Assembly: GCA_017650045.1 (NCBI GenBank)
Contig: JAGCFP010000015.1
Span: 1-45,633, forward strand
Source of the DNA: Bacteroidaceae bacterium
GTDB lineage: Bacteria; Bacteroidota; Bacteroidia; Bacteroidales; Bacteroidaceae
Direction: 5' to 3'
Length of the DNA stretch: 45,633 nucleotides
Both the position numbers and the translations under genes were made by a program. This document shows positions 1-45,633 of the stretch, piece by piece. Position 1 is the first letter of the stretch, and each line of letters begins with the position of its first letter. The notes under the pieces were generated by a model. That model worked only from the letters and a program-made list of their open reading frames with translations, was not told the DNA's origin and searched no databases.

Positions 1-705
1 AAGAAAGATATGCCTGTGCTCTTGCAGAAAGCGTTGCTTGGTTTTGCTTCAGGCGTCATGGTGGCAGCCTCCGTATGGTCGTTGCTTATCCCCAGCATCG
101 AGATGTCTTCTGAAGCAGGTAAAGGGGCAGTGATTCCTGCTATCATAGGCTTTCTGCTTGGTACGGCATTTCTGTTGTTTATCGATTACATTACTCCCCA
201 CCTTCATATAGGCGATGACCATCCAGAAGGTCCTCGCTCCAAACTCTCCCGCACAGCGATGCTCTCACTGGCTGTTACCATTCACAACCTTCCAGAAGGT
301 ATGGCTGTAGGTGTGGTTTTGGCAGGTGCCCTTCAGAGTAATCTGGGAATTTCTGCTGCAGGTGCTTTGGCCATGTCGCTTGGTATCGCTATCCAAAACA
401 TCCCTGAAGGAGCCATCATCTCTATGCCTATGCGTGCAGAAGGCAACAGCAGAATGCGTTCCTTCCTCTTAGGTAGTCTCAGTGGCATCGTGGAACCTAT
501 TGGTGGCCTCTTCGTCATTCTCCTGGCTTCTTTCATGACCCCTATCCTCCCCTACATGTTGGCCTTCGCTGCAGGTGCCATGATGTATGTAGTCATCGAA
601 GAACTGATTCCAGAAACCTCTGAAGGCGAGCACTCCAACCTTGGCACCATTGGTTTCTCCATTGGCTTTGCCCTCATGATGGTGCTCGATGTAGTGCTGG
701 GGTAA
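1..705 (+). CDS. ZIP family metal transporter, 5'-truncated by window edge
   Basis: Inner-membrane divalent-metal (Zn/Fe/Mn-type) transporter of the ZIP family. The reading frame is open from base 1 and the first Met is at base 10. The text around it (KKDMPVLLQKALLGFASG) is internal to ZIP proteins, so the true start lies upstream of the window. The family hallmarks are present: TIHNLPEGMAVGV near residue 91 and the paired helix AIQNIPEGAII near residue 127, whose His, Asn, Pro and Glu residues form the metal site. A short acidic/His-rich loop (HLHIGDDHPEG) lies between early helices. The last 14 codons lie in a 42-bp block that is repeated exactly at 1947-1988, beyond the next gene. Both copies would end this protein with VLG and a stop (GGG TAA here, GGA TGA there). 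Confidence 0.9.
   Translation, partial: KKDMPVLLQKALLGFASGVMVAASVWSLLIPSIEMSSEAGKGAVIPAIIGFLLGTAFLLFIDYITPHLHIGDDHPEGPRSKLSRTAMLSLAVTIHNLPEGMAVGVVLAGALQSNLGISAAGALAMSLGIAIQNIPEGAIISMPMRAEGNSRMRSFLLGSLSGIVEPIGGLFVILLASFMTPILPYMLAFAAGAMMYVVIEELIPETSEGEHSNLGTIGFSIGFALMMVLDVVLG
660..701 (+). repeat. 42-bp direct repeat, left copy (3' end of ZIP gene)
   Basis: Bases 660-701 are identical to 1947-1988 with no mismatch. The flanking bases differ at 659 versus 1946 and at 702 versus 1989. This copy encodes the final residues of the ZIP transporter. Confidence 0.95.
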
Positions 706-726
706 ACTTGAAACCAATAAATAGAC

Positions 727-749
727 AGAGTTTTTTTAGAAAGAACTCT
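727..749 (+). terminator. Hairpin after ZIP gene, possible terminator
   Basis: Ten-base arms AGAGTTTTTT and AAAGAACTCT pair with one G-T wobble around a 3-base loop, 22 bases after the ZIP stop. It could end ZIP transcription before the ATPase gene. There is no long U-tract after it, so its strength is uncertain. Confidence 0.35.
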
Positions 750-769
750 TGCATATCTCGATTTTTATT

Positions 770-811
770 GCGTAATTTGTGCAGCATAATTTACGCTGCG
801 CAATTTGCGCA
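770..811 (+). repeat. Three tandem 14-bp near-palindromic repeats upstream of ATPase
   Basis: Three abutting 14-mers are seen: GCGTAATTTGTGCA (770-783), GCATAATTTACGCT (784-797) and GCGCAATTTGCGCA (798-811). Each has an AATTT core between GC-containing arms that are close to inverted repeats. They lie just upstream of the ATPase start and could be operators, recognition sites for the cassette, or parts of an mRNA leader structure. Confidence 0.8.
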
Positions 812-823
812 ATTAATAACGAG

Positions 824-1966
824 ATGATTATGAAAGAGATAGAGAACCCATTCTTAGTGTATGGATATGTAAATCCAGACTACTTTTGCGATAGAAAAGA
901 AGAGACAGAAAGGCTGATTTCAGCCCTTCGAAATGGCAGAATTGTAACGCTGATGAGCCCTCGACGTATGGGAAAGACAGGACTTATCAAGAATGCGTTC
1001 TATCATATCCAACAAGAAAATCCAGAAACGGCTTGCTTCTATATAGACATCTTCTCTACGAATTGCCTCAGTGACTTCGTGCAACTATTGGCACAAAGCA
1101 TTATGGGGCAACTGGATAGTTTCAGCCAAAAGGCATTCTCTACGTTTGCAGCATTTCTGAAAAGCTGTCGATTGGTTTTCTCATCCGATCCTTTGGATGG
1201 GAGTCCAAAAGCATCCATTGAGTTTCAGCCTTCTCAAGCTCAGAATACACTCCAGGAAGTGTTTAACTATCTGCAGCAATCGGGCAAGGAATGTTTCATT
1301 GCCATTGATGAGTTCCAACAAATCACGGAATATCCTGAGAAGGGTACAGAGGCTCTGCTACGCAGCTACATCCAGTTCCTGCCACATGTTCACTTCATCT
1401 TCTCAGGCAGCAAACAACACTTGATGAATGAAATATTCAGCTCAGCCCGTCGCCCATTCTATCGCATTACGGAGAAGATGAATCTTAGTGTTTTGCCTTT
1501 TGATACCTACTTCGACTTTGCCCAGCATTGGATGCAGAAAAATGGAAAAACGCTGTCAAAAGATCTTTTTGCTGATATTTACGAGCGTATGGAAGGGCAC
1601 ACTTGGTATATGCAATACATACTGAATCGCCTATATGGACAGCAAGAAACCCTCCTCACTTCTGAGATAGTAAATCAGTGCATCATAGAAATAGTACACT
1701 CTGAAACAGATAGTTATCAGCAGATCTACAGCATGCTCACAGACAACCAACGTCGATTACTACGAGCCATTGCACATGAGAGAAAGGTAGAGAGTATCAA
1801 TGCCTCATCCTTCATTAATCGCTATCAACTTGTAGCTACCAGTAGTGTGAACACAGCCTTGAAAGCTCTGATAAATAAGGAGTTGGTATTTCAATCTGGC
1901 AACACATATCAAGTCTACGATCGCTTCATGGCGCTTTGGTTGCAGTCATTGGCTTTGCCCTCATGA
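824..1966 (+). CDS. AAA-type ATP-binding protein (Bacteroidota multi-copy family)
   Basis: P-loop ATPase of the archaeal-ATPase-like group that is widespread in Bacteroidota; its cellular role is not established. From the chosen start the protein is 380 aa. It opens with MIMKEIENPFLVYGYVNPDYF, followed by a Walker A of the form SPRRMGKT, a Walker B (CFIAIDEFQQ) and a sensor-like FIFSGSKQ. A C-terminal helical, winged-helix-like part (QRRLLRAIAHE...TSSVNTALKALI) ends near YDRFMALWLQ, the usual end of the family. A GTG start at 779 would add 15 residues encoded by the 14-bp repeats, so ATG 824 or 830 is preferred. The last six residues (SLALPS) and the stop come from the 42-bp repeat in another frame, so the native C-terminus may have been altered by the insertion. 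Confidence 0.8.
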   Translation: MIMKEIENPFLVYGYVNPDYFCDRKEETERLISALRNGRIVTLMSPRRMGKTGLIKNAFYHIQQENPETACFYIDIFSTNCLSDFVQLLAQSIMGQLDSFSQKAFSTFAAFLKSCRLVFSSDPLDGSPKASIEFQPSQAQNTLQEVFNYLQQSGKECFIAIDEFQQITEYPEKGTEALLRSYIQFLPHVHFIFSGSKQHLMNEIFSSARRPFYRITEKMNLSVLPFDTYFDFAQHWMQKNGKTLSKDLFADIYERMEGHTWYMQYILNRLYGQQETLLTSEIVNQCIIEIVHSETDSYQQIYSMLTDNQRRLLRAIAHERKVESINASSFINRYQLVATSSVNTALKALINKELVFQSGNTYQVYDRFMALWLQSLALPS

Positions 1967-1988
1967 TGGTGCTCGATGTAGTGCTGGG
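1947..1988 (+). repeat. 42-bp direct repeat, right copy
   Basis: Identical to 660-701. It supplies the ATPase stop codon in one frame and, in the transporter frame, a complete ZIP C-terminus followed by GGA TGA. This suggests that it is the ancestral 3' end of the ZIP gene. Confidence 0.95.
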
Positions 1989-2007
1989 ATGAAAGCATTG
2001 CGTAAAA

Positions 2008-2035
2008 GGGGATGTGTCAAAACAGGCACATCCCC
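2008..2035. terminator. Hairpin terminator between ATPase and minus-strand operon
   Basis: Arms GGGGATGTG (2008-2016) and CACATCCCC (2027-2035) pair around a 10-base loop. The hairpin sits between convergent genes and may serve both. It was probably the original ZIP terminator if the ATPase cassette is an insertion. Confidence 0.55.
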
Positions 2036-2058
2036 ACAGTGAGAAAGAGAGATTATGA

Positions 2059-2649
2059 TTACCGTTTCTCCTCAAACTCTCGAAGCTCTGCAAGATGATG
2101 TTCTATTTCCTGCATCATTGCTTTATGCTTTTTCCATCCCAACCATGCTCCAATAATGCCAGAAAGAATGCCAAGGCAAGTGAACATAACACCAATCGCA
2201 GTGCCAGGACCCGCAAAATAGAGTGCTAACATGACGCTAAAGACAAACAGGGGGATGCCAATAACAACCGTAAAGATAAACTCATAGAGATAGCATCGCT
2301 TGTAATTGGCTAATTGGCGAAGCTGCTCCACTGTTGGCTCCAATACATTGAAATGCGAAAGCACCACTAAACGGCAAGTTACCATCAACAAACCAAGTAC
2401 GCAGAGACCCTCTAATAAATAGAGAGTTGCATCGCGAAACATACCCTCACCATAAGCAAGAGGTAATACGATACCTGCAATGAACAAAGTGACAAATAAG
2501 TTAAACATGGCTCCATGATGGAGTTGCTCATAAGTGGTTTTAGTCTTACTCTTAATAGTTTCAATAAGCACTCTACGATTATATACCTCGCTTTTCGACA
2601 TTTCTTCATCGATGCGATTCCATTTTTGTTTTAATTCTTCCAAATCCAT
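2059..2649 (-). CDS. Small membrane protein co-encoded with ECF sigma factor
   Basis: Unrecognised 196-aa integral membrane protein. It has a charged cytoplasmic N-terminal part of about 45 residues (MDLEELKQKWNRIDEEM, predicted helical). Four hydrophobic segments follow at roughly residues 47-65, 75-97, 122-146 and 150-168, then a charged C-terminal helix (MMQEIEHHLAELREFEEK). It starts 12 bp after the sigma-factor stop, so the two are almost certainly co-transcribed. By position it could act as the partner or anti-sigma factor, with the soluble N-terminal helices binding the sigma factor. It shows no FecR or zinc-binding anti-sigma motif that I can recognise, so that role is inference only. 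Confidence 0.75.
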   Translation of the reverse strand: MDLEELKQKWNRIDEEMSKSEVYNRRVLIETIKSKTKTTYEQLHHGAMFNLFVTLFIAGIVLPLAYGEGMFRDATLYLLEGLCVLGLLMVTCRLVVLSHFNVLEPTVEQLRQLANYKRCYLYEFIFTVVIGIPLFVFSVMLALYFAGPGTAIGVMFTCLGILSGIIGAWLGWKKHKAMMQEIEHHLAELREFEEKR

Positions 2650-2661
2650 GATGTAATTCTT

Positions 2662-3162
2662 TTATTGATTAGACATTTCTTTGAGCTTCGCTTTTACGCG
2701 ATGGATGCGCATTTTCACACTTGAAAGTGAGAGCCCTAATATTTCAGCGATTTCCTCATATGTCCGCTCATCGAGCCACAACATGATCAGCGCGCGTTCC
2801 AATCTGTCAAGGCGACCAATGAGAGCATAGAGTTCCCGAAGATTTTCTTTTCCTTGTACTTCAGGCAATACCTCTGCCATCGAAAGGGTAATAGCAACGG
2901 TTTGTGGATGTGACTTTTGACTGCGTAGATAGGTGATGCAGGTGTTCATCGTCACTCGATACACCCATGTAGAAGGCTTGCTCTCACCTCTGAATTTAGG
3001 GAAAGCACGCCATAGGTTCAATGCGACTTCTTGATAGAGGTCTGCCAGTGTATCCTCGTCAGTAGCATACATGTAACAGACTTTGTAAATCATCCGTTTA
3101 TGACGCTCCATGAGGTCGAGGAACTGTTTTTCTTGTTCTGATTGGTTCATTTCTGTTTCCAT
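2662..3162 (-). CDS. RNA polymerase sigma factor, ECF (sigma-70 family)
   Basis: ECF sigma factor of 166 aa that redirects RNA polymerase to a specific promoter set. Region 2 covers roughly residues 14-80, with the typical DLYQEVALNLWRAFPKFRGES and STWVYRVTMNTCITYLR. Region 4 covers roughly 105-163, with the helix-turn-helix LDERTYEEIAEILGLSLSSVKMRIHRVKAKLK. The length is normal for the family. A second Met at residue 5 (3150) is an equally possible start. It heads a two-gene operon with the membrane protein downstream, suggesting a membrane-controlled regulon, but no other target is identifiable here. A TAACTTTG box lies on this strand at 3193-3200. Confidence 0.92.
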   Translation of the reverse strand: METEMNQSEQEKQFLDLMERHKRMIYKVCYMYATDEDTLADLYQEVALNLWRAFPKFRGESKPSTWVYRVTMNTCITYLRSQKSHPQTVAITLSMAEVLPEVQGKENLRELYALIGRLDRLERALIMLWLDERTYEEIAEILGLSLSSVKMRIHRVKAKLKEMSNQ

Positions 3163-3192
3163 ATTTTACCCCATTAGTCGCACGACAAGCAA

Positions 3193-3200
3193 CAAAGTTA
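3193..3200 (-). promoter_or_regulatory. -7 box of sigma-factor operon
   Basis: On the minus strand this reads TAACTTTG, a perfect fit to the Bacteroidales -7 element TAnnTTTG, about 30 bases before the sigma start. The upstream -33 element is weak. Confidence 0.45.
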
Positions 3201-3309
3201 CATCATGAAGAGGAAAAAAGTTGAAATAAAAGAAAAAAGATAACGAGCAAAAACTAATCTTCTCGTTAGATAAAATGTAATAGATAGGCAGATAAAAGTG
3301 AATCATAAC

Positions 3310-3373
3310 CTTTAACTATGTAATCAAAGTCTTTAACTATGTAATCAGAGCTTATGATTATGTAATCAGAGGC
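3310..3373 (+). repeat. 21/22-bp tandem repeat array upstream of HU-like gene
   Basis: Three consecutive units begin at 3310, 3331 and 3352. Each contains TATGTAATCA followed by a purine-rich AAG/GAG end. The third holds an exact inverted pair GATTA/TAATC around TG. The third unit runs into GGCTTTGATT just before the promoter. Together with the promoter it fills most of the 310-bp gap between the divergent sigma and HU-like genes. The rest of the gap (3201-3309) is AT-rich, with nothing else recognised. Confidence 0.8.
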
Positions 3374-3378
3374 TTTGA

Positions 3379-3410
3379 TTTGCTTTTGTCTGGTTAATAT
3401 CTTATCTTTG
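3379..3410 (+). promoter_or_regulatory. Bacteroidales promoter of HU-like gene
   Basis: TTTG at 3379-3382, exactly 20 bp, then TATCTTTG at 3403-3410 match both consensus elements. It lies 62 bases before the HU-like start and directly abuts the repeat array. Confidence 0.7.
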
Positions 3411-3472
3411 CATCGTGAGAGAAAACCTTTTTACTCACTGAACTATAAGTTTTACTTTATTAAATACCAACT

Positions 3473-4108
3473 ATGGCAAAGTACATCAAACAAGAGATGC
3501 CTGATATGAATCATGAGGGCAAGACGAGGGCTTATTATCGCATGAAGGTACAGCGAAATATCTGTACGGATGAATTGGTGAGGCTGATGGTAGCTCATCG
3601 CTCTGGTGTCAGTGAAGGGGTGCTGCATGGTGTCCTCATCCAATTGGTGGAGGAAATGGCTTATCAGATGGCAGATGGAAAATCGATCACCATTGAAGGA
3701 TTAGGAACGTTCAACGCTACCATTGGTGTGCGAAGGGATAAGGAAATGGATGGGATAGAAAACGCTGAGCCTCAGCGCAATGCGTTGAGCCTTGAAGTAA
3801 ATGGTGTGAACTTTCGCGTAGATAAAGAGTTTGTAAAAAGCATTGACAGACAGTGTCATTTGGAGCGCGGAGGGGTACATCGACTGCATCATTCACCTTA
3901 TACCAAAGAAGAGCGCTTGGCTTTAGCACAAAAATACCTCGATGAGCATCCGTTGATGCATATCAGCGATTATGCCAAGCTGACGGGTCTTTCACGCACC
4001 ACAGCCACACTGGAACTTCAAGAATTCAGGCGAGATCCTAAATCGGGTCTCAGCACTAGTGGAAGTAGGCAGAATTCTGTGTATGTAAAAAGAAAAGAGG
4101 GAGTATGA
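3473..4108 (+). CDS. HU-related DNA-binding protein (Bacteroidota histone-like)
   Basis: 211-aa protein of the HU-related group found in Bacteroidota, with an HU-like fold fused to a C-terminal helical region. The HU-like part spans roughly residues 15-130 and includes VSEGVLHGVLIQLVEEMAYQ, GKSITIEGLGTFNATIG and the strand VNGVNFRVDKEFVKSI. The C-terminal 65 residues (EERLALAQKYLDEHPLMHISDYAKLTGLSRTTATLELQEF, split here only for description) resemble a winged-helix or HTH domain, probably adding sequence recognition. It acts on the nucleoid or as a regulator; its targets are unknown. It is monocistronic, with its own promoter and a terminator whose left arm includes the stop codon. Confidence 0.85.
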   Translation: MAKYIKQEMPDMNHEGKTRAYYRMKVQRNICTDELVRLMVAHRSGVSEGVLHGVLIQLVEEMAYQMADGKSITIEGLGTFNATIGVRRDKEMDGIENAEPQRNALSLEVNGVNFRVDKEFVKSIDRQCHLERGGVHRLHHSPYTKEERLALAQKYLDEHPLMHISDYAKLTGLSRTTATLELQEFRRDPKSGLSTSGSRQNSVYVKRKEGV

Positions 4109-4128
4109 AACCATACTCCCTCTTTTCT
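4091..4128. terminator. Strong bidirectional hairpin terminator
   Basis: Perfect 17-bp arms (4091-4107 and 4112-4128) surround a 4-base loop, with A-rich and T-rich outer ends. It lies between the convergent HU-like and GH97 genes and contains the HU-like stop codon. Confidence 0.9.
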
Positions 4129-4141
4129 AAGGGGAATGTCG

Positions 4142-6130
4142 TTACTTCGTAAGCTTCAAGGCAAAACCACCACCAGGTGCCAGATGGATATTCATCTTAC
4201 CACCATTGAAGGTAGTCTGCTCACGTACATAGTCGCTGGCCTTACGATCAGAATTCACACCATCCTTAAAGAGATCAGCCTTATAGCTGCCACTAAGGAA
4301 GGAGAGATCTACCTCAAGATCGCGTGGAGTCCAATCCGTGATACCACCAATGTACCAAGTATCTCCATTGCGACGAGCTGTGATGATATACTCACCAACC
4401 TTACCATCAAGAATGCGCGTCTCATCCCATACAGTAGGCACATTAGCAATGAACTCAGTGCTTTCAGCCTCACGCATATAATTTGTAGGAGAATCGCAAA
4501 GCATGTTGAATGGAGAGTCGAAGATCATGTAAAGCGCCAACTGATGGCTGCGAGTACCTTGGCTCATAGGCTCTGAGTTGGAAGGATGGTAGTTGCGACG
4601 CGTGGCATTGATCATGGCACCCTGCGTATAATCCATCGGACCAGCCACTTGGCGCAAAAATGGAATCTGCGTATCATACTTCACCATATTGTGAGAGTTA
4701 GGACTCCACTTCAGTTGCTCCAAACCATTCACACCCTCGCAATTCAACACATTCGGATAAGTGCGATTCAATCCTGCAGGCTTAAACATGCCATGAAAAT
4801 CGACAAACATGTGATACTTAGCGCAGAGATCAGCAGCCTTATAGACAAAGTTGGTCATAATCTGATCATCACGATTCATAAAGTCCACCTTAAAGCCCTT
4901 CACACCCATATCAGCAAAGTACTTCACCACATTCTCCATATCGCGTGCGAAAGCATAATAACCAGCCCAAAGCACGATGCCCACACCACGAGCCTTGCCA
5001 TAATCTACCAACTCTTGCAGATTGATTTCAGGCACCACTTGCATAAGATCAGCCTTCAGATTCACTGCCCAACCCTCATCCAGAATCACATACTCGATGC
5101 CATACTTTGAGGCAAAGTCGATGTAATACTTATAAGTATCATTATTGATGCCAGCACGGAAAGGCACGCCAGAGATATTCCAATCATTCCACCAATCCCA
5201 AGCCACCTTACCAGGCTTAATCCAAGAAGTATCAGCGATGCGTGAAGGCTCAGCCAGTTGGTAATTCAAGGTAGAAGAAGCGATGCCCTTATCGTCAGAA
5301 ACGATGGCGATGCGCCAAGGGAAAGTGGCAGGGCCATTCATCTTAGCGATGAAGTTCTCACTCTCTCTTACCAACATCTCCAATTGGTTATGTCCACCTT
5401 GCTCCATGCGCTTAGGATAAGGAGCATTCATGCCCACCAGTTTCTTGCCATCAGAGCGCAGATAAAGGCCAGGATAGTTCTCAAGATTAGCTTCTGAAAT
5501 GCAGACCTTCGCCACACCAGCATCCACAATCAATGGCAAGAAAGCCAGATGTTGCTGATTCAGTTCGCTGATCTTACCCTCTGTATAAATGTTTTCAAAC
5601 GAGTTGGCAAACTGCGAAGCCCAATCGCCATCCTTGCCTGCATTCACATAAGGCACAGTAGCAGTAAAGTCCTGTGGGAATGCATAATTCACACCCTCAC
5701 TCTCTATCTGGTACTCACCCTTGCGTGTTGTAGAGAAGCGATAAGCCACACCATCGTTGAACACACGAAACTCCACACTCCAATTGCCCTTGAAGTTGAG
5801 TGTCATGGCATTGAACATATCATGAATCTCTGTAGAGCGATAGAAAGGCGAAGGGATGTTGCGATGCATGGTCTTCTCACGCTTAGCATTAGCCAGACGT
5901 GGCTTTACGCCCCATTCCTCACCCGTTGTAAGCTTCATGGAGAGAGCCGATGGAGCCAATACTTGCTGACCATTCAGCGTAATGTCATACGTCAATTGGT
6001 CGCCCACAGTGATAGTGGTTTTCAGCCTTCCGTTAGGAGAGCTGAGCTCATACGTTTTTTGCGCCTGTGCCCCAAAGATGAAGCAGAGGGCAGTCAATAA
6101 TAAGAGTGTCTTTTTCATATACTTAATCAT
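4142..6130 (-). CDS. Glycoside hydrolase family 97, probably retaining alpha-galactosidase type
   Basis: Secreted 662-aa glycosidase with a signal peptide (KKTLLLLTALCFIFGAQA) and no lipobox cysteine, so probably periplasmic. Order: an N-terminal beta-sandwich to about residue 290, a TIM barrel from about 295 to 560, and a C-terminal beta domain. Landmarks are WDWWNDWN near 311, VILDEGWA near 348, KGFKVDFMNRDDQ around 411-423 and FHGMFKPAG near 445. In GH97 the Asp of KVDF (here Asp416) is the nucleophile of retaining alpha-galactosidases; inverting SusB-type alpha-glucosidases use glutamates. The retaining call is therefore an inference from that motif. The gene starts 3 bp after the GH2 stop, so the pair is one operon. 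A second in-frame Met (MKKTLL, at 6118) is the more typical signal-peptide start. Confidence 0.92.
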   Translation of the reverse strand: MIKYMKKTLLLLTALCFIFGAQAQKTYELSSPNGRLKTTITVGDQLTYDITLNGQQVLAPSALSMKLTTGEEWGVKPRLANAKREKTMHRNIPSPFYRSTEIHDMFNAMTLNFKGNWSVEFRVFNDGVAYRFSTTRKGEYQIESEGVNYAFPQDFTATVPYVNAGKDGDWASQFANSFENIYTEGKISELNQQHLAFLPLIVDAGVAKVCISEANLENYPGLYLRSDGKKLVGMNAPYPKRMEQGGHNQLEMLVRESENFIAKMNGPATFPWRIAIVSDDKGIASSTLNYQLAEPSRIADTSWIKPGKVAWDWWNDWNISGVPFRAGINNDTYKYYIDFASKYGIEYVILDEGWAVNLKADLMQVVPEINLQELVDYGKARGVGIVLWAGYYAFARDMENVVKYFADMGVKGFKVDFMNRDDQIMTNFVYKAADLCAKYHMFVDFHGMFKPAGLNRTYPNVLNCEGVNGLEQLKWSPNSHNMVKYDTQIPFLRQVAGPMDYTQGAMINATRRNYHPSNSEPMSQGTRSHQLALYMIFDSPFNMLCDSPTNYMREAESTEFIANVPTVWDETRILDGKVGEYIITARRNGDTWYIGGITDWTPRDLEVDLSFLSGSYKADLFKDGVNSDRKASDYVREQTTFNGGKMNIHLAPGGGFALKLTK

Positions 6131-6133
6131 TTA

Positions 6134-7951
6134 TTATTTACTCAAACTGCGACAAAGTTCCTGGTTCTTCGCCCTTACTTGTGCTTCGTTCATCTTCACC
6201 ACCTTGCGATCATAAGTCAGCAAGCCATTTACCTCACCCTCACAATCAGTGGTTTGGGTATAGACAGCTGCAGAGAAACCACGCTTCACCAATTCCAGGA
6301 GTTGGTCAGCATACTTCAGGTATTCTGCAGTCACCTCCTCACTGCTCTTAAACTGCACATAGCCCCAGTTGCGATCAGCAAACCACAAATGCCCTTCAAG
6401 AGCCAAACCAATGCCACCATACTCACCCAGCACATTCACGCGACTGCCATCATAGAGATACATATCAGGTGCAGGATAGTTGTGCAAATCCAGAATATCG
6501 CCTGTGGTATAGAAGTTGCCACCACTGGCAGGATTTACCAAGCGTGAAGGGTCATACTGCTTTGTCCACTCCGTGATTTCCTGCGTCTTGAACTGACCCC
6601 AAGCCTCGTTGAATGGTACCCAAACTACGATGCAAGGATGTGAGTAAAGGGCATCAATGATTTCTTTCCATTCACGACGATAATTAGCTTCAGATTCTGT
6701 ACTGCGCTGAAATTCTACCCCTGTGAAATAGTTGTGGTTCTGCCATCTTGGACTACTGTCACCACTTGGCATATCTTGCCAAACGAGGATACCTAGACGA
6801 TCGCAATGGTAGTACCAACGATCCATCTCTACCTTCACATGCTTGCGAATCATATTGAAGCCCAGGTCCTTGGTCTTCTGGAGGTCGTATGCCAAAGCCT
6901 CATCACAAGGAGCAGTGTAAAGTCCATCAGGCCACCAACCTTGATCAAGTGGTCCCATTTGGAACTGATCCTTATTGTTGAGTTGCATACGCCAGATACC
7001 ATGTTCATCCTTATTTACAGAAATCTTGCGCATAGCAGCATAGCTGTTCACTGCATCTACTTCACGACCATTCTTCAGAAGTCGCACCTTCACTGTATAT
7101 AGATTAGGAGTATCAGGGGTCCACAACTTCATGTCTGCAGGCATCTGCACCATGATAGGCTGTCCGTTGATGGCTCCGCTTTTTGCAACTTGACGATTGC
7201 CATCAAAGACTGTGGCCTCTACTTGAAGACCACGTGTTGAAGCCTCATCCGTTAGCACCTCGATGCTAAGTTGGCGTGCATCAATATCAGGCGTTGTCTT
7301 CAAGGCAGCGATATGAACCTCATTTACTGGTTCCAACCAAACAGTCTGCCATATACCCGTCACAGCTGTGTACCAGATACTGTTAGGTTCCGCTACTTGC
7401 TTGCCATGAGGCTGATAGCCTTTATCCGTGGGATCCCACACACGCAACGTCAATTCATTGTTGCCCGCTTTCAAGGCATCTGTGATGTCGAAACTGAAAG
7501 GTTGGTAACCACCCACATGTCCACCTACATTCATGCCATTTACCCACACATCCGTCTTCCAATCCACTGCGCCAAAGTGCAACAGAATCCTTTTGCCTGC
7601 CCATGTTTTAGGGATATCAAATGTACGTTGATACCAAAGCTCTTGATTTGGCGTCACAGTCTTTCCCACACCAGAGAGTGCAGATTCCACAGCAAAAGGC
7701 ACTAAAATCTGACCATCAAAACTGGTAGGCGTCTGTGCCCCCTTATCTAAAATGGCATAATTCCACAAACCATTCAGGTTTTTCCATTCCGTACGTTCCA
7801 TGATAGGGCGCGGATACTCTTGCCACACGCTTTGCAGATTGATTTCATCAGCCCATTTAGTCTTGATCTTATCACCTGCAGGACTCCATTGTGCCAGGGC
7901 TGAAGCACAAAAAGCCATGCCCATAGTCATTAAGGTAAAGCTTCTTTTCAT
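6134..7951 (-). CDS. Secreted glycoside hydrolase family 2 protein
   Basis: 605-aa exported GH2 enzyme (beta-galactosidase, glucuronidase or mannosidase type; substrate not decidable by eye). A signal peptide ends near ALAQ (residue 21). A jelly-roll sugar-binding domain (ELWYQRTFDIP, GAVDWKTDVWVNG) is followed by an immunoglobulin-like domain (LWTPDTPNLYTV). A TIM barrel begins near residue 350 (TKDLGFNMIRKHVKVE, ILVWQDMPSG). The acid/base Glu lies in VPFNEAWG and the likely nucleophile Glu in NVLGEYGG. The protein is shorter than LacZ and has no extra C-terminal domains. It is the first gene of the GH2-GH97 pair, which together would remove beta- and alpha-linked terminal sugars from plant or host glycans. 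No SusCD pair or regulator is present nearby, so this is not a full polysaccharide utilisation locus within the window. Confidence 0.9.
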   Translation of the reverse strand: MKRSFTLMTMGMAFCASALAQWSPAGDKIKTKWADEINLQSVWQEYPRPIMERTEWKNLNGLWNYAILDKGAQTPTSFDGQILVPFAVESALSGVGKTVTPNQELWYQRTFDIPKTWAGKRILLHFGAVDWKTDVWVNGMNVGGHVGGYQPFSFDITDALKAGNNELTLRVWDPTDKGYQPHGKQVAEPNSIWYTAVTGIWQTVWLEPVNEVHIAALKTTPDIDARQLSIEVLTDEASTRGLQVEATVFDGNRQVAKSGAINGQPIMVQMPADMKLWTPDTPNLYTVKVRLLKNGREVDAVNSYAAMRKISVNKDEHGIWRMQLNNKDQFQMGPLDQGWWPDGLYTAPCDEALAYDLQKTKDLGFNMIRKHVKVEMDRWYYHCDRLGILVWQDMPSGDSSPRWQNHNYFTGVEFQRSTESEANYRREWKEIIDALYSHPCIVVWVPFNEAWGQFKTQEITEWTKQYDPSRLVNPASGGNFYTTGDILDLHNYPAPDMYLYDGSRVNVLGEYGGIGLALEGHLWFADRNWGYVQFKSSEEVTAEYLKYADQLLELVKRGFSAAVYTQTTDCEGEVNGLLTYDRKVVKMNEAQVRAKNQELCRSLSK

Positions 7952-8100
7952 ACTATTATTAAGGTTAATTCATTTTTTCTTTGTACGAAAATACGACTTT
8001 TTTACAAAAAGAACTACTTTTTGTCTTTAAAAAGTGAAAGCAGGGCTGAAATTCGATAAAATAAGCATACCTTTAGTTGTGCAGAAGTTACTTTCAATCG

Positions 8101-8127
8101 GAAAAGTTCAAGTAAACTTGACTTTTC
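8101..8127 (+). promoter_or_regulatory. Inverted repeat over the -33 region of helicase promoter
   Basis: Left arm GAAAAGTTCAAGT (8101-8113) and right arm ACTTGACTTTTC (8116-8127) are complementary apart from one extra T, with AA between them. It overlaps the presumed -33 region of the helicase promoter and lies upstream of the predicted transcription start, so it is more likely a DNA operator than an RNA hairpin. Confidence 0.45.
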
Positions 8128-8148
8128 GCTCGTTTATTTGTATCTTTG
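8117..8148 (+). promoter_or_regulatory. Promoter of DEAD-box helicase gene
   Basis: CTTG (8117-8120), 20 bp, then TATCTTTG (8141-8148). The -7 element is perfect and the -33 element differs from TTTG at one base. It lies 33 bases before the start codon. Confidence 0.6.
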
Positions 8149-8181
8149 CGCCCTAATTTACTGATTTATACCATTTACTGA

Positions 8182-10080
8182 ATGAAGACATTTGAAGAAT
8201 TGGGCGTTTCGGAAGATATTCGACGCGCCATTGAAGAACTGGGTTTTGTTGCCCCTATGCCTGTACAGGAAGAAGTGATTCCGTATCTGTTAGGCGAGAA
8301 TAATGATGTAATAGCCTTGGCACAAACGGGTACAGGAAAGACGGCTGCCTTCGGATTGCCTATCATTCAGAAAACGGATGTCAGCCTACTTATCCCTCAG
8401 TCTCTTATTATCTGTCCAACGCGTGAGCTTTGCCTACAGATAGCAGGCGACTTGAGTGACTATGGCAAATATATCAAAGGACTGCACGTGCTTCCTGTTT
8501 ATGGTGGTTCTTCCATCGAAAGTCAGATTCGTTCCTTGAAGCGTGGCGTACAAATCATTGTGGCTACTCCTGGACGTTTGCTCGATTTAATGCGTCGTGG
8601 GGCTGTTTCTCTTTCCACTGTGCAGAACGTGGTAATGGATGAGGCAGACGAAATGCTCGACATGGGCTTTTCTGAAGACCTGAACGCTATTCTTGCAGAT
8701 GTACCTGCAGAGCGCAACACATTGATGTTCAGTGCCACCATGAGCAATGAGATAGAGAAGATAGCCAAGACTTATCTGCATGATGCGAAGGAAATCACTA
8801 TTGGGAAACGCAATGAGAGTACCCACAGCGTGAACCATGTGGCCTATTGCGTGCATGCCAAGGATAAGTATGCAGCCTTGAAACGCATTGTTGATTTCTA
8901 CCCAGATATCTACGCCATCATTTTCTGTCGTACACGCCTGGAAACCCAGGAAATCGCAGATAAACTCATGCAAGATGGTTATAATGCTGATGCCCTTCAT
9001 GGCGACCTTTCTCAAGCTGCACGCGACCAAGTAATGCAGAAGTTCCGCATCCGCCATCTGCAACTCTTAGTAGCTACTGATGTGGCTGCACGCGGACTTG
9101 ATGTTGATGACCTGACACATGTCATCAACTATGGTCTCCCTGACGATATAGAATACTATACCCATCGTAGTGGTCGTACAGGTCGTGCTGGTAAAACTGG
9201 TACCAGTATCGCCATCATGAACCTGCGTGAAAAGACCAAGCAACGCAACATAGAACGCGTTATTGGCCATGAATTCAAGCAGGGAGTGATGCCAACTGGT
9301 AAGCAGATCTGTGAAAAGCAACTTATGAAAGTGATTGACCAACTCGAGAAAGTGCATGTGAACGAAGAAGACATCACAGACTTCATGCCTGATGTGTATC
9401 GTAAACTCGACTGGCTCGATAAGGAGGAACTGATTAAGCGCATGGTATCCTTGGAATTCAATCGTTTCTTAGATTACTACCACGATCGTGAAGAAATAGA
9501 GGTTGTAAATGTCGAGAAACCCAAGCGTAAGGAGAAAGCCAAAGAGCCTAAAAAGGGTGGACGCTCACGCATTGCAGAGCCAGGTTATTCACGTTTGTTT
9601 ATCAATATGGGTAAGACAGATGGCTTCAATCCTAAGGATCTCATGAACCTGCTCAACAAGAATGTACATGGTCATGTGGTGATGGGTAAGATAGACCTCA
9701 TGCAGAACTTCTCTTTCTTTGAGGTGGAAGAAGGACGTGCAGAGGATGTGGCACGTTACATGACAGGTGCCAATTATCATGGTCGTAAAGTAACTGTGGA
9801 ACTAACCAACGAAAGTGAGGAAGCTGCTTCCAAGAAAGGCAAGAGTCGCAAATCCAATGCTACTTCTTATCCAGAACGTAAACGTCAGGAACAAGATGGA
9901 GGTCGTCGTGGTCGTCAACGTAATCCTGAAAAACCTGCCAAAGAAAAGAAGGCTAAGCCAAGTCGTGAAGAACGTGGCTATACCAAAGCACGTGGACGTA
10001 AAGATGATTGGAAACAATTCTTCATCCACGACGATGCTAGTGCTGATGTTTGGGAGAAGGACAAGAAAGGCAAGAAATAA
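8182..10080 (+). CDS. DEAD-box ATP-dependent RNA helicase
   Basis: 632-aa RNA helicase, cytoplasmic, probably in ribosome assembly or cold-related RNA remodelling as for CsdA/DbpA-like relatives. All core motifs are visible: Q motif (GFVAPMPVQEEVIP), motif I AQTGTGKT (47-54), PTREL, TPGRLLD, DEAD at 153-156, SAT, VATDVAARGLD and HRSGRTGRAG. After the two RecA domains comes a linker and then a DbpA-type RNA-binding domain (YSRLFINMGKTDGFNPKDLMNLLN, described by its key residues; roughly residues 470-550). A highly basic low-complexity tail follows. The gene stands alone between divergent and convergent neighbours and has its own promoter. The long basic tail is common in Bacteroidota homologues and probably adds RNA affinity. 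Confidence 0.93.
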   Translation: MKTFEELGVSEDIRRAIEELGFVAPMPVQEEVIPYLLGENNDVIALAQTGTGKTAAFGLPIIQKTDVSLLIPQSLIICPTRELCLQIAGDLSDYGKYIKGLHVLPVYGGSSIESQIRSLKRGVQIIVATPGRLLDLMRRGAVSLSTVQNVVMDEADEMLDMGFSEDLNAILADVPAERNTLMFSATMSNEIEKIAKTYLHDAKEITIGKRNESTHSVNHVAYCVHAKDKYAALKRIVDFYPDIYAIIFCRTRLETQEIADKLMQDGYNADALHGDLSQAARDQVMQKFRIRHLQLLVATDVAARGLDVDDLTHVINYGLPDDIEYYTHRSGRTGRAGKTGTSIAIMNLREKTKQRNIERVIGHEFKQGVMPTGKQICEKQLMKVIDQLEKVHVNEEDITDFMPDVYRKLDWLDKEELIKRMVSLEFNRFLDYYHDREEIEVVNVEKPKRKEKAKEPKKGGRSRIAEPGYSRLFINMGKTDGFNPKDLMNLLNKNVHGHVVMGKIDLMQNFSFFEVEEGRAEDVARYMTGANYHGRKVTVELTNESEEAASKKGKSRKSNATSYPERKRQEQDGGRRGRQRNPEKPAKEKKAKPSREERGYTKARGRKDDWKQFFIHDDASADVWEKDKKGKK

Positions 10081-10135
10081 GCCTTGACAAACGCAAATCA
10101 AAAGGTATAACTCAATATAAACGGGTAAATCAGCG

Positions 10136-12379
10136 CTACTTAAGCCGTTTGCGCAGTGTAAGTACATTTTTGCCGCCCTTGAATGCAGAGGTGTCTCCTG
10201 CCTTTTCTTTCACGCGCTCATAATTGATGGAATCCATGTACTGGCGAATCATGAAAATGCCAAGACCGCCGATAGGACGATCTTCTGCTGACAGCGTTGT
10301 GTCTGCCTTGGCATAGGTAGTAGGATCGAATGGTGCACCATAGTCGGTAATAGTGAACTTCAGGCGCTCTTCATTGGCCTCTGCGTCTATCTGCACTGTG
10401 CCCACTGTGCCCTTAGGATAGGCATAGTTCATCACATTGACAACGGCTTCTTCTACAGCAAGATTCATCTCCATGGTCTGACCAGCATCAAACTCCAACG
10501 CCTCACAGACTTCATCGATAAAAATAGCCAGCTGTGGAATAGTCTGCACATCGTTTGGCAAGGTAATGCTGCGCTGCAAACGGGCAGAGAGTTTTTTGCG
10601 GTTGTAAAGGATAGCAAGCATAGTGAGGTCATCACTCTGCTCTGCGCCTTTCACGAAAGCATTGACCGAATCTGTCATGTGCTTAATGATACCCTTAGGG
10701 GTATCTGAAATGATAGACTCCAGCATTCGCTGATCTCCATAGAGCGTACCGTCTGCCTTCATGGCTTCGGTGAGTCCGTCGGTAAAGAGGAAAAGGGTAG
10801 TGCCTGCCTCAAGGGTAGTTTCCTGGACTGTATAATCCCAACCCTTCATAATGCCCAGAGGCAGATTGCTGTCGCATTCCAACTCAGTGACCTTGGGTTC
10901 GGAACCATTACTGATAAGTATCGGCACCTCATGACCAGCATTACAGTAGCGCAGGAGGCCTGTAGGCAAGTCAAGCACACCTACAAAAAAGGTCACAAAA
11001 AGGCTGTTGAGATCGTTCTCTGATCCCGTATTATTGATGGCACTGACGATGCGATGGGGCTTGGTCTCTCGGGCTGAGATGTTGCGGAAAAGCGTGCGTG
11101 TGACAGCCATCACGAGGGAGGCCGGAACACCCTTTCCTGCCACATCACCGATGCAGAAGAAGAGTTTCTCATCACGAATATAGAAATCGTAAAGGTCACC
11201 TCCAACTTCTTTTGCAGGCACCAGCGTTGCATATATATCCACATCAGTACGCTCAGGGAAAGGAGGAAACTCCTTTGGCAACAAGCCCATCTGGATGGCA
11301 TTGGCAATCTGCAACTCACTCTCGATGGCGGTCTTCTGCTTCTCGGTAACGGCCAATCGACGGGAATTGCGGATGGAGAGCCAGAGGATGAAACCCATCA
11401 AAGCAAGACCTGCCAGCACCATGAACAATAGCCTGAGGCCCAAGGCGCGCAACTCGCCATAGATTTCACTATCGAGGCATACGATGGCCATAGACCAGCC
11501 GGTATCTCCCTCTACAGGGGCATAGAATACGTATTTCTTCACGCCAAGGCTGTCGACGATGGTGCCTTGCCCACTCTTGCCTTCCATCATCTCACGGTTA
11601 ATACGCTCTCTAATGGTATCATTCAGTGAAGCGGTGACTTCCTGGATGGTGCGATTCATGACGTAGCTGTCGATAGGGCAAGCCATGATCCTACCTGTCC
11701 GTGAGATCATCAGGTTGAAACTAGAAGGGTAAATGTGCCTGGCATTGATGACCTGCGAAAGCCAATCGAGGGATACATCGGCAGTGAACACACCTACACT
11801 TCTACCAGATGCATCGTGAATGGGCACGGAATAGGTGGACATGATGATCTCTCCTCCGCCTTCATCGAAATAGGGTTCACTCCAGCATCCATGCCCTGCT
11901 TTCATAGGGGCCGTGTACCACTCCATGGTGTGATAACGGTAGGTGTCGGTGCCCAACTGCTTTTGTTCCAGCCTGCCATTGCTCCTGAACGTATAGGGTG
12001 AATATTGTTCGCCTTTCTCGGGGTAATAATAGGGCTCGAAAGCCACGGCGCTACCCATAATGATTTCATTGTCGAGCAGTGTCTTCTCCGTCACCATATA
12101 CAAGGAGTCTGGCTGTGAAAGGCGTTGCTCCACATCCCACACCATATTGGCCACAGCCACCTCTACGGCCGTCATCACATTCTGAATCTCGAGATCCTTC
12201 ATATCAAGTTCAGTCTGCGCACGGTGTTCCACCTCTGCACGTATGCCTCTGGTGGCAGATCGGTACTGCATGGCGACGGTGATTTCCATAAGGATAGCAG
12301 CAATGACGATCACGGCTATTCCGGGTAGGGAACGGTTTTCTGTACTAAGCTTGCGAATGATGTCTGTCCATTTTTTCAT
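10136..12379 (-). CDS. SpoIIE-type protein phosphatase with periplasmic sensor and HATPase domain
   Basis: 747-aa inner-membrane signalling protein. A TM segment (about residues 19-35) precedes a large periplasmic dCache-like sensor region (about 40-310; FEPYYYPEKG, YSVPIHDASGRSVGVFTADVS). A second TM segment (about 312-335) leads to a helical linker (QIANAIQMGLLP in spirit). The PP2C/SpoIIE domain contains KEVGGDLYDF, GDVAGKGVPASL and LFLFTDGLTEA. The C-terminal HATPase resembles anti-sigma kinases (LAVEEAVVNVMNYAYP, GGLGIFMIRQYMD). Such fusions usually control a partner-switching cascade by dephosphorylating a STAS anti-sigma antagonist; no STAS protein is present in the window. It is the last gene of the ruvB-flippase-DUF389 run, 25 bp after DUF389, so it may sense envelope conditions. 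Confidence 0.9.
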   Translation of the reverse strand: MKKWTDIIRKLSTENRSLPGIAVIVIAAILMEITVAMQYRSATRGIRAEVEHRAQTELDMKDLEIQNVMTAVEVAVANMVWDVEQRLSQPDSLYMVTEKTLLDNEIIMGSAVAFEPYYYPEKGEQYSPYTFRSNGRLEQKQLGTDTYRYHTMEWYTAPMKAGHGCWSEPYFDEGGGEIIMSTYSVPIHDASGRSVGVFTADVSLDWLSQVINARHIYPSSFNLMISRTGRIMACPIDSYVMNRTIQEVTASLNDTIRERINREMMEGKSGQGTIVDSLGVKKYVFYAPVEGDTGWSMAIVCLDSEIYGELRALGLRLLFMVLAGLALMGFILWLSIRNSRRLAVTEKQKTAIESELQIANAIQMGLLPKEFPPFPERTDVDIYATLVPAKEVGGDLYDFYIRDEKLFFCIGDVAGKGVPASLVMAVTRTLFRNISARETKPHRIVSAINNTGSENDLNSLFVTFFVGVLDLPTGLLRYCNAGHEVPILISNGSEPKVTELECDSNLPLGIMKGWDYTVQETTLEAGTTLFLFTDGLTEAMKADGTLYGDQRMLESIISDTPKGIIKHMTDSVNAFVKGAEQSDDLTMLAILYNRKKLSARLQRSITLPNDVQTIPQLAIFIDEVCEALEFDAGQTMEMNLAVEEAVVNVMNYAYPKGTVGTVQIDAEANEERLKFTITDYGAPFDPTTYAKADTTLSAEDRPIGGLGIFMIRQYMDSINYERVKEKAGDTSAFKGGKNVLTLRKRLK

Positions 12380-12404
12380 CTAACACGTCATTTACGGGTT
12401 AATG

Positions 12405-13781
12405 TCATTTCACCATCACCTTAAGTTCGTCGTTCCCTGTGCGGGCCTTAAGCCATTCTGTGAGTTTCTCCAGGGTAGCGGCATCGAGGCGCTTGGAGGT
12501 GGTCACGATAGCGGTAGGAATGGTATCTGTGCGCAGTGAATCTACATCGTATTCTATGGCTTCCGAGAGAGAGAACGTGCGTATGGTAGGATAGAGCACC
12601 TTCAGTTCTGGAATGATGGAATTGCCCAGTTCATCATAGGCCTTAAACTGGCGCAACTTACGCTCCAAAGAGTCTATCTGCACGGCCTGCTGACGCAGGC
12701 GTTCTTCGCCATTCTGATAGAAATCTTCCAACACCTTGGAGCGCAGGGTGGTGATGTCTAGGTCGGTACCTGTATTTCCACTCACGCCCTGCAAGATTAC
12801 GAGGCGCACATTCTCCAAACTATATTCTCCCATCCTGCTGCGTGCGACGGAGATGGTGGAGTCTGGGACTTCCTGGCCAACCATCACGACACGGATCTCG
12901 CTGTCCTTGCCCTTGCGGGTGATGCGCTTATCGACTACCTGTGCATTGTCGAACGACAGTTGCTCGCGGATGAAGCGGTTAGCAGCACTATCGAAGTAGG
13001 TATCACGCAAGATACCCACTGTGAGGTAGATGGCAGGAATCATAGTGATTACCACTAAGGCTAGAATGTATTTGCGTACTTGCTTCTCGCGGATGGAATC
13101 GACCTGCTTCTTCTTCTGGAATCCCAGAAAACGCACACAGAGCAAGGTTGCAGCACAGATAAACACAGAATTGATAAAATAGAGGTAGAACGCGCCCAGG
13201 AAATAGACTAAGTTGCCCGTAGCCAAGCCGAAACCAGCCGTACAGAGCGGAGGCATCAGGGCGGTGGCGATGGCAACACCTGGCAGCACATTGCCCTTGT
13301 TCTTACTGGTAGTGGCCACGATGCCTGCCAATCCACCCATCAAGGCGATGAATACGTCATAGATGGTAGGCGATGTGCGCGCCAGGAGTTCCGACATATT
13401 GCCCGTGACAGGGAAGATCAAGAAGAATAGGGTGGCGGTGATCACACTAAACAGCGTGGTGATGAGGTAGCTCTTCGCTGAGCGCTTCATCAGCTCTATG
13501 TCGTTGATGCCCACAGACAGACCTATGCCCATAATAGGTCCCATGAGCGGTGAGATAAGCATGGCACCGATGATCACAGCGGTAGAGTTGACCGTGAGTC
13601 CCAAGCTGGCAATGAAGATGGCGAAAATCAACACCCAGAGATTGGTTCCTCTGAACTCTACGCCTTTCTGGATAGAATCTATGGTGTCGGCCTCATGCTC
13701 CTTTTCACGTCTCAAATCAAGGTATTCCCTAAAGAATGCCCTGATGGCAAAGATGTTTCTGTCTGGATTGGGGGTAGGCAT
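12405..13781 (-). CDS. DUF389 family membrane protein
   Basis: 458-aa inner-membrane protein of the DUF389 family, function unknown. An N-terminal cytoplasmic stretch of about 45 residues is followed by several TM helices with the family signature VNSTAVIIGAMLISPLMGPI near residue 64, then AGIVATTSKNKGNVLPGVAIATALMPPLCT near 155-185 (key residues only). After the last TM (about 232-252) there is a soluble, probably periplasmic domain of about 200 residues with a coiled-coil-like stretch (EERLRQQAVQIDSLERKLRQ). It lies 12 bp after the flippase and 25 bp before the phosphatase, consistent with one transcript. Confidence 0.85.
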   Translation of the reverse strand: MPTPNPDRNIFAIRAFFREYLDLRREKEHEADTIDSIQKGVEFRGTNLWVLIFAIFIASLGLTVNSTAVIIGAMLISPLMGPIMGIGLSVGINDIELMKRSAKSYLITTLFSVITATLFFLIFPVTGNMSELLARTSPTIYDVFIALMGGLAGIVATTSKNKGNVLPGVAIATALMPPLCTAGFGLATGNLVYFLGAFYLYFINSVFICAATLLCVRFLGFQKKKQVDSIREKQVRKYILALVVITMIPAIYLTVGILRDTYFDSAANRFIREQLSFDNAQVVDKRITRKGKDSEIRVVMVGQEVPDSTISVARSRMGEYSLENVRLVILQGVSGNTGTDLDITTLRSKVLEDFYQNGEERLRQQAVQIDSLERKLRQFKAYDELGNSIIPELKVLYPTIRTFSLSEAIEYDVDSLRTDTIPTAIVTTSKRLDAATLEKLTEWLKARTGNDELKVMVK

Positions 13782-13793
13782 AGTGCGTAAGTA

Positions 13794-15236
13794 TTATTTA
13801 ATGAAACGATTAATTATAGGAATGCTCTTTAAAGGTAGGTCTTTCCTGACCAAATAAGCTACGAAAATAAGGAGCAGCAACGTACGGAAGACTAGACGCA
13901 GTATTAGATTATTAATAGGTGTATAAACACCTACTATATATAATATGGCTGCCAACAACACATACCCTGCAATAGAGCGCAACGGATATTTAATGGGAAA
14001 TTTCTTTTGTCCCATAAAGTAAGAGAGCAGCATAGCTGTACCATAACCAGCAAAACCTGCCCATGCGCAGGCATGATAACTGAAGCGAGGAATGAACAAC
14101 ACATTAATGCCAACTAAAACCACACATCCAATCAATGAGAAATAGGCTCCCCACTTGGTCTCATCGATTAACTTATACCAGAAGGAAAGGTTGAAATAGA
14201 TACCCATGAATATTTCCGCCATCATCACGATAGGCACCACATCCAGTCCTGACCAATAGTCACGACCAATGATATAACGCAGGATATCCAGATAGAACAT
14301 CACTGCCAGATATGCCAAAAGCGTGAAGATGATAAAAAATTTCATGGCCTCAGCATAGACTTCCTTGTTGTCCTTGTCCTGACTTTTTCCGAAAACAAAA
14401 GGCTCGTAAGCATAGCGGAATGCCTGCGTAAGCATCGCCATGATCATGGCTATCTTTACAGCTGCGCCATAGATACCCAGTTGCACAATGCCTTCAGCCT
14501 CATCAGGATAAACTTTGGGGAAAATAATCTTGTCTGCTACCTGATTAAGAATACCAGCAATACCCAAAACCAATAATGGCAGACAATAGCGGAACATGCG
14601 ACGGAACATTTCCTTATCAAACACATAGTTGAAGCCTGTAAACTGTGGCAACAAGCACACCATGATAAGGCTGGTACAAATCAAGTTGATGGCAAACGCA
14701 GCACCTGCATCACTGCCCTTTAAACCCTTATAGTAAATAAGGTTGAGGGTGATGCTCAGGAATATAAAGAGCAATTTGAGCGAAGCAAATCGAATAGCTT
14801 TCTTCTGATAGCGAAGAAAGGCAAACGGAATGGCCTGTATGGCATCCATCGTCACCACAATCATCATCATTCCCACATACCACGGATGCTCTGCATAACC
14901 CATCCATCCTGCAATGGGAGCCAAAAAGAGTAAACCCAAAAGCAGAAATACGGAAGCCCCCATGCTTACAAAAAGCAAAGAAGTGCTATAGACGCGCATA
15001 GGCTCATCCTTGCCATTATTGGCAAAGCGGAAGAAGCCTGTTTCCATGCCACAAGTAAGGATAACCAACACCAATGCTACCCATGCATAGACATTAGTCA
15101 CCACGCCATAGCCGCCACTCTGTGCTGACATGGCTGATGTATGTATAGGCACCAGCAGATAGTTTAGGAACCTGCCTATGATACTACTGAGTCCATAAAT
15201 CGCAGTATCTTTTGCCAATGATTTTAACGATGCCAT
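13794..15236 (-). CDS. Oligosaccharide flippase / polysaccharide biosynthesis membrane protein (MOP superfamily)
   Basis: 480-aa polytopic membrane protein with about 12-14 hydrophobic helices and no large soluble domain. It fits the Wzx/MurJ branch of the MOP exporter superfamily, which flips lipid-linked sugars or peptidoglycan precursors. The N-terminus (SLAKDTAIYGLSSIIGRFLNYLLVPIHT, key part SSIIGRFLNYLLVP) and the segment LLVLGIAGILNQVADKIIFP are typical. The substrate cannot be told. It follows ruvB by 64 bp on the same strand, an arrangement I recall as frequent in Bacteroidales, and precedes DUF389 by 12 bp. No glycosyltransferases lie nearby, so it is not part of a capsule cluster here. 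Confidence 0.85.
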   Translation of the reverse strand: MASLKSLAKDTAIYGLSSIIGRFLNYLLVPIHTSAMSAQSGGYGVVTNVYAWVALVLVILTCGMETGFFRFANNGKDEPMRVYSTSLLFVSMGASVFLLLGLLFLAPIAGWMGYAEHPWYVGMMMIVVTMDAIQAIPFAFLRYQKKAIRFASLKLLFIFLSITLNLIYYKGLKGSDAGAAFAINLICTSLIMVCLLPQFTGFNYVFDKEMFRRMFRYCLPLLVLGIAGILNQVADKIIFPKVYPDEAEGIVQLGIYGAAVKIAMIMAMLTQAFRYAYEPFVFGKSQDKDNKEVYAEAMKFFIIFTLLAYLAVMFYLDILRYIIGRDYWSGLDVVPIVMMAEIFMGIYFNLSFWYKLIDETKWGAYFSLIGCVVLVGINVLFIPRFSYHACAWAGFAGYGTAMLLSYFMGQKKFPIKYPLRSIAGYVLLAAILYIVGVYTPINNLILRLVFRTLLLLIFVAYLVRKDLPLKSIPIINRFIK

Positions 15237-15300
15237 CTTTTTCTATTTTATTGAGGATTGAGAATCAATCTTCCTAATGGCAATTCTCAATTTTCAATTT

Positions 15301-16323
15301 TCAATCAAATAAATCTCTTTCTGCTCCCACCTTGAAGCGTCCAAGGTGTTTGTAAGCCAATTCTGTCACTTCACGTCCTCGAGGAGTACGTTTGATAAAA
15401 CCTTCTTTAATCAAGAATGGCTCATAGACATCTTCGATAGTACCAGCATCCTCACCAAGTGCTGTTGCAATGGTAGTGATACCCACAGGTCCGCCCTTGA
15501 ACTTATCGATGATGGTAAGCAATATCTTATTGTCAATCTGATCAAGTCCATATTTATCAATATTGAGTGCACTAAGCGCATAACGGGCTATCTTGAGATC
15601 TATCTCTCCCGTTCCCTCTACTTGTGCAAAATCGCGAACGCGACGCAGCAATGCATTGGCTACACGTGGGGTTCCACGACTGCGGGATGCTATCTCTGCA
15701 GCTGCCTCTTCTTTGATAGGTACTCCTAAAATGCCTGCTGAGCGCTTCACGATTTTCTTCAACACCACATTGTCGTAGTATTCTAGGTGAAGATTGATAC
15801 CAAAGCGCGCACGAAGAGGAGCAGTCAGTAAACCACTACGAGTAGTGGCACCAACTAGCGTAAAAGGATTCAGGTCTATCTGTATGCTGCGTGCTGAGGG
15901 TCCTTTATCTATCATGATATCGATACGATAATCTTCCATCGCTGAATAGAGGTACTCCTCTACAACAGGAGAAAGACGGTGAATCTCATCGATAAACAAC
16001 ACATCATTAGGTTCTAGGCTGGTAAGGATACCAGCCAAGTCGCCAGGTTTGTCGAGCACAGGACCCGAGCTAATCTTGAATCCTACGCCCAATTCATTGG
16101 CAATGATATTGCTCAAAGTGGTCTTTCCCAATCCTGGAGGACCATGTAGCAATGTGTGATCCAAGGCTTCACCACGTAGTTTCGCTGCACGCACGAACAC
16201 GCGCAGATTGTCCACCACCTGCTCCTGTCCGCTGAAGTCCTCAAAGCGCAAGGGTCGCAAGGCATTCTCAAAGTCCTTGTCACTTGCACTCTGTTGCTGT
16301 CTTATGTCAAATTCGTCATTCAT
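15301..16323 (-). CDS. ruvB: Holliday junction branch migration ATPase RuvB
   Basis: 340-aa AAA+ motor that drives branch migration with RuvA during recombination repair. The N-terminus has [18 protein letters not shown], Walker [12 protein letters not shown], Walker [11 protein letters not shown], sensor 1 and arginine-finger region [17 protein letters not shown], and the C-terminal winged helix ([20 protein letters not shown]). Full length is normal for the family. It is the first gene of the minus-strand run toward 10136. A promoter on this strand lies at 16344-16375. Confidence 0.97.
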
Positions 16324-16343
16324 TCACTTTACAGATTTGAGTA

Positions 16344-16375
16344 CAAAGATAATATAAACCGAATGCAGAAAGAAA
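16344..16375 (-). promoter_or_regulatory. Promoter of ruvB run
   Basis: On the minus strand TTTC (16372-16375), 20 bp, then TATCTTTG (16344-16351). The -7 element is perfect and the -33 element has one mismatch. It lies about 20 bases upstream of the ruvB start. The rest of the 225-bp divergent gap to cysK holds only the cysK promoter. Confidence 0.6.
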
Positions 16376-16488
16376 AAATTAGGGCAAAAATGTTTCTCAT
16401 TTATGGATTGATTTTTACACAAGTCCCCAAATAGCATCACATGATTATGGTATATTGCTGCTGTTTTATCCAATATTAGCACAAATCT

Positions 16489-16520
16489 TTTGGAGGGAAT
16501 TCCAAATATCTCTAATTTCG
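16489..16520 (+). promoter_or_regulatory. Promoter of cysK
   Basis: TTTG (16489-16492), exactly 20 bp, then TAATTTCG (16513-16520): a perfect -33 element and a -7 element with one mismatch, 28 bases before the start codon. Confidence 0.6.
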
Positions 16521-16548
16521 TGCCAACAAATCGATAAAAAGAACAATT

Positions 16549-17496
16549 ATGACAAAGATTGCAAAACAGCTGACAGAGCTCATTGGCAACACCCCGCTTC
16601 TGGAGCTCAACAAGTTTTCTAAGGAGAAAGGCATACAAACTCCTTTGGTAGTAAAAGTGGAATTCTTCAACCCTGGAGGCAGTGTGAAAGACCGTATCGC
16701 TCTGGCCATGATAGAAGATGCAGAGCAGCGGGGACTGCTGAAACCAGGCGCCACCATCATAGAACCCACCAGTGGAAATACAGGTGTAGGATTAGCATTG
16801 GTATCTGCTGTGAAAGGCTATAAACTCATCCTTACCATGCCTGATACGATGAGTGTGGAACGCAGAAATCTGGTAAAAGCCTATGGTGCTGAAGTGCGCT
16901 TGACTCCAGGAAAAGACGGCATGGCTGGTGCTATTCGTGCAGCAGAGGAACTGCGTGATTCCATCCCTGGTAGTATCATCTTGCAACAGTTCGAGAATCC
17001 TGCCAATCCTGCCAAGCATTATGCCACAACGGGTGTAGAGATTTGGGAGCAGACAGAAGGTAAGATTGATATCTTCGTAGCAGGTGTGGGTACTGGTGGA
17101 ACAGTATCAGGCGTGGGTAAGCGACTGAAAGAACTGAATCCTCAAATCAAGATTATAGCAGTGGAGCCTAAATCGTCTGCTGTACTTAACGGAGGACCAA
17201 GCGGCCCCCATAAGATTCAAGGCATTGGTGCAGGTTTCGTGCCAAAGACCTACGATGCTGACATCATCGATGAAGTTTTTGATGTAGAGAATGATGATGC
17301 TATTCGTACAGGACGAGAATTGGCCAAAACAGAAGGATTGCTTGTGGGAATCTCTGCTGGTGCTGCTGCTTTTGCTGCTGCAGAGATAGCAAAGCGACCA
17401 GAAAATCAAGGTAAGCGCATCGTGGCGCTATTGCCAGATACTGGCGAGCGTTATCTCTCCACTGTGCTTTATGCTTTCGATGAGTATCCGTTGTAA
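16549..17496 (+). CDS. cysK: Cysteine synthase A (O-acetylserine sulfhydrylase)
   Basis: PLP enzyme making L-cysteine from O-acetylserine and sulfide in the cytoplasm. The Schiff-base lysine is in [11 protein letters not shown] (Lys47). The substrate loop is [11 protein letters not shown], the phosphate-binding loop [12 protein letters not shown], and the C-terminal part contains [12 protein letters not shown]. At 315 aa it is full length and has no CBS domain, so it is CysK rather than cystathionine beta-synthase. It is monocistronic: its own promoter lies upstream and a hairpin terminator follows at 17511-17559. Confidence 0.97.
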
Positions 17497-17510
17497 ATTG
17501 TTTGTTATAT

Positions 17511-17559
17511 ATCCGCTACGTTTCCTTGAGGTTTATTGCCAACAAGGAAAGTAGCGGAT
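17511..17559. terminator. Long bidirectional hairpin terminator
   Basis: ATCCGCTAC then TTTCCTTG (17511-17528, with one bulged G at 17520) pairs with CAAGGAAA then GTAGCGGAT (17543-17559) around a 14-base loop. It lies between cysK and the convergent GNAT gene, whose stop it touches. Confidence 0.75.
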
Positions 17560-18041
17560 TATATTTTGGCCAAGTTTTCCAATGCTTTGGCATCAAGGCG
17601 ATAGACAGTCCATTGGTCCATTGGTATGGCTCCTAATGAGAGATAGAAATCGATGCTGGGCTTGTTCCAATCAAGGCATGTCCACTCCATTCTTCCACAA
17701 TGCCTTTCACGAGCGATTCCTACCAAGTGTAACAGCAAGGCCTTTCCATAACCCTGTCCACGATATTCAGGCCATACGAAAAGATCCTCCAAATAAAGTC
17801 CAGAGTGTCCTAAGAACGTAGAGAAATTGAAGAAATACAATGCGAAGCCCACTTCGCGTCCATCTACCACAGCAAATACAGCCTCAGCCCTTTGATGGTC
17901 GAACATCTCGCTTTCTAAAGTTGCAAAATCTGCAATGACTTCATTCTCCAACTCTTCATATCTGGCGATGCCTTTGATAAACTCTAACAGCAACGCCACA
18001 TCCTTGCGCTCTGCTTTCCGAATTGTAAAATTCTGCTCCAT
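17559..18041 (-). CDS. GNAT family N-acetyltransferase
   Basis: 160-aa acetyltransferase using acetyl-CoA. The pattern EDLFVWPEYRGQGYGKALLLHLVGIA (key part RGQGYGKALL) is the acetyl-CoA pyrophosphate loop of motif A. The N-terminus FTIRKAERKDVALLLEFIKGIARYEELE resembles the diamine or thialysine acetyltransferase (SSAT-like) subgroup, which is only a suggestion for substrate. It starts 47 bp after the SDR gene on the same strand and may share its transcript. Confidence 0.88.
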   Translation of the reverse strand: MEQNFTIRKAERKDVALLLEFIKGIARYEELENEVIADFATLESEMFDHQRAEAVFAVVDGREVGFALYFFNFSTFLGHSGLYLEDLFVWPEYRGQGYGKALLLHLVGIARERHCGRMEWTCLDWNKPSIDFYLSLGAIPMDQWTVYRLDAKALENLAKI

Positions 18042-18088
18042 TTATAATCTTTGTTCGTTAGTGGCTAATACTACTCCTTTACATCGAC

Positions 18089-18826
18089 TTACAACTTAAT
18101 CTTGCGCCACAGCCATCGTGGGATAAGGCGCCAGAAAAAAGTGAGAATACGATAGCGACAATCTATCACGCGGACATGACGACCTCTATAGATAGAACGA
18201 ACAATGTCACGCGCCACCGTTTCAGGCTTCATCAACATGGGATAATGGAAAGAGCCATTTAGTAAAGCTGTATCCACAAAACCTGGACGAATGTCCGTGA
18301 AGCGGATATTCAGACTCCTTTGATGGGCTTGCTGCTCCAATGCCTGCAGATAGCTTGACTGTAGGGCTTTTGTGGCAGAATAGGAAGGAGCAGGACCTAA
18401 TCCTTTAGTACCCGCAATTGAAGTAATGGCAGCAATGTGTCCTCCCCCTCGTTCTGCAAAGTATCTGTATGCTGTACCAATCATCCGAGTGAAACCAACG
18501 GCATTCGTTTCCATCGTTTGCAGCTCAATGTCTGGCTCTAAAGTACGGTTTTGCCTGCCTATACCTGAGGCGTGAAAGTACAGATCCATCCCTCCAAGTT
18601 TCTCAATAAGACTCAAGAGCAACTCACTGGCATCCGACTTTGTCACATCAATAGCCATCACCTCTATACAATCTGGTGCCAGAGCTTTCAAATCCTGTAA
18701 TTGTTGCTCCCGTCGTGCAGCTATTCCCAAGTGCCAACCATCGGCCAGTAACAACTTTGCCACTTCCAGTCCTATACCAGAACTGGCACCCATAATGATT
18801 GCTTTCCCGTCCATAAAACTATGCAT
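18089..18826 (-). CDS. Short-chain dehydrogenase/reductase
   Basis: 245-aa NAD(P)-dependent oxidoreductase of the SDR superfamily. The nucleotide-binding motif is GASSGIGLEVAKLL near residue 14. The catalytic Ser is in AAITSIAG and the catalytic pair in YSATKALQSS (Tyr and Lys). The C-terminus is basic and amphipathic (FFWRLIPRWLWRKIKL), suggesting membrane association. The substrate is unknown. A TACATTTG -7 box at 18844-18851 leaves only about 10 nt before the first Met, so the second Met (MDGKAII, 18814) may be the real start. Confidence 0.9.
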   Translation of the reverse strand: MHSFMDGKAIIMGASSGIGLEVAKLLLADGWHLGIAARREQQLQDLKALAPDCIEVMAIDVTKSDASELLLSLIEKLGGMDLYFHASGIGRQNRTLEPDIELQTMETNAVGFTRMIGTAYRYFAERGGGHIAAITSIAGTKGLGPAPSYSATKALQSSYLQALEQQAHQRSLNIRFTDIRPGFVDTALLNGSFHYPMLMKPETVARDIVRSIYRGRHVRVIDCRYRILTFFWRLIPRWLWRKIKL

Positions 18827-18843
18827 CTGTAATTCGCTTGCTG

Positions 18844-18851
18844 CAAATGTA
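18844..18851 (-). promoter_or_regulatory. -7 box of SDR gene
   Basis: Reads TACATTTG on the minus strand, matching TAnnTTTG. The -33 region is only T-rich. Confidence 0.4.
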
Positions 18852-18901
18852 ATATTTTATTGCTAACTAGAAAAATTTTAATTCCTAATTAGGAAAAAAG
18901 A

Positions 18902-19017
18902 TTACGGCTAACTACAACGTATGTTACGGCTATCTATCCCTTGCCTTACGGGTACCTTTTTTTCCTGTGCGTACAAAAATTTGTTTCTGTGCGTAAGCGC
19001 AAATTTTTCTACGTGTA
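18902..19017 (+). repeat. 22-bp-phased repeat array in divergent intergenic region
   Basis: TTACGG occurs at 18902, 18924 and 18946, exactly 22 bp apart. The phase continues with TGCGTA at 18968 and 18990 and CGTGTA at 19012. Spacers between the hexamers are poorly conserved. The array lies in the 279-bp gap between the divergent SDR and membrane-protein genes, just upstream of a TATCTTTG box. Confidence 0.6.
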
Positions 19018-19043
19018 GGCGTAATAACGGTACTAATCAATGC

Positions 19044-19051
19044 TATCTTTG
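19044..19051 (+). promoter_or_regulatory. -7 box upstream of DUF7010-like gene
   Basis: TATCTTTG is a perfect -7 element, 55 bases before ATG 19106. No TTTG is found at the usual distance upstream; the repeat array takes its place. Confidence 0.45.
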
Positions 19052-19105
19052 GAGATATGGCAGATTATCTTTATATTCGCACCCAAAACGAAACAAATAT
19101 TAAGC

Positions 19106-19636
19106 ATGGAACTGAACGAACTGATCAAAGACTGCTCGAAGAGGCAGAAAAAAGGATTGCACTTTATTCTGGCATCCATCGTCATTTGGGGCTTGATACT
19201 GATAGTGCACCTCACAGGCATGACGATAGAACAGAAGAATCTATTTACATTTTGTTGCTCTGCTGTGCTGTTCCCTTTAGCATGGATGTTTTCAAAATGG
19301 CTGAAGATCGATTTTGAAGGCAAGGGCAATCCACTCACGAAGGCAGGCATCTTGTTTTCTATCAATCAGTTGCTTTACATCCTCATCGTAATGTGGGTGT
19401 TTACTGCTGTGCCAGAAAAGATGGTGATGGTCTATGCGATGGTCTTTGGAGCTCATCTCATGCCATTTTCTTGGCTTTATCAGTCGAAGAGCTACCTCGT
19501 ACTTTCCATCTTCATCCCTATTTTCGCACTTGTCATCGGATTGATGTATCCCCCACAAGTATTAGCAGGATTGATGGCCATCATCGAGGTGGTGTTCGCC
19601 ATATGTCTGTTCCATGAATGTAAAAAAATGCAATGA
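19106..19636 (+). CDS. Small membrane protein, DUF7010-like
   Basis: 176-aa integral membrane protein from the chosen start (MELNELIKDCSKRQKKGLHF). An upstream in-frame ATG at 19040 lies ahead of the -7 box and is unlikely. Six hydrophobic segments of about 18-22 residues are visible after a charged N-terminus. It resembles the DUF7010 family as I remember it, function unknown. It is translationally coupled to the following TfoX-N gene through a 4-base ATGA overlap. Confidence 0.7.
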   Translation: MELNELIKDCSKRQKKGLHFILASIVIWGLILIVHLTGMTIEQKNLFTFCCSAVLFPLAWMFSKWLKIDFEGKGNPLTKAGILFSINQLLYILIVMWVFTAVPEKMVMVYAMVFGAHLMPFSWLYQSKSYLVLSIFIPIFALVIGLMYPPQVLAGLMAIIEVVFAICLFHECKKMQ

Positions 19637-19956
19637 TTATGGCGAGTAATGCAGACTTTGTACAATACATCGCCGACCAATGTGCGGAAGCTGGCGAGAT
19701 AGTGACAAGAAAGATGTTTGGCGACTATGGCATCTATTGCAACGGCAAGATTTTTGGTCTTATCTGTGATGATCGTTTCTATCTGAAGCCTACAGATACA
19801 GGAAAGGCACTGTTGAGAAAACTGGATCTTCGTCCGCCTTATGAGGGTGCCAAGGATTATTTCTACATCGAGGAAGTGGACGATCATGAATACTTGTCCA
19901 ATCTTGTACGTGCTACTTGCAAAGCATTGCCAGAGCCAAAACCAAAGAAAAAGTGA
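19633..19956 (+). CDS. TfoX N-terminal domain protein
   Basis: 107-aa cytoplasmic protein with the TfoX/Sxy N-terminal domain: ADFVQYIADQCAEAGEIVTRKMFGDYGIYCNG (key part VTRKMFGDYGIYCNG) and FYLKPTDTGKALL. The domain is known from competence regulators, but stand-alone short versions like this, with a lysine-rich end (PEPKPKKK), have no proven role. The start overlaps the preceding stop (ATGA). An in-frame ATG six bases downstream (19639) is an alternative. Confidence 0.85.
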   Translation: MIMASNADFVQYIADQCAEAGEIVTRKMFGDYGIYCNGKIFGLICDDRFYLKPTDTGKALLRKLDLRPPYEGAKDYFYIEEVDDHEYLSNLVRATCKALPEPKPKKK

Positions 19957-20008
19957 AATGTATAGCAACTTTCTGAGGATAAGATCTGTCTAATACAAAA
20001 TAAGATTT

Positions 20009-20527
20009 GTGATGAAGACAATAAGAATGACTACACTCTGCATAATCTGCTGCTTGATGATTAGTTGCAGTTGGTTTGAAGACACCACTACTCCAGAAGG
20101 TTATGTGAAACACTGCATACGCCTTATGGATAAAAACGGACTTTATGCAGAGGGAGAAGCGTGGCAAGCGATGAAGCAGCAAACGCTGAAAAAGGCTTCG
20201 CAAATTACTACCTTGGAAGAAGCTCATAAGCTGGTTTCTGAAGCTGTACATATAGCAGGAGGCAAACATTCCGTTCTGAACCCTCCTGTAGAAGAAAGGA
20301 AAAACGTTTCAGAGGTAGAGAATGTGCGTACATTCGGGACTCCTACGGCAGGATATGCCAGTGCCAACATTCCTTACCAACTTTCTGATGGCTATACATT
20401 GGTGTTAACTATCGGGCAGGATGTGGCACGCACTGGTGAAGTATTTTGCGATGATCCCATCGCTCCTGATATAGAGACAGAAACTCCTCTGGAGGATGCA
20501 GTAAATTGGATAATCATGAATTATTAA
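20009..20527 (+). CDS. Lipoprotein derived from S41 peptidase with catalytic core deleted
   Basis: 172-aa exported lipoprotein with a lipobox ending at Cys20 (CCLMISC). Residues 30-95 match the N-terminal helical part of Bacteroidota S41 peptidases (PEGYVKHCIRLMDKNGLY, LVSEAVHIAGGKHSVLNPP). Residues 108-172 match their C-terminal end (FGTPTAGYASANIPYQLSDGYTLVLTIG, key part GTPTAGYASAN, then PLEDAVNWI). The intervening region, which normally holds the substrate-binding part and the catalytic Ser and Lys of the tail-specific protease family, is absent. The reading frame is continuous, so this is an in-frame internal deletion rather than a frameshift. It is probably non-catalytic. It is followed 3 bp later by the next gene. 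Confidence 0.7.
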   Translation: MMKTIRMTTLCIICCLMISCSWFEDTTTPEGYVKHCIRLMDKNGLYAEGEAWQAMKQQTLKKASQITTLEEAHKLVSEAVHIAGGKHSVLNPPVEERKNVSEVENVRTFGTPTAGYASANIPYQLSDGYTLVLTIGQDVARTGEVFCDDPIAPDIETETPLEDAVNWIIMNY

Positions 20528-20530
20528 AAT

Positions 20531-21106
20531 ATGAAAAGGACAATTATTTTAGGAACATTATTGCTGCTGTTGGTTATTGGTGCTAAAGCACAAACCAACC
20601 TTGTTGGTCGTGTATATTCCAATCCTAACATCATGGAAGGCATGATAGAAGAGAAACTGAAAGAAGTTGATCTTGATAAGGAAATAGACAAAGCCATCGC
20701 TGATGCTGAAAAGGAGAGAGGCAGGAAACTGACTGACAAGGAAATGGCGGAGGTTCGTGAAAAGGCAGAAGAAACCAAAAAGATGGCGGAAGCTATCGCC
20801 AAAGGTATGACCACTGCCATCTCTGTGGAATTCAAGAATGAAACGGAGGCTATCTATCGCTTAAAGATGAAGATAGACGATAACGCCATGAAGGCTGCAG
20901 GCATGAGTTGGCTGAAACGTCAGGCTCTGAAGGCTTCCCTGGCATTGGCTCCAGAATCGGAGAAAGGCACTTATTCTGTACAAGGTGATCTCGTCATCAT
21001 GACATTGGATGGAGACCAAGACACCTTGCGTCTGAGTCCAGATCGCACGCAGATCTTTGGAAAAATGGATAAAGAGACCCCTTTCACACTAACTTTGACG
21101 AAATAA
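20531..21106 (+). CDS. Exported coiled-coil protein of unknown function
   Basis: 191-aa protein with a signal peptide (KRTIILGTLLLLLVIGAKAQ) and no lipobox. Residues 35-95 are extremely charged and helical (MIEEKLKEVDLDKEIDKAI, KEMAEVREKAEETKKMAEAIAKG), likely a coiled coil. The C-terminal half looks like a small beta-rich domain (GTYSVQGDLVIMTLDGDQDTLRLSPD) resembling lipocalin-like DUF domains. I do not recognise the family. It starts 3 bp after the S41-derived gene and ends 1 base before the next start, so the three are probably one operon. Confidence 0.75.
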   Translation: MKRTIILGTLLLLLVIGAKAQTNLVGRVYSNPNIMEGMIEEKLKEVDLDKEIDKAIADAEKERGRKLTDKEMAEVREKAEETKKMAEAIAKGMTTAISVEFKNETEAIYRLKMKIDDNAMKAAGMSWLKRQALKASLALAPESEKGTYSVQGDLVIMTLDGDQDTLRLSPDRTQIFGKMDKETPFTLTLTK

Positions 21107-21107
21107 A

Positions 21108-21413
21108 ATGTATAAAGTGCGCATCACAGCCATTCGCCAAACGGTGTATACAGATTTAATGGCGAAGTACGAGAACCCCATCGAGCATACCTGCAGTGTG
21201 CTTGAAGGACAGCAATGGATTTCAGAGAATGGGCAGTGTCCTGATGGATTATGTCCTTCTGCTTGGGGCTCTATGCGTGAGTTTGTGGAGGCTTTGGCAC
21301 GTGGTGAAAGCAACTTCTACGATGGTTGGATGCAGAATCCCAAGAGTGCGATGATCAGTTGCAACGATGGTTTTCGTCCGTTTAGTTTTTATCTGGAAGT
21401 AGTGGAAGATTAA
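21108..21413 (+). CDS. TIGR04076 family small protein
   Basis: 101-aa cytoplasmic protein. The pattern YKVRITAIRQ, then a Cys in HTCSVLEGQ and paired cysteines in GQCPDGLCPSAWGSM, then CNDGFRPFSFYLEVVE fits the TIGR04076 family, whose role is unknown. The conserved cysteines suggest metal binding or redox. It is packed against the upstream exported-protein gene. Confidence 0.75.
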   Translation: MYKVRITAIRQTVYTDLMAKYENPIEHTCSVLEGQQWISENGQCPDGLCPSAWGSMREFVEALARGESNFYDGWMQNPKSAMISCNDGFRPFSFYLEVVED

Positions 21414-21429
21414 CAAATAATATGTATCT

Positions 21430-21903
21430 ATGAACATCATTTTTGACGAGGCCAACCAGAATGATATAGACGAACTTGTTCGCCTAAGATTGGCATTTAT
21501 CACTGAAGATGCAGGAGCTTTATCAAGTCGTCAGAAACAATGCATAGAACAACAATTACCAGATTATTTTAATCGGAAACTGGGAAAAGAACTTATTGCA
21601 TTCGTAGCAAGAGATGAAGAACGCATCGTTGCTGTTGCCTACCTACATCTGATTGAAATGCCAGCAAACGCAAGGCTTCTGAATGGTCTATATGGTGAGG
21701 TGCTCAACGTATACACTCTGCCAGAATATAGAGGAAAAGGCCTGTGCACAAAATTGATGCAACAGCTCATAGAATATGGCAAGAAACGCGGATTAGGATG
21801 TATTGATCTCAGTGCCACAGAGAATGGATATCCCATCTATACAAAACTGGGATTTAAGGAAAAAGAACAGAATTATATAGACATGCGGATATATATTCCA
21901 TAA
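21430..21903 (+). CDS. GNAT family N-acetyltransferase
   Basis: 157-aa acetyltransferase. The acetyl-CoA loop is TLPEYRGKGLCTKLMQQLIEY (key part RGKGLCTKLM), followed by LGCIDLSATENGYPIYTKLGF, the usual GNAT C-terminal strand-helix. The N-terminus IIFDEANQNDIDELVRLRLAF is typical. The substrate is unknown. It lies 16 bp after the TIGR04076 gene and is the last gene before the promoter of the channel-caspase operon. Confidence 0.9.
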   Translation: MNIIFDEANQNDIDELVRLRLAFITEDAGALSSRQKQCIEQQLPDYFNRKLGKELIAFVARDEERIVAVAYLHLIEMPANARLLNGLYGEVLNVYTLPEYRGKGLCTKLMQQLIEYGKKRGLGCIDLSATENGYPIYTKLGFKEKEQNYIDMRIYIP

Positions 21904-21937
21904 ATTCGCCATGCAAACCAAAAAAGAAGAAGAAAAA

Positions 21938-21968
21938 CTTGTTTATAAACTAATAACTTGTAACTTTG
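21938..21968 (+). promoter_or_regulatory. Promoter of K+ channel-CHASE2-caspase operon
   Basis: CTTG (21938-21941), 19 bp, then TAACTTTG (21961-21968), a perfect -7 element, 42 bases before the channel start. It is the only convincing promoter found for the six-gene run ending at 28360. Confidence 0.6.
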
Positions 21969-21976
21969 CAAAGTTA
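21961..21976. promoter_or_regulatory. Perfect 16-bp palindrome overlapping the -7 box
   Basis: TAACTTTGCAAAGTTA reads the same on both strands and covers the -7 element and the presumed start of transcription. That is an obvious place for a dimeric repressor to bind. It also creates a TAACTTTG box on the opposite strand. Confidence 0.6.
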
Positions 21977-22009
21977 AACTGCACTCATTTGCATTAAAAA
22001 AATGTTATT

Positions 22010-22798
22010 ATGAGTATCAGAAATAAAATATATCAACTGATAGGGCCTAATAGTTTCGACAACGATAATATTTGGTCCTCGATTTATCATTGGGTGATGT
22101 TCATCGTAATTCTGGTGAGCATTATACCTTTGATGTTTCGTAATCAGCCTCATTATTTCTGGTATTTCGACATTATTCCTGCAATTCTCTTTATTATTGA
22201 CTATATTCTTAGGTGGATGACAGCAGACCTAAACCTGAAAATGGGATGGAAATCATTCTTGGTGTATCCATTTACTCCAATGGCCATTATCGACTTACTG
22301 TCTATCTTGCCTACTGCCCATGTGCTGAATCCGGCATTCAAGACTACTCGTATGGTACGACTGCTGCGCATCGTACGCGTTATAAAATTTATACGCTACT
22401 TCGAGCCTCTGGATATCATCTCTACCGTAGTTCGCAAGCAACGACGTATTCTTTGTACAGTTGCTTCTTTAGCCGTATTCTATACGTTTATCACTGCACT
22501 GATCATGTTCAATGCCGAAGAGGAAATCAACCCCGATACTGGCGAATACCTGTTCAGTTCCTTTTTTGATGCGCTCTATTGGGCTGCCTGCACATTGACA
22601 ACAGTGGGTTATGGTGACCTGTATCCTATATCAGATTTAGGACGTCTTATCAGTATGATATCAGCCTTTGTGGGCATTGCCATTATAGCCTTACCCTCTG
22701 GTGTCATCACTGCAGGTTATCTTGAAGAACTGAAGATCAAGCGCGAACAGAAAGAGGCAAAAAAGATTAACAAACAACCGACTGACCAACAACTATGA
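22010..22798 (+). CDS. Voltage-gated-type potassium channel
   Basis: 262-aa six-TM ion channel. S1-S3 fall at about residues 27-43, 52-70 and 84-101. An S4-like segment with regularly spaced arginines (TTRMVRLLRIVRVIKFIRYF) is at 112-131, S5 at about 148-166, and a pore helix with the K+ filter TTVGYGD at 197-203. S6 ends near residue 238, and a short charged cytoplasmic tail has no RCK or cyclic-nucleotide domain. It conducts K+ across the inner membrane, probably in response to voltage. It is the first gene of the operon and overlaps the CHASE2 gene by 4 bp, so channel and sensor are made together. Confidence 0.93.
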   Translation: MSIRNKIYQLIGPNSFDNDNIWSSIYHWVMFIVILVSIIPLMFRNQPHYFWYFDIIPAILFIIDYILRWMTADLNLKMGWKSFLVYPFTPMAIIDLLSILPTAHVLNPAFKTTRMVRLLRIVRVIKFIRYFEPLDIISTVVRKQRRILCTVASLAVFYTFITALIMFNAEEEINPDTGEYLFSSFFDALYWAACTLTTVGYGDLYPISDLGRLISMISAFVGIAIIALPSGVITAGYLEELKIKREQKEAKKINKQPTDQQL

Positions 22799-24000
22799 AA
22801 CTGCTAAACAAAATAAAGAAGTTTTTCAATGAGAACTTGCATCTCATGTTCCATCGAGACCATATCATCGTGGTGTTGTTGGCATGGGCGATTGCAGGTT
22901 TCTGGGCAGCCTTTTTCGTTAACTTCTCTATCTTTGACCCTGTGAATCGTGCATTAAGCGATTTTAAGATGACAGACATCTACTTTGCCATTCAGCGTAT
23001 GGGGCATCAAGTAAACTGGAGTAACGACATCGTTTTGATTGATATTACCGAGCAATATAATCGTGATGAAATAGCTCATACTATTGAGCAGGTCGCTGCT
23101 TGCGAACCTAAAACGGTGATGATGGACCTTATTTTTGAGAAAGAAGGAGATGACCTTGTTGCAAATGGCGAACTAATCAGTGCCATTGACCAAGTCCCAG
23201 ATGCTGTACTCTCATGTAAACTCATCGCCTCATCCGAAAAACGCGGTGTATTCGTAGACTGTATAAAATCTTTCTTTGAAGATTTTGGTGACTATACGTG
23301 GGCATACAGCAATGTAACCAAAAAAGAAGCGAACTCTAATCTACGCGATTACACGATGTATCAAAGCTTAGATACGACCACTTATTATTCACTGGCGTAT
23401 TTGTCGGCTTGTCATTATTTAGGCAAACAGCCAAAGAAAGAGAGCAACAACCAGCGTACTATCATATATTCGGACACAGAGTTCCCTGTAGTGCATTTTG
23501 ATTCTATCATGCAAAACAAAGCACTTATAAAGAATCGTCTTGCCATCATAGGAACGATGAATGAGGAAGCAGACATGCATTTCACTCCTGTAGGGAAGAT
23601 GCCCGGAATGAAAACGCAGGCCTATGCTGCACATACTTATATGTACCATCACAATATTTCAATCATGTCGAATGCTTTATCGTGGATATTTACTGTCATA
23701 ATCTGTCTTATTGCAGCTTATTTAGGAATGCTTGCTAAATTGAAATCACCACGATTCTACATTTACTGGACGAAATTGATATATTTGATTATCTGTACTA
23801 TCATGGCATGGATAGGTTTCATTTGTTTCGTGAAATATGACTATGATATTTCATTATTGCTGCCATTATTAGGAGTAGCATTCATGGAACGAGGACGTAT
23901 CCACTATATGTGGTTTATTGACTATTGTACCATTCATCCTCAATGGAAGCGATTGTACAAGTTTGCCTCTGAATCTGTTTATTTTAAACCCCCAAAATAA
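22795..24000 (+). CDS. CHASE2-domain membrane protein
   Basis: 401-aa protein with one N-terminal TM (about 22-43), a periplasmic CHASE2-like sensor domain (about 50-285) and three TM helices near residues 293-314, 325-346 and 351-365. Only about 35 cytoplasmic residues follow. CHASE2 features seen include DIVLIDITEQY, CEPKTVMMDLIFEKEGDDLVANGELISAI (key part VMMDLIFEKE), KNRLAIIGTMNEEADMHFTPVG and MPGMKTQAYAAHTY. Most CHASE2 receptors carry a kinase or cyclase after the TM triplet; here there is no output domain. It may signal through a partner, perhaps the channel or the caspase-like protein. It overlaps the channel gene by 4 bp. Confidence 0.85.
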   Translation: MKLLNKIKKFFNENLHLMFHRDHIIVVLLAWAIAGFWAAFFVNFSIFDPVNRALSDFKMTDIYFAIQRMGHQVNWSNDIVLIDITEQYNRDEIAHTIEQVAACEPKTVMMDLIFEKEGDDLVANGELISAIDQVPDAVLSCKLIASSEKRGVFVDCIKSFFEDFGDYTWAYSNVTKKEANSNLRDYTMYQSLDTTTYYSLAYLSACHYLGKQPKKESNNQRTIIYSDTEFPVVHFDSIMQNKALIKNRLAIIGTMNEEADMHFTPVGKMPGMKTQAYAAHTYMYHHNISIMSNALSWIFTVIICLIAAYLGMLAKLKSPRFYIYWTKLIYLIICTIMAWIGFICFVKYDYDISLLLPLLGVAFMERGRIHYMWFIDYCTIHPQWKRLYKFASESVYFKPPK

Positions 24001-24014
24001 ATCCTATAAGAAGT

Positions 24015-25748
24015 ATGAAAAAGATATGTTACATTCTTTTACTGTTGATGATAGGAGTACACTCAACCAACGCTCAACAGACAGCAGATGAGTTGCTAAA
24101 GAAAGGCGATTCGCTTTATGAGCAAAAAAAATTCCAAGAGGCTGTTGATTGCTATAAGCAAGCTGCTCAACAGGGTAATGTTGAAGCTCAGTTCAATTTG
24201 GGATATGCTTTATATAATGGTGAAGGGGTGGATAAAGACTATGCTTCAGCAGCTATGTGGTTTAAACGAGCTGCAAGACAGAACTTTGCCAAAGCCCAAT
24301 ACAACCTTGCATACTGCTATATGAATGGCCGTGGAGTACCAACCGATTATGACAAGGCACTGAGATACCTCACGGATGCTGCAAATAACGGAAATCAAAA
24401 TGCTCAGCTTACCATGGCAGAATGCTATGAGAAAGGCGTGCTAACCATCCAAGACCAACGATTAAGCCAACTCTGGAAAGATAAGGCTGCTGGCAAATAT
24501 AATGGAGTCATAGAGTCTCCTGAATTGGAAGAGATTGCCCAAGCAGCTCCTTCGCCAACTACCACAGAGCCTAAGCAAGAAGACTTGGATCCAAATTCTG
24601 AAATCGTGATAGATCTTGGAGAACCAGAAGTAGCACAGAATACTCCTGCTAAACCTACAACTCCAGCACAACCAACTCAACAGGCGTCACAAGCATCATC
24701 TACAAAAGTAGTGCGCGCCACACCTCCAGAGGTAAAGATTCTTTATCCTGAAGATCAGAGTTTCTTCCATACCGAGACTATCAAACTGAAATATCAGTTA
24801 CTAGCACAAGGATTGGAAAACGAAACGAAGATAACCGTGATGGTAGATGGGCAGAAACAGCCAACTGATCGTGCTGTACGTGCTGCTAATACGATTGACG
24901 TAGACCTTCCTAATCGCGACTGCACAGTAACTATTTATGCACAGAATGAGAATGGAAACAGTGAACCTACCTCTATTCGTCTCATTAGAGAAAGTCTACC
25001 AACACAACTGCCAAGGCTTTTTGCTATTTGTTTAGGCGTAGGTGACTATAACGACCCTCAATTACCGAAACTTAAATACACGACTAAGGATGCTCAAGAT
25101 TTTGCAAATGCTCTTATGACCAAGAAAGGTTTGCCATATCAAGAGGTACAAGTTAAAGTACTCACAGATCAAGAGTGTACCCGTGATGACTTCTTTGAAG
25201 CCATGGAATGGTTGAAACAAGAAGCCTCGCCTAATGATATTTGTGTATTTTTCTATGCAGGCCACGGTTTCCGGGATGAAAAAGACCGTTTCTATTTCAT
25301 GAACTACGGTAGTAGCACAAGCAAACTATACAATTGTTTCAGTAGTAATGATTTTAGAACTGCCTGCGAAGACATCAACAGCAAGTTCATTGTATTAGTG
25401 GACGCTTGCTATTCAGGAGCGTTAATGGGAGGCGATCGTTCTGCTGCTACTTCACACTTCGTTGAACAATTACGTCGTACTAAGAATGGTATGGTGATGT
25501 ACGCCTCTAGTGCCAGCGATACCAAATCAAAAGAGAATGAAGAGTGGAAAAACGGAGCTTTCACTAAGGCACTTTGTGAGGCATTTAACGGTGCTGCACG
25601 TACGCCTGAAGATGAAGGTCTCTCTACACAACAACTTGACCAATTTCTCTATAAAGAAGTACGAAAACTGACTGATTTTAAACAAACTCCAATATTTATG
25701 AACCCAAATGGAATGGAACCATTTTACATCTTTACATATGAAAAATAA
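24015..25748 (+). CDS. Exported Sel1-repeat caspase-like protease (peptidase C14 family)
   Basis: 577-aa secreted protein. The signal peptide ends near residue 20 (STNAQQ). Sel1/TPR-like repeats span about 23-160 (AQFNLGYALYNGEGVDKDYASAAMW, AQYNLAYCYMNGRGV). A Pro/Thr/Gln-rich linker covers 175-235 and a beta-sandwich-like segment 238-325. A caspase-fold domain covers about 333-577. The catalytic His is His417 in FFYAGHG and the nucleophile Cys465 in VDACYSG, so the dyad is intact. Homologues are metacaspase/orthocaspase-like proteases, often Arg/Lys-specific and Ca-activated, but specificity is not readable here. The export signal places a caspase outside the cytoplasm. It starts 14 bp after CHASE2 and its end overlaps the next gene by 11 bp. 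Confidence 0.9.
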   Translation: MKKICYILLLLMIGVHSTNAQQTADELLKKGDSLYEQKKFQEAVDCYKQAAQQGNVEAQFNLGYALYNGEGVDKDYASAAMWFKRAARQNFAKAQYNLAYCYMNGRGVPTDYDKALRYLTDAANNGNQNAQLTMAECYEKGVLTIQDQRLSQLWKDKAAGKYNGVIESPELEEIAQAAPSPTTTEPKQEDLDPNSEIVIDLGEPEVAQNTPAKPTTPAQPTQQASQASSTKVVRATPPEVKILYPEDQSFFHTETIKLKYQLLAQGLENETKITVMVDGQKQPTDRAVRAANTIDVDLPNRDCTVTIYAQNENGNSEPTSIRLIRESLPTQLPRLFAICLGVGDYNDPQLPKLKYTTKDAQDFANALMTKKGLPYQEVQVKVLTDQECTRDDFFEAMEWLKQEASPNDICVFFYAGHGFRDEKDRFYFMNYGSSTSKLYNCFSSNDFRTACEDINSKFIVLVDACYSGALMGGDRSAATSHFVEQLRRTKNGMVMYASSASDTKSKENEEWKNGAFTKALCEAFNGAARTPEDEGLSTQQLDQFLYKEVRKLTDFKQTPIFMNPNGMEPFYIFTYEK

Positions 25749-26649
25749 GAATACCAATTTGAAAAGATGGCTTATGGCCTTGATGTTGGCTTTACCTTTA
25801 TGTGTATTCGCTGACGATTATTTAGTATATTCAGTTGTTGGAAGTGCAAAACTCTCACAAGGAGGCAAGGAGGTTGGTTTGCAACCAAGCCAGAGTCTCA
25901 CTTCCAATTCAAGACTGATTATAGGTGACGAAAGTGCTGTAACAGTACTAGATGAAACTAACAGTAAGATGTATTCTTTTACAAAAGTAGGGAGCTCTAC
26001 TGTTAGTGAACTTGTTGCTTCTGCAAATGAACCAAAGAGTCTTTCGAAGCAGTACCTCAGTTACATGGTTAAACAGATCTTCTCTAAGGAAAGCAAGAAT
26101 CTGTCACACCCAAATACCTACATGCAGTCAACTGCCACTTCATATCGTGCTACTTCAACTGACTCATTGCTGTTGAATAAGATCAGCAATATGTTCCCAA
26201 GTGGCGTTCCTGTAGAAAGCAGTGTTATTCAACCACAACAACTTGTCAGTTCCGATCTTGACGTGCGATTTGAATTGATTAACGCGACAACAGGACTCCC
26301 TATTAATCGCGAAGTGGACGTTAATACCAGTTGCTACATCCGTGTAACAAATGACACACAGGAGCCTCTGTATGTTAATGTCTTAGACATAGATACTGCT
26401 GGTAATAAATACCTCGTTCTTCCTGTTGATGAGGCAGCTATATGCGCACACCTATTAGTACCAGCACGCAGTACTGTGTCTTTCAAATCAGAACCTTTTG
26501 AGTTTACTGAACCAAAATCAAAAGAAACCTTTTTGCTTATAGCTACTGAAGAACCCGTAGATTTCAGTATACTGATGAGTCCTATTCAGGGAAATGGAGG
26601 AAAAGAACTGAAATCGGGCATTTATCGTTTGTTCTACGAAACCAAATAA
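25738..26649 (+). CDS. Exported DUF4384-like protein next to caspase
   Basis: 303-aa exported protein from the chosen start MKNKNTNLKRWLMALMLALP, which gives a clean signal peptide (cut near VFADD). An earlier in-frame Met at 25708 would bury the signal and is rejected. Residues 25-85 (YLVYSVVGSAKLSQGGKEVGLQPSQSLT) look like a FecR-like or SH3-like beta domain. The C-terminal half contains INREVDVNTSCYIRVTNDTQ and PLYVNVLDIDTAGNKYLVLP (overlapping description), the pattern I associate with DUF4384, a domain often next to or fused with bacterial caspases. It overlaps the caspase gene by 11 bp, pointing to joint function. Confidence 0.75.
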   Translation: MKNKNTNLKRWLMALMLALPLCVFADDYLVYSVVGSAKLSQGGKEVGLQPSQSLTSNSRLIIGDESAVTVLDETNSKMYSFTKVGSSTVSELVASANEPKSLSKQYLSYMVKQIFSKESKNLSHPNTYMQSTATSYRATSTDSLLLNKISNMFPSGVPVESSVIQPQQLVSSDLDVRFELINATTGLPINREVDVNTSCYIRVTNDTQEPLYVNVLDIDTAGNKYLVLPVDEAAICAHLLVPARSTVSFKSEPFEFTEPKSKETFLLIATEEPVDFSILMSPIQGNGGKELKSGIYRLFYETK

Positions 26650-26662
26650 ATAGAAATCGGTC

Positions 26663-27346
26663 ATGAGTAAGAAGATCTTCATATACTTTTGTGCAGTACT
26701 CATCCTGAGCACTGGTACTATCTTTGCACAAGAACGTGACAAGAAGGTTGCTGACGATCTGCTTTATGAACAACTTTGTGCTAATAATACGACGGAAAAT
26801 TTTCATGCACCATTCAAAGTATCAGCGCAAAAACTGAAAAACACAAAGGAAAAAGGCATCTTCCTACTACAAGGTGATACCTTTCAAATTCGTTCGCTTT
26901 CTACCGATTGTTATGTACGTAAACAAAATGGCGAGTATGTTCCGATTTTTGATGCTAAATATCCGATGGAATCATTTATTTCTTTGCTACTGAATCGCGT
27001 AAATAAAAATAATCTGATAATTAGCATTAATCAGCATCTTTATGGGGGGGCCAAAAAAGTACCACCAATGCCTATGCAAAACATTTATGACTTGCTATCA
27101 CGTAATATGGATGCATATTGTAGTGTGACTGAAACCAATAAAGAGCATCTGAAAGCTTTACTTGTCTTTCATCACCAGAAAATAGACTTCATCCACATGT
27201 TTATAATTACCATTCCTACCAACCAATTATTTAAAAATGGGGGTATGGTTACTGCAGAACTATATGGCAATATTCCGCAGAAGAATGTAAAATCTCTCTT
27301 TTCTAATTATAAACAAGCAGATGCACAATATCCTGTTGAATACTAA
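26663..27346 (+). CDS. Exported protein of unknown function in caspase operon
   Basis: 227-aa protein with a signal peptide (KKIFIYFCAVLILSTGTIFAQ). I do not recognise a family. The middle contains LLQGDTFQIRSLSTDCYVRKQNGEY and SFISLLLNRVNKNNLIISINQHLYGG (key parts), and the end is VTAELYGNIPQKNVKSLFSNY. A run of seven G at 27044-27050, followed closely by six A, lies in its coding sequence, an unusual homopolymer for this AT-rich gene that could allow slippage. It lies 13 bp after the DUF4384-like gene and 18 bp before the next gene. Confidence 0.75.
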   Translation: MSKKIFIYFCAVLILSTGTIFAQERDKKVADDLLYEQLCANNTTENFHAPFKVSAQKLKNTKEKGIFLLQGDTFQIRSLSTDCYVRKQNGEYVPIFDAKYPMESFISLLLNRVNKNNLIISINQHLYGGAKKVPPMPMQNIYDLLSRNMDAYCSVTETNKEHLKALLVFHHQKIDFIHMFIITIPTNQLFKNGGMVTAELYGNIPQKNVKSLFSNYKQADAQYPVEY

Positions 27347-27364
27347 TTAAAATATAATGATAAA

Positions 27365-28360
27365 ATGAAAACTTTTAGACTTAAACAATTGATAATAGTA
27401 TGGCTTCTGGCAATCGTTGGCATGCCTGTCTTTGCTGATGGTCCTACCTTCAAAATAGCAGATGGGGCTGTTGATGCTGTCGTCAAGGAACACATGGAGA
27501 CGAATGTCAATGCAATGATAGCGTTATTCAAGCAGGCAGCAGATGACCAACAAGAAAAGATAAAATTGCCAAAAGAGAATTTTACTCAACAGGCCATTGA
27601 TGATATCCAAGACATGTGGAAAGCCAGCGCTATGAGCTGCCCGCCAATGGATATCAGGAGTCGATGCTTAAGAACCTCTTCTGGCTATCAGGTTCGTGGA
27701 ATTCCTATAGATCTTGTAGAAGCAGATCCAGAAGAATCTCGCCAAGAGTTAACTATTGATTTCACTTCTGATGGTAAAATCAGCGGTGTATCTATCTCTA
27801 TAGACTTACATCGGTACGAAGAAATCATGGCAGAGAAATCTAGTGATCTGGATTATGAACGTCGTCAGATTATTGTTGACTTTGTAGAGAATTTCCGTAC
27901 TGCATACAATCGTAAAGATTTACCACTGCTCACCAGTGTTTATTCTGACAAGGCTTTGATTATTACTGGTCGTGTAATTAAAGAAAAGCCAAACAGCGAA
28001 CTTGATCGCCTGACTCTTAATAACAATAAGGTGGTATATACCAAACAAACAAAGCAGGAGTATCTCACTAATCTGGCACGTGTATTTAGAAACACTAAAT
28101 ATATCAACGTGAAGTTTGATGAGATTGAGGTTGTTCAACATCCTAAATACGATGATATATATGGTGTGACACTGAAACAAGATTGGCATACCGATCGCTA
28201 TAGTGATGAAGGCTATCTTTTCTTAATGATTGACTTCAGAGATGAAAATAATCCTTTAATTCAAGTTCGTACTTGGCAACCATACAAGAGTTCCGATGGT
28301 CAAGTGGTTACCAAACGTGAAGATGTTTACCATTTAGGATCTTTCAGAATTGTAAGATAA
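27365..28360 (+). CDS. Exported protein with possible NTF2/SnoaL-like domain
   Basis: 331-aa protein with a signal peptide ending near VFADG. The C-terminal region (from RRQIIVDFVENFRTAYNRKD, about residue 160) resembles an NTF2-like fold: a helix bearing the AYNRKDLPLLTSVYSDKALII pattern, then strands ending in LFLMIDFRDENNPLIQVRTWQP (key parts). The N-terminal 140 residues are unassigned and include a Cys pair (MSCPPMDIRSRC). It is the last gene of the operon; the terminator at 28381-28406 follows. It probably binds a small ligand or a partner rather than being an enzyme, which is inference. Confidence 0.75.
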   Translation: MKTFRLKQLIIVWLLAIVGMPVFADGPTFKIADGAVDAVVKEHMETNVNAMIALFKQAADDQQEKIKLPKENFTQQAIDDIQDMWKASAMSCPPMDIRSRCLRTSSGYQVRGIPIDLVEADPEESRQELTIDFTSDGKISGVSISIDLHRYEEIMAEKSSDLDYERRQIIVDFVENFRTAYNRKDLPLLTSVYSDKALIITGRVIKEKPNSELDRLTLNNNKVVYTKQTKQEYLTNLARVFRNTKYINVKFDEIEVVQHPKYDDIYGVTLKQDWHTDRYSDEGYLFLMIDFRDENNPLIQVRTWQPYKSSDGQVVTKREDVYHLGSFRIVR

Positions 28361-28380
28361 CGATAGTATTATAATAGAAA

Positions 28381-28412
28381 AGTGGGGATGGCTAACCATC
28401 CCCACTTCTTTT
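28381..28412. terminator. Strong bidirectional terminator
   Basis: Arms AGTGGGGATGG (28381-28391) and CCATCCCCACT (28396-28406) surround the loop CTAA, followed by TCTTTTTT. It separates the caspase operon from the convergent pilus operon. Confidence 0.9.
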
Positions 28413-28430
28413 TTATAAAATAGACGAATG

Positions 28431-29801
28431 TTAGAAAGCAAAACCTATACCGAAGCTTACTACACTCTTGCCCATGAAATCCTGCAATGCATTATTCAAA
28501 GCAAAGCGATAATGGTAGCTTGCGCGCACAGCGAAATAACTATATTTAAAGGCCAAACCAACTTCAGGAGTGATGGCGATAGCTGCATTGAGTTTCTGAC
28601 CATCATCCTTCTGTATATCAAGAATGTCAGCCTCTGGAGTAGGATAACCATGCTTGTCAGGATGTGAGTTCTTATCTATCTTTGCATAGTCACCATAATA
28701 ACCCTTAACTGTCACACCAGGACCAAAAGTTGCCCAAACAGGGAGTTTACCAATACGTTTAGTCCAACCAATGCCAAAGTTAGCTTCAGGATGATCTGGT
28801 ATAGCATTAGAGTTGTTGCTCTGCATAGCACTCAGAAGCTTTGAGTTGATATTCAAATGAATGAAAATACCACCCTTGGTATTATTATAACGACCGTAAT
28901 GAATACCTATAGGAGCATCATCCATCCACTCATACATAATCACACTGGCATGTTCTTCCTTAGCAGTAAGATAATTACCAATACTATTCAGTCGTTCTGT
29001 AGCCGTCTTAGCTTGTTCACAACCATTATCCACTACGCGCTGATACAAGGTACGAGCCTTCTCATAAAGCTTGTTGTCGAAATATGCCTCAGCTTGCTTA
29101 AATGCCACAGCGCATTCAGAGGTGAATTGTTCTTGACATTCGCGTAGTTTTGAGGTAGCATAAGCATCATAGGAGTTGATACGCACTATATTAGAGAAGA
29201 CCTCTGCTGCTGCGGAGTAGTCAAGCATACGATATAAAATATCAGCATCTTCACGAAGCTTAATAAGCGAATCCACTTTAATAATGTTCAAGTTATTCTC
29301 AAGCGTATCACAATCAGAACATTGTTTAGCTACATTGAATTGATTAAGTGCCTCTTGATAGTTAGCATTCTGTATTTCCCTCACACCCATGTTTCGATGC
29401 GTACGGTAGCAACCCTGATCCACCAAGGAGTTTGGATCAGAAATCTTGAATGTACGCAATTGCTTAGGCTCCAAATCCAAAGGCAGTTCTACAGGATTAT
29501 AACCAGGTGCGGAAATAGTGATGACACGACCACGATAGCGAGGACCAGCAGGAAACTCAATGAAGTAAATGGAGTCTGTACCTTGAATCTCCGTACTAAA
29601 TAAGTCTACACTCTTATCCATAGTGGAAGAGAAACTCAGTGGGATAGTATGGTTACAACGAATCTCCACAGCTGCCTGGTCGCCCGAACTAGAATATACG
29701 GCATTGGCTTGCGAGAGGTCTTCCACCTCAAGCACCCCTTGTGCTCTTGCCATAAATGCAATGGCACCAAGAATCAGTGTAAGTAATATTTTCCTATACA
29801 T
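28431..29801 (-). CDS. Exported PEGA-like/TPR protein with putative C-terminal beta-barrel
   Basis: 456-aa exported protein with a signal peptide ending near MARAQG. Residues 60-125 have PEGA-like strands (GPRYRGRVITISAPGYNPVELPLDL, key part VITISAPGYNPVELP). Residues 130-290 carry TPR-like helices (YQEALNQFNVAKQC, YSAAAEVFSNIVRIN, LYEKARTLYQRVVDNGC). The last 160 residues alternate as amphipathic strands (FGIGWTKRIGKLPVWATFG, YSYFAVRASYHYRF) and end in Phe (FGIGFAF), typical of outer-membrane barrels. I infer an outer-membrane scaffold. It starts 33 bp after the last fimbrillin on the same strand, so it may be the tail of the pilus operon; independent transcription is possible. Confidence 0.7.
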   Translation of the reverse strand: MYRKILLTLILGAIAFMARAQGVLEVEDLSQANAVYSSSGDQAAVEIRCNHTIPLSFSSTMDKSVDLFSTEIQGTDSIYFIEFPAGPRYRGRVITISAPGYNPVELPLDLEPKQLRTFKISDPNSLVDQGCYRTHRNMGVREIQNANYQEALNQFNVAKQCSDCDTLENNLNIIKVDSLIKLREDADILYRMLDYSAAAEVFSNIVRINSYDAYATSKLRECQEQFTSECAVAFKQAEAYFDNKLYEKARTLYQRVVDNGCEQAKTATERLNSIGNYLTAKEEHASVIMYEWMDDAPIGIHYGRYNNTKGGIFIHLNINSKLLSAMQSNNSNAIPDHPEANFGIGWTKRIGKLPVWATFGPGVTVKGYYGDYAKIDKNSHPDKHGYPTPEADILDIQKDDGQKLNAAIAITPEVGLAFKYSYFAVRASYHYRFALNNALQDFMGKSVVSFGIGFAF

Positions 29802-29834
29802 ATATCTAATTTTATAGTTTCGTTTCTTCTATTA

Positions 29835-30602
29835 TTAAACACCACTAGAATATTTAGTATAGTTAGTATACTTTCCTTTGGCTACTCTAATGGAAGTTGG
29901 TGCTTGTTGATCATCTATACCTAAATACACATCAACAGGATTATCTGGATGAACAATTAAGTAATAAGAATCTGGCATCATATAAGGTAAGATACTCCCT
30001 ACATTAAAAATAGTACTACTATCAGCTCCAGATAAAGGCTCACCTGTTTCTAAAACTACATTGAAAATAGCAAGTCCCATTTCATGATCCATCTTAAAAG
30101 ATACTGTACCTGTACTTGAATCATAAGTTCCTAAAGAGGTCATCAAGTCACTCGCCATATAATTCTCTAATGTACTCTGGTCAGTCTGGGGAACAAAGTC
30201 ACTTATATAGTTACTAAAAAATTCTGTAGCAGTAGATGCTGATAGAATCAATTTCGATGTATCAAGGTCATAATTATATGGATAGTATGCGAAATACTTA
30301 TAGTTATCAAATTTAGGATTACAAGGAATAAAAGCAAACCATTCATTTCCATCATAGGAACAAGGTTCGTGATAAAGAATATTATTTGCATCAACTACGA
30401 TAATCCCAATTTCATCTCCTTCAGTGAAAGTAGTGTTCAGACCATCCAAAGTAGCTCTAGTCATGATCCCCCCCTGATCTACTTTGATAGAAAGCATGCG
30501 ACTAGCCTGCACTTCTACTTCTTGTTCTTGAGTACAAGCACAAAAGGAAAACAACGTCAAAATGACTACTGCTATGATAGAATTTACTTTCATCTGTTCC
30601 AA
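29835..30602 (-). CDS. Fimbrillin family lipoprotein (fourth of four)
   Basis: 255-aa type V pilin-like lipoprotein with a lipobox ending at Cys23 (FSFCAC). It carries the fimbrillin N-terminal pattern: a short strand, then GIMTRATLDGLNTTFTEGDEIGI. An Arg near residue 50 could be the protease cleavage site before strand-exchange assembly. The rest is beta-rich (YYPYNYDLDTSKLIL, MGLAIFNVVL). It is shorter than its neighbours. Seven consecutive G on the coding strand (30468-30474) lie just before the TR motif. It starts 2 bp after the preceding fimbrillin stop. A second Met at residue 4 is an alternative start. Confidence 0.75.
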   Translation of the reverse strand: MEQMKVNSIIAVVILTLFSFCACTQEQEVEVQASRMLSIKVDQGGIMTRATLDGLNTTFTEGDEIGIIVVDANNILYHEPCSYDGNEWFAFIPCNPKFDNYKYFAYYPYNYDLDTSKLILSASTATEFFSNYISDFVPQTDQSTLENYMASDLMTSLGTYDSSTGTVSFKMDHEMGLAIFNVVLETGEPLSGADSSTIFNVGSILPYMMPDSYYLIVHPDNPVDVYLGIDDQQAPTSIRVAKGKYTNYTKYSSGV

Positions 30603-30604
30603 AA

Positions 30605-31543
30605 TTAATTATTAGGACTCCAAGGCGTCACAGAATTATTAGTGCCACCATCATCAGTACCCACTGTTACATCAAGAAAATCATTATAAACCGTAATCCT
30701 ATATGTATAGGTACGACCTGATTGCAAATTTGCTTCACCATATGAAGGTATAAAATAATACAAACCCATATCTGAGATTGCATCTATACCAATAAATCGA
30801 GTTCCACTATAATCATTAGGTATCAACAAAGCAGAGAATGCAGCATCGTAGCCATCTTCTGCTGTCGCATCATGAAACATTGTAATACCACCATATTCTG
30901 GGTAATTGGTAAAATTATTCCATGTACCATAATTTGCATTACCTGTGGGAGCGCTAAAATCTGCAGTAAGAGGGACGATGTCAATAGAGTTCCCTTCTTC
31001 ATCATAATCTGATCCTAAATTTACAGAAATATCATCAAGCTCAACAGTTGTTTTGAATTTCAACTGCACAATGACCCTTGCCAACTGATGATAGAAAGTA
31101 AGATGAGTATTCGATGGTGTCAATGTTCCCTTGGCATAAAGCAGATCATGCCTAGTATACCCAACATTCTCAGGACTTTGATCTTTAGGAATAGTAATTC
31201 CCGTCAAAGGCTCTGCCTCAACGAATCCACCTAACGACCAAGCCGTTACTTCAACACTATCAAAATCTGGAGACCATCTGAAAGGATCACTATTACCAAA
31301 AGTCGTTAATTCCCCTGTTTCAGCATCTTTAATGTAATATATCTTTATCTCATCTCCTATTTTCACAGCAACCTCATCACCAACACTCCATTGGTTATCA
31401 ACAGTAGAACGTGTCATAGGCATATCAGCATAGAGGACAAGGGGTTGTCCTCCTAAAGCTGACATGTCATCCTCACTACTGCAAGCCAACAAAGCAACTG
31501 CTGCAAATAGTAAAGTAATATGTATGAAAAATCTACTGTTCAT
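30605..31543 (-). CDS. Fimbrillin family lipoprotein (third of four)
   Basis: 312-aa lipoprotein with a lipobox at Cys21 (VALLACSS). It has MPMTRSTVDNQWSVGDEVAV, the fimbrillin pattern with a possible Arg cleavage site, then repeated beta strands. A conserved middle includes RHDLLYAKGTLTPSNTHLTFYHQLARVIVQL (key part LTFYHQLARVIVQL), which matches the fimbrillin-A-associated core. The tail SGRTYTYRITVYND precedes a final strand. It could be a stalk subunit or a minor tip/accessory pilin; which one cannot be told. Packed 8 bp after the upstream fimbrillin. Confidence 0.85.
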   Translation of the reverse strand: MNSRFFIHITLLFAAVALLACSSEDDMSALGGQPLVLYADMPMTRSTVDNQWSVGDEVAVKIGDEIKIYYIKDAETGELTTFGNSDPFRWSPDFDSVEVTAWSLGGFVEAEPLTGITIPKDQSPENVGYTRHDLLYAKGTLTPSNTHLTFYHQLARVIVQLKFKTTVELDDISVNLGSDYDEEGNSIDIVPLTADFSAPTGNANYGTWNNFTNYPEYGGITMFHDATAEDGYDAAFSALLIPNDYSGTRFIGIDAISDMGLYYFIPSYGEANLQSGRTYTYRITVYNDFLDVTVGTDDGGTNNSVTPWSPNN

Positions 31544-31551
31544 ATAGCCTT

Positions 31552-32466
31552 TTAATTACTTGCTTCACCTGTCACTTCAGCACCTGTTACCCAGTTGGTA
31601 ATAGAGGTGGTTGCCGTTATCTCATAGCGATTAGCAGTTAAATTATATGTATATACATTCCCAGAAACAAAAGTTGTATTAGCAGGTAATATATAAGTAA
31701 GCTTAGTTCCTGACTCCAAGACAATCTGTATGAATTCACTTTCTTCTTCAAGTAACTGAGGTACAATGATAGCACTATGATTCATAGCATTTGCAGACAA
31801 AGTTCCTGCAGTAATATCGAAAGCTGCAGCTGCTGAAGCTCCAGAAGCAGCACCAATTTCACCATTCGTTATATTAAAAGTTGTAGAAGGCAGAGTGTTT
31901 AAAATAGAAACCGTTGCATTGGCAAGTGAATCTGCAGTAAGACCTGTACCAATTTCCACATTTATATTAATCTTAGAAAGCATATGACTAAATGTCACAG
32001 CAACAGAACCAGCTTGACGACTCACAGGATTAGCGGCAGCACCTATCATCAAATCACTAGCATTATAATTGGCATCAGAACTTTGGTCTTCCATTACAGA
32101 AAAAACTACATCTGCATCAGCACTTGAAGCGATTCCAGCAGGGTAAACACCAAAGATATTCACCCCATTACCAGTGGTAGGATAACGTGGTGCATCCATA
32201 TAAGTATTTAAACCTCCTGTGCCATCTGCTGTATATTCAATCGGCTGAGGGTAGGTATAAGTTGGCGAATCTGCAGCTTCGCTAATAAAAATATCCACAT
32301 TCTCGTTAGCAGCAAATTGTGTGGCCTGCAAATTTTGAGCAGCACGAGTTTGCAACTGAGTCGTAGTACATAAACGAATCTCTCCGTTCCAGTTATCTAT
32401 CTCTTCATCATTGCTGCATGCGACAAATAATAGCGCAGAAACAGCTAAAATCATGTATTTTTTCAT
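31552..32466 (-). CDS. Fimbrillin family lipoprotein (second of four)
   Basis: 304-aa lipoprotein with a lipobox at Cys17 (LLFVACSN). The early part has TTQLQTRAAQNLQATQFAANENVDIFI, again a TRA site followed by the first beta strands. The core SVAVTFSHMLSKININVEIG is the fimbrillin hallmark. The C-terminus (SGNVYTYNLTANRYEITATTSITNWVTG) ends with the usual INDW-like WV motif. It lies 23 bp after the first fimbrillin gene. The similarity in layout to the first suggests duplication of a stalk pilin. Confidence 0.88.
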   Translation of the reverse strand: MKKYMILAVSALLFVACSNDEEIDNWNGEIRLCTTTQLQTRAAQNLQATQFAANENVDIFISEAADSPTYTYPQPIEYTADGTGGLNTYMDAPRYPTTGNGVNIFGVYPAGIASSADADVVFSVMEDQSSDANYNASDLMIGAAANPVSRQAGSVAVTFSHMLSKININVEIGTGLTADSLANATVSILNTLPSTTFNITNGEIGAASGASAAAAFDITAGTLSANAMNHSAIIVPQLLEEESEFIQIVLESGTKLTYILPANTTFVSGNVYTYNLTANRYEITATTSITNWVTGAEVTGEASN

Positions 32467-32489
32467 AATGGTATGTATTTTAATAATTA

Positions 32490-33389
32490 TTACTCAGCAT
32501 TTACATCCTCTCCACTGCCATTGCCAGAAGCCCAGTCTTCAATCTGTGATGTAACAATAATACCCGTCTTGTTGACGTTGACATTATAGATATATTTATT
32601 CCCTACAGCAAAACTCTGAGAATTTGCAGAATTACGTACAGCCCACGAATAAGTGCCTACTTCGGGTACCTCAAACTGAAGAACCATTCCTTCTGTTGTA
32701 GCGGCAGGCAGAACAATGGCCTCACTTGTAGTACCATCAGCAGAAGTCAGAAAAGAAAGTGTTGATACTTCTGTACCTGTTACTACCACATCAGCATTGG
32801 TTAAAACATTACAAGTTGCTGTGGTGTACTGGTTGGAAAGTGTAACTTTCATATTAGCCAGTTGTTCTGCAGTAATACCATCACCAGATCTTATATTAAG
32901 CTGGATTTTAACCAACTTATGTGAGAACACAAATGTAACATCTGGCTGTGTCTTATTGACATTATTAACAGCTGGAGAAACCATAAAGTCAATGGCCTCC
33001 TGATCTGTCTGGTCGCTTACATCTATGCTATACGTTCCATCACATCCAGTAACGTATGGATAATAAGCGAGTACACTACGAGACCCACCATCACTTGGTA
33101 ACCATACAATATCGTCATCAGTAGCTGCAGTAAAATTACCATCACCATCAGGCGTGATATATTTCTTATTTGCATATTCTGCTGTTGTTCCACTCATAGA
33201 GAATACACCAATTGCATCGTTTGCCGTCCAGGCATTGTTAGATGCACGTGTCTGTATACCAGCAGATACATTAATCTTAACTGGAGGTCCATAATCGATG
33301 ATAGCATCCTGTACTTCATCATTCCCGCAAGCAGTCAAAAATGTGACTGCAGTTAGCGCAGTTGCTACTAATGTAAAATACTTATTCAT
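32490..33389 (-). CDS. Fimbrillin family lipoprotein (first of four)
   Basis: 299-aa lipoprotein with a lipobox at Cys21 (TFLTACGN). The early part GIQTRASNNAWTANDAIGVFS has the TRA site. The core PDVTFVFSHKLVKIQLNIRSG and the end NKYIYNVNVNKTGIIVTSQIEDWASG are characteristic of fimbrillin-A-like proteins. It is exported, lipidated and probably polymerised on the surface after removal of the N-terminal strand. It is the first fimbrillin after the anchor-like lipoprotein and so the best candidate for the main stalk subunit. Confidence 0.88.
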   Translation of the reverse strand: MNKYFTLVATALTAVTFLTACGNDEVQDAIIDYGPPVKINVSAGIQTRASNNAWTANDAIGVFSMSGTTAEYANKKYITPDGDGNFTAATDDDIVWLPSDGGSRSVLAYYPYVTGCDGTYSIDVSDQTDQEAIDFMVSPAVNNVNKTQPDVTFVFSHKLVKIQLNIRSGDGITAEQLANMKVTLSNQYTTATCNVLTNADVVVTGTEVSTLSFLTSADGTTSEAIVLPAATTEGMVLQFEVPEVGTYSWAVRNSANSQSFAVGNKYIYNVNVNKTGIIVTSQIEDWASGNGSGEDVNAE

Positions 33390-33426
33390 ATCGCTTTGTT
33401 TTTATTATTATCAATAACCTAGTTTT

Positions 33427-34320
33427 CTATTTAACTATAATTTCACCATTATCTACATCATGCCAGTCAATAATAGAAGCACCCATTCCGCCTGTTTCTT
33501 TTACAAAGAAATCAAACTCAGCAAGAGTAGTATCTGGTTTTAGACTAGCCCTAAAAGTCTGAGTAGTACCATCCGCATAAGTCACATCAAATGCCAATTG
33601 TCCATCTTCAACATCAATAAGATCAACAAAACGTACAACAGCCTGATATACGGGCGTCTTCTTGCCAATGAGTTCTTCATCTTGCCCATCATACTCCTTA
33701 TAGATAAGGGTCATAGGCATCAATATCTCACCTACTTCTGTTCCTTTTTCAAGTGTCAGTAGATTCACAGAATCTATGACACCATTTAATGTGCCAGTAA
33801 TGTTTGAGACAAGATCTTCATCACCTGGCCACATATAAATATTTATTACCAACTCATGAATAAGCTGGTGCATTTTGAGATCTACCTGTGACGTACTATT
33901 TCTAAGAATCTTTACATGCTCAACCTGAGAAGAATAGAGGAAATCTGGCATTCTCAAATATGTGCCATCACTTTCCTTATTTACGGTAGCATTAAAGTTC
34001 TCATCAATAGTCACCCCCTTAGGCATATTATAGGCAAAAATACTATAGTCACCTGCTATGATTCTTCGCCAATTATAAGTAGCATTGTTCGTCTCAAACT
34101 TTTTCCCATTCAAGTCAATCAGATACCCATTTTCAGGTGGAGTGATAATATCTGTTTCATTCCAAATAGTATTTACAGTCAATGCAGCTTGTTTCCAAGC
34201 ATTGGGATCGTAAAAGTCTTCGTCTTCTTCTGGTAATAAGTACAATTTATCCTTGACACACGATGTTGCCATCGTGAGAACTAATAAGGCTAATATAATA
34301 TTATATGTATACTGCTTCAT
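33427..34320 (-). CDS. DUF5119/FimB-Mfa2-like pilus accessory lipoprotein
   Basis: 297-aa lipoprotein with a lipobox at Cys21 (LTMATSC). Residues after the Cys begin KDKLYLLPEE, as in FimB/Mfa2 and DUF5119 proteins, followed by two beta-domain-like halves (ALTVNTIWNET, AGDYSIFAYN; then LKMHQLIHELVINIYMWPG and PVYQAVVRFVDLIDVEDGQL). Such proteins anchor or cap the type V pilus. It lies between the DUF3575 gene and the first fimbrillin, the usual order in these loci. No Arg cleavage site is evident near the N-terminus, as expected for an anchor that keeps its lipid. Confidence 0.8.
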   Translation of the reverse strand: MKQYTYNIILALLVLTMATSCVKDKLYLLPEEDEDFYDPNAWKQAALTVNTIWNETDIITPPENGYLIDLNGKKFETNNATYNWRRIIAGDYSIFAYNMPKGVTIDENFNATVNKESDGTYLRMPDFLYSSQVEHVKILRNSTSQVDLKMHQLIHELVINIYMWPGDEDLVSNITGTLNGVIDSVNLLTLEKGTEVGEILMPMTLIYKEYDGQDEELIGKKTPVYQAVVRFVDLIDVEDGQLAFDVTYADGTTQTFRASLKPDTTLAEFDFFVKETGGMGASIIDWHDVDNGEIIVK

Positions 34321-34332
34321 GTTCTATCAAGG

Positions 34333-34920
34333 TTATAAAATATTCATGACCAGAGCTATAGAGAGGTGATTAATGCCCCAATAGTTCTTATCTCCCTTAC
34401 CCGTAAGATATCGAGTACCATTAAGAACTTTATAATTCTCATAAGAAGCATGGGTACAACCCAATCCACCTGTGAAATCTATATAATATCTCTTATTACG
34501 TAGATGCAAACGATATCCTGCTGTGATACCACCACCAATTATATCACCTTGCTTAGCATGCGCTGAAGTAAAGCCATAATTAAACTGACCTCCATAAACA
34601 CGAAGACCAACATACCAAGGGAGTTCTGTACTCATATAGCCCATGTAGTGCCTAACTTCCCCCGCAAATTCTTTCAAAGCATATCGACGGGTATTATTTT
34701 TGAAACTCCATCTAGTCCAAGTAGCAGATGCAAGTACACTCCAATCTTTCTTTACTTGCCATTCAACACCAATATCAGGAGTAAGAGTTGCCCAACGCAA
34801 AAGATTTGTACGTACAAAAATATGTTCATCCTCTTGGGCATGAAGACTGCACAAAGAAGGCACAATCATAATGAGAACTAAAAGCACTCTAATTATTGTA
34901 TGTCTGCATATGTACTTCAT
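34333..34920 (-). CDS. DUF3575 family protein of the pilus locus
   Basis: 195-aa exported protein from the chosen start MKYICRHTIIRVLLVLIMIV, which gives a clean signal peptide ending in SLHAQ. The ATG nine codons upstream (34947) falls on the promoter -7 box and is rejected. The sequence fits DUF3575 (VRTNLLRWATLTPDIGVEWQV, ATWTRWSFKNNTRRY, RHYMGYMSTELPWYVGLRVYGG; key parts only). DUF3575 is a probable outer-membrane beta-barrel that often heads type V pilus loci. It is the first gene of the operon, 12 bp before the DUF5119-like gene. Confidence 0.85.
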   Translation of the reverse strand: MKYICRHTIIRVLLVLIMIVPSLCSLHAQEDEHIFVRTNLLRWATLTPDIGVEWQVKKDWSVLASATWTRWSFKNNTRRYALKEFAGEVRHYMGYMSTELPWYVGLRVYGGQFNYGFTSAHAKQGDIIGGGITAGYRLHLRNKRYYIDFTGGLGCTHASYENYKVLNGTRYLTGKGDKNYWGINHLSIALVMNIL

Positions 34921-34944
34921 ACCATTATGATGACTAATAATAGG

Positions 34945-34978
34945 CAAATGTAACCATTATTTAGCTTCATTAAGCAAA
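34945..34978 (-). promoter_or_regulatory. Promoter of type V pilus operon
   Basis: On the minus strand TTTG (34975-34978), 22 bp, then TACATTTG (34945-34952). Both elements match, though the spacing is 2 bp longer than usual. It decides the start of the DUF3575 gene at 34920. The remaining divergent gap up to 35135 is AT-rich, with nothing recognised. Confidence 0.5.
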
Positions 34979-35135
34979 CCTCTATTGCATTTAATATTTT
35001 TTAACAAGGATAATCCTTTTTCTATCGCTACATGCCTATAAATGCTATTTTCACCATAGGTTTAAACAACTATAGTTAGGAGAATACCTGTATGGTAATC
35101 TTGTTTAGGTAAAAAAGAATATACAGTGATTGCAA

Positions 35136-35167
35136 ATTGCTTGAATTAAATCTTTTCTATATTTTTG
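35136..35167 (+). promoter_or_regulatory. Promoter of GNAT gene (twin of the one at 36709)
   Basis: ATTG (35136-35139), 20 bp, then TATTTTTG (35160-35167). The 35-bp stretch 35136-35170 is nearly identical to 36709-36743, with three differences. Confidence 0.55.
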
Positions 35168-35199
35168 CATGTAAAAATAGCTATCTCGACTCATAATAC

Positions 35200-35799
35200 A
35201 TGCATCATTTTATGGAAATCCTGCCATTCTATCCTGAAGATATCACCACTTTAGCAAAAAGATTATCGGAAGTTTGGGTAGTTGATGAGTCTCCAGAGTT
35301 TACACGCGTATTCTGTGAATATCTGGTGCGCCACAATTACTACACTCCCCAGCTATCCTTAAAGATAGTTGATGAAGAAGGGTTACAAGCCATCGCTTTT
35401 GCCTGCATGCCTGGTGAAGAAAATAATTCCGATGAGTGGTTCCAAGCACAACTTGAAGGACTATCTCCAGAAGTCAGAAAATTCATATTACGCAGCAACA
35501 ACTACACAATACGTACTGACGCCAAACTTCTGACGTTGATGGAATCTCAACCTCATGCTGCCAAACTCTCATTCTTCTTTAGTCGAAAAGCTGGCTATGG
35601 TTCACTCGTTTTAGAACATCTCGTGGAGAAACTCAGACAACAAGGCGTAGAATGGCTTTATCTCTGGACAGACAGTTGGTGCAATTGGCAGTATTATCCA
35701 CATCATGATTACGAACAGATAGGCAAAGGCATCCTACCAGAATTCAGCGATGATAACGAGAAGTATTATTATTATATGTTTCGGAAGCAGATTGGATAA
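35200..35799 (+). CDS. GNAT-like N-acetyltransferase
   Basis: 199-aa protein. The C-terminal half resembles a GNAT domain: AKLSFFFSRKAGYGSLVLEHLVEKLRQQGVEWLYLWTDSWCN, where KAGYGSLVLEHL takes the place of the acetyl-CoA loop, then YPHHDYEQIGKGIL. The N-terminal part (ITTLAKRLSEVWVVDESPEFTRVFCEYL) is family-typical helix. It has its own promoter 33 bases upstream and no operon partner. Met5 (35212) is an alternative start. The substrate is unknown. Confidence 0.78.
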   Translation: MHHFMEILPFYPEDITTLAKRLSEVWVVDESPEFTRVFCEYLVRHNYYTPQLSLKIVDEEGLQAIAFACMPGEENNSDEWFQAQLEGLSPEVRKFILRSNNYTIRTDAKLLTLMESQPHAAKLSFFFSRKAGYGSLVLEHLVEKLRQQGVEWLYLWTDSWCNWQYYPHHDYEQIGKGILPEFSDDNEKYYYYMFRKQIG

Positions 35800-35806
35800 T
35801 TTTTCC

Positions 35807-35814
35807 TATTTTTG
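35807..35814 (+). promoter_or_regulatory. -7 box upstream of putative secreted peptidase
   Basis: TATTTTTG fits TAnnTTTG, 18 bases before the start codon. No convincing -33 element is present. Confidence 0.35.
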
Positions 35815-35831
35815 CGCAAAATCATTTAAAC

Positions 35832-36722
35832 ATGAAAAAATACCTTCTGATATTATTGCTACTTACTATCCATATAGTTCTGCAAGCTCAGCAACGAGAA
35901 ATAAAAGAAACAGTAACTTGTGATCTTGTTCCTAAAAGCTCTAAAACCGTAGTGCCTGCAGCTATGGGAAGTACTCGCTTTGGGGTTCAATCCATGAAGA
36001 ATGCCATCTATCGGGATTCCATTATCAGGCTTTTTGACAAGATAGAACCTTATCAACAGGACAAAGATACTGCCGTTTTTCAATATTATAGAGCGATATT
36101 CGGCAATGATACACTTTGCTATAAAGAACGCAAACCTGTCATCACCACCTCGTATAAGGATAAAACCACATTAGAAGTGGAAAGTATGAAAGCACCTCAT
36201 CAGCGGTTTTCGGTGATCATCGACGGTCTGACAGAAGCTGAGATTACTGCCTTAAAAGACTCTATGCAGCAGATGAAAACCTCAGACATGCTCTTGAACA
36301 ACGAGCAGACTTGCATTTTCTATGCTTTGAACTGCTTACTAGATTCTCATGGCATTAATCCCGCTCCTATCATCACACGAAACACCACCTTTACTAATGG
36401 CTATCAGCTCAATGCGTTCTTTGACCATATCCTCACACTAAAAGGCAGATATCCGTGCAAAACTAAGGAATTAAGAAAAATGGATTTATCCGATGATTGT
36501 GTTTTAGTATTCCAAAATGCTCATAAGGAGTTTATCCATGCGGTTTTTTATCGGAAAGACACGAAAGAATATTACACCAAAAATGGTTTTTGGTCGCCTG
36601 TCATCCTTACAGACATACGCCCTGTGGCAGAACGCTATGGGCGATATGACACTAAAATGGAATTAAGCAAGGAAGGACTCGACATGCAGGCTGATACAGT
36701 ACTGGTATATTGCCTAAATTAA
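35832..36722 (+). CDS. Exported protein, possible papain-fold cysteine peptidase
   Basis: 296-aa protein with a signal peptide (KKYLLILLLLTIHIVLQAQ). I do not recognise a named family. Three features in order suggest a papain-like fold: a Cys at the start of a helix (NEQTCIFYALNCLLDSHGI, about residues 158-176), a His in a strand (KEFIHAVFYRKD, about 236-247) and an Asn after it (KEYYTKNGFWSPV). This order Cys-His-Asn with these contexts is that of NlpC/C39-like enzymes. The N-terminal 140 residues are unassigned. The call rests on motif spacing alone. Confidence 0.6.
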   Translation: MKKYLLILLLLTIHIVLQAQQREIKETVTCDLVPKSSKTVVPAAMGSTRFGVQSMKNAIYRDSIIRLFDKIEPYQQDKDTAVFQYYRAIFGNDTLCYKERKPVITTSYKDKTTLEVESMKAPHQRFSVIIDGLTEAEITALKDSMQQMKTSDMLLNNEQTCIFYALNCLLDSHGINPAPIITRNTTFTNGYQLNAFFDHILTLKGRYPCKTKELRKMDLSDDCVLVFQNAHKEFIHAVFYRKDTKEYYTKNGFWSPVILTDIRPVAERYGRYDTKMELSKEGLDMQADTVLVYCLN

Positions 36723-36740
36723 ATCTTTTCTTTATTTTTG
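36709..36740 (+). promoter_or_regulatory. Promoter of SpmA-SpmB fusion gene
   Basis: ATTG (36709-36712), 20 bp, then TATTTTTG (36733-36740). It lies partly inside the last codons of the preceding gene and nearly duplicates the promoter at 35136. Confidence 0.5.
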
Positions 36741-36761
36741 CATCATTAAACTGAGAATGAC

Positions 36762-37994
36762 ATGGTACTGAACTACATCTGGATAGCATTTTTCGCCATT
36801 GCCTTTATCGTGGCACTATGCAAGACGATATTCCTTGGCGATACAGAAATATTCACCACATTGGTGAACTCTACGTTTGATTCCTCAAAGTCGGCCTTTG
36901 AGATTTCTTTGGGTTTAACGGGCCTTTTGGCTTTTTGGCTGGGCATCATGAAGATTGGTGAAAAGAGTGGCATGATCAATGCACTGTCACGCTTCCTGAG
37001 TCCTGTGCTCTGTCGATTGTTTCCCGATATCCCTAAAGGACATCCAGCTTTAGGCTCTATCTTCATGAACTTGAGTGCCAACATGCTGGGACTGGACAAT
37101 GCAGCTACCCCTTTGGGACTCAAGGCGATGGATCAGTTGCAAGAGCTGAACCCCAAGAAAGATACGGCTACCAATCCGATGATTATGTTCTTGGTGATTA
37201 ATACCAGCGGACTGATTCTGATTCCTATCAGTATTATGATGTATCGCTCACAGATGGGTGCTGCACAGCCCACAGATATCTTTATCCCTACGCTGATTAC
37301 CACCACTATTTCCACGATGGTGGGCATCACTGTAGTGAGTATCAGTCAGAAAATAAACCTGTTCAACAAGGCGATACTTTCTTTGGTAGCAGGTATCTGT
37401 GTATTCTTTAGCCTTTTAATGTGGCTTTTTGTCACAGTGAGTCGTGAAACGATGGGCACCTACTCAACGTTAGTGGCTAACATCATCCTCTTTGGCATCA
37501 TCATCCTCTTCATTATCTGGGGTTTATGGAAGAAATCCAATGTATATGACGCTTTTATCGAGGGTGCGAAAGATGGCTTTAACACAGCTGTACGTATCAT
37601 TCCTTATTTAGTGGCATTCCTTGTTGGCATAGGTGTTTTTCGTGCCTCAGGAGCTATGGATTATTTAGTTGATGGCATTGGCTGGTTGGTTGGACTGACG
37701 GGCGTGGACACTTCTTTCGTAGGGGCATTGCCAACAGCACTGATGAAATCGCTCAGTGGCAGTGGTGCCAATGGCTTGATGATAGACACCATGCAGCAAT
37801 ATGGCGCAGATTCTCTGGTAGGCAGGATGAGTTGTGTGGTACGTGGCGCTTCTGATACCACCTTTTATATATTGGCTGTGTACTTTGGCAGTGTGGGAGT
37901 GACCAAGACGCGCAATGCTGTGACGTGTGGACTTTTAGCCGACTTCTCTGGCATTATCGCTGGTATATTTATCAGTTACTTATTCTTTGCATAA
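36762..37994 (+). CDS. Nucleoside-recognition (SpmA-SpmB fused) membrane protein
   Basis: 410-aa inner-membrane protein made of two nucleoside-recognition (Gate) domains, equivalent to SpmA followed by SpmB in one chain. The first half has GLTGLLAFWLGIMKIGEKSGM and SANMLGLDNAATPLGLKAMDQL (key part GLDNAATPLGLKAM). The second has FNTAVRIIPYLVAFLVGIG and ALMKSLSGSGANGLMIDTM, then VRGASDTTFYILAVYFG. SpmAB are named from spore cortex maturation, but this organism is not a spore-former, so the role (probably transport) differs. The gene ends 3 bp before ybeY. Confidence 0.9.
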   Translation: MVLNYIWIAFFAIAFIVALCKTIFLGDTEIFTTLVNSTFDSSKSAFEISLGLTGLLAFWLGIMKIGEKSGMINALSRFLSPVLCRLFPDIPKGHPALGSIFMNLSANMLGLDNAATPLGLKAMDQLQELNPKKDTATNPMIMFLVINTSGLILIPISIMMYRSQMGAAQPTDIFIPTLITTTISTMVGITVVSISQKINLFNKAILSLVAGICVFFSLLMWLFVTVSRETMGTYSTLVANIILFGIIILFIIWGLWKKSNVYDAFIEGAKDGFNTAVRIIPYLVAFLVGIGVFRASGAMDYLVDGIGWLVGLTGVDTSFVGALPTALMKSLSGSGANGLMIDTMQQYGADSLVGRMSCVVRGASDTTFYILAVYFGSVGVTKTRNAVTCGLLADFSGIIAGIFISYLFFA

Positions 37995-37997
37995 CCT

Positions 37998-38423
37998 ATG
38001 ATTACGTTTCAGACAGAAGATATCGCGATGCCTACCATTCAGCAAGATCAGGTAAGAGAGTGGATTAAGGCAGTTGCTGCTACTTATGGAAAGCGCATAG
38101 GACCTATCTCCTATTTCTTTTGCTCTGATAAGCGCATTTTAGAGGTTAACTTGGAATATCTGCAGCACGACTACTACACAGACATCATCACTTTTGATTA
38201 TTGCGAGGGCCATAAGATAAGTGGTGATATTTTCATCAGCCTTGAGACTGTGCGTTCAAACGCTGAGATGCTTCATCAATCTTATGAACAAGAACTGCAT
38301 CGCGTCATCATACATGGTATCTTGCACCTTTGTGGTATAAATGACAAAGGTCCTGGTGAGCGCGAAATCATGGAGGCTGCAGAAAACAAAGCACTTGAAT
38401 TACTTAAAACAATCAATATATGA
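37998..38423 (+). CDS. ybeY: Endoribonuclease YbeY (rRNA maturation factor)
   Basis: 141-aa metal-dependent RNase involved in 16S rRNA maturation and ribosome quality control. The key motif is HRVIIHGILHLCGINDKGPGE near the C-terminus: two of the usual zinc-ligand histidines are present (HGILH). The third position of the HGxLHLxGYDH pattern is Asp-Lys here, a change I believe is common in Bacteroidota. The N-terminal part (YLQHDYYTDIITFDY, ISGDIFISLE) is typical. It is 3 bp after the Spm gene and overlaps the next lipoprotein by 4 bp. Confidence 0.92.
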   Translation: MITFQTEDIAMPTIQQDQVREWIKAVAATYGKRIGPISYFFCSDKRILEVNLEYLQHDYYTDIITFDYCEGHKISGDIFISLETVRSNAEMLHQSYEQELHRVIIHGILHLCGINDKGPGEREIMEAAENKALELLKTINI

Positions 38424-38947
38424 AGAAGTTTCTTTTTTGCATTGGCATCATTTCAATGATTATCGCTTGCTCTTCTAATAATAAAGCAGACAAGCATTCG
38501 GAGGCATATCTTACAGAGCGCGTCACTGCCATCTACGACGATGTTTTCGGAGTTTACAACGAAAATAATACAGCCAATGGTTTGTCCGTCATTAGTCAAC
38601 GCAACTTTGAGAAAGATTATTGCTCTAAGGACTTCAATGACGTTCTGAAACAAGTGGAGGACTATGATAAAGAACATGCAGAGGAAGACGACCTTGGTTA
38701 CTATGAATCCGACTACTGGATTCAGGGACAAGATTGGAGTGACCTATCCATGAAGATTGAATCTATCTCCGAACTTAAGGAAAACAGCGCCAAAGTTCGC
38801 GTCATTATTACCAACTTTGGGGAAGATGAACTGGTGGAACTCCCGATGGTCTTCGAGCGTGGTGACTGGTACATCGACAATTTTATTACCTTCGGAGAAT
38901 ATGGTTATGATGAGAAATTAGGAATGAAAGAATATATCAGCTATTAA
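38420..38947 (+). CDS. Lipoprotein of unknown function (DUF3828-like)
   Basis: 175-aa lipoprotein with a lipobox at Cys17 (SMIIACSS). The pattern resembles DUF3828-type proteins: a helical segment (TERVTAIYDDVFGVYNE), FEKDYCSKDFNDVLKQVEDYDKE (key part), then strands ending in WYIDNFITFGEYGYDEKLGMKEYI. The role is unknown, perhaps periplasmic ligand binding. It overlaps ybeY by 4 bp (ATGA) and lies 4 bp before the EEP gene, so Spm-ybeY-lipoprotein-EEP is probably one operon. Confidence 0.75.
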   Translation: MKKFLFCIGIISMIIACSSNNKADKHSEAYLTERVTAIYDDVFGVYNENNTANGLSVISQRNFEKDYCSKDFNDVLKQVEDYDKEHAEEDDLGYYESDYWIQGQDWSDLSMKIESISELKENSAKVRVIITNFGEDELVELPMVFERGDWYIDNFITFGEYGYDEKLGMKEYISY

Positions 38948-38951
38948 AACT

Positions 38952-39767
38952 ATGAAAAGATTTATTACCCTTATTGCCCTTTGCTCCTTGATGTGCTTTG
39001 GCCTCAACGCGCAAGACAAGCATTTCACGAAAATCACTGTGGCCAGTTGGAACATTGGACACTTTGCCCTTGGAAAGGCTGGCGACACCCAACTTACTCA
39101 TGCTGTGCTTGATTTCTATAAGCAAACGTATCGTGCCTATTTCAATGACCTCAATGCTGATATTCTCGCACTTGTAGAGTATAATCCTCTGATGGTTAAT
39201 GCCACAGAGAATCAAGCAGCTGTGGAGGCTCGCGAAGCTATCCTCTCCAATTATCACGATGCTCAGATTGGTCCGAAGTATGATTATAATTGCAATGCCA
39301 TCTTCAGCAATGGTATCGAAGTGCTACGCACAGATACCGTGTTGTTCTCCAAGATGGTACAGAAACGTTACTATTTAGTAACTACCATGCGTTTGGATGG
39401 TGACATCGTGAAGGTGGTGTCCACACACTTGGATTGGAACCAAGGTGAGAATGGTGCTGCTTATCGTGCCATACAGATACAAGAACTCATAGAGGCTTTC
39501 AAGAACGATAAGTACGTCATTATGTGCGCTGACTGGAACACAAGCAAAACAGAGGAGTATAATGCATTTATCGAGGCTGGTTACAATATGGCCAATCATG
39601 GTTATTTAGGAGACATCCTCACCTACCCTGCAGGAAGTGCTCCACGCAGTTGTTACGACAACATTATCACCAAAGGTTTTGCACATTCGAACGTGAAAGT
39701 TATCAACAACGCCATGCTTAGCGACCACAGCTTGATTAAATCCGACTTGACAAAACTGGCAGAATAA
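38952..39767 (+). CDS. Exported endonuclease/exonuclease/phosphatase family protein
   Basis: 271-aa exported member of the EEP (DNase I-like) fold. The signal peptide ends near LNAQD. The fold's active-site motifs are visible: VASWNIGHF, ILALVEYNP with the metal-binding Glu, VVSTHLDW with the catalytic His, MCADWNTSK, and the terminal LSDHSLIKSDL. It could act on nucleic acid, phosphoinositides or sphingomyelin in the periplasm; no substrate evidence is present. A bidirectional terminator follows at 39771-39801. Confidence 0.88.
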   Translation: MKRFITLIALCSLMCFGLNAQDKHFTKITVASWNIGHFALGKAGDTQLTHAVLDFYKQTYRAYFNDLNADILALVEYNPLMVNATENQAAVEAREAILSNYHDAQIGPKYDYNCNAIFSNGIEVLRTDTVLFSKMVQKRYYLVTTMRLDGDIVKVVSTHLDWNQGENGAAYRAIQIQELIEAFKNDKYVIMCADWNTSKTEEYNAFIEAGYNMANHGYLGDILTYPAGSAPRSCYDNIITKGFAHSNVKVINNAMLSDHSLIKSDLTKLAE

Positions 39768-39770
39768 GCA

Positions 39771-39801
39771 AGAGGGTACGACAAACATTGTCGTACCCTC
39801 T
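39771..39801. terminator. Perfect 14-bp hairpin terminator, bidirectional
   Basis: Arms AGAGGGTACGACAA (39771-39784) and TTGTCGTACCCTCT (39788-39801) with a 3-base loop, between convergent genes. Confidence 0.9.
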
Positions 39802-39832
39802 ATACATTTATTATCCTAACATCATTTAATGA

Positions 39833-40600
39833 TTACTCCACAGTAACCTTCTGAATTTTCCCTGCTTTCTTCAGCTTCTCAAATTCTTTCTTTGCCTTTT
39901 TCAACTGGGCATTAAAATCGTCGTTGGCATGAAGACGAGCCACCACAGCAGCAGAAACCAATCGACCAGCATCCACATCGCTTTGGAAATGGAAACCGCT
40001 GATAACACGACTCTGTCCCATTTCATACCCACGAATCAGAATGGCATCTTGATTCTCAACATTGATTTCAGCAAGCACCAACGCAGTTGCCCATCCAATG
40101 GCTGTGTGACCAGAAGGATAAGAGCCATTGGTGCTGAGTCCACTCTGAGCCCCAGGCACAGAAGTGTCTTCACTGTAGAACATATAAGGACGTGGACGCA
40201 TGTAATAATTCTTTGCCTCACGCGTAGAAAGATCACCAGCATCCTCCCTCATTGTGGATATAAGCTTGTAAATCTCAGGAGTATTTTCCTTACTTATCTC
40301 ACAACCAAATGCAGAAGAGAAACTATCAGCACCTGGTGAAGCATCCCTTATCGCCTGCTCACCTCTTGCTGAAGAACGCATCATCTTACCTTTCTTATAT
40401 TGGGCATCATCCCAAAGGAACTGAATACTGGTAACTTCGGGTGGTGGTGGCAGCAACTTTAAGCTGCTTGCCACATCCTCATAGTTCAAGTAATACCTGT
40501 CAGGATTGGTACGATGGTCGCGCTCATTAGGCACCTGTGCATAAAGGCTATAGGTAGCTGCGACAAATAACGTGCATATAGATAGAATAACTCTTTTCAT
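39833..40600 (-). CDS. Class A non-specific acid phosphatase (PAP2 superfamily)
   Basis: 255-aa exported phosphatase of the PhoN/class A acid phosphatase group. The signal peptide ends near SLYAQV. The three PAP2 motifs are intact: KNYYMRPRP, GSYPSGHTAIG (the class A signature) and SRVISGFHFQSDVDAG. It would release phosphate from organic phosphomonoesters in the periplasm. The C-terminal region is lysine-rich and helical (NAQLKKAKKEFEKLKKAGKI). It stands alone; no Pho-type regulator is adjacent. Confidence 0.95.
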   Translation of the reverse strand: MKRVILSICTLFVAATYSLYAQVPNERDHRTNPDRYYLNYEDVASSLKLLPPPPEVTSIQFLWDDAQYKKGKMMRSSARGEQAIRDASPGADSFSSAFGCEISKENTPEIYKLISTMREDAGDLSTREAKNYYMRPRPYMFYSEDTSVPGAQSGLSTNGSYPSGHTAIGWATALVLAEINVENQDAILIRGYEMGQSRVISGFHFQSDVDAGRLVSAAVVARLHANDDFNAQLKKAKKEFEKLKKAGKIQKVTVE

Positions 40601-40750
40601 ACTATTGTTCTGATTATAAGGTTAGTAATTCACATTCTGCATCAAAATGATATACAAATATCTATAAATAATTTAATACTCGCAATACTTGTTACCTAAA
40701 AATATCAAGCTGTAGGCTTATAATATAATTCTATCTTACGAGGAAATCTA

Positions 40751-40834
40751 TGTTCAAAGGTTGTGAACTTACATTCAAAGCCTTTGAACGTACATTCAAA
40801 GGTTGTGAACGTACATCCAAAGGCTTTGAATATA
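40751..40834 (+). repeat. Four tandem 21-bp repeats upstream of mnmG
   Basis: Units start at 40751, 40772, 40793 and 40814. Each has TTCAAAG or TCCAAAG followed by a TTGTGAA or CTTTGAA half, then usually CGTA or ATA. The second unit contains a perfect inverted pair TTCAAAG-C-CTTTGAA. The exact 21-bp phase places each site on the same face of the helix. Confidence 0.9.
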
Positions 40835-41082
40835 AAAATACTCGTAGGAAAAGGATTTATTAGTAACGTAGTACGTATTACATCCTACTATGATTTTACC
40901 ATATAATATCGTGAAAAAAGAAAGAGGTAAACTTAGAACTAAGGGAAGCAGTGTGGCAGTTAATCCACATCTGCTCCCCTTTCACAGAAAACTATCAAAA
41001 TACCTAATTATTTCCTTTAATCAAATCATACCATTATTTCTGAGGATAAAAGTACATGAAACTCCTTCCTCCAGCAATTATT

Positions 41083-41112
41083 TTCAGCGAACACACCGTT
41101 TTCTTCAGCGAA
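41083..41112 (+). repeat. TTCAGCGAA direct repeat at 21-bp spacing
   Basis: TTCAGCGAA at 41083-41091 and 41104-41112 are exactly 21 bp apart, immediately upstream of the mnmG -7 box. Confidence 0.6.
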
Positions 41113-41126
41113 TCGGAAAAATGTTG

Positions 41127-41134
41127 TATCTTTA
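41127..41134 (+). promoter_or_regulatory. -7 box of mnmG
   Basis: TATCTTTA differs from TAnnTTTG at the last base, 19 bases before the mnmG start. The -33 region has no clear TTTG; the TTCAGCGAA pair lies there. Confidence 0.4.
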
Positions 41135-41153
41135 CAGCGTAAAGCTGATTTAA

Positions 41154-43028
41154 ATGGAATTTACCTTTGATGTCATAGTGATAGGAGGCGGCCATGCAGG
41201 ATGTGAGGCTGCTCATGCTGCTGCGCGACTTGGTTCCAAGACGTGCCTTATCACTATGGATATGAACAAAATAGCTCAGATGAGTTGCAATCCTGCCGTT
41301 GGTGGTATTGCTAAAGGACAGATTGTGCGCGAGATTGATGCAATGGGAGGAGCTATGGGTATCGTAACAGACAAGACTGCCATACAATTCCGCATCCTCA
41401 ATCGCTCCAAAGGTCCTGCCATGTGGAGTCCTCGTGCACAGTGTGATCGCAATAAATTCATTTGGACATGGCGTGAAATACTGGAAAATACACCTAATCT
41501 CAGCATTTGGCAAGACACGGTGGAAGAGATTATCGTGAAAAACGGTGAGATACAAGGATTAAAGACCATTTGGGGAGTAACCATGTGGGCCAAATGTGTG
41601 ATACTGACTGCAGGTACTTTCCTCAATGGATTGATGCACATAGGTCGAAAAATGGTAGCTGGCGGACGCATTGCGGAACCAGCATCTTACAAGCTCACTG
41701 AATCTATCGCTTCATATGGCATCTCCTTTGCTCGCATGAAAACAGGTACACCTGTACGTATCGACGGACGAAGTGTTCACTATGAGGATTTAGAGATTCA
41801 AGATGGTGAAGATGATTTCCACAAGTTCTCCTTCCTCGACACTCCACCAAAACATCTGAAGCAACTCCCTTGTTGGACATGCTACACCAACGATGCAGTG
41901 CACGAAGTGCTGCGTAGAGGACTACCAGATTCACCACTTTATAACGGACAAATTCATAGCATCGGACCACGTTATTGTCCGAGCATTGAAACCAAGATTG
42001 TCACTTTTCCAGATCGCGATCATCATCAGCTATTTCTGGAACCCGAAGGAGAAACCACACGTGAGCTTTACCTGAATGGCTTTTCCTCCTCACTTCCTAT
42101 GGAGACTCAGATAGAGGCACTGAAGCAAATCCCAGCTTTCAGAGATTTGGTGGTTTATCGTCCTGGATACGCCATTGAGTACGACTTCTTCGATCCTACA
42201 CAATTGATGCACTCATTAGAGTCTAAGGTCATCAAACACCTGTTCTTTGCAGGACAAGTGAATGGAACAACTGGCTATGAAGAAGCTGCAGGACAAGGAT
42301 TGATGGCTGGCATCAACGCCCATCGTTGCTGTCACGGAAGTGAATCCTTAGTTCTTGCAAGGGATGAGGCATACATTGGCGTATTGATTGACGATCTGGT
42401 GACTAAAGGAGTAGATGAACCTTACCGCATGTTCACATCCAGAGCAGAATATCGCATCCTCCTGCGAATGGATGATGCAGACATGCGTCTCACAGAGAAA
42501 TCTTGGGAACTTGGATTGGTCGATACCCATCGACATGAATTATTGATTAGAAAGAAAGAAGCCATTCATCGTATCTTGGACTTTGCTTCCAATTATTCCA
42601 TTCATCCAAACGATATCAATGGTTTGTTGGAAACATGGGGAACTACCCCACTCCGTCATGGATGTAAACTCAAAGATCTCATCATACGTCCGCAAATCAC
42701 CCTTAAGCAAACTGCAGAAGTGATTCCTGAATTCCAGAAACTTCTTGATTCTATTACAGAACGTAAAGAAGAGATTATTGAAGCTGCAGAAATACAGATA
42801 AAGTATGAAGGATATATTGGAAGAGAGCGACTGATGGCCAACAAGCTGACACGATTAGATTCCATAAAAATCAAAGGAAAATTCGATTACAACAATATAC
42901 AGTCCTTATCTACTGAAGCACGTCAGAAACTTACAAAGATTGATCCCGAAAACATCGGACAAGCAAGTAGGATTCCAGGCGTTTCACCAAGCGATATCAA
43001 CGTATTGCTGGTATTGTCAGGCAGATAG
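41154..43028 (+). CDS. mnmG: tRNA uridine-34 5-carboxymethylaminomethyl modification enzyme MnmG
   Basis: 624-aa FAD enzyme that with MnmE modifies U34 of tRNAs. The N-terminal dinucleotide motif is VIGGGHAGCEAAHAAARLG. GidA signatures are MSCNPAVGGIAKGQIVREIDA (key part NPAVGGIAKG), GPRYCPSIETKIVTF and GQVNGTTGYEEAAGQG. The C-terminal helical tRNA-binding part ends in RIPGVSPSDINVLLVLS. Full length for the family. It is 39 bp before apt, with a parS-like site in between. Confidence 0.97.
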   Translation: MEFTFDVIVIGGGHAGCEAAHAAARLGSKTCLITMDMNKIAQMSCNPAVGGIAKGQIVREIDAMGGAMGIVTDKTAIQFRILNRSKGPAMWSPRAQCDRNKFIWTWREILENTPNLSIWQDTVEEIIVKNGEIQGLKTIWGVTMWAKCVILTAGTFLNGLMHIGRKMVAGGRIAEPASYKLTESIASYGISFARMKTGTPVRIDGRSVHYEDLEIQDGEDDFHKFSFLDTPPKHLKQLPCWTCYTNDAVHEVLRRGLPDSPLYNGQIHSIGPRYCPSIETKIVTFPDRDHHQLFLEPEGETTRELYLNGFSSSLPMETQIEALKQIPAFRDLVVYRPGYAIEYDFFDPTQLMHSLESKVIKHLFFAGQVNGTTGYEEAAGQGLMAGINAHRCCHGSESLVLARDEAYIGVLIDDLVTKGVDEPYRMFTSRAEYRILLRMDDADMRLTEKSWELGLVDTHRHELLIRKKEAIHRILDFASNYSIHPNDINGLLETWGTTPLRHGCKLKDLIIRPQITLKQTAEVIPEFQKLLDSITERKEEIIEAAEIQIKYEGYIGRERLMANKLTRLDSIKIKGKFDYNNIQSLSTEARQKLTKIDPENIGQASRIPGVSPSDINVLLVLSGR

Positions 43029-43036
43029 CAACAAAT

Positions 43037-43052
43037 TGTTTCACGTGGAACA
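43037..43052. promoter_or_regulatory. parS-like ParB-binding site
   Basis: TGTTTCACGTGGAACA fits the ParB centromere consensus TGTTnCACGTGnAACA at all fixed positions and differs from the Bacillus parS by one base. It lies between mnmG and apt. In many bacteria parS sites cluster near oriC. Confidence 0.7.
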
Positions 43053-43067
43053 TTAATAATAACAACT

Positions 43068-43592
43068 ATGACTAAAGAGGATTTAATCAAGAATTTAAGA
43101 ACGGTTCCCGACTTCCCAATCAAAGGAATCTTATTCTATGACGTTACGACCTTATTCAAGCAACCAACAGTGCTAAAGGGGCTGGCAGATAACATGTATG
43201 ACCTATATAAAGACAAGGGCATCACAAAGGTAGTTGGCATAGAATCACGCGGATTCATCATGGCGCCAATTCTGGCAACTAAATTGAATGCAGGATTTGT
43301 TCCTATCCGAAAACCAGGAAAGTTGCCCGCTGAAACCATCGAAGCCAGCTACGAAAAGGAATATGGGAAAGACACCATACAGATGCATAAGGATGCCATC
43401 ACTGAAGAAGATGTGGTACTTATCCACGATGACCTACTGGCTACAGGAGGTACAATGAAAGCTGCCTGCGAATTGGTAAAGCAATTGCATCCACGTAAAG
43501 TATATGTCAACTTCATCATCGAACTGAAAGACTTAAAGGGTCGCGAGATCTTCGATGACGATATAGAAATAGATACCATCCTTTCTTTATAA
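43068..43592 (+). CDS. apt: Adenine phosphoribosyltransferase
   Basis: 174-aa enzyme of purine salvage that makes AMP from adenine and PRPP. The PRPP-binding motif is VVLIHDDLLATGGTMKAA. The N-terminal part (LRTVPDFPIKGILFYDVTTLF) and VVGIESRGFIMAPILA are characteristic. Full length. It ends 5 bp before uvrC, suggesting co-transcription. Confidence 0.97.
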   Translation: MTKEDLIKNLRTVPDFPIKGILFYDVTTLFKQPTVLKGLADNMYDLYKDKGITKVVGIESRGFIMAPILATKLNAGFVPIRKPGKLPAETIEASYEKEYGKDTIQMHKDAITEEDVVLIHDDLLATGGTMKAACELVKQLHPRKVYVNFIIELKDLKGREIFDDDIEIDTILSL

Positions 43593-43597
43593 ACACT

Positions 43598-45445
43598 ATG
43601 GAAAAGCGAGCTGGCGAAGAGCGATTAAACTATCTCAAGACCATTGTTGACCGTCTTCCAGAAGAGCCTGGAAGCTATCAATATTGGGATGAGACAGGGA
43701 CTATCATCTACGTCGGTAAGGCGAAGAACTTGAAAAAAAGAGTAGCATCCTACTTCAATAAGAACCAAGAATCTATCAAGACAAGGATGCTTGTCAGCAA
43801 GATTCAAGACATCAGCTATACCACTGTACGTACAGAAGAAGATGCGTTAAATCTGGAAAATAAGCTTATTAAGAAATACAAGCCACGCTACAATGTGATG
43901 CTGAAGGATGACAAGACCTACCCTTCCATTGCCATTCCAGAAACCCCTTTCCCAAGAGTCTATAAAACCCGACAAACAGACAAGAAGCATGTAACATATT
44001 ACGGACCCTACACCTTTGTTGGCGCACTAAACAATGTGATGGGACTGATTAAACACCTCTACCCTCTTCGTACTTGCAATCTGAATCTGACGAAAGAAAA
44101 CATCGAAGCAGGCAAGTTCAAGGTTTGTTTGGAATACCACATGGGTAATTGTAAAGGACCATGCATAGGAAAACAGAGTGAAGAGGAGTACATGAAGAAC
44201 GTTGAGGAAGTGCGTGAAATATTAAAAGGTAATACGCGCAAGTTAGAAAAATATTTTTTGCTAACTATGAAAAAATTGGCAGAAGAACTTCGTTTCGAAG
44301 AAGCGGAGATTCTAAAGCAACGACTTCTTACGCTTCAGAACTTCAATGCCAAATCGGAAGTGGTGAATTATCGCATGGATAACATTGATGTATTCTCTAT
44401 CGAAGAAGATGAGGAACACAAATCTGCCTTTATCAATTTCATGCATGTGAAAAATGGATGCATAAATCAATCGTTTACATTCGAATATAAAAGACGATTA
44501 GACGAAACCTCTGAAGAATTACTGACATTAGGTATTTCTGAAATGCGCGAACGCTTTGGAAGTAAAGCCAAAGAAATCATCGTACCGTTCCACGTGGAAA
44601 TGGAAATGAATAACGCCACTTTCACTGTCCCTGTAAGAGGAGACAAGAAGAAATTGCTGGATTTATCCATCCTCAATGTCAAAGAATACAAGAAAGACAG
44701 GATACAACAAGAGGAAAAGCTGAATCCTGAACAACGGGCAGTGAGATTGCTTAAGGAATTACAGGATTTACTGCATTTGGAAAAACTGCCTATCCGAATA
44801 GAATGCTTCGACAATTCCAATATACAAGGCGCCAATCCCGTTGCTGGATGCGTGGTTTTCATTAAAGGAAAACCTTCTAAAAACGATTATCGGAAATACA
44901 ATATAAAAACGGTGATAGGTCCCGATGACTACGCATCTATGCGTGAAGTAGTATATCGGAAATATGCCAGAGCCATTGAAGAGGAAACACCCCTACCCGA
45001 TCTTATCATCACAGATGGCGGAAAAGGACAAATGGGAATTGTCAAAGAGGTGTTGGATGAATTGAAGTTGGATATTCCCATCGCAGGATTGGCAAAAGAC
45101 GACAAGCATCGTACCAACGAATTACTTTTTGGCTTCCCTCCTCAAACCATAGGCATGAAACAAGACTCTGCCCTTTTCCATCTGCTCACACGCATTCAGG
45201 ATGAAGTCCATCGTTTTGCCATCACCTTCCATCGAGAAAAGCGCAGTAAGCATCAGATAAGTTCAGAATTGGATAACATCAAGGGAATCGGGAGCAAAAC
45301 CAAAGAAACCCTACTCAAGCATTTCAAAAGTGTGAAGCGTATCAAAGAAGCAGATAAGGAAAGTATTGCAGAAATCGTTGGTAATGCAAAAGCAGGGATT
45401 ATTAAAGCATATTTTGATAACAATATAGTAAGCAAACTATCATGA
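43598..45445 (+). CDS. uvrC: Excinuclease ABC subunit C
   Basis: 615-aa nuclease of nucleotide excision repair that makes both incisions with UvrB. Order: a GIY-YIG domain at the N-terminus (GSYQYWDETGTIIYVGKAKNLKKRVASYF, key part YVGKAKNLKKRV), a UVR motif (KLAEELRFEEAEILKQRL), an RNase H-like nuclease domain (IECFDNSNIQGANPVAGCVVF, IITDGGKGQMG) and C-terminal helix-hairpin-helix repeats (IKGIGSKTKETLLKHFKSV). Full length. Its stop overlaps the dtd start by 4 bp. A degenerate parS-like sequence lies inside it at 44586-44601. Confidence 0.97.
   Translation: MEKRAGEERLNYLKTIVDRLPEEPGSYQYWDETGTIIYVGKAKNLKKRVASYFNKNQESIKTRMLVSKIQDISYTTVRTEEDALNLENKLIKKYKPRYNVMLKDDKTYPSIAIPETPFPRVYKTRQTDKKHVTYYGPYTFVGALNNVMGLIKHLYPLRTCNLNLTKENIEAGKFKVCLEYHMGNCKGPCIGKQSEEEYMKNVEEVREILKGNTRKLEKYFLLTMKKLAEELRFEEAEILKQRLLTLQNFNAKSEVVNYRMDNIDVFSIEEDEEHKSAFINFMHVKNGCINQSFTFEYKRRLDETSEELLTLGISEMRERFGSKAKEIIVPFHVEMEMNNATFTVPVRGDKKKLLDLSILNVKEYKKDRIQQEEKLNPEQRAVRLLKELQDLLHLEKLPIRIECFDNSNIQGANPVAGCVVFIKGKPSKNDYRKYNIKTVIGPDDYASMREVVYRKYARAIEEETPLPDLIITDGGKGQMGIVKEVLDELKLDIPIAGLAKDDKHRTNELLFGFPPQTIGMKQDSALFHLLTRIQDEVHRFAITFHREKRSKHQISSELDNIKGIGSKTKETLLKHFKSVKRIKEADKESIAEIVGNAKAGIIKAYFDNNIVSKLS
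44586..44601. promoter_or_regulatory. Second, weaker parS-like sequence inside uvrC
   Basis: CGTTCCACGTGGAAAT keeps GTT-n-CACGTG-n-AA of the parS pattern but deviates at three outer bases. It encodes VPFHVEM of UvrC, so it may be a chance match, but it is only about 1.55 kb from the better site. Confidence 0.3.
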
Positions 45446-45633
45446 GAACAGTGATACAAAGAACCCAAAGGGCATCTGTCACCATAGATGGGGTCTGTAA
45501 ATCAGAAATAGGTAATGGACTATTGGTGCTCATTGGTGTAGAAGAACAAGATAACGAAGAAGATATCGCATGGCTTACCAAAAAAATCGTAAATTTGCGT
45601 ATCTTTGACGATGAGAATGGAGTGATGAATAAA
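45442..45633 (+). CDS. dtd: D-aminoacyl-tRNA deacylase, 3'-truncated by window edge
   Basis: The first 64 codons of Dtd, which removes D-amino acids from mischarged tRNAs. The start MRTVIQRTQRASVTIDG and the segments GLLVLIGVEEQD and KIVNLRIFDDENGVMNK are diagnostic. ATG 45442 overlaps the uvrC stop (ATGA), so the genes are translationally coupled. The reading frame is open at the window's right edge. Confidence 0.95.
   Translation, partial: MRTVIQRTQRASVTIDGVCKSEIGNGLLVLIGVEEQDNEEDIAWLTKKIVNLRIFDDENGVMNK

Follow-up and report, generated by a model that had tools for sequence, protein, structure and literature searches.

A small gene cluster in some gut Bacteroidota, made up of a membrane sensor, an exported caspase-like protease and envelope partners, suggests proteolytic signalling outside the cytoplasm. 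It was identified in the window, which is the whole stretch of DNA analysed (45,633 nucleotides of a Bacteroidaceae bacterium), and is tentatively read as an envelope sensing-and-proteolysis module, in which a CHASE2/FecR-gated periplasmic protease would act on an envelope complex (probability about 0.42). The core order CHASE2, Sel1-caspase, FecR-like/DUF4384 protein, P5 and P6, with overlapping or near-overlapping genes, was kept in the window and in five of the six relatives fetched from named genomes (L090-L095, where L090 is a 97% sibling of the window). The genes for CHASE2, caspase and FecR-like/DUF4384 protein were present in all six, and P5 and P6 followed them in five, being absent only from L091. 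No function was found assigned to this conserved unit in literature text searches, in line with the earlier note, which had taken the operon as a candidate undescribed system.

The earlier note had described six tightly packed genes; their open reading frames were confirmed, all on the forward strand, and Pfam recognised the Ion_trans, CHASE2 and Sel1/Peptidase_C14 domains. On the forward strand, a voltage-gated-type K+ channel gene (22010..22798) overlaps by 4 nt the start of the gene for a stand-alone CHASE2 protein of 401 aa (22795..24000, Pfam and hydropathy), followed by the genes for a Sel1-repeat caspase of Peptidase C14 (24015..25748), a FecR-like and DUF4384 protein (25738..26649), P5 (26663..27346) and P6 (27365..28360). 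For the FecR-like and DUF4384 protein, an alternative opening exists at 25708, and 25738 was preferred because it is favoured by the signal peptide. Signal-peptide-like N-termini were called by an in-house hydrophobicity rule with a limit of 2.0, not by SignalP, in the caspase, the DUF4384 protein, P5 and P6, from which export of the module proteins is predicted. The proposed membrane-bound or exported unit for signalling or proteolysis is supported. Its boundaries had to be redrawn: the other five genes stayed, the channel fell outside, and an opposite-strand gene (28431..29801), encoding a 456-aa TPR-like protein with a signal-peptide-like N-terminus, was a conserved seventh partner, which is inverted in the window and in line with the core in four of the six fetched loci. 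Against the sibling locus, dN/dS was 0.02-0.08 for the six genes and 0.01-0.08 for the seven, giving evidence of purifying selection.

One promoter and one terminator had also been claimed. An intrinsic terminator-like hairpin with 12 pairs and a T run does lie between the convergent genes (28380..28407, forward strand), while the promoter-like site TTG-N19-TAACTTTG (21939..21968, forward strand, 41 nt 5' of the channel start codon) is weak taken alone, since chance would give 0.89 matches per window. This pattern follows the Bacteroidota-type promoter consensus. A sigma-70 hexamer scan gave 31 sites against 28.1 expected from shuffles and was uninformative, so the Bacteroidota-type patterns were used instead.

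The CHASE2 protein (PF05226, 3.1e-18, 66.7 bits against a cut-off of 26.3) has an N-terminal transmembrane segment, a periplasmic-type sensor domain and C-terminal transmembrane segments. Neither a further Pfam domain nor a histidine kinase output was found in it, as had been noted, nor was a response regulator found among the six genes. The usual output of CHASE2 receptors is a cytoplasmic kinase or cyclase. In the Bacteroidia sample, CHASE2 open frames were 364-455 aa long in 25 of 28 places, mostly too short for either. No PDB chain matched a seven-row CHASE2 profile at E<=1. Since the CHASE2 protein is without cytoplasmic output, its signal might be relayed sideways in the periplasm. The inner-membrane CHASE2 protein and the FecR-like periplasmic protein would sense something in the periplasm and signal to an exported cysteine protease of clan CD, which would be the Sel1-caspase in the window and TPR-CHAT in most protease-linked family relatives. 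The protease would then cleave or remodel an envelope complex, in the window P5, P6 and the 456-aa TPR/barrel-like protein. The CHASE2 protein would presumably gate the protease by contact with it and with the FecR-like protein; P5, P6 and the outer membrane protein could be target or platform, and the outcome could be envelope maintenance or surface remodelling. No description of CHASE2 signalling by periplasmic contact was found in the literature examined. The model was built on composition, order, catalytic residues, N-termini, purifying selection and the CHASE2-FecR-protease linkage; export that is not special, CHASE2-FecR pairs without protease, caspase frames in the CHASE2 loci that miss a His or Cys motif, a modest FecR match and the occurrence of P5-P6 mostly elsewhere were counted against it.

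The caspase matched Sel1 (4.4e-25) and Peptidase_C14 (2e-21; PF00656, 77.2 bits against a cut-off of 21.4). His417 and Cys465, reported as intact, were invariant in all seven Sel1-caspase rows, window included, and form a catalytic dyad as judged by sequence. With the EACC1-associated caspase NF047832 it scored 101.2 bits, below the NCBIfam cut-off of 140. In the family sample of 201 genomes, a TPR-CHAT protease was encoded 2.7-3.9 kb downstream of CHASE2, on the same strand and at near-constant distance, in 16 of 33 places, where 0.09 would be expected for a mean genome of 2.9 Mb. The 33 places came from 35 CHASE2 rows, two rows being second fragments of genes that were in the count already. 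The linkage count took in all 78 CHAT rows and only 15 caspase rows, from CHASE2 genomes; one G197 row on another contig was left out, and the caspase beside the CHASE2 gene of G170, missed by the caspase listing, was confirmed by Pfam. Because CHAT follows CHASE2 in these 16 places, the module seems to have a slot for exchangeable clan CD proteases, of which the caspase would be one version. The His and Cys were conserved in 17/17 CHAT domains of the CHASE2 loci, and by a simple motif both were found in 18 of 23 caspase frames there, three being without His and two without Cys. In the CHASE2 tree the Sel1-caspase-linked rows formed one clade (100/99), and the LRR-caspase-linked rows fell among CHAT-linked rows (20-row group, 95/71), which fits protease exchange. 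The tree omitted L068, L069 and L116-L118 for length, L090 and L095 as near-copies, and L049 and L053 through pruning, and a long-branch warning applies to L066, L067, L105, L119 and L120.

Signal-peptide-like N-termini were found in 39 of 40 CHAT or caspase frames longer than 300 aa in the CHASE2 loci (the contig of L039 and L095 is the same and was counted twice). They were rejected as a specific mark of linked proteases, because unlinked ones carry them nearly as often: by the same rule, 20/25 proteins of CHAT regions and 16/20 caspases. For these controls 20 regions each were taken in list order, the 25 including three small caspases, with one contig-edge protein uncounted; three of the nine misses scored 1.92-1.97, just below the limit of 2.0. 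In Bacteroidaceae, a secretion-type CHAT or caspase often sits at the expected place of the CHASE2 output. If the proteins interact, common gut bacteria would have a route of signalling by proteolysis in the periplasm, exported bacterial caspases would gain a regulator to test, and protease exchange on related sensors could be followed in this system.

P5 and P6 had been described as two unknown exported proteins. This holds for P5, in which no Pfam domain was found, and for both N-termini, while P6 has sub-threshold Pfam matches to a C-terminal NTF2-like domain. A LolA-like reading of P5 was not adopted (NF053572, 22 bits where the cut-off is 100); its three marginal PDB matches (about 0.012) were taken as chance, and P6 gave chance-level matches to unrelated chains only. 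In the 456-aa protein, TPR-like repeats fall below the Pfam cut-offs, and the C terminus, as read by eye, resembles an outer-membrane barrel. It is unlikely that P5-P6-OMP, serving assembly or transport, and CHASE2-caspase-FecR/DUF4384 are two independent modules sharing a transcript in one lineage with no joint mechanism. P6 followed P5 in 35/35 places in the family sample (counted over every one of the 35 P5 rows and over 39 P6 rows, a part of the P6 list), yet P5 and CHASE2 occurred together only in the window and G100 among 201 genomes, P5-P6 being mostly without CHASE2 or caspase. Other partners of P5-P6 were Sel1/TPR genes or tubulin-like (Tubulin_2) genes, with no CHASE2, caspase, CHAT or FecR-like profile match in the neighbourhoods listed (20 P5-P6 loci, hand-picked from match lists, not random), and L091 is without P5-P6. 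Against independence, the five-gene order is kept in the window and five of six relatives with overlapping or near-overlapping genes, and between the Sel1 repeats of the caspase and the Sel1/TPR partner in P5-P6 modules there is a match (2e-36), though Sel1 is a generic repeat. A more far-reaching interpretation is doubtful: P5-P6-OMP may be an undescribed envelope machine with interchangeable drivers, namely a Sel1/TPR scaffold, a tubulin-like protein acting via a membrane-anchored zinc-ribbon-like protein, or a CHASE2/FecR-gated exported caspase, and in the window type a caspase cascade would operate wholly outside the cytoplasm, switched by CHASE2 through periplasmic contact.

The third core protein had been called DUF4384-like, and DUF4384 did match it (1.8e-5, 25.2 bits, just under the 27-bit cut-off); an N-terminal FecR-like domain, indicated by profile comparison, comes in addition. 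Short CHASE2 proteins with an adjoining FecR-like gene recurred across Bacteroidia. By our own profile, the FecR-like gene was adjacent to CHASE2 for 22/29 recognised family genes and 19/32 of a wider set, and within three genes for 23/29 and 22/32; two of the 31 family loci (L049, L053) were scored without CHASE2 through ORF pruning, although the list of CHASE2 rows places the gene in both, with CHAT downstream. A protease lay within six genes of CHASE2 for 19/29 family and 8/32 wider genes, many CHASE2-FecR pairs being without a nearby protease; in family f89, MutS and the other genes that follow CHASE2-FecR were judged unrelated neighbours. That the N-terminal domain is an unrelated small beta domain, CHASE2 being paired with an unknown partner, is rather improbable: Pfam FecR was matched in none of the 10 FecR-like proteins scanned (those of the window and L050 included), but the profile aligned with four FecR proteins, three of them Pfam-tested and positive (hhalign E 5e-5, probability 67.6%, 54 columns, a modest match), and in L191 it matched, at 8e-4, a FecR protein recognised by Pfam in the vicinity of a large CHASE2 protein. 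Three loci outside the class encode a Pfam-positive FecR protein two genes upstream of a large CHASE2 protein (3/5 candidates tested).

That the module processes surface proteins or controls their quality, for instance those of the neighbouring pili named in the earlier note, has little likelihood. An Mfa-like fimbrillin gene (29835-30602) adjoins the module, the caspase has a signal-peptide-like N-terminus, and homologues of window ORFs 30605-34947 lie downstream in L090. However, window ORFs of at least 70 aa beyond the module had no matches in the sequence flanking the L091-L095 loci, and even in L090 the fimbrillin was unmatched, so the module is not accompanied by pilus genes from locus to locus.

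The channel (Ion_trans PF00520, 2.6e-27, 96 bits against a cut-off of 25) has a TVGYG filter and basic S4 in its translation and five segments above threshold in hydropathy. Among the six fetched relatives only L090 carried it, and none of the other module families was nearby in six channel relatives (47-66%) inspected elsewhere. It was rejected as a module component on these grounds, and may be a neighbour co-opted, or just inserted, in one lineage. Of the six families whose co-occurrence was to be checked, five did co-occur, and depolarisation and a K+ or voltage trigger are without comparative support because of this distribution. PHROGs matches of the channel and caspase gave no useful function. 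Defence or regulated cell death, by caspase execution and membrane depolarisation through the channel, had been suggested and is very improbable: bacterial conflict systems that employ caspase domains have been described (PMC8195603) and the channel overlaps CHASE2 by 4 nt under purifying selection, but the channel belongs to one lineage, the caspase N-terminus is of secretion type, PADLOC on the six proteins gave no component set and nothing beyond a generic caspase model (7.5e-10) and a marginal match to PtuA repeats (0.0099), the six genes have no NTPase or nucleotide-sensor domain, no phage match was found for the caspase domain, neither the operon DNA nor the CHASE2 protein matched a plasmid, and no support for either role was found.

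Caspase with CHASE2, and CHASE2 with FecR, are already known, and the arrangement here is a variant. In the Burkholderia BiofilmReg operon (PMC5192318), a response regulator, a LysM-FecR protein, a CHASE2 histidine kinase and DUF4136 are encoded; a CHASE2 sensor likewise stands beside a periplasmic FecR-domain protein (the partner in the window being FecR-like by profile, not by Pfam), whereas CHASE2 is fused there to a histidine kinase and joined by a response regulator, and in the window no output domain was found in it and its neighbour is a protease with a signal-peptide-like N-terminus. Caspase is coupled to CHASE2 also in the metacaspase-CHASE2 fusion of Trichodesmium, for which the authors proposed a cytoplasmic caspase (PMC3501461 and PMC2853523), and in EACC2-caspase proteins with C-terminal CHASE2 (PMC8195603). 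Those are one polypeptide, whereas caspase and CHASE2 are separate genes in the window and all six relatives, with a secretion-type caspase and a FecR-like partner. P5-P6 modules with Sel1/TPR or Tubulin_2 share P5 and P6, the Sel1 type also the 456-aa-type protein. The CHASE2, FecR-like and TPR-CHAT operons of Bacteroidaceae share a related CHASE2 lineage, the FecR-like gene and a secretion-type clan CD protease; they differ in having CHAT for caspase, a DUF4384 profile match only in L066 and no P5 or P6, and many have an OmpA-like gene upstream.

The six open reading frames of the operon (21938..28412) are all on the plus strand and nearly gapless: the end of the channel gene overlaps the CHASE2 start by 4 nt, 14 nt separate CHASE2 from the caspase, the caspase overlaps the FecR-like/DUF4384 gene by 11 nt, given a signal-peptide start at 25738 for the latter, and the remaining gaps are 13-18 nt. 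The tight packing described in the earlier note was thus borne out, with overlaps or gaps of no more than 18 nt. A TTG-N19-TAACTTTG site, which we take to be promoter-like from the Bacteroidota-type consensus, was present upstream of the channel (0.89 such sites expected by chance in the window). P6 is followed by a strong hairpin and a T run. This hairpin terminator is placed between the convergent genes P6 (27365-28360) and the TPR-like 456-aa gene (28431-29801, minus strand), the seventh gene of the module. A Mfa-like fimbrillin gene (29835-30602, minus strand; PF13149, 8.5e-14) adjoins the module, and it had no match in the sibling locus L090.

Pfam revealed Ion_trans (2.6e-27) in the channel, CHASE2 (3.1e-18) as the sole domain of the CHASE2 protein, and Sel1 (4.4e-25) together with Peptidase_C14 (2e-21) in the caspase. 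DUF4384 (1.8e-5) in the FecR-like/DUF4384 protein was marginally below the cut-off, NTF2-like matches of P6 were sub-threshold, and P5 (26663-27346) had no Pfam match. By hydropathy, the CHASE2 protein has one N-terminal and two clear C-terminal transmembrane segments, and the caspase, FecR-like/DUF4384 protein, P5, P6 and 456-aa protein have signal-peptide-like N-termini according to our own rule. The claims that CHASE2 has no output domain and that the catalytic pair of the caspase is intact both held, His417 and Cys465 being invariant in 7/7 rows.

A single scan of named genomes, with an alignment of the caspase domain as query, yielded six related loci, L090 to L095, the last being the same contig as G100:C183 of the genome sample. 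L090 came from a Bacteroidaceae MAG titled goat omasum, with 97% caspase identity to the window, and the others from MAGs of Prevotella or Prevotellaceae, among them one with the title water deer colon. The order CHASE2-caspase-FecR/DUF4384 was present in 6/6 loci and was followed by P5-P6 in 5/6; in L091 a GSCFA protein and Mur ligase/alanine racemase stood where P5-P6 would follow. A 456-aa-type gene came next, in line, in L092-L095, and was inverted relative to these in the window and L090. All seven genes had dN/dS of 0.01-0.08 between the window and L090, indicating strong purifying selection. The proposed co-occurrence of six families stood for five of them but not for the channel, which was found in 1/6 loci. 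Some channel relative existed in 41/101 genomes elsewhere, and the six closest places (47-66% identity) had no CHASE2, caspase, CHAT, FecR-like, P5 or P6 nearby by our profiles. With the channel shared by the window and only L090 of these loci, a channel-driven reading is not supported. The operon is real and conserved in its gene composition and linkage, and was partly misdrawn in the earlier note.

A CHASE2 relative was identified in 29/201 genomes of the family, where a FecR-like gene adjoined 22 of the 29 recognised CHASE2 genes (23/29 within three genes) and a CHAT or caspase gene lay within six genes in 19/29. In the position lists, a CHAT match was located 2.7-3.9 kb downstream on the same strand at 16/33 family CHASE2 places, against 0.09 expected by chance from 78 CHAT places, and a listed caspase within 10 kb at 4/33. 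The class sample had CHASE2 in 26/247 genomes, with open frames of 364-455 aa at 25/28 places. In a wider set of 32 CHASE2 genes (class loci and five from the phylum sample), a FecR-like gene adjoined 19 and a protease was within six genes of 8, one of these neighbours being a FecR-like/caspase fusion (L123). Outside the class, CHASE2 frames were mostly about 650-940 aa among the phylum matches listed, and FecR was Pfam-positive in three of five candidates tested near 20 CHASE2 places, each two genes upstream of CHASE2. No Pfam FecR match was obtained for 10 proteins of short-CHASE2 loci, those of the window and L050 included; hhalign aligned the FecR-like domain to FecR with a probability of 67.6% (E 5e-5, 54 columns), and the FecR label in these loci is a putative one from profiles only. 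One recurring set (L050, L055, L060, L059) combined CHASE2 with an adjacent FecR-like/transglutaminase-like protein and, from a gene of its own, a DUF4384-like protein; a second caspase type occurred in the first three, its LRR domain scanned in L050 alone, and no caspase was among the examined genes of L059. The FecR-like/transglutaminase-like protein of L050 scored marginally below the Pfam cut-off.

On a CHASE2 tree of 61 rows, Sel1-caspase-linked rows formed one clade (100/99), LRR-caspase-linked rows were nested among CHAT-linked rows (20-row group, 95/71), as protease exchange would produce, and the three labels changed 13 times vs a shuffled mean of 26.9. In CHASE2 loci the His/Cys dyad was kept in 17/17 CHAT domains, a simple motif search found both catalytic motifs in 18/23 caspase ORFs, and 39/40 CHAT or caspase ORFs had a signal-peptide-like N-terminus. 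Such N-termini also occurred in the controls (20/25 proteins of unlinked CHAT regions, 16/20 unlinked caspases), which weakens them as evidence; exported clan CD proteases therefore seem common in the family regardless of neighbours. Away from CHASE2, CHAT was also observed beside small caspases of about 270-310 aa with signal-peptide-like N-termini, in several Bacteroidaceae (G077:C11, G118:C6, G154:C6 and similar places, L132, L133, L136).

P6 relatives existed in 67/201 genomes of the family sample and P5 in 32/201, with P6 downstream of P5 on the same strand at 35/35 P5 places. Among 20 loci that we chose from both lists, eight had the order Sel1/TPR protein, P5, P6, 456-aa type; ahead of P5, 11 had a Tubulin_2-like gene and 12 the zinc-ribbon-like partner of that gene (weak Pfam match). 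The caspase of the window matched, through its Sel1 region, the Sel1/TPR protein of the first of these arrangements at 2e-36, suggesting that the caspase may stand in place of the Sel1/TPR partner, a tentative reading because Sel1 repeats are generic. In Bacteroidaceae loci L078-L089 (e.g. L082:6903-15639), one operon encodes a Tubulin_2-like protein, a zinc-ribbon-like/transmembrane protein, P5, a product of ~280 aa, P6 and others, tying a tubulin-like protein to an envelope module; the Tubulin_2 type gene was in 11 of these 12 loci (PF13809, 7e-56 in L082). The P6-type C-terminal NTF2-like domain also ended ~640-690-aa proteins (L127:4220-6280, L128:3522-5447, L129:3390-5306), which in L127 and L129 adjoin a gene matching our transglutaminase-region profile.

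The death or defence readings raised earlier were not supported. Since CHASE2 has no output domain and all soluble partners have signal-peptide-like N-termini, periplasmic contact is the simplest reading. CHASE2 and the FecR-like protein would hold or release the protease by contact in the periplasm, and the protease would act on a complex that P5, P6 and the 456-aa protein would form in the envelope. We infer this contact and gating, as well as the substrates and the physiological outcome.

No paper was found on CHASE2 with a CHAT domain, with or without a caspase, in a search mostly outside subscription journals. In this mostly non-subscription literature, caspase with CHAT, Bacteroidetes and FecR, or caspase-like with Bacteroid, periplasm and CHAT, gave none, and CHASE2 with Prevotella nothing relevant. 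A caspase-CHASE2 fusion is described in Trichodesmium (PMC3501461; PMC2853523), a C-terminal CHASE2 is possible in EACC2-caspase proteins (PMC8195603), OmpA occurs in 14 metacaspase operons (PMC3501461), and cyanobacterial orthocaspases are known to carry DUF4384 as an accessory domain (PMC7475262). CHASE2 with FecR led to the Burkholderia BiofilmReg system, in which a LysM-FecR protein is paired with a CHASE2 histidine kinase (PMC5192318). CHASE2 is encoded with a FecR protein there and with a putatively FecR-like one here, where a secretion-type protease takes the place of the kinase; this form of the CHASE2-FecR kind is probably new.
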